A stretch of 38,011 bases of DNA, from the NCBI GenBank assembly GCA_004143605.1, contig AWVY01000012.1, positions 1-38,011 of the forward strand, written 5' to 3'. Shown in pieces: positions 1-38,011 of the stretch. The position numbers were made by a program, and so were the translations under genes. The notes below the pieces were generated by a model, which worked only from the letters and a program-made list of their open reading frames with translations, had not been told where the DNA came from and did not search any database. This stretch comes from Desulforamulus aquiferis (lineage in GTDB: Bacteria; Bacillota; Desulfotomaculia; Desulfotomaculales; Desulfotomaculaceae). Numbering within the stretch: the first letter of the stretch is position 1; every line of letters starts with the position of its first letter.

Positions 1-84
1 TACTGTTTAGTTTTCAAAGACCGCTTTTTTACCTGTCCTCTCGGCCAGGAATTACATCTTACCATGTCCCCGACTCTGTTTCAA
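1..84 (-). promoter_or_regulatory. Putative rRNA operon promoter and boxA-like leader
   Basis: Read on the minus strand, a -35 box TTGAAA (84-79) and a -10 box TAAGAT (61-56) are separated by exactly 17 bases. Downstream, at 23-1, comes GTCTTTGAAAACTAAACAG, which resembles the boxA/leader sequence found before 16S or 23S genes in Firmicutes. The transcript would leave the window to the left, so the rRNA itself is not seen. The remaining 85-400 holds no gene I can support. Confidence 0.5.
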
Positions 85-449
85 GTGCAAGTTTTTGGTA
101 ATTTCGTATTTTGTTTCGTTTTGCGTCTCCGCACTCAGCGGCGACAAAAGCTATCTTATCATTTTAGGTTAGCTACAAGCAAGTGGTAATTTTTCTCTGT
201 CACCTCGCAGCGACATTTATTATGTTAACATTTCTTAACTTGTATTGCAAGTACTTATTTTAAAAAACACAATCATAACTGTCACATTTAGAGTGTTTAT
301 GTAGTCTATTAATAGATTAAAAACTCACTGTTGTAAATCTCTCAATATATAATTAGCAGCAATACCTATTAATATGCATTATTTTCTTATGATAATCATA
401 AAAATTTTTTGTCCAAAAATGCAGCATTAATGTTACAATATCCTAGAAC

Positions 450-467
450 AGACTGACTGGTCTGTCT
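450..467. promoter_or_regulatory. Probable TetR operator in front of the efflux operon
   Basis: The 18-bp imperfect palindrome AGACTGACTGGTCTGTCT (arms AGACnGAC and GTCnGTCT) lies just upstream of the ribosome binding site of the tetR gene. A possible -10 box TACAAT (434-439) lies just before it, with a weak -35 TTGTCC (409-414). An operator at or just after the transcription start is the usual arrangement for autorepression by TetR-family proteins. Confidence 0.55.
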
Positions 468-483
468 GTAAGGAGGGGTACCT

Positions 484-1053
484 ATGACAAAAGGATCTAA
501 AAAGGACTTAATAGCAGATTCCGCTTTAACCTGTTTTTTGAATTCCGGTTACAATAGTACCTCTGTTGATGAGATAGTTAAAGTTTCGGGAGTAAGCAAA
601 GGGGGCATCTACTGGCATTTTAAAAGTAAGGAAGATATTTTTATATACATAATAGAGAGACAAATGAACCATTGGCTAACACAATATTTAAGCAGTTTGG
701 ATGAATCTGATTCAGTTTTTGATAAACTAACTAAATATTTGGATCATCACCTTCAAAAACTAGATACTCCCATTTTAGCTGTTATGTCTGAGTTTTTTAT
801 GCAAACCAAAGACCCTGAGGTTATTAACAAATTACACCGTTTAGCCATTAATAGGGAAACAATCCTTAGGGAAATTGTAGCAGAGGCAGTAAGGACTGGA
901 GAATTCAATGAACCTGATATAAATGCTGCAACCTCTGCCCTTGTTGCACTAATTGATGGATACATGCACCAATGGATGATCAAGAAGGATAAACAAGCCC
1001 TCGAACACAATTTGCGAGTTGCCCTGAAAATAATTATTAAGGGTTTGCAGTAA
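484..1053 (+). CDS. TetR/AcrR family transcriptional regulator
   Basis: This 189-residue protein is a typical TetR repressor. The N-terminal helix-turn-helix spans about residues 8-52 and carries the conserved GGIYWHFKSKE recognition-helix signature at 40-50. The rest is the variable all-helical ligand-binding domain. An AGGAGGGG ribosome binding site stands 5 bases before the ATG. It is the first gene of an operon with an RND-type adaptor and pump, and a palindrome directly upstream (450-467) is a likely operator, so it probably represses the pump and itself until a toxic ligand binds. The ligand cannot be told from the sequence. The frame is intact. Confidence 0.9.
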   Translation: MTKGSKKDLIADSALTCFLNSGYNSTSVDEIVKVSGVSKGGIYWHFKSKEDIFIYIIERQMNHWLTQYLSSLDESDSVFDKLTKYLDHHLQKLDTPILAVMSEFFMQTKDPEVINKLHRLAINRETILREIVAEAVRTGEFNEPDINAATSALVALIDGYMHQWMIKKDKQALEHNLRVALKIIIKGLQ

Positions 1054-1096
1054 GTTAACTTATTAGCTTTAAAACATCATGAGAGGAGAAAGAATT

Positions 1097-2227
1097 TTGA
1101 AACGTTCTATTTTATTATTAGTTTGTGTGATGTTATTTGCTATAACTGCTAGTGGTTGTAGTAAAGAAGAAATTGTACAGGAGGAAAGACTTGTCCCCGT
1201 TGAGATCATCAAGGCTACGTTAGCTGACCTCGAGCATAGTCTTAATACCTCTGGCGAAGTAGCTGCCGGGTCAGATGTTGCAGTATACTCAAAAATAAGT
1301 GGACGAGTCTCTTCTATCCCCGTAAAGGTGGGATCCCAGGTAGCAAAAGGCCAGGTTTTATTCGAAATGGAGGCTACCGAAGCAAGAAATGCCCTTATGC
1401 AGTCTGAGGCTAGCTTAACCCTCAATGAGGCTAATCTCCTTAGATCTGAAAGGGCGCTGGAAGATGCCCGACTAAGCTTTGAGCGCAACAAAGAATTGTA
1501 TGACGCCCAGGCCATATCTCTTCAGCAATTTGAGCAAGCAGAAACAGCATTAATTAATGCTGAAGCCAACCTAAAAACTGCTGAAGCTCAGCTTAAACAA
1601 TCTGAGGCCAGCTTAAACACTGCTCAGGAAAATTATAATAATGCGGCTGTTACTTCTCCTGTGTCCGGTATAATTGCCACTATGTCAATTAATGTAGGCG
1701 ATATGGTTAACCCACAGGTATCTGTTGTTACCGTAGTACACCTTGAAACAACAAAAGTAAAAGTCAACCTTTCTGAAAATATTATTGCTAATATTAAGGT
1801 CGGGGATAAGGTTCCTGTAACTATTAATGCCCTAAATAAAAATGTGACAGGTACAATTCTAACAGTTGCACCTAAAGCCGATGCTGCCAGTAAGGCATTT
1901 CCCGTGGAGGTTGCCATTGAGAATACCGATGGTGAAATAAAACCGGGTATGGTTGCTAGACTAAACCTATCAACCGGTACCTCCAAGGAAGTTGTGGCTG
2001 TTCCCACTGACGCTCTAATAGAACGAGATGGGCAATATACAGCATTCCTGGTGGAGGATGAAAGGGCCAAGGAAGTGCAGGTTAAAATCGGAGTTACATC
2101 AGGAGAACTCACTGAAGTAAAAGAAGGTATAAGTGAAGGTGATATCGTCATTATTAAGGGTAATCGTCTAGTGGGAGAGGGACAAAAGGTTAAGATTGTA
2201 AGCGAGCTGGGGGGTGCTTCTAAGTGA
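1097..2227 (+). CDS. RND efflux periplasmic-adaptor (HlyD/MFP family) lipoprotein
   Basis: The adaptor subunit links an RND pump to the cell envelope. I start it at TTG 1097, eight bases after GAGGAG; the ATG at 1079 lies before that site. The 376-residue product opens with a lipoprotein signal peptide (hydrophobic residues 5-18, lipobox ASGC, Cys21). Then come a barrel-sandwich (lipoyl-like) segment, a long alpha-hairpin coiled coil rich in EASL/EANL repeats, the returning SPVSGIIA strand, and beta-barrel and membrane-proximal domains. It overlaps the following pump gene by a few bases (stop 2225-2227, GTG at 2224), which indicates translational coupling. The frame is intact. Confidence 0.88.
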   Translation: MKRSILLLVCVMLFAITASGCSKEEIVQEERLVPVEIIKATLADLEHSLNTSGEVAAGSDVAVYSKISGRVSSIPVKVGSQVAKGQVLFEMEATEARNALMQSEASLTLNEANLLRSERALEDARLSFERNKELYDAQAISLQQFEQAETALINAEANLKTAEAQLKQSEASLNTAQENYNNAAVTSPVSGIIATMSINVGDMVNPQVSVVTVVHLETTKVKVNLSENIIANIKVGDKVPVTINALNKNVTGTILTVAPKADAASKAFPVEVAIENTDGEIKPGMVARLNLSTGTSKEVVAVPTDALIERDGQYTAFLVEDERAKEVQVKIGVTSGELTEVKEGISEGDIVIIKGNRLVGEGQKVKIVSELGGASK

Positions 2228-5200
2228 AGATAGCAAACTTTTCCGTAGAACGACCAATTGCTATCTCCATGCTAATTATAGCCCTGGTTTTGTTGGTTTA
2301 TTCTCTCTCCCAAGGTTGGCTGTAGATCTTTACCCTGAAATGGAGTTGCCCATTGCGGTCATCGTTACTTCTTATGAAGGTGCTGCCCCAGCAGAGGTTG
2401 AAAAGATTGTTACAAAACCAATAGAATCAGCAGTAGCAACCACTGGCAATGTCCAGGAAATAAATTCCCGTTCCCAATCCGGAACTTCCCTGGTAATAGT
2501 ACGATTTAACTGGGGAACCAATATGGATAATGCCGCCATTGAACTGCGGGAAAAAATTGACATGGTTAAGGCAGCTCTACCAGTGAGATTAGTGCTCCCA
2601 GGGTAATGAAGTTAGATCCTAATCAGGCCCCAATTATCTCTTTTTCCTTAACTGGCTCAGATGTAGTAAAACTAAAGAAAATTGCTGAAGATACTATTCA
2701 ACCACGCTAGAAAGAATTGGCGGAGTTGCCTCAGTAACCCTGAGTGGTGGGAAAACCAGAGAAATCAGCATAGTCCTGGATCAGGCGAAGGTGGAATCCT
2801 ACAATCTAACAACTTCTCAGATAATACAGGCCCTTGCCAGTGATAATATTTCCGGCACCGCCGGAGCTATGGATAGGGGCTCGAATGAGGTTGCTATCCG
2901 GGTGCTTGGGGAATATAACAGTATTGAAAACCTAAATAATATTAGAGTGAACCTCCCCGGTGCTAATGCCGGCTCAATACCCCTGAGGATCTGGCAACAA
3001 TAGAAGATTCCTTCAAGAAGGAATCCAGGTTTGCCTACGTTGATGGGCAACCTTCCCTTGGCTTTGACGTAATGAAGGCTACAGGCTCCAATACTGTTCA
3101 AGTGGCAAAAAGTATTAAACAAGAGGTAGATAATTTAAACAAAACCCTGCCACCTGGAGTTCAAATCACGACTGTTGTAGATACTTCTAAATTTATACAA
3201 CAGTCAATTAATAATGTTATTCAGCACAGTATGTTGGGTGGCGCCTTAGCCATCATAATTCTGTTTCTTTTCCTTCGCAACGTCCGCAGTACAATTGTAG
3301 TTGCCCTGGTAATACCTATATCTGTAATAGCAACCTTTACAATGATGTACTTTGGAAACCAAACCATAAATATGCTATCCCTTGGAGGTCTTGCCCTGGG
3401 TCTTGGTTCCTTGGTGGACTTTTCGGTGGTTGTCCTAGAGAGTATCTATCGCTATAGGCAAAATGGTCATGGCATAATTGAAGCGGCAAAATTGGGAACC
3501 GCAGAAGTTGGTACTGCTGTTACTGCCGCTGCTGCAACCCAGGTCGTGGTTTTCCTACCCATTATTTTTGTAAGCGGTCTGGCAGGTATTCTGTTTAAAC
3601 CTATGGCTTTAACTGTTAGTTTCTCTCACATTGCCGCTTTATTTGCAGCCCTAACCCTGGTACCAATGCTTTCATCTAAACTATTAAAGAATGTGTCTCC
3701 TCCTGATGAAACATTACCCCAGGGCAAAACCAAGAACCCCACAATTCATTTTGGTCGCTTTATACACAGGTTAACTGATTATTACGGCAACATTCTCAGG
3801 TGGTCCCTGGGCAACCGTAAAAAGACAATTGGTATTACCGTTGTGTTATTAGTCTTAAGCCTTGTAGCTCTACCATTTATAGGCACAGAATTTATCCCAA
3901 GTATGGATCAGGGTGAAATTTCTGTTAGACTGGAACTACCCACAGGCACAAAGGTTGAAGAAACCTCCAAGGTAGCCGCGGAGCTTGAATCTTTAGCTCA
4001 TCATAATCTTAAGGAGATTGAACGGATATTTACCACTGTAGGCTCCGGCGGTCAACTAAGCTTCCTAGGTGTTGGTTCAGGACATATTGCCAGCATACAA
4101 ATCAAGCTTAAACCCTTGGACCAAAGGGACATCTCCACCGCGGAAGCAGCTGAAAAGCTTCGCCTAGCTATGTCTGATATTCCAGGAGCCGATATCACCG
4201 TTACCGCCACAGATAATTCAGGAGGCCCAGGTGGTCAACCCATTGATATTGCCATTTACGGAGACGATTTAGAAGTTTTAAATCAGTTAGGTGACTTACT
4301 TGTGGAAGTAGTTAAAGATGTGGAAGGAACACGTAACGTTACAAACTCTTTGGCAAAGGCAAATCCTGAAATCCAAGTAATTGTTGACCGTGAACAGGCT
4401 TCCCGTTATGGCTTATCTGCATCACAGGTTTTACAATCTGTTCGTATAGCCTTTGACGGCCAGATTGTTAGTCGCATGAGAACGGGTGATGACGAAGTAG
4501 ATGTAAGGCTTTCAACTCCCGATGACTCAAAGAGTTTAGACAAATTGTCAAACTTAACAATTGTATCACCCACAGGAGCCAAGGTTCCCTTATCAGTGGT
4601 GGCCAGCATCGAATCCCATCATGCTCCAATGGAAATACGCAGAACTTCCCAAAGCCGGGAGGTTCGTATCACCGCTGATGTTTCAGGGCGTGACCTAGGC
4701 AGCATAAATAAAGACATCAAGGCAGAGTTAGATAACCTGGCACTTCCAGAGGGATATGTAGTTACATTTGGCGGTCAGGCACAGGATATGGCCGATTCAT
4801 TCAAGGATTTAGGTATGGCCTTAATGCTATCGGTAGTTCTAGTGTTCATGGTTATGGCTGCACAATTTGAATCCCTATTCCAGCCTTTTATAATTATGTT
4901 TTCACTACCACCTACCTTTATCGGAGTTGTTTTTGGACTTGGAGTTACAGGTCACCACTTAAGCGTTCCTGCCTTAATCGGAACAATCATGCTGGTTGGT
5001 GTTGTACTTAACAATGCCATTGTTCTGGTAGATTATATCAACACCCTAAGGAAGCGTGGTTATGGTCGTAATGAAGCCATCTTAGAAGCAGGTCCTATTC
5101 GACTCCGGCCAATTCTGATGACGGCCCTGACAACCATCCTAGCATTATTACCCCTAGCCTTTGGTACAGGGGAAGGCTCCGAAGGACAGGCTCCAATGGC

Positions 5201-5348
5201 TGTAGTGGTATCCTTCGGTCTGGCACTGTCTACCCTTATTACCTTAGTGTTAGTTCCTGTGGTTTATACCATCTTTGATGACCTGGGCAAGAAACTATCC
5301 AATAAAATCAGTAATATTTCTCTATCAAAATCTAACAAGACCGTTTAA
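2224..5348 (+). CDS. RND multidrug efflux pump, HAE1 family (four frameshifts)
   Basis: This encodes an inner-membrane proton-driven efflux pump of about 1042 residues. It starts at GTG 2224 (MKIANFSVERPIAISML), overlapping the adaptor gene. Four frame changes break it, near 2295, 2588, 2706 and 2984, each equal to one missing base. Conceptual repair restores the usual pore-domain order, for example APRVMKLDPNQAP and PGANAGSIPL followed by DLATIEDSF. From 2985 to the stop the frame is open, with both six-helix membrane halves. TM4 reads LVDFSVVVLES, so the second Asp of the proton-relay pair of AcrB is replaced. Either the gene is a pseudogene or, more likely given the window-wide pattern, the sequence has base-calling deletions. 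Confidence 0.85.
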
Positions 5349-5349
5349 G

Positions 5350-5381
5350 CACTAAAGGGCTGCCTTCGGCAGCCTTTAGTG
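5350..5381 (+). terminator. Hairpin after the RND pump gene
   Basis: A strong stem (CACTAAA, one bulged G, then GGCTGCC, loop TTC, and the complement) begins two bases after the stop codon. It lacks the usual T-run because the palindromic repeat starts at the very next base. Confidence 0.6.
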
Positions 5382-5646
5382 TTCAGCCTGTTGAAAAAGA
5401 TACAATTGGGTTTTAATAATCCCGAACAGCGACATCCGAAGCAGCGGAAACAGCGCTTCGCGAAGCTGAGGATGCGAAAATGGGTGAGCGGACATGGACG
5501 TCCGCTCAAGCCTGAGGTAAACACGATGTTTACTCGAAGGCGGCCCATTTTCGCCCGAAGCAAGCGATTAGCGCTGTCCACTGCGGGGATAGGAGTCGTG
5601 AGGGATTATTAAAACCCGAATATAGGTAGTTTCTCGACAATCTGAA
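5382..5646. repeat. MITE-like palindromic intergenic repeat, copy 1
   Basis: This 265-bp element recurs at 24447-24710 with about 18 differences. Its ends form imperfect inverted repeats of about 40 bp that start TTCAG and finish CTGAA. They contain a perfect 16-bp pair, GGGTTTTAATAATCCC (5408-5423) and its complement (5602-5617). Nested inverted repeats fill the inside, including GCGAAAATGGG/CCCATTTTCGC, GAGCGGAC/GTCCGCTC and ACAGCGC/GCGCTGT, so the whole element can fold into one long hairpin. There is no transposase. Short open frames inside it look spurious. Confidence 0.85.
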
Positions 5647-5690
5647 ATGACCGGATATACCGGCCATTCTTTAGGAACTATTCAATTTGT

Positions 5691-5795
5691 TTAAGTTGCA
5701 CCGGAATTATCATCCAAAGGTCTTAACATTCCATCCTTTAAAAACTTTGGCAACGGTCTTCTCTTTTCCTTTTTAGACTTTTCTTTTTCCTTCAT
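5691..5795 (-). CDS. Small charged protein of 34 residues, unknown function
   Basis: A short open frame has a strong ribosome binding site (GGGAGGA, 5 bases before the ATG at 5795). The product starts MKEKEKSKKEKRRPLPKF and ends in DDNSGAT: a Lys/Arg/Glu-rich N-terminal half followed by a short mixed tail. There is no membrane segment and no Cys. It lies downstream of sigK on the same strand (96-bp gap). I do not recognise a family. A basic small protein expressed late in sporulation would fit, but that is inferred from position only. Confidence 0.45.
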   Translation of the reverse strand: MKEKEKSKKEKRRPLPKFLKDGMLRPLDDNSGAT

Positions 5796-5890
5796 AATTT
5801 TCCTCCCAAAATAGATATTTTAGTTTGGGCGTAGCTTAAGTTTAAGATGTGCAAATTTTAAACTTATTACACGGTAATCTGAAACAATGC

Positions 5891-6589
5891 TTAAACATGG
5901 TTTAATTCCTTGGCTAGCTTATTTATGGAGCCGCTTTCAATGCGAGAAATAAAGGATCTAGATATGGCTAAGCGCTCCCCAACCTCCCGCTGTGTTAACT
6001 CTGGTTGACCTGCCAAACCAAACCTGAGCCTTATTACCGCCTGCTCCCTCTGGGACAATTTTTTTAGGGCCTTTTTTAATCTCTCAGTCTCCAAATTATT
6101 TTCCACCTGTTCTTCAACAGGAATGTCATTGGCCATTAGGGTATCTTGCAACTCTAATGGTGCACCGTCCTTATCAAAGTCAAGGGGTTCTGAAATTGAA
6201 ACACATCTTAAGTCATTTTTATGCTTTCGTAAACTCATAAGCATCTCATTTTGAATGCAGACCCCTGCATAGGTGGAAAACTTATTCGCCCGGGACGGGT
6301 TATAGGTTTCCACAGCTTTTATTAAGCCAACCACTCCACATTGGAATAAATCTTGTTTTTCTAAACCCCGCTCATTCAGCTTATTAGCAATCTTAGCAAC
6401 CAACCTTAAATTTCTCTCGATTAAAATAGTTCTTGCAATGCTGTCTCCTTTCTGCAGTCTTTCTATTAGTTCCCGTTCTTCTTCTGGCGACAAAGCTTCC
6501 GGCAAATGACCTGAGGAAATATATGATACTAGGATGAGCAAACCATTTACGACCGATAGAGCAATCAAAGTAATTATCCCCGGTGTCAA
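5891..6589 (-). CDS. sigK: RNA polymerase sporulation sigma factor SigK (pro-sigma-K type)
   Basis: Sigma-K drives late mother-cell transcription during sporulation. The 232-residue product starts with a hydrophobic pro-sequence (LLILVSYISSGHLPEALS, about residues 17-34) like that removed by SpoIVFB in Bacillus. Sigma-70 region 2 follows (ARTILIERNLRLVAKIANK, then QDLFQCGVVGLIKAVETY), and region 4 ends in a helix-turn-helix (TQREVGERLAISRSFISRIE). I choose TTG 6589, seven bases after AGGAGGG. The ATG at 6596 touches that site and is out of frame. The gene is uninterrupted, with no skin-type element. Its hydrophobic start favours sigma-K over sigma-E. Confidence 0.88.
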   Translation of the reverse strand: MTPGIITLIALSVVNGLLILVSYISSGHLPEALSPEEERELIERLQKGDSIARTILIERNLRLVAKIANKLNERGLEKQDLFQCGVVGLIKAVETYNPSRANKFSTYAGVCIQNEMLMSLRKHKNDLRCVSISEPLDFDKDGAPLELQDTLMANDIPVEEQVENNLETERLKKALKKLSQREQAVIRLRFGLAGQPELTQREVGERLAISRSFISRIESGSINKLAKELNHV

Positions 6590-6622
6590 AAGTCATCCCT
6601 CCTAAAAATAAAAATAGGTTCT

Positions 6623-6651
6623 ACTGATATGCTACGAAGAAACCTTTATTT
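6623..6651 (-). promoter_or_regulatory. Possible sigma-E-type promoter of sigK
   Basis: On the minus strand a -10-like CATATCAGT (6631-6623) follows an AAATAA -35-like box (6651-6646) after 14 bases, roughly the sigma-E spacing and a partial match to its consensus. Known sigK genes use sigma-E, which is why I looked here. The match is weak. Confidence 0.25.
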
Positions 6652-6747
6652 GTGTGCTTGTATAATTAAAATTTTATTTTTAAATACTAAACCCAATTTG
6701 CCCCGAATAGGAATCTACCAGAAGTCAGTTGAGTCAAGGGGGCCCTT

Positions 6748-7354
6748 ATGTTTTTAAGAAAAAAAGATGTTTTCCACAAAACTTTTGAGGATATCTCACT
6801 AAATCTAATTGAGTCTGCAGAAATACTTCTTAGTTCCTTTCATAGCCAGGACCCTTCTTTTTTCTGAATAATATCCACTTTCTAGAGAAAAAGACTAACC
6901 GACTCGTTGAAGTAATAATAAAAGAACTGAATAGCACCTTTGTTACACCATTAGAGCGAGATGATATCTTCCATTTGGCCATCAAATTAGACAAGATCCT
7001 AGATTTAATGGAAAAATCAGCAGTATATCTAGCTACATATGAATCTCCAAGGGTACCAGACTTTGAAAAAATAGCCAATATAATTCTCTCGTGTTGTAAA
7101 GAAATCAAAAATTCAATCGAAAAACTCTCCAGAAAAAAGTTTTCAGATGTGAGACTACATACCACGAGAATATACCGCCTAGAGCAGGAAGCCCGAAGCA
7201 ACCTATTTCAGAGCCTAAAGTTTTATCAACCACTTCTGAAGAGCCCCTGTTATTTATAAAATACAGGGATATTCTGATTTTATTAGGACAAATATTAGCT
7301 TCCCTTGTTGAGGCAGCACATTGCCTCAATATTATTATTTTAAAAAATTGTTAG
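6748..7354 (+). CDS. DUF47 family (PhoU-like) phosphate transport accessory protein (two frameshifts)
   Basis: This all-helical PhoU-like protein is usually encoded next to PiT transporters and thought to modulate them. The start is ATG 6748 (MFLRKKDVFHKTFEDIS). Two single-base losses break the frame, near 6864 in a T/C run and near 7222 in a T-run. Repair gives about 202 residues, the family length, with LERDDIFHLAIKLDKILDLMEKSA in the middle and EAAHCLNIIILKNC at the end. The stop at 7354 is 12 bases before the PiT gene, so the two are cotranscribed. Confidence 0.78.
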
Positions 7355-7366
7355 TAGAGGCCTCTT

Positions 7367-8368
7367 ATGAGTGAATTTATATTAATCATATTTGTAGTAA
7401 TGTTGTCTCTGATTTTTGATTTTATTAATGGGTTTCATGATACTGCCAACGCTATAGCCACCTCAGTATCTACAAGGGCCCTAAAGCCCAAATCAGCAGT
7501 ACTACTGGCAGCAATTATGAATCTGTTGGGAGCATTAGCCTTTACGGGAGTGGCTAAAACAGTAGGAGGCAAAATTGCCGACCCTATGGCATTAGAACAT
7601 GGGGTATCCGTTGTGGTAGCTGCACTGCTGGCAGCCATTGCCTGGAATCTCATAACCTGGCTTTATGGTATCCCTAGCAGTTCCTCCCATGCCCTTTTAG
7701 GTTCTTTAGCCGGAGCCACCATGGCAGCTGCTGGTTTTAAGGCTGTTAACCTTTATGGATTTATTGTCATAGTTGGCGGCCTATTTCTTTCGCCCCTTGG
7801 AGCTTTTGCCGTGGGATATACTATTATGTCAGTTCTTAGATTTTTATGTCATACTTTTTCTCTCCATAGGGTTAATTCCTTTTTTAGGTCATTGCAAGTC
7901 CTTTCCGCAGCCTTACAAGCCTTCAGTCATGGTACCAATGACGCTCAAAAGACCATGGGAATTATTACCTTTGCCTTAGTTGCCGGAGGGTTTCAGCAAG
8001 ATTTGGAGATAGCCCTATGGGTAAAAATCTCTGCCGCTTTGGCTATGGCCTTGGGGACCTATGTAGGTGGCTGGAGAATAATCAAAACCGTTGGAACAAG
8101 GATTACCCGGCTGGAGCCACCAACTGGTTTTGCCTCGGATTTTACCTCCGCAATTGTCATCATCTCTGCTACAGTAGCAAAATTGCCTGTATCCACCACC
8201 CATGTTGTCAGCTCTGCCATCATGGGTGTAGGCTCTTCAAAGAGCTTGTCTAACATTAAATGGCAGACAGTTTTTGCACTGGTGACCGCTTGGATTATTA
8301 CTCTACCAGTAACCATGCTATTATCGTCCCTTATTTTTTCCTGCCTGTTCCCCTCCTATATCAAATAA
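7367..8368 (+). CDS. pit: Inorganic phosphate transporter, PiT family
   Basis: This is a 333-residue cation-coupled phosphate permease of the inner membrane. It has the two inverted PiT signature repeats, GFHDTANAIATSVSTRAL at about residues 22-39 and HGTNDAQKTMGII at about 188-200. About ten hydrophobic segments surround a central loop, the usual compact bacterial layout. It forms an operon with the upstream DUF47 gene. A bidirectional terminator follows at 8373-8408. The frame is intact. Sulfate is an alternative substrate in some relatives, but the DUF47 partner favours phosphate. Confidence 0.93.
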   Translation: MSEFILIIFVVMLSLIFDFINGFHDTANAIATSVSTRALKPKSAVLLAAIMNLLGALAFTGVAKTVGGKIADPMALEHGVSVVVAALLAAIAWNLITWLYGIPSSSSHALLGSLAGATMAAAGFKAVNLYGFIVIVGGLFLSPLGAFAVGYTIMSVLRFLCHTFSLHRVNSFFRSLQVLSAALQAFSHGTNDAQKTMGIITFALVAGGFQQDLEIALWVKISAALAMALGTYVGGWRIIKTVGTRITRLEPPTGFASDFTSAIVIISATVAKLPVSTTHVVSSAIMGVGSSKSLSNIKWQTVFALVTAWIITLPVTMLLSSLIFSCLFPSYIK

Positions 8369-8372
8369 CACG

Positions 8373-8408
8373 AAAAATGGGCACTCCAACACAGAAGTGC
8401 CCATTTTT
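8373..8408. terminator. Bidirectional terminator between pit and the radical SAM gene
   Basis: A perfect 13-bp stem (AAAAATGGGCACT and its complement) surrounds a 10-base loop. The right arm ends in T5 followed by CTCTTT and the left arm begins with A5, so it can stop transcription from both converging genes. Confidence 0.9.
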
Positions 8409-8421
8409 CTCTTTAAATGTT

Positions 8422-9671
8422 CTATATGAATGGTGCTAATTTCCCGGCAGCTATTATTTTGGAAATCCTTTTGGCTTCCTGACAAACTACCCAGAAAAGA
8501 CAATTCTCCTCAGAAGCCCTAAAATGATCACCTGTTTGCTCAAAGTTTACAGCATAGCAGCCACCTGCACAGGTTCTGCTACAGGCTTTGCAATGACTTG
8601 GTTGACGGCTGAGAGGGTTCTGAAAGGGTTCTAAAAGTTCAAAGTTAATTTCTGTATTTACATTACCAACCACGTATCTACCCGATTCATTAGTAAGTCC
8701 AAGTAACTTTGAGCAGGGACTAACCTCTCCGTTTGGTGCAATAGCTAAGGAAGTACTGCCCGCTCGGCAGCCCCACCCTGGGTGATTATTTTCATCCTGT
8801 TCAAATTCTTCAATAAAATGGGAACTCCCTGTTGCTTTAACTTATGATAATCCTGAAGAATATCCATTAGATTAAGTCCATATTTTTCTATTTGCCCCTT
8901 ATCCCAAAGGGTTTCTCCTTGGGCTGGGGCAATGATTAATTGATTAATGCCAAGGTTTACAATATGATGAAAATCCTCTCTCATGGTATCAATGGCCTCG
9001 GTGCTAACAGTCATTCTAGCCCCTAACCAAGGCTGGTATTTCTTGATCGTTGGTATTAATTGGGCAATTTTAGCCCATGAACCCTCTCCACTTCTGGTAA
9101 CCCGGTACCTGTCATGGGTCTTTGGCCCACCGTCGATACTTATCATGGCATTAATTTTGTGCTGGGCAAAGAACTTTAATATATCTTCATCAATCAAGGT
9201 ACCATTGGTGGTTAAGGCCCAAGTAACCTTTAAGCCTCCTTTACCGGCTGCTTCTTCAGCATAGGGCACAATCTTTTTAATTAGCTCGTATTCTAAAAGG
9301 GGTTCACCCCCGATGAGGGTGATAATTATACTTGAAAAAGCTGCTTTTTCTATTAGAAGATCCACTGCCTTTTTAGCAGTTTCAAAGCTCATTCTATCCG
9401 TAGGAGACTTACGATGTACAAAGCAGTATTCACAAGTTAAATTACAGTTAAATGTGAGGTTTAGTTCGATGGCCGCAAGACCAAGCTTACCTAAACTAGT
9501 CTCTTGCTGAATTAACTCAGTAAGCCTCCAGGCCGTATCCTCTGTTAACAAAAATCTTTGTTGTAAGTTGTCAGCTAACTCCCGGGGGGAGTAACCGGGG
9601 GTTGACCTCCGGTACTCCCCTACGAAATCTACAATTTGATCTAACCAGACATTTGAGCTACTATCCTTCAT
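8422..9671 (-). CDS. Radical SAM/SPASM-type peptide-modifying enzyme (one frameshift)
   Basis: The enzyme has about 416 residues after repair. The N-terminal 60 residues form a small helical region that may bind a peptide. Next comes a radical SAM barrel with CNLTCEYC (Cys76, 80, 83) and the GGEPLL motif. The C-terminal part is SPASM-like and Cys-rich: GGCRAG, then APNGEVSPCSK, HCKACSRTCAGGC and ENCLFW, enough to hold auxiliary iron-sulfur clusters. One G is missing in a G-run near 8772; adding it turns a premature stop into the GGCRAGSTSLAIAPNG segment. I favour ATG 9671, ten bases after AGGA; TTG 9677 is possible. The gene lies 53 bp downstream of a Cys-rich repeat protein on the same strand, which points to post-translational modification of that protein. 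The exact reaction is unknown. Confidence 0.85.
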
Positions 9672-9724
9672 TAGCAATTATTCCTTTTCTTCCATTTTGG
9701 GGCTATTAAATCCCGGGGAAATCC

Positions 9725-10353
9725 CTATAAAGCTTGACCCGGACAGGCAAAACCACCTGGTGTTGGACACTGGGAGCCAAACTGAAAGGGTCCACAAGGT
9801 TGTTGGAATTGGAAGGGACCACAAGGTTGTTGGAACTGGAAGGGTCCACAGGGCTGCTGGAATTGGAACGGACCGCAGGGTGGCGGCGATGGAACAAATC
9901 GGAAGTAGCAGGGCTGTGTAAAGGGTCTTCCGCAGGGTATGAAATGGATCTAAAGCCGCAGGGCTGATAAAATTGAAACCTTGGACATCCAGCCTGGGGT
10001 CCCGCAGGAGTATATACACCGGGGCAGGCAAATGTATAAACACAGTTATCGGGCGGTATGCACACATACTGATTTAAACAGGTAAACCCAGATACCGAAG
10101 TACAATTTATTCTATTCTCATCCGTGCTTTTTCTGAGCTTTTCGGCTAAGTAATCCATGTTTTCCTCGGTTAGGTTTTGTACAGATTCCCACACCACCTG
10201 AATTGCAGAGATTGGAACGGTGCCTATTCCTTCGTTACTTTCTAGACGAACAAATTGCTCACTCACTGCGATGATCTTCCCAGATATTTTTCTACCATTT
10301 ACTAATTCAATGGTAATTTTTTTACCATAATCGGCCTGAAGTTGCTCTAGCAT
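9725..10353 (-). CDS. Cys-rich repeat protein with LSm-like N-terminus, possible radical SAM substrate (one frameshift)
   Basis: The start is ATG 10353 after AGGAGG. Residues 1-55 form an LSm-like beta fold (GKKITIELVNGRKISGKIIAV), then a helix to about 78; residues 1-83 contain no Cys. After one missing C near 9937 is restored, the rest reads as a 126-residue tail with 15 Cys, many spaced nine residues apart. Four consecutive units share PCGPFQF (Cys160, 169, 178, 187), most followed by QQ. The tail ends PTPGGFACPGQAL. Without repair, the printed frame turns into a Ser/Pro/Asn-rich nonsense tail. A Cys-free N-terminus, Cys-rich repeated tail and adjacent radical SAM/SPASM gene look like precursor and maturase of a modified peptide. 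A spore-coat protein is the main alternative, since LSm-like domains occur in such proteins. Confidence 0.75.
9788..9883. repeat. 27-bp tandem repeat coding PCGPFQFQQ units
   Basis: Three full 27-bp units (9788-9814, 9815-9841, 9842-9868) and a partial fourth lie in the Cys-rich gene. They differ mostly at third codon positions. The nine-residue unit is kept in frame, so it is a coding repeat. Confidence 0.9.
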
Positions 10354-10458
10354 CTTCCGTCCTCCTTTGTGGATATTCTTTCCTTTTTTAGAATATGAGG
10401 TAGCTTATGGATTGGTTACATGGACTATTTTAAAAAAATGAATATAACTATTGACGTT

Positions 10459-10477
10459 GATAATGGTTTTCATTATC
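10459..10477. promoter_or_regulatory. Fur box
   Basis: GATAATGGTTTTCATTATC has perfect 7-bp arms (GATAATG/CATTATC) and matches the 19-bp Fur consensus except in the centre. It lies 34 bases before the start of the DUF2325 gene, in promoter position, and predicts derepression of that gene when iron is scarce. Confidence 0.8.
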
Positions 10478-10510
10478 ATATAATTAGTTCTATGTAAGGA
10501 GGAGATAATA

Positions 10511-10921
10511 GTGCTTTCAGCTAATGGACAAACCCGCTCCTACAACTATATGATTTCTTGCCACTCACAAATTTGCCCAAAAATAAATAGCGCTGATCAA
10601 AATTTAAATAAGCAATGTAATCTCTGCCCAAAACGTATTTTGCTAGTGGGCGGAATTACTAAGCTAAAAGCTGTTTACAAGGACATTATCGAAGGTTCAG
10701 GTGGAGAGTTTGAATATATGGATGGTTACATGAAAGGCGGAGATAAAGCATTGGACAATAAAATAAAGAGGTGTGACATGGTGCTTTGCCCAGTTGACTG
10801 CAATAGTCATAATGCCTGTTTAAGTGTAAAAAAACTCTGCAAAAAACATAAAAAGCCCTTTCACATGCTAAAATCCTCAAGCATTTCGGGTATTAGCATG
10901 GCCGTCAGTAAAATTGTTTAA
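10511..10921 (+). CDS. DUF2325 domain protein, Fur-controlled
   Basis: The 136-residue protein carries a DUF2325 domain from about residue 42: RILLVGGITKLKAVYKDII, then the DGYMKGG segment, CDMVLCPVDCNSHNACLSVKK, and a C-terminal KPFHMLKSSSISGI. The N-terminal 40 residues hold two Cys pairs (CHSQIC, CNLC) that could bind a metal. GTG 10511 follows AAGGAGGAG. DUF2325 proteins have no settled function. The Fur box upstream (10459-10477) ties this one to iron limitation. A small zinc-ribbon gene follows on the same strand. The frame is intact. Confidence 0.82.
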   Translation: MLSANGQTRSYNYMISCHSQICPKINSADQNLNKQCNLCPKRILLVGGITKLKAVYKDIIEGSGGEFEYMDGYMKGGDKALDNKIKRCDMVLCPVDCNSHNACLSVKKLCKKHKKPFHMLKSSSISGISMAVSKIV

Positions 10922-10991
10922 CAAAATACATAACATAATTATAGTAAACAGAATTTTCTCCACTGCATATGCTGTAGCGGAGGTGTTTCTT

Positions 10992-11275
10992 GTGAGTCAT
11001 TTTCCAAATATAAGGGATCAATTGTTTCATGTGCCAAGCCAACAAGTCGGGACTGCATTGGGAGGTTGCCTAACCAGTAATTTAGTCACAGTTAGATTTA
11101 AAAAGGGACTGTGCTCTCCATTAGGTTGGCAGAATTGGTTCCTAATAAAAATCAGCCCTGCCCCCACTGTGGACGCCAGTTAAAACCAGACCGGGACGGT
11201 GTCTGCAAAGATTGTTATACCGTTTTATGTCCCATTTGCCAGGAGTGCAAATGCACTGAAGCAAAAATGATATAA
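10992..11275 (+). CDS. Small zinc-ribbon-like protein of unknown function (one frameshift)
   Basis: GTG 10992 follows GGAGGTG by six bases. One G is missing in a G-run near 11107; with it restored the product has about 94 residues. The N-terminal 60 are a mixed beta-type region (VGTALGGCLTSNLVTVRFKKG then TVLSIRLAEL). The last 30 hold eight Cys arranged as CPHCG, CKDC, CPIC and CKC, a likely double zinc or iron knuckle. I do not recognise the family. It lies 70 bases after the Fur-controlled DUF2325 gene with no terminator between, so it may share the iron response. Confidence 0.6.
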
Positions 11276-11591
11276 AATTTTTCAATATACTTAACAATTA
11301 TCTTTACAAGTTTATTATTCTGTTTTATAATTTGATTAGGGGAACGCCAGTAGTTTAGGTTTAAGGTAAGACACGGTTTGTATTCCAAGGATATGCGTGT
11401 TGAATCTCAATCAAGAAGTAAAGTGCTTGTATTGGAAAACCAAAGTATAGTGATTCCCTTTTCAATTGTTTAATTTAAGGCGCAGATTTTCGTTAAGTTA
11501 GTTATTACGTTTAAGAAAGTTGGAAGTTCAGATAACCAAATTGAAGGAAAAGTTAAGTGTTCGGAAAAAGTAAATGGCGTTCCCCATTAAT
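11276..11591. other. 316-base region without an intact gene; possible structured RNA or decayed gene
   Basis: An 11-base inverted pair, GGGGAACGCCA (11339-11349) and TGGCGTTCCCC (11575-11585), brackets about 225 bases. A strong terminator follows directly (11592-11627). Inside are small local hairpins (ACACG/CGTGT, TTGG-AAAA-CCAA). One plus-strand frame reads sensibly but is cut by TAG and TAA (segments KDMRVESQSRSKVLVLENQ and KLVITFKKVGSSDNQIEG). A non-coding RNA closed by the outer stem and a broken small gene both remain possible. Confidence 0.3.
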
Positions 11592-11627
11592 GAGTACCTA
11601 GGCTAAGCCTAGGTACTCTATTTTTCT
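11592..11627 (+). terminator. Strong intrinsic terminator
   Basis: A perfect 12-bp stem GAGTACCTAGGC with loop TAA and its complement is followed by TATTTTTCT. It ends whatever is transcribed from the 11339-11585 region or from the Fur-controlled genes further upstream. Confidence 0.85.
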
Positions 11628-11638
11628 ATGGTTATTTT

Positions 11639-11944
11639 CTACTCAGGATAACCACTGGCTATGGCTAAAGCCTTGTAGAGAATAACAGCTCCCCCCACAC
11701 TAAGACCTGGTACTAATATTATGATTAATAATACTATCTTCTTTGTTTTTGGAGTTAAATTGTTGTTCTTCTTTAAGTCCGCTATAAAAAATGCACCTAC
11801 TCCTATAGCTAGGAAAAGAAATAATATACTAAAGGTAATTAAAGCAATTTCAAAACCAATTCTTCGCATAGAGTTTAATATCAACAATATATTGAAGCTA
11901 ATTATTACGGTTAATATCAATGCTAGAATACGCTCATTTTTCAA
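11639..11944 (-). CDS. Small membrane protein with three predicted helices
   Basis: The 101-residue product has hydrophobic stretches at about residues 7-25, 34-56 and 69-92, separated by short charged loops (NSMRR, ADLKKNNNLTPKTKK). TTG 11944 lies 9 bases after GGGGG, a serviceable ribosome binding site. No catalytic motif is visible and I do not recognise a family. It stands alone between two terminators, facing the plus-strand terminator at 11592-11627. The frame is intact. Confidence 0.55.
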   Translation of the reverse strand: MKNERILALILTVIISFNILLILNSMRRIGFEIALITFSILFLFLAIGVGAFFIADLKKNNNLTPKTKKIVLLIIILVPGLSVGGAVILYKALAIASGYPE

Positions 11945-11991
11945 TGGCTACATCCCCCTTAAACAAGCCTTCCACCTTATGCTGTTATATC

Positions 11992-12027
11992 ACACAAGGA
12001 AGGGTCCCTCAAGACCCTTCCTTGTGT
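11992..12027 (-). terminator. Hairpin after the ferredoxin gene
   Basis: A perfect 15-bp stem (ACACAAGGAAGGGTC and its complement) has a 6-base loop and lies 44 bases past the stop of the minus-strand ferredoxin gene. The T-run is poor, so it may act mainly as a 3'-end stabiliser. Confidence 0.6.
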
Positions 12028-12070
12028 AAAACTAAAATTTCTTAATTGTTTTGTCTCTTATAGAAAATTC

Positions 12071-12769
12071 TTATAGCCTAACCTGACCATCTATACCAAT
12101 GACCACTTCCCTTACCGGAATATCTTTGCCAGCTAACCGTAGGGCCTGTTTTAATAAATTTATGATACCTCCACAACAAGGAACTTCCATTCTGGCAACT
12201 ACTATGGTTTTAATATTATTTAACGAAAGTATTTGGGCCAGCTTCTCTACATACCCCTGGGTATTATCCAGTTTTGGGCAGGCTATGGCGACAGCCCGAT
12301 TTTTTAATAGTTTTTCCTGAAAATCCCCATAGGCAGCCATAACGCAATCTGCACTAAGCAGAAGATTGGCATTTTGGAAGTATGGGGCACTGGGGCTTAC
12401 CAGATGCAGTTGAATTGGCCACTGTTTCAGGTAAGAAGGCTGGGACTCTGCAGTGGCCTGTCCAGCAAAATCCTTTTCGATAACCTTTGTTTGCACCGAT
12501 GGGCATCCACAGGAAGTTGATCCTTGGCTGGTTGATTTGAGTTTAATATTGAATCTAGTCTGATCAAACTCTTCCGTTTCCTTTTCCACCAATTGTATTG
12601 CATCCACGGGACATTGGGGTAAACACATACCTAAGCCGTCACAATAGGATTCTGATACCAGTTTTGCTTTCCCATCAACTAATTTAATTGCCCCCTGCAT
12701 ACAAGCATTGGTGCAAAGGCCACAACCTATGCATTTTTCACCATCTATTTGAATAACCTTACGTTTCAT
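12071..12769 (-). CDS. 4Fe-4S ferredoxin-type iron-sulfur protein with extra Cys-rich C-terminal domain
   Basis: This 232-residue electron carrier has one full cluster motif, CIGCGLCTNAC (Cys13, 16, 19, 23). The second motif, CDGLGMCLPQCP, lacks one Cys of the usual four (Leu46), a pattern I recall in related anaerobe ferredoxin proteins. Downstream, CGCPS at about 100 and CCGGI at about 200 offer further metal or redox ligands, and the last 100 residues form an alpha/beta domain. The ATG at 12769 follows AAGGAGG. It is monocistronic, with a hairpin after it. Its redox partner is not evident from neighbours. The frame is intact. Confidence 0.8.
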   Translation of the reverse strand: MKRKVIQIDGEKCIGCGLCTNACMQGAIKLVDGKAKLVSESYCDGLGMCLPQCPVDAIQLVEKETEEFDQTRFNIKLKSTSQGSTSCGCPSVQTKVIEKDFAGQATAESQPSYLKQWPIQLHLVSPSAPYFQNANLLLSADCVMAAYGDFQEKLLKNRAVAIACPKLDNTQGYVEKLAQILSLNNIKTIVVARMEVPCCGGIINLLKQALRLAGKDIPVREVVIGIDGQVRL

Positions 12770-13051
12770 TAATAATTCCTCCTTGGTGTTGAATTGTCTT
12801 TTGTTATTTGTTTGTATTATAAATCAGACTCTATAAAGGGACTGTAACATATATCACTATTAAAAAGATTTTTCATGTCTTCTAAAGATCATTTATAAAC
12901 TTGCCAATAAAAAACTGCGGTTAGGGTGGACAGGAACCAATAAATTGGGTAAAATTTAATTCTAGAAGATTATTTTAATATAAAATGTTTTCAATTAACT
13001 TCTCAAGTAAGAAGTGTTCCATTTTCAAACCAAAATAAGGAGGTAGATTCT

Positions 13052-13240
13052 ATGTACGGAGCATTCCAACCTTCTCACCTGCTTCTGGTTTTAGTAGTTG
13101 TTCTCATAATTTTTGGACCCGGAAAATTAAAAGGTTTAGGAAAATCATTAGGGGAATCAATTAGGGATTTTAAAACTGAAATTACCAAGGAAGAAAATAA
13201 GGACGACAAGGATAACAATACAGAATTAAAAAAGTCATAG
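13052..13240 (+). CDS. tatA: Sec-independent protein translocase TatA/TatE family
   Basis: A 62-residue Tat pore subunit. One N-terminal membrane helix (about residues 8-22) is followed by the conserved FGPGKLKGLGKSLGESIRDFK amphipathic region (21-41) and an acidic/lysine tail. AAGGAGG precedes the ATG by 7 bases. It stands alone with its own terminator (13280-13299). No TatC is in the window, so its partner is encoded elsewhere. The 280 bases upstream hold no other gene. Confidence 0.92.
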   Translation: MYGAFQPSHLLLVLVVVLIIFGPGKLKGLGKSLGESIRDFKTEITKEENKDDKDNNTELKKS

Positions 13241-13279
13241 TTTTCCGTTTACATGACTAACTAAATAAGCAACAAATTA

Positions 13280-13307
13280 CCCCCGGTCTAACCCGGGGGT
13301 TTTCGTT
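13280..13307 (+). terminator. Terminator after tatA
   Basis: A 7-bp GC stem CCCCCGG with its complement and a 6-base loop is followed by TTTTCGTT. Confidence 0.85.
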
Positions 13308-13420
13308 GTATTTGCATTCTTTTAGAACAGCAAAGGCACTCTTAGTAATTATATAGTACAAAATGATAAAATAAGGAACACTTAAAAGGAAATTTATGGC
13401 TCACAGGGCAGAAATCTTAC

Positions 13421-13438
13421 TTGGCACGCTATTTGCTT
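13421..13438 (+). promoter_or_regulatory. Sigma-54 (-24/-12) promoter of the AmiS/UreI gene
   Basis: TTGGCACGCTATTTGCTT matches the sigma-54 consensus TTGGCACNNNNNTTGCW almost perfectly, with the GG and GC doublets exactly ten bases apart. Transcription would start near 13448, leaving a leader of about 70 bases. Such promoters need an enhancer-binding activator; none is encoded in the window. Confidence 0.85.
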
Positions 13439-13520
13439 ATAATGTTATAAGTCAGAATTTTTAAATTATTCGTACAATAAGTTTTCTAGGGGAGGGGGAG
13501 ATAATAAGGGGGGTAATTAA

Positions 13521-14042
13521 ATGCCATTAACTTTAGCAATATTAATATTTATTGCTATTATGTGGATTCCAGTAGCTCTTCTTTTTCTTGGTAAAGGTGA
13601 AGCAAAAGGGACTGGCTTTGCAACTGGTGTTGTAGGTATACTGGTAGTCCTAGGAGCTTTGGTTGAGGCTACACCATTATTTCAACAGGATGTTTTTGGT
13701 TCTGGTCTCCTTTTTGCCCATGGTATTCTTTATATAGTAGTATCCTATGCACTATTAACAGGCCTATCTGATATGAGATCAGTAGGTAATGTTAGTTTAA
13801 CCGTAGCAATTATCTCTTTTATTTATACTGTAGTTTATACCACCGGAACTGCATTAGTACCAGCAAGTCCTTATCTTGCCATGATGTGTGCGGGTTATAC
13901 TGTTCTGACTCTTGAAGTATGGTTAAATTCATATGGTAAATTCTCAGCAAAATATCTTGCATATTCACTTATCATCTGGGCCTTTATCGGACTGTGGATT
14001 CCAGCCTTCTCGGTCTTAACCACAGGTGAATTTCCCTTTTAG
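13521..14042 (+). CDS. AmiS/UreI family urea or short-chain amide channel
   Basis: The 173-residue protein consists almost wholly of six hydrophobic helices, as in the UreI proton-gated urea channel and AmiS. Recognisable stretches are GVVGILVVLGALVEATPLFQ and LAYSLIIWAFIGLWIPAF. AAGGGGGG precedes the ATG. It has no linked urease or amidase gene, so urea and small amides are both possible substrates. The sigma-54 promoter upstream suggests control by nitrogen supply or by the substrate through a dedicated activator. A terminator follows. The frame is intact. Confidence 0.85.
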   Translation: MPLTLAILIFIAIMWIPVALLFLGKGEAKGTGFATGVVGILVVLGALVEATPLFQQDVFGSGLLFAHGILYIVVSYALLTGLSDMRSVGNVSLTVAIISFIYTVVYTTGTALVPASPYLAMMCAGYTVLTLEVWLNSYGKFSAKYLAYSLIIWAFIGLWIPAFSVLTTGEFPF

Positions 14043-14088
14043 TTAAACTAGCTTTATTATATAATCCCCTCTCCTCTGGAAATAAAAG

Positions 14089-14123
14089 GTGGCTGTTTTA
14101 CTACAACAGCTGCTTTTTATTTT
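14089..14123 (+). terminator. Terminator after the AmiS/UreI gene
   Basis: A 9-bp stem GTGGCTGTT/AACAGCTGC with two G-T wobbles is followed by TTTTTATTTT. Confidence 0.7.
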
Positions 14124-14159
14124 ATCATTACTATTTCTGGTTAGAGAGATAATAAAAAA

Positions 14160-14208
14160 AGTGAAGCCATAAAATGCTATGGTAAACATTTTATGGCTTC
14201 ACTTTTAT
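14160..14208. terminator. Bidirectional terminator beside tRNA-Gly
   Basis: A perfect 17-bp stem (14160-14176 with 14187-14203) around a 10-base loop is flanked by A7 on the left and TTTATT on the right. It can terminate the minus-strand tRNA transcript as well as plus-strand readthrough. Confidence 0.88.
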
Positions 14209-14231
14209 TGTATTTGTTCTTTAAAAAAAAA

Positions 14232-14305
14232 TGGAGCGGGTGATGGGAATCGAACCCACGTACCCGGCTTGGAAGGCCGGTGCTCTACCATTGAGCTACA
14301 CCCGC
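14232..14305 (-). tRNA. tRNA-Gly (anticodon UCC)
   Basis: The 74-base gene folds as a cloverleaf. The acceptor stem is GCGGGTG with CACCCGC, the discriminator is T, and the CCA end is encoded. The anticodon stem CCGGC/GCCGG encloses the loop CTTCCAA, giving anticodon UCC. The T-loop reads GTTCGATTC and the D-arm AGCTCAATGGTAGAGC. Confidence 0.97.
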
Positions 14306-14370
14306 AAAAGTTTCTTATTTCGTGAACAAATACTATTATACCAAACCATCTTCATTTGTCAATAGTAAGA

Positions 14371-14863
14371 TTAAGGATAAATATAATCTATTAAATATAA
14401 TTTTGCCTTAATTTCTTCTCCGTTGATTTCAAGCAATCCTACCGAAGCACGGCTTTCACCCCTTGGTTGCACCGGACTGCCAGGGTTCATGATAATTACT
14501 CCTTCTTCCTCCCGCAAATCAGCAACGTGAGTATGACCATAAATAGCAACCCTGGCCTGTAATTTCTTAGCCCTTTCTAAAATGGCTACGGTGTTGCTTT
14601 TAACACCGTAGCGATGTCCATGGGTTATGAATATTCTATGTCCACCCACAACTAAGATATCTTCCAGTGGTCCATCACCTGCCAGTCACAGTTTCCGATA
14701 ACTCCCCGGGCAGGTATTTCCAGTAGATAGGCAAGGCTATCGGCATCCCGGTAGTGATCACCTGCGTGGATAATCAGTCTACCTCTCCACTCAATTGCTC
14801 TACAACATATTGAACCGGGCCTAGACGCCCATGGGTATCGGAAACAACCATTACTCGCAACAC
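14371..14863 (-). CDS. Metallophosphoesterase, YfcE/MJ0936 family phosphodiesterase (two frameshifts)
   Basis: This is a Mn/Ni-type phosphodiesterase of about 164 residues. The GTG start at 14863 overlaps the stop of the XTP pyrophosphatase gene by one base. Metal-binding motifs appear in order: VVSDTHG near the N-terminus, HAGDH, GNCDW, HGHRYG and GHTHV. Two single-base losses break the frame, near 14780 and near 14665. In vivo substrates of this family are poorly known; related enzymes hydrolyse bis-pNPP. It is the last gene of the long minus-strand string. Confidence 0.85.
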
Positions 14864-15468
14864 TAACCCTCCTGAACTGTTCTTAGGCGGTCAAGTATCT
14901 CTTTTGCCCTTTGCAGTGCCTTGCCCCGGTGACTAATTAGGTTCTTTGTAGTTAAATCTAACTCTGCAAAGGTCTTTTTAAACTCGGTAACATAAAAAAG
15001 CGGGTCATAACCGAATCCGCCTATACCCTTCATTTCCCTGAGGATAAGTCCTTGGCAAGCTCCGTCTGCTGTCTGGGTTTTCCCATCTGGAGTTGAGACA
15101 GCAATAACACAACGGAAACGACCCGTACGTTCTTTTTCCGGGACCCCCTCCATAAGCTGTAAGAGCTTGTTGTTATTCCTTTGGTCATCCTTTGGCTCCC
15201 CGGCAAAGCGTGCTGAATGTACCCCGGGGGCACCCTTTAGTGCATCAACTTCTAATCCAGAGTCATCAGCCAGGGCTAACTCCCCGGTAAACTCAGCAGC
15301 AGCCACAGCTTTCTTGATGGCATTGGCCTCAAAGGTATCCCCATCCTCTTCGACTTCCTGAAAACCTGGATATTGACCAATGGGGACTACTTCAAACCCT
15401 AATGGTTTTAACAACTGGTCCAATTCCTTTACTTTTCCCTTGTTATTAGTAGCTAAAACCAGCTTCAC
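14863..15468 (-). CDS. rdgB: XTP/dITP diphosphatase (RdgB/HAM1 family)
   Basis: This house-cleaning enzyme hydrolyses XTP, ITP and dITP to monophosphates and pyrophosphate. The 201-residue protein has the nucleotide-binding ATNNKGKVKEL start, the metal and catalytic segment ALADDSGLEVDAL (about 65-77), and GFGYDPLFY with SHRGKAL near the end. It sits 8 bases after rph, the common Firmicute rph-rdgB-phosphodiesterase order. The frame is intact. Confidence 0.95.
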   Translation of the reverse strand: MKLVLATNNKGKVKELDQLLKPLGFEVVPIGQYPGFQEVEEDGDTFEANAIKKAVAAAEFTGELALADDSGLEVDALKGAPGVHSARFAGEPKDDQRNNNKLLQLMEGVPEKERTGRFRCVIAVSTPDGKTQTADGACQGLILREMKGIGGFGYDPLFYVTEFKKTFAELDLTTKNLISHRGKALQRAKEILDRLRTVQEG

Positions 15469-15476
15469 ATCTGCAC

Positions 15477-16217
15477 CTACCCAATCATATTAGATATTTT
15501 ATCACCTAAAACTTCTTTTTGTAAGGATATTAATTCCATAATACCGGCCGTTGCCAGGTCTAATAAACTATTCATTTCATCCCGTGAAAAGGTCGCCTCT
15601 TCACCTGTACCCTGTATTTCCACAAATCTGCCTGTTCCTGTCATTATCACATTCATATCGACCTCGGCGGCACTGTCCTCGGCATAGCACAAATCCAGCA
15701 CCGGAACTCCATTAACCATGCCTACACTGGTGGCAGCAATAAAATCCTTAACAGGCATTTCTTTAAGCATACCCTGTTCCATGAGTTTATTCAAGGCCAA
15801 CATCATTGCTACATAGGCGCCTGTAATGGAGGCAGTCCTGGTGCCTCCATCGGCCTGGATAACATCACAATCCAAAGTTACAGTGCGCTCGCCCAGGGCT
15901 TCCAAATCAACCACAGACCGCAGGGAACGACCAATTAGCCGCTGAATTTCCATAGTGCGACCGCCAAGTTTACCCCTAGCCGCCTCTCTAATAGTTCTTG
16001 TTCCCGTGGCCCTAGGAATCATGGCATATTCTGCTGTAACCCATCCCTTTCCTAAGCCCTTCAAAAAAGGAGGCACCCTTTCTTCAACTGTGGCGGTACA
16101 AATAACTCTGGTATCGCCCACCTCTATCAGCACTGAGCCTTCGGCATACTTGTTATAATCTGTTGTCATATTTACTGTTCTTATTTGTCCTGGTTTTCTT
16201 CCGTCAACTCTCTCCAT
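15477..16217 (-). CDS. rph: Ribonuclease PH
   Basis: This phosphorolytic 3'-5' exoribonuclease trims tRNA 3' ends. The 246-residue product shows the full family pattern: [19 protein letters not shown], then [40 protein letters not shown] and a C-terminal [15 protein letters not shown]. The ribosome binding site AAGGAGG lies at the stop of the 44-residue gene upstream. The frame is intact, and the gene is cotranscribed with rdgB. Confidence 0.96.
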
Positions 16218-16234
16218 ATAGATGGATAGCCTCC

Positions 16235-16369
16235 TTATGTAATCTGTTTGGATCTTCTGCGGGCCCGTCTAATGAGTTGGAATTGGTCCGGCGGTGTTAG
16301 CGGGCTTTCACCTTCAACCACCGGTCCAATCAGCCCCACCAACACATAAAGTTCTTGAATGGGGTCCAC
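16235..16369 (-). CDS. Small protein of 44 residues between the P-loop gene and rph
   Basis: GTG 16369 stands just after the stop of the P-loop gene and behind AAGGA; the frame closes at the ribosome binding site of rph. The product begins [20 protein letters not shown] and ends in a basic cluster ([11 protein letters not shown]). The tight fit between two genes argues for translation. I do not recognise a family. Confidence 0.5.
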
Positions 16370-16370
16370 A

Positions 16371-17203
16371 TTAGTTCCTTGACCAATCTAAAATTTGTGA
16401 CTTCGCTTGTCTTTTTAACATGTAGGCGTGGTCCAGTACAGGAATAGGAACCATCCCCACCTTAATATGTGTCTCATCTTGATAGTAAATACAATGATCC
16501 TGAGCAATAATTGCCTTTACCCTATTTTCTAAGGCGTCTAAATCAATACTAGGTTTGTCTTCAAACTCCAGTACAAAGCCATGTTTTATATCACTGTGGA
16601 CCTTTGGCTTCTTGATTCCTAATTCCTGGGTTAATATCCTGGTGGTGATATCTTCTGCCGTATGGGCCATCTTTCGATAGATTAGAGATTCAAAGACTAT
16701 ATCAGCAATTTCCTGGGGCTCAGGCCCAAAAATATTAGGTCTGGTAACGATAACTTCCTCTCCTATACCGATTAATATTTGGGCATTAATCTTCAGCATT
16801 TGATAAAGAAGATCAAAATGCTCAACAATAACTCTCCTGTCCTGCTTAATGGCTTCCTGTACTGCCTCAACAATTGCCCATGGTTGACTGAAGCCATTTC
16901 AAATCTCATGTCCAAGTGATAGGTACGGCTTCTAAAATGCTTACGCCCAGCATCCTCTAACAGGGGCAGGGGTCTGACATTTATTCCATCATCGTCGTTA
17001 GTAAGCTCTAGACCAGGAAACATTCCCCTAATCAAAAGTGATTTTCCTGCTCCTGCGTCCCCTACAAAACCGATAAGGTGGTCCTCGGGGCTAAGGTAGC
17101 GATGGGCAAGGCTACCACCCAAGGCTAATAAGCGATATCTTCCCCTGGGGGCAAAGTAAACCGCGTGCATAAGATATTCATGAATTATCGAAGAAACCGG
17201 CAT
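16371..17203 (-). CDS. P-loop ATP-binding protein, possibly of the 'alanine-tRNA synthetase second additional domain' group (one frameshift)
   Basis: The protein has about 277 residues after repair. A Walker A motif GDAGAGKS (about 48-55) lies in LIGFVGDAGAGKSLLIRG, followed by the distinctive LTNDDDGINVRPLPLLED. The C-terminal half (EEVIVTRPNIFGPEPQEIADIV, then KHGFVLEFEDKPSID) resembles the domain that databases name after alanyl-tRNA synthetase in clostridial proteins; that match is from memory. One G is missing in a G-run near 16875, and repair gives GQLLEAVQEAIKQDRR. It starts 12 bases after the hydrolase gene. The function is unknown. Confidence 0.65.
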
Positions 17204-17215
17204 GTCATCTCCCCC

Positions 17216-17962
17216 TTAGAATTCTAAGTTGGCACCTTCCCTAGCCAATAGTACTTTCTGCCCGAAACCTTGCTCAGCCTGGTTTTGTAATTCAGAAAGA
17301 ATATACTCTGGGTAAAAATGGGTTATCATTAGTTCCTTGACGCCAGCTTCCCTGGCCAATTCTCCGGCTTGCCGGGCAGTTAGATGGTTTTCTTTAAGAT
17401 ATTCAGCATCCTTATCCAGCCCACTGGCTTCACACAAGAAGACTTCAGCCCCGGCGGTAAATTTCACCAAGTTCGGATTATAGGCTGTATCCCCCGAAAA
17501 AACAAACCTTTTGCTTCCTTCAATTTTCATACTATAGCAGGGCAGATTATGTAAAGCCGGCATAAAGCTCACTTTAAGTCCAGCAATTGTTTCCTCCCTT
17601 GGTTCTAGTAAATGATCAATAATGTTAATTTTAAAGGCCTTTGTGAAGGAGGTTATTCTATTAAAATCCTCGGCAGGGCCACTTGGCAAATAAAGGGGTA
17701 GTAGTTTGTTCATCCGCCCCTCTCTGTTGGCAGACTCAACTGCATGTCTAAGGCAGTAGATATCCATTATATGATCAGGATGTAAATGACTTATAATAAC
17801 AGCATCCAGTTCCTGGAGATCGATGTGTTGAATCAGACGGCTTAATACACCGTTACCAGCCTCAATAAGCAGATTTTTGCCCTTGTCTTGCAGCAGGTAA
17901 CCTGAGCAGGCTCCACTAACTCTGGGATAGGGTGCCCAACAGCCCAGAACAGTAAGTTTCAT
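17216..17962 (-). CDS. Metallo-beta-lactamase-fold hydrolase (RNase Z-like)
   Basis: The 248-residue protein has the zinc motif SHLHPDH (His59, His61, Asp63, His64), a FSGDTAYNP segment and a C-terminal ITHFYPEY, the pattern of RNase Z-like MBL hydrolases. ATG 17962 lies eight bases after GAGGTGA; a GTG at 17974 sits inside that site. The ribosome binding site overlaps the stop of the activase gene, so translation is coupled. The substrate is unknown. Its place behind the HgdB-like pair may mean a thioester or other metabolite, but a phosphodiester is equally possible. Confidence 0.82.
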   Translation of the reverse strand: MKLTVLGCWAPYPRVSGACSGYLLQDKGKNLLIEAGNGVLSRLIQHIDLQELDAVIISHLHPDHIMDIYCLRHAVESANREGRMNKLLPLYLPSGPAEDFNRITSFTKAFKINIIDHLLEPREETIAGLKVSFMPALHNLPCYSMKIEGSKRFVFSGDTAYNPNLVKFTAGAEVFLCEASGLDKDAEYLKENHLTARQAGELAREAGVKELMITHFYPEYILSELQNQAEQGFGQKVLLAREGANLEF

Positions 17963-17970
17963 ATTTATGC

Positions 17971-18749
17971 TCACCTCATTATGATATGCTTTGCTCCATG
18001 GGAACAGCAGCCAATGGCTCCATTAAACTGGGGAAATTTCGGCACCATAACCGGCAGCTGCATTTCATTCTCAATTATTTTTACCAGTGCTTGGTTATGG
18101 GCCACTCCACCTGTAAAAACGATAAGGTTAGATTGAAGCTTAACCAGCATCGGCTTTATTCTTTTAAAGATTGTATAGTTAACTCCTGCTGCCAGTGATG
18201 CTACACTGTGCCCTTCAACCACCTTGCCAATCAATTCTGTTTCTCCAAATATTGCACAGGTAGAATTTAAATCTACAGGGTTCCGATGATGTTGTGATAG
18301 CTCCTCCATATCAATATCTAAGACCGTGGCCATATTTTCTAAATAACGCCCCGTGCTGGCAGCACATTTATCATTTGTTTGGAAATCCACCATTTTCCCC
18401 GGGAAACCAACACAACTTTACTGTCCTGTCCCCCAAGATCCAGCAGTGTAAATTCCGAGAGGCCAGTTTGTTCAATTGCTCCCAGCACGTGGGCCTTTAT
18501 CTCAGCGATTATTTCTGCCCCTTTAAGATTAATGGTTTGCCTGCCATAGCCGGTGGCAACCACCTTTTCAGGCGTTCCAAGACCCAGGGCAACCAGGTCG
18601 ACCTCAAGTTGGCCGTCCCTATAGGTTCCATGATTACGGTAAAAAGAAACCGTATCGAACCTATTAAATTTATAACCGCTATCAGGTTCCCATAAAGCAA
18701 CCTTCACATTCCGACTACCTAAATCAATTCCACAAATCAAAGTTTTCAC
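17971..18749 (-). CDS. ATP-dependent activase of the HgdC/BadF type (one frameshift)
   Basis: Activases of this family hydrolyse ATP to push a low-potential electron from a [4Fe-4S] cluster into a dehydratase- or reductase-type partner. The 259-residue product carries the ASKHA motifs CGIDLGSRNVKVAL and LLDLGGQDSKVV, and the cluster motif NDKCAASTGRYLE with SCAIFGETELI and FTGGVAHNQ. One missing base near 18390, in a run where CCCGGGG lies, splits it. Its start overlaps the stop of the HgdB-like gene, its usual partner. The family length is about 260, which fits. Confidence 0.86.
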
Positions 18750-19720
18750 CTCAGAATGTCCAAAAAGGCGTCCAGACGCATACGGGTACGGGCGTCCAAT
18801 TTGTTTGGTTTATCCCCTTCTAGGGTCAGTATGGGGTATTTTAGCTTCTTGCGTATAATCAAATCCTCAATCTGCCTGTAGCAAAAGCTCTGGGCATAAT
18901 GAATGACCCCATCAATCTGTCGTTTTTCAAGTTCCCTCGATATATCTTCCAGTCGATAAAAGATTCCATAGGGATAGCTGTAGACCCTGTACTGCTCAAT
19001 AATATCCTCTATTTCAAAGGGCATGGTGAATTGCCGCTGGGTTTCATTAAAGACGATTCTGGCTCCACGTTCCTCTACATAATCGTATAAATCGTCTACA
19101 ATGGGTGGAACTCCTATATAGGCAAGTCTCAAATCTGCCTTAATGGGTGTCCTTTCGGATAACTTATCAAGAAATTCATCCATCCTCTTTTCAAATTTGT
19201 CAGGTTCCCCATCAAAGTCACTACAGCTAACTTGATAAAGGTGATTTTCCCAGCCCCTGACCCTATTATCCTGCCAGGTAAGTCGATCAATTTCTTTAAC
19301 CTTACGGCGAATCTCATCTAATCTTTTTTTACTTGATAAACCTCTTGCCAGTTAGTCCCCAAAGCGGTGATAAGCTTTCCATTTGAAGCTTAAGTAAATC
19401 ATAATCCCTGTCAAAGGGAAAGGCGAAGGGATAACCTTTACTCCCTCCATCTCCAGGGTTTCCATCAGGGCGTGGGTGTTACTGCAATCACCCTGGGTGA
19501 CAGCAATCACCGTATTGATATCAGCACTCTGCCTTGTGGTGGAGTAAAGCCCCTTGATCCAGGCACAAAGATTACGGGGATAACCTGCTATCTCCGCCTC
19601 TTCTACCAATCCCTGAGGGTTGCTATGGGTTATAAAGATATTGTTTAAATCAACTGGAATCTTTCCTGCGGCATAGACCACCTCCATGGGAACAGTGGTG
19701 GTCATCCCAATCTTTTCCAC
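18746..19720 (-). CDS. HgdB/BcrC/YjiM-like 2-hydroxyacyl-CoA dehydratase-family protein (three frameshifts)
   Basis: After repair the protein has about 325 residues, starting at GTG 19720, which overlaps the mal stop. Three single-base losses fall near 19417, near 19366 in a G-run and in A7 at 19324-19330. Repair gives FPFDRDYDLLKLQMESLSP, then TNWQEVYQVKKRLDEIRRK. Cys ligands for an iron-sulfur cluster are visible in RNLCAWIKGL, QGDCSN and AQSFCYRQ, and the C-terminus has the TLEGDKP motif. Family members include 2-hydroxyglutaryl-CoA dehydratase, benzoyl-CoA reductase and double-cubane proteins. Only one such subunit is present, unlike the HgdA/HgdB pair, so a genuine dehydratase role is uncertain. 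Confidence 0.8.
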
Positions 19721-20964
19721 TATATTACCCCCTTGGCCCTTAGCAGAGCCAGGGTACGGCTCATTTCATTATAGGTAATCATTAAGCCTCATCTACACCC
19801 ATTCCCGGCTTAGCCAACATTTGATCAGGTTGGGTAGCAATGCCAATGTGGACACAAACCTGGGCCGAGCGATCTGTTTCATTGCAGGTACCGCCCAGAT
19901 AGGCCCCTACCCCGCCCCTTTTGGCGTAAGTACAGCCTCAATGGTATTATTAATCCCACCGAGATCCGGGGTTTTAATTTGCACCATATGCCCGGCCCCG
20001 GCATCCACAAACTCACGAATATCCTCCAGGGTATTACACCATTCATCGGCTACAATTTCAACATTAACAGCCCTTTTCTTTAAAATACCGCATAGTTCTG
20101 CCAAGGCTTCAATCTGAGCTGGTTTGCTGCCCCTATCTGTAGGCCCTTCTATTCTTATTTGCAGGGGTGAGGCTGCCTGCTCAATCCCGGCCAAATAGTC
20201 TGCCATCCTGTATAAATCCTCATCAAAGGCTTGACCTATTGTGCCGTAAACATCAATATGCAGGACCGGGCGGTAATCTTCTCCTCCAAGCCTATGGGCC
20301 CTCTCCTTCAGCCAGGAAACATACTCCAAAAGTTTTTCTCCCCGGTTACCCAGCTTTTCAGCCACATTATTAATCAGCCCGTGGGGCAGCACGTCGGCCC
20401 TCTTGATAATGGTTTTATCGGCATTGGTATAGCGTTCGTCTCCCGTTTGAGTAAAAAGGGGCACCCTTTTATTTTCTAGATTACAATTATATTCTCGGGC
20501 AATAACCTCTGCCATACTGTGGCGGGAAGCTTTTGCTGCCGCATCTAACAAAGCCTGGGTAATGCCATAGCGTATGGCTGTGTGATATTGGTCCCCATCC
20601 GTTCTTCTAAGTCTGTCAAATTCCTCCGCCAGCTGCCTAAATCCCGTGATTTCCCTGTCCTTTAGTCTAGGCAGTATTTCCTGCTCTAAAACAGGTATAA
20701 ATTCTTCTGCAATAAAAAGTGGGTCTCGTCCCCCGGCACCGGAATACTGAACCGCAGCACAGTCCCCATAAGCTACCGAGCCATCCTCCAAAAGAAGCAT
20801 AATGGATATAGACTCCCCCCTCTGCCTAACGGCAGAAAAACCATTTGTAACTGGTTCCCCCAATAGGGCAAAGCGTCTTGCCTGCGTCCCATCTTAATTG
20901 CCTTTTGATCATCAAAATAAAAGCCGGTTAAACCCGGCGAAACAACAGCACCGATAATTCTCAT
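19720..20964 (-). CDS. mal: Methylaspartate ammonia-lyase (three frameshifts)
   Basis: The enzyme deaminates (2S,3S)-3-methylaspartate to mesaconate. It starts MRIIGAVVSPGLTGFYFDD at 20964. Frame changes occur near 20885 (missing G), near 19926 (missing T) and near 19791 (missing G). The repaired length is 415 residues; the clostridial enzyme has 413. Enolase-superfamily features are present: the catalytic Lys in VQIKTPDLGGINNT, metal ligands in VEIVADEWCNT, and the conserved YLGGTCNETDRSAQVC and LAKPGMGVDEG. It follows glmE by 34 bases, so substrate passes directly from glutamate mutase. Confidence 0.93.
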
Positions 20965-20998
20965 GATTTGACTCCCCTCTTATGCTTCTAAGCAACAA

Positions 20999-22448
20999 CT
21001 AACGGGGCTTGCCTACTAACATTCCCTTACCAATGGCATAGATATCGTCAATAACCATTTGAAAGCTAGGCTCCCTTCCTTCAGCTTTGCCCCTGGTGGC
21101 TATTTTTTCCCTGTGAATATCCTTTATATCATCCCCAAAGGGTAGGTTGCCAAAATCAAGAAGTCTAACCGCCCCATGATGATCCCTGGCCGGTAGTAAC
21201 CGACCTAGATTAAACCTGCTGGGGGCAAAGGGTACATCAATAACACCAGCTTGAAACCCCCTAACTGTTCCTAAGGCTATATCCCCTTCACCAAATTCAA
21301 GGAGCCGTTCCAAAATAGCCCTGGTTTCTGCCTTAATTAGATCCTTTTCATTCTTTAGCTCTATTGTCTCCAGTAATGGTTGATCCTTAAGCATATTTAG
21401 GACTTGTTTGGTAGCCTTAATTCCGGCTGAATTAGCTTCCTTGGTAGGGATGCCTAGGGCCTCATGGGGCGTTTTAACAATAACCTTAGTGGCTTTAGAC
21501 ATGGCGGCAGTGGCAGCTCCCCAGCTAATTACACCAAAGGCCTTGCTTTCATCCTGGGGAAAACCTCCCATCCATTGGTGAAAAACCGTGGTAACAACTG
21601 TATCTCGATAGCCGAATCTCCCTAGATACTCCTCTGCCAATTCCTCCAGGGAACGTATGGCAGCCACATCCTGAATTAGATTGCCGCATTGGCCATACCC
21701 AAGGGTTAAACTTTTTACCCCTTGCTCAGCGGCCAGCAGGGCCTCGATTATAGCTATGCTGTGGGAAATGCAAGGAGGAACTAAAGTTCCGGTTAGGGGA
21801 CCAAAGGGTTCCCTGTTTATGGAAATACCCTTATCTTCATAATAACCCACCAGCCTATCGACATATTGCCAATCCCTGATGGACCTTTCCAAAGGAACAT
21901 CCTTGGCGTAAGGTATATTATAGGATATGCCCCCTCCCTCGTAGGCAGTAAAACCTCCCGCCAGGGTTATTTCCGCCAATAACCTGCATCCGGGGTACCA
22001 TGCCGTACTTGAATGGGTGCTTTAACTGCCTCAACAACCTCTCTGCAGGCATCTAACCATGATTTACCGCCGGAAAACCGTTAAGCATGGACCGACCTAC
22101 CGAGCGACTCTCTTCAATGCCAGCCTGGGCTTCATTATAGCGATTTTGTCTGGTATAGCTGTCAATGGTGGTTGGCAAAAGGTCTGCCCCTCCCTCATTG
22201 ACCAAATACTGCAGCAGGTCGATGTGTTCAAGGACAAGTGCTACACCTGCCCTTGGCTGGGCCAGGGTTATTCCCTCTTTCTTGGCAGCTTCCAATTTAC
22301 TGGCAAATCGACGATCCTGGGGCAGTTTAGATTGATAATCAATGGCCTCTTCCAAATCAACTTCCTGTCCGGTGGGCCAAGTATTTAGTACACCCTGACG
22401 AAGTTCCATAAATTTATCCCAGTCAAGTTTTTTATTGATCAGTTGCAA
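20999..22448 (-). CDS. glmE: Glutamate (methylaspartate) mutase epsilon subunit (two frameshifts)
   Basis: This is the catalytic TIM-barrel subunit of B12-dependent glutamate mutase, which rearranges glutamate to 3-methylaspartate. The start is TTG 22448 after GGGAG. Two single-base losses near 22051 and 21988 are repaired to [20 protein letters not shown] and then [15 protein letters not shown]. The full length becomes 483 residues, exactly that of characterised GlmE proteins. Conserved segments include [47 protein letters not shown] and [12 protein letters not shown]. Confidence 0.95.
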
Positions 22449-22464
22449 CTATTTCACTCCCTCA

Positions 22465-23852
22465 CTAGATCTCTACCAATTGTTTTTTTAATAAACCCAG
22501 GGCAGCCTTAGGGTTAACCTCCGCCAATAACCCTGCCGCCCCTAGTATATAATCCTTATCCAGCATAAGCTTTGGATTTTTAGGTTTAAGAATTGTTGTC
22601 TGGTCAGATTTATCACTGACCCCCAGCAGAATATCACCAGGTTTGGCATGATTTACAATTACACCCCCGGTACCGATAACACAGGGAGTGCTGGTTAAAT
22701 CTTTACCATGCTGGACGTATACTGCACCCATGGGTGTCCACATGGTTTCCAATGTGCCTGAGTGCCTTTCTACGGCTAGTTCTGTAGCTGCCCTAGCCAT
22801 AGCAGTTTCTATTTTCCATTGTTCCTCGGTTTCGGGCAGATAATCAATGTTCTGACGCACCCACTCAATATAAGATGCAATAGCTAGCTCCGTTACCCCT
22901 GATTGGGAAGCGAGTTTGCCAATGCTAACCGATTCCAATAAAGAGCGTGCACTGACCCTCATACCCAGATCACCTTCAACAGTTCTCTTGGCAAAGGGCT
23001 CCGGTATTCCCTTATAGGTAACACCTGATTTTGTAGGAAAACCATCCGACATTGAATGGATATCCGTTGTAGCGCCTCCAATATCAACAATTATCAAGTC
23101 GCCCCAGCCTGGCTCACCCTCTGTACCTTTGGATAAAAGCTTGCCAGCCTCAAGGACTGCCGCCGGGGTTGGCATTAATACCCCTTGAATATAACTTTCC
23201 GCCCTTTTAAGCCCTTTTGCCTCAACTATCTTTTCAAGAAACGTATTTCGGATAGTTTCCCTGGCTGGTTCCACATTCAATTTATTCAATTCAGGCAGAA
23301 CATTTTTAGTTATAATGGCATCTTTACCGGCACGAACCAGAATATCCTTAACTTCTTCAGCTGCAGACTTATTGCCGGCGATAATTACTGTCTCACCGCA
23401 TTTTGCCTCAGCCAGCATATGGGCGTTGTGGATAATTGTATCGCGATTACCCCCGTCGGTTCCTCCCGCTAATAAAATAATGTCCGGGCAGCTAGCTTCA
23501 ATCTCCTCTATTTCAATCCGGGTAAGCTGATGGGCATATACTCCCAATACACGGCTCCTGCCCCTAGGGCAGCCTGTCTGGCAGCTTCCACCGTGAGATC
23601 TTTAACCAGGCCAATAGCCACCATACGCAGGCCTCCTGCTGCACTGCTGCAGGCCAGCTTATATTTGAACTCCGGCAAATCTCCACCAAAAGCCGGTCTG
23701 ATTTTCTCCAGAGCTTGTTCCAGTCCTTCTAAAATATTTGTTTCCACTGTTGTGATGGCTTTGGCAGTAGCTATAATTTCCACCCCGCTAATATCAACGG
23801 CTGTGATTTTTGTATAGGTGCTGCCAAAATCAATTAATAGGGCCAGCTCCAT
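22465..23852 (-). CDS. glmL: Glutamate mutase reactivating protein GlmL/MutL (one frameshift)
   Basis: This ASKHA-fold ATPase exchanges damaged cobalamin on glutamate mutase. I start at ATG 23852 (MELALLIDFGSTYTKITAVD), 6 bases after TAGGAGGG. One C is missing near 23544, and repair gives GAGARVLGVYAHQLTRIEIEE. The repaired length is 462 residues, typical of MutL. Motifs include the phosphate-1 loop DFGSTYTK, LLAGGTDGGN, VDIGGATTDIHSM and VIGTGGVIV. It sits between glmS and glmE, the classic order. Confidence 0.93.
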
Positions 23853-23863
23853 ACCGGTCCCTC

Positions 23864-24298
23864 CTAACATTTCTGGGTAAAACCAAGATCTCGCAAAATA
23901 TCATCTATAGCGTCCTGGGGCATGGTACCAGGAGGATAGGCACGGTCAAAACCCATATGGATAAATTTTTTCTCCACCTCGTTCCAGTCCTGCTTGCCCA
24001 CCACCAGATTGCCTCCGACATACATCTTGATTTTACCTACCCCTGCCTCTATTGCCTTTTCACGTAAGCCCCGACAATCTATCTCACCATGACCGTATAG
24101 GGAAGAAACCAGTATGGCATCTGCGTTAGTTTCGACTGCCGCATTGACAAATTCTTCCTGGGATGCCATTACACCGATGTTGATCACTTTAAAACCAGCC
24201 TCGCTGAGAGCATATTCAAGAATGCGATTGCCCACGGCATGTACATCTGCTCCAATTACTCCCAAAACCAGCGTCAATTGTCTTGTTTCCTCAGCCAC
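23864..24298 (-). CDS. glmS: Glutamate mutase sigma subunit, B12-binding
   Basis: This 144-residue subunit carries adenosylcobalamin with the His ligand motif DVHAVG near residue 20, followed by [17 protein letters not shown] and YVGGNLVVG of the Rossmann-like B12 fold. AGGAGG at 24312-24307 is eight bases from GTG 24298, the best start; TTG 24304 is too close. It is the first gene of the glutamate catabolism string, and no cobalamin riboswitch is visible upstream. The frame is intact. Confidence 0.95.
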
Positions 24299-24414
24299 CA
24301 GCAAGACCTCCTACTTAATATCTAAAGATAATGTATACAAGATTTTCTTTAGTTTCTCCTATTTTGGAATACTTTCCTCCTAAATAAAGATATTTTTGTT
24401 AAACTTTTTTCGCA

Positions 24415-24448
24415 CCAAAAAAATACCCTGGTTTCATCCAGGGTATTT
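24415..24448 (-). terminator. Intrinsic terminator, minus strand
   Basis: A perfect 11-bp stem (AAATACCCTGG and complement, loop of 6) is followed on the minus strand by a T-run. It lies just beyond repeat copy 2 and would end transcription coming from the C_GCAxxG_C_C gene. Confidence 0.8.
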
Positions 24449-24710
24449 CAGACTGTTGAAAAAGATACAACTGGGTTTTAATAATCCTGAACAGCGACAT
24501 TCGGAGCAGTGGAAACAGCGCTTCGCGAAGCTGAGGATGCGAAAATGGGTGAGCGGACATGATGTCCGCGAAAGCCTGAGGTAAACACGATGTTTACTCG
24601 AAGGCGGACCATTTTCGCCCGAGGCAAGCGATTAGCGCTGTCCACTGCGGAGAGAGGAGTCGTAAGGGATTATTAAAACCCGAATATAGGTAGTTTCTCG
24701 ATAATCTGAA
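24447..24710. repeat. MITE-like palindromic intergenic repeat, copy 2
   Basis: This 264-bp copy of the element at 5382-5646 starts TTCAGACTGTTG and ends ATAATCTGAA. The central hairpin differs in sequence (GCGGACA-TGA-TGTCCGC) yet still pairs fully, so the fold appears preserved. Complete hairpins of unrelated sequence abut both ends (24421-24448 and 24709-24732), as they do for copy 1. Confidence 0.85.
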
Positions 24711-24732
24711 CGCCACCAGCAATGGTGGCGTT
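24709..24732 (-). terminator. Hairpin after the C_GCAxxG_C_C gene
   Basis: A perfect 9-bp stem AACGCCACC with complement and loop AGCAAT starts 6 bases past the stop codon. On the minus strand its T-run position is occupied by the repeat's TTCAG end. Confidence 0.65.
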
Positions 24733-24738
24733 TGTATT

Positions 24739-25170
24739 CTAAAGAATTTTCTCTAAAAATTTTGCTGCATCCCTGATCAGATTTGGACAGATAGAGGAAA
24801 ATAAATTTTGATCTCTGGCCCTTTGGAGGCCTTCGGAAGTGCTTATATCACAGCCAAGTAGCTCCTTGCATTTAATAGAGCCGTTTCTTGAGCTAAAGTC
24901 ATCATTGAAAAGCTTGACCAGTTGGTAGGTCTTTTCCCTGAAACCACTATCTTCAGCTTGTGCTAGATACTTAAGACCAATGACCATGTAGGCACCGGTT
25001 ACCGCTCCACAGACCTCTCCCATTCTGGCCATTCCTCCCCCGAAGGCACCTGAGACCTTCAGGGCAGTTTCTTTGTCCAGGCCCAAATCAGTACTGAAGG
25101 TAGATAAGACCGCTTGGGAACAAAGAAAGCCCTGCTCAAAGCAGGAGACAGCTTTTTCCACTTTGGACAT
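24739..25170 (-). CDS. C_GCAxxG_C_C family protein
   Basis: The 143-residue protein belongs to the C-GCAxxG-C-C family of probable redox proteins in anaerobes. It shows FLCSQAVLSTF, then GGGMARMGEVCGAVTGA with the signature glycines and Cys, KCKELLGCD and a C-terminal SICPNLIRDAA. Those spaced Cys could form disulfides or bind a cluster. It stands alone between a divergent yabG gene and the repeat element. The biochemical role is unsettled. The frame is intact. Confidence 0.88.
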   Translation of the reverse strand: MSKVEKAVSCFEQGFLCSQAVLSTFSTDLGLDKETALKVSGAFGGGMARMGEVCGAVTGAYMVIGLKYLAQAEDSGFREKTYQLVKLFNDDFSSRNGSIKCKELLGCDISTSEGLQRARDQNLFSSICPNLIRDAAKFLEKIL

Positions 25171-25327
25171 TTTAATTCCCCCATTTCGCAGAACACTTTA
25201 AAAAATCATATCAAAAAATCATGATGCATACAAGTCAGTTTGATAAATCCAACCCTCTCTGAACGAACAATCACAACTAATCCTTCTTATTCATAGGATG
25301 AAGTAAATTAGGGGAGGGGGGATATAG

Positions 25328-26242
25328 TTGTCTGTAATTAACGAGGGAGATATAGTCGCCCGAAAATCATATAGCAGAGATTTGTTTTTTAAGGTATTGA
25401 GTGTTTTCCGGGGAGACGACGGGAAGGTGTATGCTAATCTCAAGGGGCTTGATATTCGCCTTTATGCCAGCGCCTTGTGGATGATCTGGAAAAATTGATG
25501 CTAAAGAGGTAGCAAGCTACTGGACCAATACTTTAAGAAAAAATGCTGAGGTTATGGATCGGGTAATGAGGAGAAGAATTGAGGAAAGGGCAGAGCGGCT
25601 AAAAAGATGTACCGACGGCAATTGTATAATGGTGCGTTCGGCAGATAAAAAGGAAGATAAAAAGGGTGATAATGTCGAGGGTTTTGATGTGCCCGGTAGT
25701 GTACTTCATTTAGATGGAGATAAGGATTACTTGGATCTTTGTATGACCACCTATCGCAATCTCTCTATACCAGCCTATGGCTATGCAATAAGCGAAAAGG
25801 AACAACCTAAAAGAGTTCAAGAGTTACTAGAAAAGCACTACCCCGATATTTTAGTACTTACCGGGCATGACGGATTAAAAAAGGAGTTAAGGACTTTACA
25901 GACATAGAAAATTATCATAACACCAAATATTTTATTGAGTCTGTTAAAATTGCCAGATCCTTCGAGAAGAGCAGGGATGACTTGGTGATATTTGCAGGGG
26001 CCTGCCAATCCTGCTATGAGGCAATATTAAGCTCCGGGGCCAATTTTGCTAGTTCACCTAAAAGGGTTTTGATTCATGCCTTCGACCCGGTATTTGTCGT
26101 TGAGAAAATTGCCTATACCTCCATCCATGATCCCATTGCCATTAGGGAGATTATTTCCAGTACCATCACTGGCTTTGATGGTATTGGAGGAGTGGAAACA
26201 AGGGGTAAACACCGTCTTGGTGTGCCGAAAACAGAATTTTAA
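25328..26242 (+). CDS. yabG: Sporulation-specific protease YabG (three frameshifts)
   Basis: YabG is a mother-cell protease that processes spore coat proteins. TTG 25328 (MSVINEGDIVARKSYSRD) follows GGAGGGGGG. Three single-base losses lie near 25476, in A5 near 25492 and in A6 near 25885. Repair gives VDDLEKIDAKEVASYWTN and GLKKGVKDFTDIENYHNT. The product has 305 residues; the Bacillus protein has 290. The conserved middle LHLDGDKDYLDLCMTTYR and the C-terminal VIFAGACQSCYEAILSSGANF plus AFDPVFVVEKIAYT are clear. Confidence 0.92.
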
Positions 26243-26308
26243 AAGGGTGGCCCTTCCTAAAAGTCTAGCATAAGATGGTCTAGGATTTTTTAGGGAGGGA
26301 TTTCCTTT

Positions 26309-27314
26309 ATGGATAAGTTTATCAAAACCCTGGATCGTGCCAGGTGGAAATTATTAAGCATGAAAAATGTGGTTGGAGTGGGAGTCGGTCCCAAGCAGGT
26401 GGGAATGAATCGTACTGAGCAGCCGGCAATTATTGTTTTTGTCAAAAAGAAAGAGCCCCTGGAAAGTCTTTCCAGGGAGCAGCAAGTGCCCTTTAAAATT
26501 AATGGACTTGAAACAGATGTTATTGAGATCGGCGAGGTAAGGCTGCTGGATGTGGATAGAAAGAAACTAAGCAGGCCGGCTCAGCCAGGACTCAGTATCG
26601 GCCATTATCGGGTTAGTGCCGGGACCTTTGGAGCAGTTGTGAAGGATAGGAATACAGGGGAAAAATTAATTTTATCAAACAACCATATCCTGGCTAATGC
26701 TTCCAGTGGAATGATGGGAGAGCAGCAATAGGAGATCCCGTTTTTCAACCGGGAGAATATGACGGAGGAACTAAGGATAACCGCATAGCAACACTGGTTA
26801 GATATATACCTATGCAAAAGGGTGAATCCCCAGCACCTGTCCCATAGCTAACGGAGCCGCCAGATTGGCTAATATATTTGTGCATGCCATCAGACCCAGT
26901 TATGATTTAAAGTTTTTTAAACGGGGTGGCCCAGCTAATATCGTGGATTGTGCCGTTGCCCGCCCCATGAGTCCAGATTTAATTACCGAGGAAATCCTTG
27001 GACTGGGGCCAGTTAACGGAATTGCTGAGGCAAAGCCGGGAATGTCGGTGGTTAAAAGTGGTCGAACAACCGGCATTACCAGGGGTAAGGTAACGGCTGT
27101 GGCAGTCACCCTGGATGTTAAACTTGATGATGAAAACTCAGCCCACTTTACTGACCAGGTGATTACAGATATGAAATCCCAGGGGGGAGACAGTGGCTCC
27201 CTGGTGCTCACAGAGGGCAATAAAGCAGTAGGTCTTCTCTTTGCCGGTTCAGAAAAGGTTACAGTATTTAACCATATAAAAACAGTACTGGACAAATTAA
27301 ACATAGACCTTTAA
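26309..27314 (+). CDS. Trypsin-like (S1-type) serine protease without signal peptide (two frameshifts)
   Basis: The 335-residue protein has an N-terminal region beginning near NVVGVGVGPK and a chymotrypsin-fold domain. The catalytic His is in LSNNHILAN (His126), an Asp candidate is in IVDCAVARP, and the Ser is in GGDSGSLVL (about residue 295). Two missing bases, a G near 26718 and a C near 26845, are repaired to GRAAIGDPVFQPGEYDGG and PVPIANGAARL. AGGGAGGG precedes the ATG. There is no secretion signal, so it may act in the mother cell or forespore. Its position behind yabG suggests coat processing, but that is inference. Confidence 0.8.
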
Positions 27315-27323
27315 AATATGCTT

Positions 27324-27357
27324 AAGCCCTGGGACGTTGAACCCGGGGCTTTTGTTT
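27324..27357 (+). terminator. Terminator after the serine protease gene
   Basis: A 10-bp stem AAGCCCTGGG/CCCGGGGCTT with one wobble has an 8-base loop and is followed by TTTGTTT. Confidence 0.85.
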
Positions 27358-27464
27358 CATGGTAATGTATGGTATAGGTGTTTAATAGTGAGTATAAAAC
27401 CAGAAATTTCGACAATACCCTTATTCAGCATACATAATAAAATATTTACAGGGATTACGGGTTT

Positions 27465-27494
27465 TGTAAGATAACCCAATTTTTGTGTATAGTA
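27465..27494 (+). promoter_or_regulatory. Possible sigma-A promoter of the riboswitch transcript
   Basis: TTGTAA and TATAGT are separated by 18 bases in the AT-rich stretch before the aptamer. A second pair, TTTACA and TAAGAT with a 16-base gap, lies slightly upstream. Either would place the start before the aptamer. Confidence 0.35.
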
Positions 27495-27538
27495 AGGACA
27501 GGCTATTTAACCGGAATTTACCGGTATAGCTAAAAACA

Positions 27539-27653
27539 AAGCCGAATCCTAGACAACTGGGTACGGAGGAACCGATTCTGGGGTGAATCTTCTTTTGAAA
27601 GTAGGGTTATCCTTGCCCGAACCCGTCAGCTAACTCCGGAGGCAAAAAAGGAG
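27539..27653 (+). ncRNA. c-di-AMP riboswitch (ydaO/yuaA class)
   Basis: The aptamer core is unmistakable. In order it has GCCGAATCC, GGTACGGAGGAACCG, TGGGGTGAATCT, a variable hairpin, GTAGGGTTATCCTTG, CCCGAACCCGTCAGCTAACT and CCGGAGGC closing the P1 helix. It matches the crystallised Thermoanaerobacter aptamer almost block for block, from memory. The ribosome binding site AGGAGAGG lies right after P1 with no terminator hairpin between, so control may be at translation initiation. High c-di-AMP is expected to switch expression off. Confidence 0.96.
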
Positions 27654-27661
27654 AGGAAAGA

Positions 27662-28618
27662 ATGTATTATCGGTTAAGAAAAGCACCTATGATTTTGGCT
27701 ACCTTGTTCCTACTGGCAATTCTGTTGCCTCTAATGGCCCCCAGCTGCCCAGGCCGCTGCAGGAGACGAACTCAAAATGGCAGAGTTAATTAACCAGGCC
27801 AGAACCAAAGCGGGTCTTCCAGCCTTAGTTTATGATGCTGAATTATCTGCCCAAGCTGCTAAAAATTTAAAATATTACCAGTCAACTGGTCAAATTCCTG
27901 GGCAATCTATGCTATATCAGACTGCAGTAAACGGTGGCTATAGCTCCCTTGGACAAACAATGGTTAGCGGCGCAGACGTAAAAACCCTTGTTGATAAGCA
28001 ACTAGCAAAGTATGCAAGTCAGTCCCTATTAAATAGCAAGTATAACAGCATAGGGTTAGTTATTACTGAAACTAAAAATGGTTTGCTATGTGTACAGCTT
28101 CTAGCTGCCAAGAAAAATGTCCAGGTACAGCCGCGCCCCAGCCAACACCAACACCAAAGCCTACACCAACACCAACACCAACACCTACGCCAGAGCCGGC
28201 GCCTCAGCCAGCCCCTTCTGAGTCTTTTATGACGGATCTTCAGAAGCAGGTGGTTGATTTGGTGAATGTAGAAAGGGCAAAGCAAGGATTAAAGCCCGTG
28301 GTGGCTAAACAGGATTTAACCCAGGTTGCACAGCTAAAAGCCCAGGACATGCTGCAGAAGAAATACTTTTCCCATACATCTCCTACTTATGGCTCACCCT
28401 TTGATATGATGAGAAAACATGGGATAAGCTATACTGCTGCAGGTGAGAATATCGCCATGGGACAGAGGACCGCTGAGCAGGTGATGAAGGATTGGATGAA
28501 CAGTCCTGGACACAGAGCCAATATTCTAAACGCCAACTTTAATGAATTGGGTGTAGGGATTACCCAAAGTTATAATGGATATGGTTATATCTGGGTACAA
28601 ATGTTTGCCCGGAGGTAA
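27662..28618 (+). CDS. Secreted protein with two CAP/SCP domains, under c-di-AMP riboswitch control (frameshifts)
   Basis: The product has about 319 residues. A signal peptide (LATLFLLAILLPLMA ending in AQA) is followed by a diverged CAP-like domain (ELINQARTKAGLPALVYD). A Pro/Thr linker (about PTPTPKPTPTPTPTPT) leads to a canonical YkwD-type CAP domain with HTSPTYGSPFDMM, GENIAMG and WMNSPGHRANIL. One frame change near 27741 in a C-run fits one extra C (or two missing bases); a second near 28128 is a loss. CAP proteins in bacilli act at the cell wall or spore coat; their activity is unclear. The riboswitch ties it to cell-wall stress or turgor. Confidence 0.87.
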
Positions 28619-28695
28619 CGAGATATAACCAACTAGATAGCAAGGATAGACAAGCAAGCAATAGGAAAATGAAAAGAATTACCACAATAAGGTAG

Positions 28696-28723
28696 CAGGA
28701 GGATATATTTCCTCCTGTTTTTT
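28696..28723 (+). terminator. Terminator after the CAP gene
   Basis: CAGGAGG pairs with CCTCCTG around an AT-rich loop, with T6 directly after. Confidence 0.88.
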
Positions 28724-28817
28724 GCTTTTTCTTAAGGATTGACCACATTTTCAGCACATTTCTCCAGCCAATCCAATATATATATTAAGGAGATATTCTG
28801 AAAGGAGGCTACGATAA

Positions 28818-30459
28818 ATGGCCATGAAGAAACTGTCTAAGTCGCGGTACCGCAAATCACGCACCTATGAAAGAGCCACAACCATGCCGCTGAGAACAGA
28901 GAAGCTCAGGGTGCAAGAGGTAGTCGCTGAAAATACTGAGCAGACCATAGTGCGTGGTATTATCTCTGTACCAGAAGCTAAACCAGAGGTTGACAGGTCC
29001 TTTCAACCTATGCAGTAGGAAGGCTTAAAAAAGTAAACATAATTCCCAACAAGGTAGTTGTTGAGGGCGTTTTAAAGCTGGAAGTTATGTACGAGGCCTT
29101 TAAAAAGGACCAGTCTGTTCACACCTTTCATGAGGAACTAGACTTTACCGACTTTGTTGATGTTCCAGGTGCCAGGCCGGGCATGGAAGTTGAAGTTGAC
29201 ATTGTAGTAGAGGATGTGAGCTTGACCAGAGACCCCAAATGTGCCGACGATTGGGATGTTGCTGCGGTAATAATGGTTACCGTAAGGGTAACTGAGGAAG
29301 TTGAAGTTGACGCCCTGGTGGAATGTCCAGAAGGTTTTGAGTGTGAGTCTGAAGTTATGACTTTGGAGCATGTTGTTGGTTCCCGGACAAAGCAGGTACT
29401 TATCGACCAGGAATTTGAACTACCCAGGATAAACCCGATATTGAGAAGGTTCACAAGTGCATGTGTGATGTGGAAATAACCAACGCCAAAATAATTAAGA
29501 ACAAGGTAATTATTGATGGCGAAGTGGATATGGAATGCGTTTACACGGCACTCAAGGATGACCAGACAGTTCACACCTTGAGCCAGACCTTTAAATTTAA
29601 TACATTCATTGAAATTCCAGGTGCAGAGCAGGATATGGACGTCTATGTTGACGTTATGGTCGAAACTTGTGATGCGGATGTATCGGATACAGATGCTTGC
29701 AATATATCTGTTACCATCGTTCTCAAGGTGAGGGCCCGGGTGGTTGAGGATCGCGAGGTCAATGTAATTACAGAGGTTATAGGTGCCGAAACTGTTAAGA
29801 CTGCCAACTTGGATGTTGAAAGCCTTGTAGGGGAAGCTTGCAAGCAGGTAGTTGTCAGGGACGCCCAAGAACCTCCCGCAGAGAAGCCAGATATTGACAA
29901 GGTTAAGGAAGTAATTATCCGTGATATCACAATTAAGGATAAGAATGTTATTAATGACAAAGTATTGGTCCGGGGAACTATAGAGTTTCAGGTGCTATAT
30001 GTTGCATTAAAGAAAGATCAAGCAGTTCATATGATCCATAGAAAGGTTTCCTTTAAGACATTTATTGATGTTCCCGGTGCCCGTCCGGACGACAGTGTAG
30101 AGATTGTTGTAAATGTAGAGTGGACCAATGCTAAGATGGATAGCTGCGATTTGGTATTAGAGGCTGTCTTAGAAGTTTGTGCCAGGGTAACTGAGACTGT
30201 TAGACGACAAGTTGTTACCGAGGTAATACTACCTGAGCCCACTCCTGAACCAACTCCTACTCCCACAGTGGAGCCAGAAGTTTGTGTGCCAGGCACCACC
30301 TTTAATTATACCATTGCCAGGGGTGATACTTTGGCCAGGTTAGCCCAGCGCTTTGGGACCACTGTGCAGGCCATCTTGGCTGTTAATCCACAAATTACTG
30401 ATCCTGATTCCTTGAACGTAGGCGATGTTATTAGAATTCCTTGCGTAGCCAAGGGTTAA
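28818..30459 (+). CDS. SPOCS (DUF3794) x3 plus LysM protein, probable spore coat morphogen (two frameshifts)
   Basis: The 547-residue protein has a basic N-terminus (KKLSKSRYRKSRTYERA) and three SPOCS domains. They are recognisable by recurring VxGxxxxxVxY, the DQxVHT segment, FxxFxDVPGARPxxxVEVD and a late RVTE(E/T)V. A Pro/Thr/Glu linker leads to a C-terminal LysM (YTIARGDTLARLAQRFGTT). Losses near 29009 and 29430 split it; repair gives AVGRLKKVNIIPNKV and DKPDIEKVHKCMC. SPOCS and LysM occur together in SpoVID- and SafA-type coat proteins that bind cortex peptidoglycan. AAAGGAGG precedes the ATG. Confidence 0.86.
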
Positions 30460-30489
30460 ATATAAATTACTTTAAAAGGAGGTAAAAAC

Positions 30490-31605
30490 ATGCCTAACGG
30501 TTTATTTCCGGTAGCCTTTACAGGTGAGTGCGTTCTGGTTAAACTACCCATCGTCATAGCCGATGTACCTTCCTCAGTAATGGTGGATAATGTACTTTGT
30601 CTTCCTGAGCAAGCCAAAAAGTAGACCATATCGATGTGGTAGTGAGGGATCTGGAGGCTGAGCCAGTCTTTAGCCGACAATGGTGGGAGGGGTAGGAACA
30701 GGTCCTTGCCCCAGCAAGAAGGCGACAGTTCATTTTGGTGATAAAAATTGCGTGAGCCCATCTGAGATACGCAGAATTAATGTAACCGGAACACTGCATA
30801 AACAAGTCTATTATGTTGATAGGGATGATGACGTACGCCACGTGGGCGAGGATGTGCCATTTAGAAAAAGTATAGAGTTAAGGCCGCCTTTAGTGGTAGG
30901 TGCTCCACAAAATATTGATATCGACTTCCGTGATGTGGATGTTGACCTAAGCTTTGAGATGTTAAAGGCCAGTCGGGTTCAGCAGATTGCCAATATCACC
31001 TTTATCTTAAAGATAACCGAGGATCAGCAGGTATTTATTCAGACTTGCTCTCCGCCCGATGATTTAATTGGTCAACAAGTGTTATCCAATACTGGCTTTG
31101 AGGCCTTTGCAGGAAATGTGCTGGCAGTGTGGGGGGGAAGCAACTATGTTGTTGGTCAGCCCGGCAGAACCAATGGAACCTACTCAGTGGGATTAGGCGG
31201 ACCTCCGGCTAATCCACAGGATCCAACTGCCCCCTTTGCTAATCCGGCTAACGTTGCTTCACTGGTACAGCAAATTCCACCAGGAGCTCTTCGCCCCGGA
31301 CTAAGATATGAATTTTGCTTCTATATTCAGGAAGTAATTCCCCTGTTAGGAGCAACGGTTGATTATACAGTTGAGGCCAGGGTGGTATTTATTGATGATG
31401 TAGGTAGAATTATTAATTCTACCGGAGTAGTTCTTATTCAGGATGAGGAGCTAACTCCAGGAAACTGGTACAGAGATGCTTGTTATCCAGTCCTGCTCCT
31501 GAGGGGGCTGCCTCTGGGTATGTACAGATTACCTTTACTCCAAATAGTGATGCAAATGTAGGCTATGTTTTAATTGATGATGCCACATTGGTGGTGCGCG
31601 CCTAG
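30490..31605 (+). CDS. SPOCS-like (DUF3794) protein with C-terminal beta-sandwich domain (three frameshifts)
   Basis: The start ATG 30490 follows AAAAGGAGG, 30 bases after the SPOCS-LysM gene. Three losses (A-run near 30617, near 30670 and near 31491) are repaired to give 372 residues. N-terminal about 190 residues are SPOCS-like (HKQVYYVDRDDDVRHVGEDVPFRKSIELR). The rest is a beta-rich domain (NTGFEAFAGNVLAVWGGSNYV) and a terminal YVQITFTPNSDANVGYVLIDDATLVV, like carbohydrate-binding sandwiches. No signal peptide is seen, which fits coat assembly in the mother cell. The exact role is unknown. Confidence 0.75.
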
Positions 31606-31623
31606 TTATTTAAAGTTATTATG

Positions 31624-31658
31624 GGAAGTCGTCCGGTTTCGGGCGACTTCCTATTTAT
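31624..31658 (+). terminator. Terminator after the second SPOCS gene
   Basis: A 12-bp stem GGAAGTCGTCCG/CGGGCGACTTCC with one wobble and a GTTT loop is followed by TATTTAT. Confidence 0.8.
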
Positions 31659-31746
31659 ACCAGGCTAATAAGCTGTATTAAGGAGCACCATGACTGGCTG
31701 CATACATATACTATAGTGTTAGCGTTTTACCAAAGGGGGGACCGGG

Positions 31747-32442
31747 GTGGAGAATAGTAAGGGAGAAGAAAGGCTTAATTCAAGGGATGAAACGAAGCAC
31801 CAGGAACAGGGGGAATTACTGTCCCAAGGCCTGCACGAATCATTGCTAAAGCTGTTAAATTTTCAGGCAATTAATGGTGCAGACCAAAATAATACGATGA
31901 TACTTTTAGCCTTGATGAATCTGTTAGGAATTGTCAACTGCATGAACAAAATTCTTCCAGATGACCAAAAGGTCAGGGGAACCGGAGAATTGGCTGGCCA
32001 AATAGCCGGCATGCTAGGGGGTACTGTCCCTGACCCAACGCCTGCAGCAACACAAAATCCTGTGCCAGGAATGGGTTATATAGACCCCGGGCTTTTAGCT
32101 GCACTGGCTGGAATGCTTAGTGGCCCTCACCAGCGGGGTCAAGGACAGGGGGAGCCTGTAAAAGGTGGTATTGACCCCGCCCTGCTGGCAGCCTTAGCTG
32201 GAATGCTGGGAGGGGGGCAGGGAGCAGGGGGAATTAACCCCGCCGCCCTAGTGGGAGTGCTGGCAAATATGATGGGTCCCGGACATATGCGTCAACCGGA
32301 ACCACCAAAGAATAAAGAGGTTCCGAAAAAGGAAGAAGTTGTTCCCCAACCCGAAGAAAAAAGCAAACCAGTTAGGGAAATACCAAGGAAAGAGTTTCCG
32401 GGTCCCAGGGGAATCCTTAAGTGGGATCCTAGACTGGGTTAA
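31747..32442 (+). CDS. Repeat-containing Gly/Pro-rich protein of unknown function
   Basis: GTG 31747 follows AAAGGGGGG. The 231-residue product has a charged N-terminus, then a helical part (LLALMNLLGIVNCMNKILP). Three internal repeats follow: YIDPGLLAALAGML, GIDPALLAALAGML and GINPAALVGVLANMM, at about residues 112-180. The tail is Lys/Glu/Pro-rich (EPPKNKEVPKKEEVVPQPEEK). There is no signal peptide. I do not recognise a family. It leads a short gene group with two YbaB-like proteins. The frame is intact. Confidence 0.6.
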   Translation: MENSKGEERLNSRDETKHQEQGELLSQGLHESLLKLLNFQAINGADQNNTMILLALMNLLGIVNCMNKILPDDQKVRGTGELAGQIAGMLGGTVPDPTPAATQNPVPGMGYIDPGLLAALAGMLSGPHQRGQGQGEPVKGGIDPALLAALAGMLGGGQGAGGINPAALVGVLANMMGPGHMRQPEPPKNKEVPKKEEVVPQPEEKSKPVREIPRKEFPGPRGILKWDPRLG

Positions 32443-32466
32443 ATTACATCTTCTAACAAGGAGGTT

Positions 32467-32784
32467 TTGAACAAGGTGTTTGGAAACTTAGGTGGTATAT
32501 TATCCCAAGTACAAAACATGCATGAATCCCTTAAAGGAATAAGTGTGGAAATATCAGTGGGGGATGGAGCTGTAAGTGTTCAAATGGATGGTTCCCAGCA
32601 GCTTCAAGGAATTAAAATCAACCCGGATTTGATCAAAGGGGATATTACCCAACTAGAGGATCTCGTTGTGGAAAGTCTCAGGATTAGTCAGCAGGAAACT
32701 AGAAATAAAGTGCAGGAAGAGGTAGCTAAATTAACAGGAATTAATATTGGCAACTATATAAACATGTTCCAAAATAGGGGGTGA
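32467..32784 (+). CDS. YbaB/EbfC-like protein, paralog 1
   Basis: The 105-residue protein resembles the YbaB/EbfC nucleoid-associated fold: an N-terminal helix (GGILSQVQNMHESLKG), a beta core (VEISVGDGAVSVQMDGSQQLQGIKINPDLI) and a C-terminal helix ending KLTGINIGNYI. TTG 32467 is very near AAGGAGG, so GTG 32476 may be the true start. It is not linked to recR/dnaX, where yabB-type genes normally lie. The adjacent paralog overlaps it by four bases. Confidence 0.7.
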   Translation: MNKVFGNLGGILSQVQNMHESLKGISVEISVGDGAVSVQMDGSQQLQGIKINPDLIKGDITQLEDLVVESLRISQQETRNKVQEEVAKLTGINIGNYINMFQNRG

Positions 32785-33089
32785 GACGCTTGCTTGGGAA
32801 TATGTCCAAAATAATAGGGCAAATGCAAGGTTTACAGGAAACACTAAAAAGTCTCACCGTTGAGGGGAACGGTGGAAATGGAGTAGTAAAAGTAATCATG
32901 AATGGGCAGCAAAATATACTGGCAGTACGTTTTAATCCTGATCTTGTTGGCCAAATAGATCCTATAGAGCTGGGTCAGATGATAATAGAGGCTTATAATA
33001 CTGCTCAATCCAATAGTAAGGAAAAAGCAAAGGAGGAAGTCTCTAAAATTACCGGACTTAATCTAGCTAACCTACCCGGGCTGTTTTAA
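32781..33089 (+). CDS. YbaB/EbfC-like protein, paralog 2
   Basis: The GTG at 32781 overlaps the stop of paralog 1, so the two are translated together. The 102-residue product has the same plan: GNMSKIIGQMQGLQETLKS, then VVKVIMNGQQNILAVRFNPDLV and EEVSKITGLNLANLPGLF. The shared layout (helix, VxVxMxGxQxL, FNPDL, TGLN) shows a duplication that has diverged. Two such proteins could form a heterodimer, since YbaB is a dimer. Confidence 0.7.
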   Translation: MRRLLGNMSKIIGQMQGLQETLKSLTVEGNGGNGVVKVIMNGQQNILAVRFNPDLVGQIDPIELGQMIIEAYNTAQSNSKEKAKEEVSKITGLNLANLPGLF

Positions 33090-33154
33090 ATTTGTGGTAT
33101 TTACAACCAGTAAGAGACCTAGAATAGCCAAAGGAAGCATTATCTATTGTATTT

Positions 33155-33189
33155 AAAAGGATGGCCCGATAGCTCGGACGTCCTTTTTT
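33155..33189 (+). terminator. Terminator after the YbaB-like pair
   Basis: AAAAGGA pairs with TCCTTTT around an inner CCGA/TCGG stem, and T6 follows within the right arm. Confidence 0.75.
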
Positions 33190-33308
33190 ACTTCCACATG
33201 AAAAATTTGTCTTTACATCCTGTAACACAAAGTATGATTCCCTCATAATTTAATGTAAGAACGGTCCCGGGAAATCGTTCATGGAGTTTAACATAAGGAG
33301 GAATTTTG

Positions 33309-33509
33309 ATGTCTAACGTGCTAGAAAGCATCAAGGAAAAAGTTGCCGGAGGTTACGGTGGTAATTTAGGTTTATGCTGCTGCCTATTGCTGGCCCTATT
33401 TATTATCGGTATTGCTTTGGTTTTCTGTGGCCTACTGCCGCTACATCTGCTCGGCTTATATCTGTTCCTGGCACTGGCTATCTTCTGCTGCTGCTTCTCG
33501 TTTTGCTAG
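33309..33509 (+). CDS. Small Cys-rich hydrophobic protein
   Basis: ATG 33309 follows AAGGAGG. The 66-residue product has a hydrophilic start (SNVLESIKEKVAGGYGG) and two hydrophobic helices bracketed by Cys clusters (GLCCCLLLALF and FCCCFSFC). I do not recognise a family. The end of the frame could be altered by a base loss, since the next frame also stays open and hydrophobic. The Cys triplets suggest lipidation, metal binding or cross-linking in the spore envelope, none of it shown. Confidence 0.55.
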   Translation: MSNVLESIKEKVAGGYGGNLGLCCCLLLALFIIGIALVFCGLLPLHLLGLYLFLALAIFCCCFSFC

Positions 33510-33544
33510 TTAGTAAGTACAAAAGTTTTGAATCCTTTTTCTTT

Positions 33545-33573
33545 GAAAGGGCTACACCTTGTGTAGCCCTTTC
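33545..33573 (+). terminator. Hairpin after the Cys-rich small gene
   Basis: A perfect 13-bp stem GAAAGGGCTACAC with a 3-base loop. The T-run is weak (TTTCATCC). Confidence 0.6.
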
Positions 33574-33624
33574 ATCCAAGGATCAAATTGAGCTGGTGTA
33601 AGTTAGGGTAAGGAGTTGATTAAG

Positions 33625-34158
33625 GTGGCCAAAAAATCCAGCAACCGGCTCGCCAGCAACCTAGAGCAGCTGGTCTCAAGGGTGGAAAACATCTACGAAC
33701 AAAGAGGAAGTGAACTGGACCAGGTTTCCGGTGTGCTGGGAAACATGGATAAGCTTGTTGAGATTATGGCAAAGGTTGAGCTTCAGAGAGAGGCTGAGGA
33801 ACAACTGGATAGGAGACTTGCAAAACTTAATAAACTTGTGGAGAAACTTTCTATTCAGGAAGAAGTTCAAAGCAGAGACTTATCTGTGGAAGATACCGTG
33901 CGTAAGGTGATTAAAGGAGTAAAGGTCACAGGTAGGATTATGGATATTGTAGCTGGAAGCCTAGGGGTGATGTTAGACTCGATTTCAACAACAGTTAAAA
34001 GTGGTGAAGCTCAAGGCTCAGCCAGATCAGCAAATCAAACTAAGGAACCTGTTGATTTAGCTGCAGTGCTTAGTCCACTGGGGGGCCTTCTCCAGGGGCT
34101 ATTTGGCGAAAGTAATGAAGTCGTTAAAGCGAAGCAGGATGAGAAGCTGGAGGAATAG
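33625..34158 (+). CDS. Coiled-coil protein of unknown function
   Basis: GTG 33625 lies nine bases after AGGAG; a TTG at 33616 touches that site. The 177-residue product is mostly helical with heptad-like leucines (LEQLVSRVENIYEQRGSELDQV and LDRRLAKLNKLVEKLS). Short hydrophobic stretches follow (MDIVAGSLGVMLDSI and LAAVLSPLGGLLQGLFG). No signal or catalytic motif is visible. It lies 29 bases before the subtilisin gene, probably in one operon. The frame is intact. Confidence 0.6.
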   Translation: MAKKSSNRLASNLEQLVSRVENIYEQRGSELDQVSGVLGNMDKLVEIMAKVELQREAEEQLDRRLAKLNKLVEKLSIQEEVQSRDLSVEDTVRKVIKGVKVTGRIMDIVAGSLGVMLDSISTTVKSGEAQGSARSANQTKEPVDLAAVLSPLGGLLQGLFGESNEVVKAKQDEKLEE

Positions 34159-34187
34159 TTCCTTTAAGGGGTCGGAGGGATGAGGCT

Positions 34188-35299
34188 ATGGTCGAAACCA
34201 AGTCAAGGGAAAGAATTATATTATTTAAGACTCGCCTCCACCGTGGCGAACTGACCCCGCCCCATTTCGGGCTAATTAACTGGATGGGAGCGCAGGAAGT
34301 CCGAACCCTGCCTAATATTAACGGTGTATTTTGTATAGTGCCAGGAGAAGTTTCGGATACGGAAATAATGGCTACCGGTGGGGTTTTGGCAATTGAAGAA
34401 AATATTAAAATAAAATTGCTGCCATGGTTACACCAAAAAAATAAGCTGACCTGGTGGGAGAATGAACAACTAATGCCCTGGGGAGTCCACTATATTGGAG
34501 CTGATGTCTGCTGGCAAGAAACCAGGGGTAGGGGAGTAAGGGTTGCGGTTGTTGACTCTGGGATAGACGGGGACCATCCCGATTTAAGGAACAATCTTAA
34601 GGGCGGGATAAACCTGATTAAGCGGGGTACATCTTTCCAGGATGATAACGGCCATGGAACTCACATTGCCGGGATCATTGCCGCTGAAGATAGTGACAGT
34701 GGAGTTATAGGTGTGGCACCGGAAGCATGGCTTTATTCGGTTAAGGTACTAGATGAGGTTGGCAACGGAACGATTCTGGGAGCAATTGAGGCCTTACAAT
34801 GGTGCTTATATAACAGAATTGACGTGGTCAATATGAGTTTCGGCACAGACAAATATAGCCGGGCGTTTGAAGAAGCAGTTCGGACGGCGCATGAGCACGG
34901 GCTCTTGATAGTAGCCGCCGCCGGAAATGATGGTGAACCTGGTACTGTTGATTACCCTGCAGTTTTTGACGAAACACTTTGCATAGCTGCAGTGGACAGT
35001 AGGGTAGATTGGCTAGTTATAGCAGCAGTGGGCCGGAGGTTGATCTGCTGGCCCCGGGGAGCAGCATTATTTCCTCTTATAAATGGGGCTCTTATGTCAG
35101 TTTAAGCGGTAGCTCCATGGCTGCGGCCCATGTTAGCGGTGCCGCTGCACTCCTTAGGGCTAGGTACCCCGGAGAAGGGATTGATGTACTGCGTCGGAGG
35201 TTATTATCAGGAGCTAAAGCGCAGAAATGGCCGGCTAAGTCAATGACCGGCGCGGGGATAACCCGGGTAGATACAGCAATACAGGGAGAATTTTTATAA
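34188..35299 (+). CDS. Subtilisin-like serine protease (S8) without signal peptide (one frameshift)
   Basis: The 370-residue protein has about 90 residues of possible pro-domain and then a subtilase domain. The triad is visible: Asp123 in VVDSGIDGDHPDL, His156 in DDNGHGTHIAG, Ser near 310 in LSGSSMAAAH, with Asn in AAAGNDG. The usual GTSMA reads GSSMA, a mild change. One base is missing near 35011; repair gives LASYSSSGPEVDLLAPGSS. ATG 34188 is eight bases after GGAGGG. With no secretion signal it may act inside the cell or in the spore, as Isp- and Csp-type subtilases do. Confidence 0.88.
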
Positions 35300-35344
35300 C
35301 AACACCTGGCCCATTGGGTCAGTATAAATAAATTCTTCATAATT

Positions 35345-35383
35345 AAGGTACGCTTAAGGATACTGATTAAGCGTACCTTTCTT
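35345..35383 (+). terminator. Terminator after the subtilisin gene
   Basis: A perfect 13-bp stem AAGGTACGCTTAA with its complement and a 9-base loop ends in TTTCTT. Confidence 0.85.
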
Positions 35384-35450
35384 GTTACTCTTCTTAGGGG
35401 TATAATGCTTCCGGCTGTGGCAGAAAATAGATGAAGGGGAGGTGAAAGAA

Positions 35451-35693
35451 TTGAGCGACCCATGTATTAAAAATCACCAAAACATGACAAAGACCTTTAA
35501 AGTAGGCGGGCTACAAGGGGGTATCCATGACAAGGAGGAGATAGAAACCTACCTATCCCAGATCGATGGGGTGGACAAGGTAATGGTTAATCTGGAGGAG
35601 AGCACCGTTTCTATTGACTTTGATCCAGGGGCCATTCACCTTGATTTTCTAAGGGGGACACTTAGAACTCTGGGGCATGATATTTTAGTGTAA
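35451..35693 (+). CDS. Heavy-metal-associated-like (HMA) domain protein lacking the CxxC motif
   Basis: TTG 35451 lies eight bases after GGGGAGG. The product has 80 residues with the ferredoxin-like HMA pattern: TFKVGGLQGGIHDKEEIETYLSQIDGVDKVMVNLEESTVSIDFDP and a last helix LRTLGHDI. The loop that should carry CxxC reads GLQGGIH, so copper binding in the usual way is not expected. One Cys remains at the N-terminus (DPC). A regulatory or structural role is possible. The frame is intact. Confidence 0.7.
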   Translation: MSDPCIKNHQNMTKTFKVGGLQGGIHDKEEIETYLSQIDGVDKVMVNLEESTVSIDFDPGAIHLDFLRGTLRTLGHDILV

Positions 35694-35725
35694 GGGTGTA
35701 TTATATAGGCTAAATACGGTTAGTA

Positions 35726-35782
35726 GAAGCAGAGGAGCAGGAAGCAAAGAACGTCCCTCTGCTTCCCCTTTTGCTTTTTTTA
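35726..35782 (+). terminator. Terminator before the YdcZ gene
   Basis: GAAGCAGAGG pairs with CCTCTGCTTC across a 20-base loop, followed by CCCTTTTGC and T7. Confidence 0.75.
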
Positions 35783-35811
35783 TTCCGATTGACATACTTG
35801 GGAGGTGGCCT

Positions 35812-36257
35812 ATGAACGGTAAATTACTGGCACTAATAATAGCTGCCACTTCAGGCTTAACCATGGCCCTGCAGGGAACCCTGAACAGTGCTTTAGGCAA
35901 GATAATCGGACTTTGGGAAACTACTTTCATAGTTCATGCCGTTGGAACGGTCGTGGTTGGAGTATTGGTATTCATCTGTCATCTGGGAACCTGCGACCTT
36001 GGCAAATGGCTAGTGCTCCATGGTATACCTATCTTGGTGGTGTCCTAAGTGTATTGATTATTTATATGGTGGCCCGGGCAATTCCTGTAGTAGGGGTGGC
36101 GCCAGCTACCACGGCCATTATTGTGGGACAGGTTTTGACGGCGGCAGCCATCGACCACCTGGGGCTGTTTGGAGTGGAGCGAATTCCTTTCAGCTGGTAT
36201 CATGTGGGCGGAACCTTGTTAATGGCTACAGGAGCCTTCTTGCTGCTCAAGAAATGA
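35812..36257 (+). CDS. DMT-family transporter, YdcZ/DUF606 type (one frameshift)
   Basis: The 148-residue membrane protein has about five hydrophobic helices. It starts with LALIIAATSGLTMALQGTLNSALGK and ends with WYHVGGTLLMATGAFLLLKK. A G is missing near 36008; repair gives GKWASAPWYTYLGGVLSVL. DUF606 proteins are half-size members of the drug/metabolite transporter superfamily and probably dimerise. The substrate is unknown. It converges on the L,D-transpeptidase gene with only 2 bases between. Confidence 0.85.
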
Positions 36258-36259
36258 TT

Positions 36260-36844
36260 TTATTTAGGAATATTTATCTGCTGCCCCACCTGCAGGATAT
36301 TGGGATTAGTAAGATTATTTGATTCTATTATGGCATCCAGGGTAACGTTTAATTTTGCCGCAATTTTCCAAAGAGTGTCGCCTGGTTGAACTATATAGAT
36401 AGAATGATCGAGGGGGGGGCCAGTTCCGGTATCTACATTAGGGTTGCTGGCTGGTACACTCTTTTGGTTATAGCCCTTGATTGATTTTACTTCTACGGGA
36501 GTTCCTACGGGTACCTGAGGGAATAGTTCCTCAACATTTTTGTTGTGCATGCGAATACAACCTAGGGATACTTTATTGCCAATTGATGAGGGGTTGTTTG
36601 TGCCGTGGATGCCATAATTACCCCCGGGTATGTTTAACCCCATCCAACGGCTGCCTAAAACTCCTCCAGGGTTGAGTACCTTATTAATGACCTTGTAATT
36701 ACCGGCCGGGGTGGGGGTTGCGGGCTTACCAACGGCAATGGGGTAGGCTTTTGATAATTGCCCCCCCATATATACACTCAGTTGCCTGCTGGCAGGATCA
36801 ATTACCAGTTCCATGCCTGCCCGATAAAAATTTATCTTAGACAT
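36260..36844 (-). CDS. L,D-transpeptidase (YkuD domain) with C-terminal LysM
   Basis: The 194-residue enzyme forms 3-3 peptidoglycan cross-links or attaches coat/cell wall proteins. The YkuD domain (about 12-120) has the catalytic motif HGTNNPSS...SLGCIRM (His80, Ser93, Cys96, Arg98). A LysM domain (about 149-194, IYIVQPGDTLWKIAAKLNVT) follows at the C-terminus, the opposite order from Bacillus YkuD. There is no signal peptide, as in B. subtilis YkuD, which is in spores. GGAGGAAA precedes the ATG. The frame is intact. Confidence 0.92.
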   Translation of the reverse strand: MSKINFYRAGMELVIDPASRQLSVYMGGQLSKAYPIAVGKPATPTPAGNYKVINKVLNPGGVLGSRWMGLNIPGGNYGIHGTNNPSSIGNKVSLGCIRMHNKNVEELFPQVPVGTPVEVKSIKGYNQKSVPASNPNVDTGTGPPLDHSIYIVQPGDTLWKIAAKLNVTLDAIIESNNLTNPNILQVGQQINIPK

Positions 36845-36969
36845 AGATTTCCTCCTTCCAAAGGGCTTAATTTATTCTATGTACAGATTTTGTAGCTCAC
36901 CACTAGTAAAAGGTATTTTGCAAAATTTGGGGAAATAGAGGTTATACTATTTTTGAGGGAGGAATCATC

Positions 36970-37817
36970 ATGTCAGTGACCCTGCGGGCTCATGCAAAAA
37001 TAAACCTCACCTTGGATGTGTTAGCCCGACGACCCGATGGATATCATGAGGTAGAGATGATAATGCAGAGTATAGGATTGCATGATACTCTGAATTTTAA
37101 TATTGCCCAGAGGGATATTACCTTAATGGTAACCGGACTACCAGTGCCGGAGGGAGCTGATAATCTGGTACTTAAGGCAGCTCATCTCCTGAGAGAATTC
37201 TCAGGCACTAAACTTGGAGCAACAATTTCTTTGAACAAAAAAATACCTGTGGCTGCAGGATTGGCCGGGGGTTCCACCGATGCTGCGGCTACAATGCTGG
37301 GTCTCAACCAGCTATGGAACCTTGGCTTACAAAGAGATGATTTAATGGGTCTGGCCCTACAGCTAGGGCTGATGTGTCCTTCTGCCTGCTTGGCGGCACT
37401 GCAATCGCCAGGGGTATTGGTGAAGTCCTTAGTCCCTTAGCTTCTGCACCAAGGTTCGGAGTAGTCCTTGTAAAGCCTCCATTTGGCGTAAGCACAAAGG
37501 ATGTTTATCAGAATTTAAGTTTGGATAATCTGGGGCTAAGACCAAACACTTCGGCAATGGTTAAGGCATTAGGTGAGGGGAACCTTACACAAGTTGCAGG
37601 GGAATTGGTTAATGTACTTGAGAGTGTTACCATTCAAATAAAGCCAGAATTAATTGAGCTTAAGGCAAAGCTTAAAGAGGCAGGATGCCAGGGGGTATTG
37701 ATGTCTGGCAGCGGGCCTACCATTTTCGGGCTAACAGCTGACATTAAGTCGGCGGAAGAGGTTGCTAAGGGCCTTGATTTACCGGATTGTCAGGTGTTAG
37801 TTACGGGTATGATATAG
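36970..37817 (+). CDS. ispE: 4-diphosphocytidyl-2-C-methyl-D-erythritol kinase (one frameshift)
   Basis: IspE phosphorylates CDP-methylerythritol in the MEP isoprenoid pathway. It has the GHMP-kinase layout: [20 protein letters not shown] (catalytic Lys10), the ATP loop [15 protein letters not shown] (93-107), and a C-terminal [12 protein letters not shown]. One G is missing in a G-run near 37368; repair gives [21 protein letters not shown]. The length becomes 282 residues, as expected. GAGGGAGG precedes the ATG. A GntR gene follows. Confidence 0.94.
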
Positions 37818-37887
37818 AAAAATACTTAAGTGGAAAGGTATTTTTGCTGATACCTGGAATTATAAACCATTATGTTGTTTGAGGAGG

Positions 37888-38011
37888 ATGGGGAGAGATG
37901 AGCGAGCAAGATTGGTACCAATAAAATTAGATGCCTACAAACCTTTGCGGGAAATTGTGTTTGAAACATTAAGGGAAGCTATTCTTGCAGGTAAGTTGGA
38001 ACCTGGGGAAA
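37888..38011 (+). CDS. GntR-family transcriptional regulator, truncated by the window end
   Basis: The visible 41 residues (RLVPIKLDAYKPLREIVFETLREAI, then LAGKLEPGE) are the start of a GntR winged helix-turn-helix, FadR-type subgroup. The start is uncertain: ATG 37888 touches GGAGG, while ATG 37898 is ten bases away but needs one missing base to join this frame (MSEQ then RLVPIKL). GntR genes next to ispE are common in this bacterial group as I recall. The ligand-binding part lies outside the window. Confidence 0.8.
   Translation, partial: MGRDERARLVPIKLDAYKPLREIVFETLREAILAGKLEPGE

Follow-up and report, generated by a model that had tools for sequence, protein, structure and literature searches.

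Small peptides are the main known products of radical SAM peptide maturases. The enzyme CteB forms thioethers, and the SCIFF precursors are short, unlike the precursor described here. Disulfides have been proposed as the link between the Cys-rich proteins of spore coats and exosporia. The thioether made by PapB joins Cys to Asp within CX3D motifs, i.e., at the same spacing as the Cys and aromatic residues discussed below (PMC9413430). With regard to late sporulation promoters, sigma-E and sigma-K recognize a common -10 element and differ at -35, where ATA is contrasted with AC (PMC3789822); the B. subtilis sigma-K consensus is available (PMC3416734).

The stretch of DNA analyzed here (the window; 38,011 nucleotides) comes from a Desulforamulus-like genome and carries, on the minus strand, a gene for an LSm-fold Cys-repeat protein followed by a gene for a radical SAM/SPASM enzyme. 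The gene pairing, its conserved order, strict co-occurrence, the LSm fold, the C-X3-aromatic rule, the sigma-K-type promoter and the extra unlinked precursor genes were all computed. The best explanation, to which we assign a probability of about 0.6 with no modification having been measured, is a sigma-K-controlled coat protein with an LSm leader or scaffold and a Cys tail bearing i-to-i+4 thioethers. No description of such a system was found in the literature, for which only open-access papers were available.

Organization of the locus

The 215-aa ORF at 9706-10353(-) encodes the LSm-like N-terminus and seven Cys before it departs from the repeat frame, while the frame open from 9949 to 9725 supplies eight further Cys and an in-register series of exactly four PCGPFQF units (Table 1). 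Together these frames account for the 15 Cys and the four units of the original prediction. A spacing of about nine residues between Cys had also been proposed, but this regularity is largely a property of the CGPFQF units; the Cys-Cys spacings seen most often in relatives are 6, 8 and 9. A second frame break occurs near 9730, and the conserved C-terminus (FIGISPGFNSPKMEEKE, stop) is found in the frame ending at 9678. In relatives the repeat protein ends CPGQAFIGI...KE, stop, directly ahead of the enzyme start (gap of ~0-5 bp). Because the conserved C-terminus continues to 9678 in this third frame, the 53-bp gap previously placed between the two genes is not real, and the enzyme gene follows the repeat-protein gene directly. 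The enzyme gene changes frame near 8800, with its SPASM half (GCRAG, SPCSK, CxxCxxxCxGGC) reaching 8422 in the other frame. The presence of a radical SAM enzyme with SPASM-like Cys clusters downstream on the same strand, as predicted, is confirmed by Pfam SPASM and tblastn matches.

The frameshifts of the two window genes are common to no relative, and the frameshift reading of both genes in the original prediction is right because both are unbroken in relatives. The divergent gene at 10992-11260 is also broken in the window, a DUF47-like gene around 6864-7220 appears broken too, and the window genome has a completeness score of 72% at 3.57 Mb. A genuine frameshift, a pseudogene and a programmed shift were each considered and rejected, since the frames of relatives are open and neighboring genes are broken as well. 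As far as sequence comparison can tell, assembly errors are the simplest and the likelier reading of the frame breaks. The divergent gene encodes an 88-90 aa Cys-rich protein (FPxIxxxxFHVxxQKP...CxxC...CxxC) without a Pfam family, which lies beside the operon in the genus.

Table 1. Positions of the features of the locus and of the divergent Cys-rich protein (window coordinates unless a locus is named).
Feature	Position	Strand	Basis or remark
LSm/Hfq-fold N-terminal domain and linker helix (~76 aa) of the Cys-repeat protein	10126..10353	-	alignment, AF2 model
Conserved Cys module C-x7-C-LNQY-V-C-IPPD-N-C-VYTF-A-C-PGVY	9949..10125	-	kept in most relatives
Repeat tail (four PCGPFQF units), in another frame owing to a frameshift near 9937	9725..9949	-	in-frame and intact in relatives
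C-terminal end of repeat protein (FIGISPGFNSPKMEEKE*), third frame	9678..9733	-	second frame break; comparison with relatives
N-terminal portion of the radical SAM/SPASM enzyme, containing CxxxCxxC and GGEPLLEY	8745..9677	-	
C-terminal portion of the radical SAM/SPASM enzyme, containing the Cys clusters of SPASM, in the other frame	8422..8841	-	Pfam SPASM 4.5e-5; tblastn with intact relatives; whole-genome search
Sigma-K-type promoter ACC-N16-CATATTCT	10390..10416	-	36 nt 5' of repeat-protein start codon
Divergent Cys-rich protein, window copy	10992-11260	+	
Divergent Cys-rich protein, other copies	L005:389-661, L019:3381-3647, L020:422-688, L021:3220-3486		

Distribution of the gene pair

A search with the enzyme recovered relatives at 59-65% identity in 18 further genomes of the order, and an LSm-like Cys-tail gene lies directly upstream of it on the same strand in all 18. 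Of the 113 genomes of the order, the precursor-alignment search picked out the same 19 (window included), with none carrying only one of the two genes. Identical sets of 19 would have a chance of 6e-22 if the genomes were independent, which they are not fully. Outside the order, the pair is found again in Sporomusa malonica and in two additional lineages; the genes are adjacent in S. malonica, a bog Peptococcaceae (G478), G218 and G161. The enzyme was found in 6 of 398 genomes of a phylum sample, each with an LSm-Cys gene beside it; that of G161 was recognized by reading neighboring ORFs and not by profile. Named hosts include Desulforamulus aeronauticus and several Pelotomaculum in addition to S. 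malonica and the bog Peptococcaceae. The original prediction would have been refuted had homologs of the repeat protein never neighbored a radical SAM gene, and it withstood this test, as every genome of the order sample with the repeat protein has the enzyme, with a precursor directly upstream. The gene pairing is real and conserved. The system is missing from some genomes of the genus, indicating that sporulation does not generally depend on it.

Many genomes contain further, unlinked copies of the repeat-protein gene (e.g., L101, L103, L124, L125, L129, and G218 contigs 25 and 112). In several genomes these unlinked genes have the same promoter as the linked ones, which suggests one enzyme for several substrates. 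At L101:1483-3292, an unlinked copy faces a gene encoding LysM and cell-wall-hydrolase (SleB-type) domains.

The radical SAM/SPASM enzyme

The enzyme passes the cut-offs for Radical_SAM (PF04055, 60 bits; cut-off 29.5) and SPASM (PF13186, 24.1 and 25.5 bits; cut-off 21.5), and the Cys residues of the CxxxCxxC motif (C75, C79 and C82) are invariant in the enzyme alignment. The best named family is PapB (NCBIfam NF047865, rSAM_PapB), for which the scores of 185-225 bits do not meet the cut-off of 340; scores against SCIFF/CteB (TIGR03974) are 129-162 bits against a cut-off of 425. Membership in either family was rejected on these grounds, and no specific curated family scores over its cut-off. 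The closest solved structure by sequence is that of CteB (PDB 5wgg, 2.8e-46). The AF2 model of the enzyme (pLDDT 60) is too weak for a fold search, and its N-terminus is modeled, with moderate confidence, as helices only and without a recognition-element fold, in which it would differ from PapB.

The repeat protein and the C-X3-aromatic rule

In the AF2 model of the D. aeronauticus homolog, residues 2-56 form a helix and five strands (pLDDT ~84). Foldseek matches this region to Hfq with a probability of 1.00 and TM(target) values of 0.64-0.79, so that the fold bears out the LSm-like N-terminus originally proposed. Pfam scores of the domain are under the cut-offs (LSM, 15.7 vs 23.4; Hfq, 12.3 vs 27), and the remaining evidence comprises weak LSM Pfam and LSm4 PDB matches. 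A link of the LSm part to DUF2642 rests on one weak match only (E 0.04). No curated family in Pfam or NCBIfam matches the repeat protein over its cut-off, and no match to Cys-rich coat or exosporium families was found in these databases. Precursors are roughly 150-340 aa long and begin directly with the folded LSm domain instead of a signal peptide.

The Cys tail is predicted to be disordered (pLDDT ~30, AF2), and its geometry therefore cannot be inferred from the model. Its sequence is of two kinds, a conserved Cys module (C..F.C...Y.C.PPD.C...F.CPG.Y across relatives) and lineage-specific repeats. The module is kept in most relatives and is the only Cys part in S. malonica, whereas the repeats vary by lineage (CGPFQFGQP, CTFNFQQP, CTAQYMQP, CYQPF, CFERFGQP, CRERFGPPPP). 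Tails in relatives of the order contain 13-27 Cys (n=18).

One rule is common to these differing repeats, namely an aromatic residue four positions after Cys (C-X3-[FY]). Over 376 Cys, the +4 residue is F/Y/W in 44%, Gln in 22% and D/E in 6%, the last value indicating that the precursors do not follow the CX3D acceptor motif. An aromatic residue is found at +4 for 15/15 Cys in L133, 22/24 in L034 and 10/15 in L031 (p<0.001 vs shuffles), and for 14/26 in L014, which is also enriched relative to shuffles. The test was applied to single proteins with Cys held fixed in the shuffles; repeats within one protein are not independent, although the lineages are. The rule is not uniform because the CGPFQF units have Gln at +4, with Phe at +3 and +5. 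These units are an exception for which the proposed mechanism must account.

Promoter and probable sporulation control

A sigma-K-type motif, AAC(C/A)AA-N16-CATAnnnT(A/G), is found upstream of 24/25 precursor genes, linked and unlinked, at 26-44 nt 5' of the start and with a spacer of exactly 16 bp in 23 of the 24, compared with a mean of 2.8 and a maximum of 7 in shuffles. The strict form of the motif precedes 22/25 precursor genes vs 3/153 upstream regions of other genes; a fourth listed control match is the window's own precursor and was excluded. The upstream regions of related precursor genes are not independent. The precursor genes of L034 and L145 have no recognizable sigma-K motif. Sigma-K is the fitting factor because the -35 element is AC and not ATA. 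A sigma-E promoter was rejected, as its pattern is present in only 1/25 precursor genes, no more than in shuffles. Matches to the sigma-K model were found in 12/12 genomes checked, five of them over the curated cut-off. This promoter lends strong support to the spore-coat role raised in the original prediction, while no support was found for the iron-responsive role suggested alongside it. The interpretation as a whole was largely right, with errors in some gene details and on iron regulation.

Several observations concern sporulation genes more generally. The sigK gene is in two pieces kilobases apart in G051:C36, G053:C13, G055:C37, G056:C1 (pieces ~79 kb apart), G058:C61 and G094:C1, and a split sigK in several relatives suggests skin-like elements. 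A second sigma-K-like sigma factor (232 aa, with a hydrophobic N-terminus like that of pro-sigma-K) is encoded at 5891-6589(-), ~2 kb from the operon. Its counterparts map close to the operon in each of the five genus genomes carrying the operon and occur also in genus genomes without it; a sigma-K-like motif precedes the D. aeronauticus ortholog. Elsewhere in the window, a SPOCS (SipL) and LysM protein of spore morphogenetic type is encoded at 29461-30459(+), and a 231-aa ORF at 31747-32442(+), without a Pfam match, has a sigma-K-like motif upstream.

Proposed mechanism and alternatives

The above features suggest a mechanism in which sigma-K RNA polymerase would transcribe the LSm-fold Cys-tail protein together with its own radical SAM/SPASM enzyme as a late-sporulation mother-cell operon. 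The LSm domain may serve as a folded leader recognized by the enzyme, and possibly as a ring-forming scaffold; both roles are inferred. The enzyme would then join Cys sulfurs to the residues at +4 (C-X3-[F/Y], in some cases with D or Q), as in the CX3D links made by PapB, and the cross-linked tails would finally join the spore coat. It is very likely, by inference, that the repeat protein is the substrate of the enzyme, and its location in the spore coat is likewise inferred and likely; the thioether chemistry with an i+4 acceptor is unproven, and we give it about even odds. Taken together, adjacency, co-occurrence and the promoter common to unlinked copies are best read as one enzyme serving several structural substrates late in sporulation.

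A disulfide-linked coat protein, similar to CotY, CsxA and CdeC, with the enzyme modifying non-Cys side chains (e.g., a carbon-carbon link or other change at aromatics), is unlikely but deserves serious consideration. A precedent for a Cys-rich spore protein under sigma-K control is C. difficile CD1067 (PMC3738446), and the aromatics of the tail are as regular as its Cys. However, the nearest characterized enzymes are thioether formers acting on Cys, and what unrelated repeats conserve best is the distance from Cys to the aromatic residue. A metal- or iron-binding protein with an enzyme needed for the metal site would agree with the high Cys content and with the iron response suggested at the outset. 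This possibility is very improbable given the long Cys spacings, the conservation of Cys-aromatic positions rather than CxxC or His motifs, and the sporulation-type promoter. It is very improbable that a secreted antimicrobial or signal peptide (ranthipeptide- or sactipeptide-like) is cut from the long precursor, even though the enzyme belongs to the superfamily of known peptide maturases: the precursor length, the folded N-terminal domain and the sigma-K-type mother-cell promoter all argue against it, and no exporter or protease gene adjoining the pair was seen in the neighboring ORF lists inspected. Finally, chance neighbors that do not act together, for which no supporting point was found, can practically be dismissed in view of the strict co-occurrence and adjacency over several lineages.

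Returning to the thioether-linked coat protein, a broader picture is that spores of several anaerobic Firmicutes have coat tails stitched by a dedicated radical SAM enzyme through Cys-to-aromatic thioethers at C-X3-[F/Y], with an LSm ring as leader and scaffold. This picture is tentative, and in our judgment rather less than an even bet. If true, both the chemistry, with an aromatic residue as acceptor at i+4, and the principle by which the coat is assembled, without disulfides, would be new. Once shown, cross-linking of this kind would amount to a new way of armoring bacterial spores. Cross-linking would explain part of the spore robustness of sulfate-reducing and syntrophic anaerobes, as thioethers outlast reducing habitats where disulfides would not. 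Importantly, C-X3-aromatic is a simple substrate rule that is testable with one enzyme and one protein.

More distant relatives

Enzymes with 35-39% identity (L037, L041, L042) or 32% identity (L038) are found in Planctomycetota, Chthonomonadales/Armatimonadota-type bacteria and others, each near a twin-arginine Cys-rich gene with several C-X3-aromatic-x-Cys stretches. To our knowledge, these Planctomycetota and Armatimonadota-type phyla form no endospores. In contrast to the system described above, the precursors have a twin-arginine-like signal and no LSm domain. The +4 enrichment is weaker in these four loci, reaching significance by itself only in L037. These observations suggest a single enzyme clade that serves two precursor kinds, the loci possibly forming an undescribed sister system; this is no more than a lead. 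Separately, a Brocadiaceae protein of 284 aa (L046:2039-2893) with 27 Cys, several in CxxxD, adjoins a SCIFF/PapB-like enzyme.

Comparison with known systems

The N-terminal domain shares the fold of Hfq and LSm proteins, but here it is fused to a Cys-repeat tail, and there is no evidence of RNA binding. The coat and exosporium proteins CotY, ExsY, CsxA, CdeC and CD1067 are similarly Cys-rich, and we know of no modifying radical SAM partner for any of them; sigma-K control has been reported for CD1067 (PMC3738446). Like SCIFF/CteB, the locus combines a radical SAM and SPASM enzyme with a Cys-rich substrate encoded beside it. The probable substrate here is structural and large: it is under sporulation control, has as many as 27 Cys in one chain and is encoded in several unlinked copies per genome. 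PapA/PapB (freyrasin, a ranthipeptide) provides the best-scoring named enzyme family, and PapA is likewise a Cys-rich substrate with the partner four residues from Cys (CX3D, PMC9413430), compared with C-X3-[FY] here. In contrast to PapB, the acceptor position is mostly aromatic rather than acidic, and, unlike PapA, the substrate is large, with an LSm fold and a sporulation-type promoter upstream of its gene. The system is a variant of radical SAM peptide maturation not described in the open-access literature searched; a spore coat built with thioethers would be the larger step.
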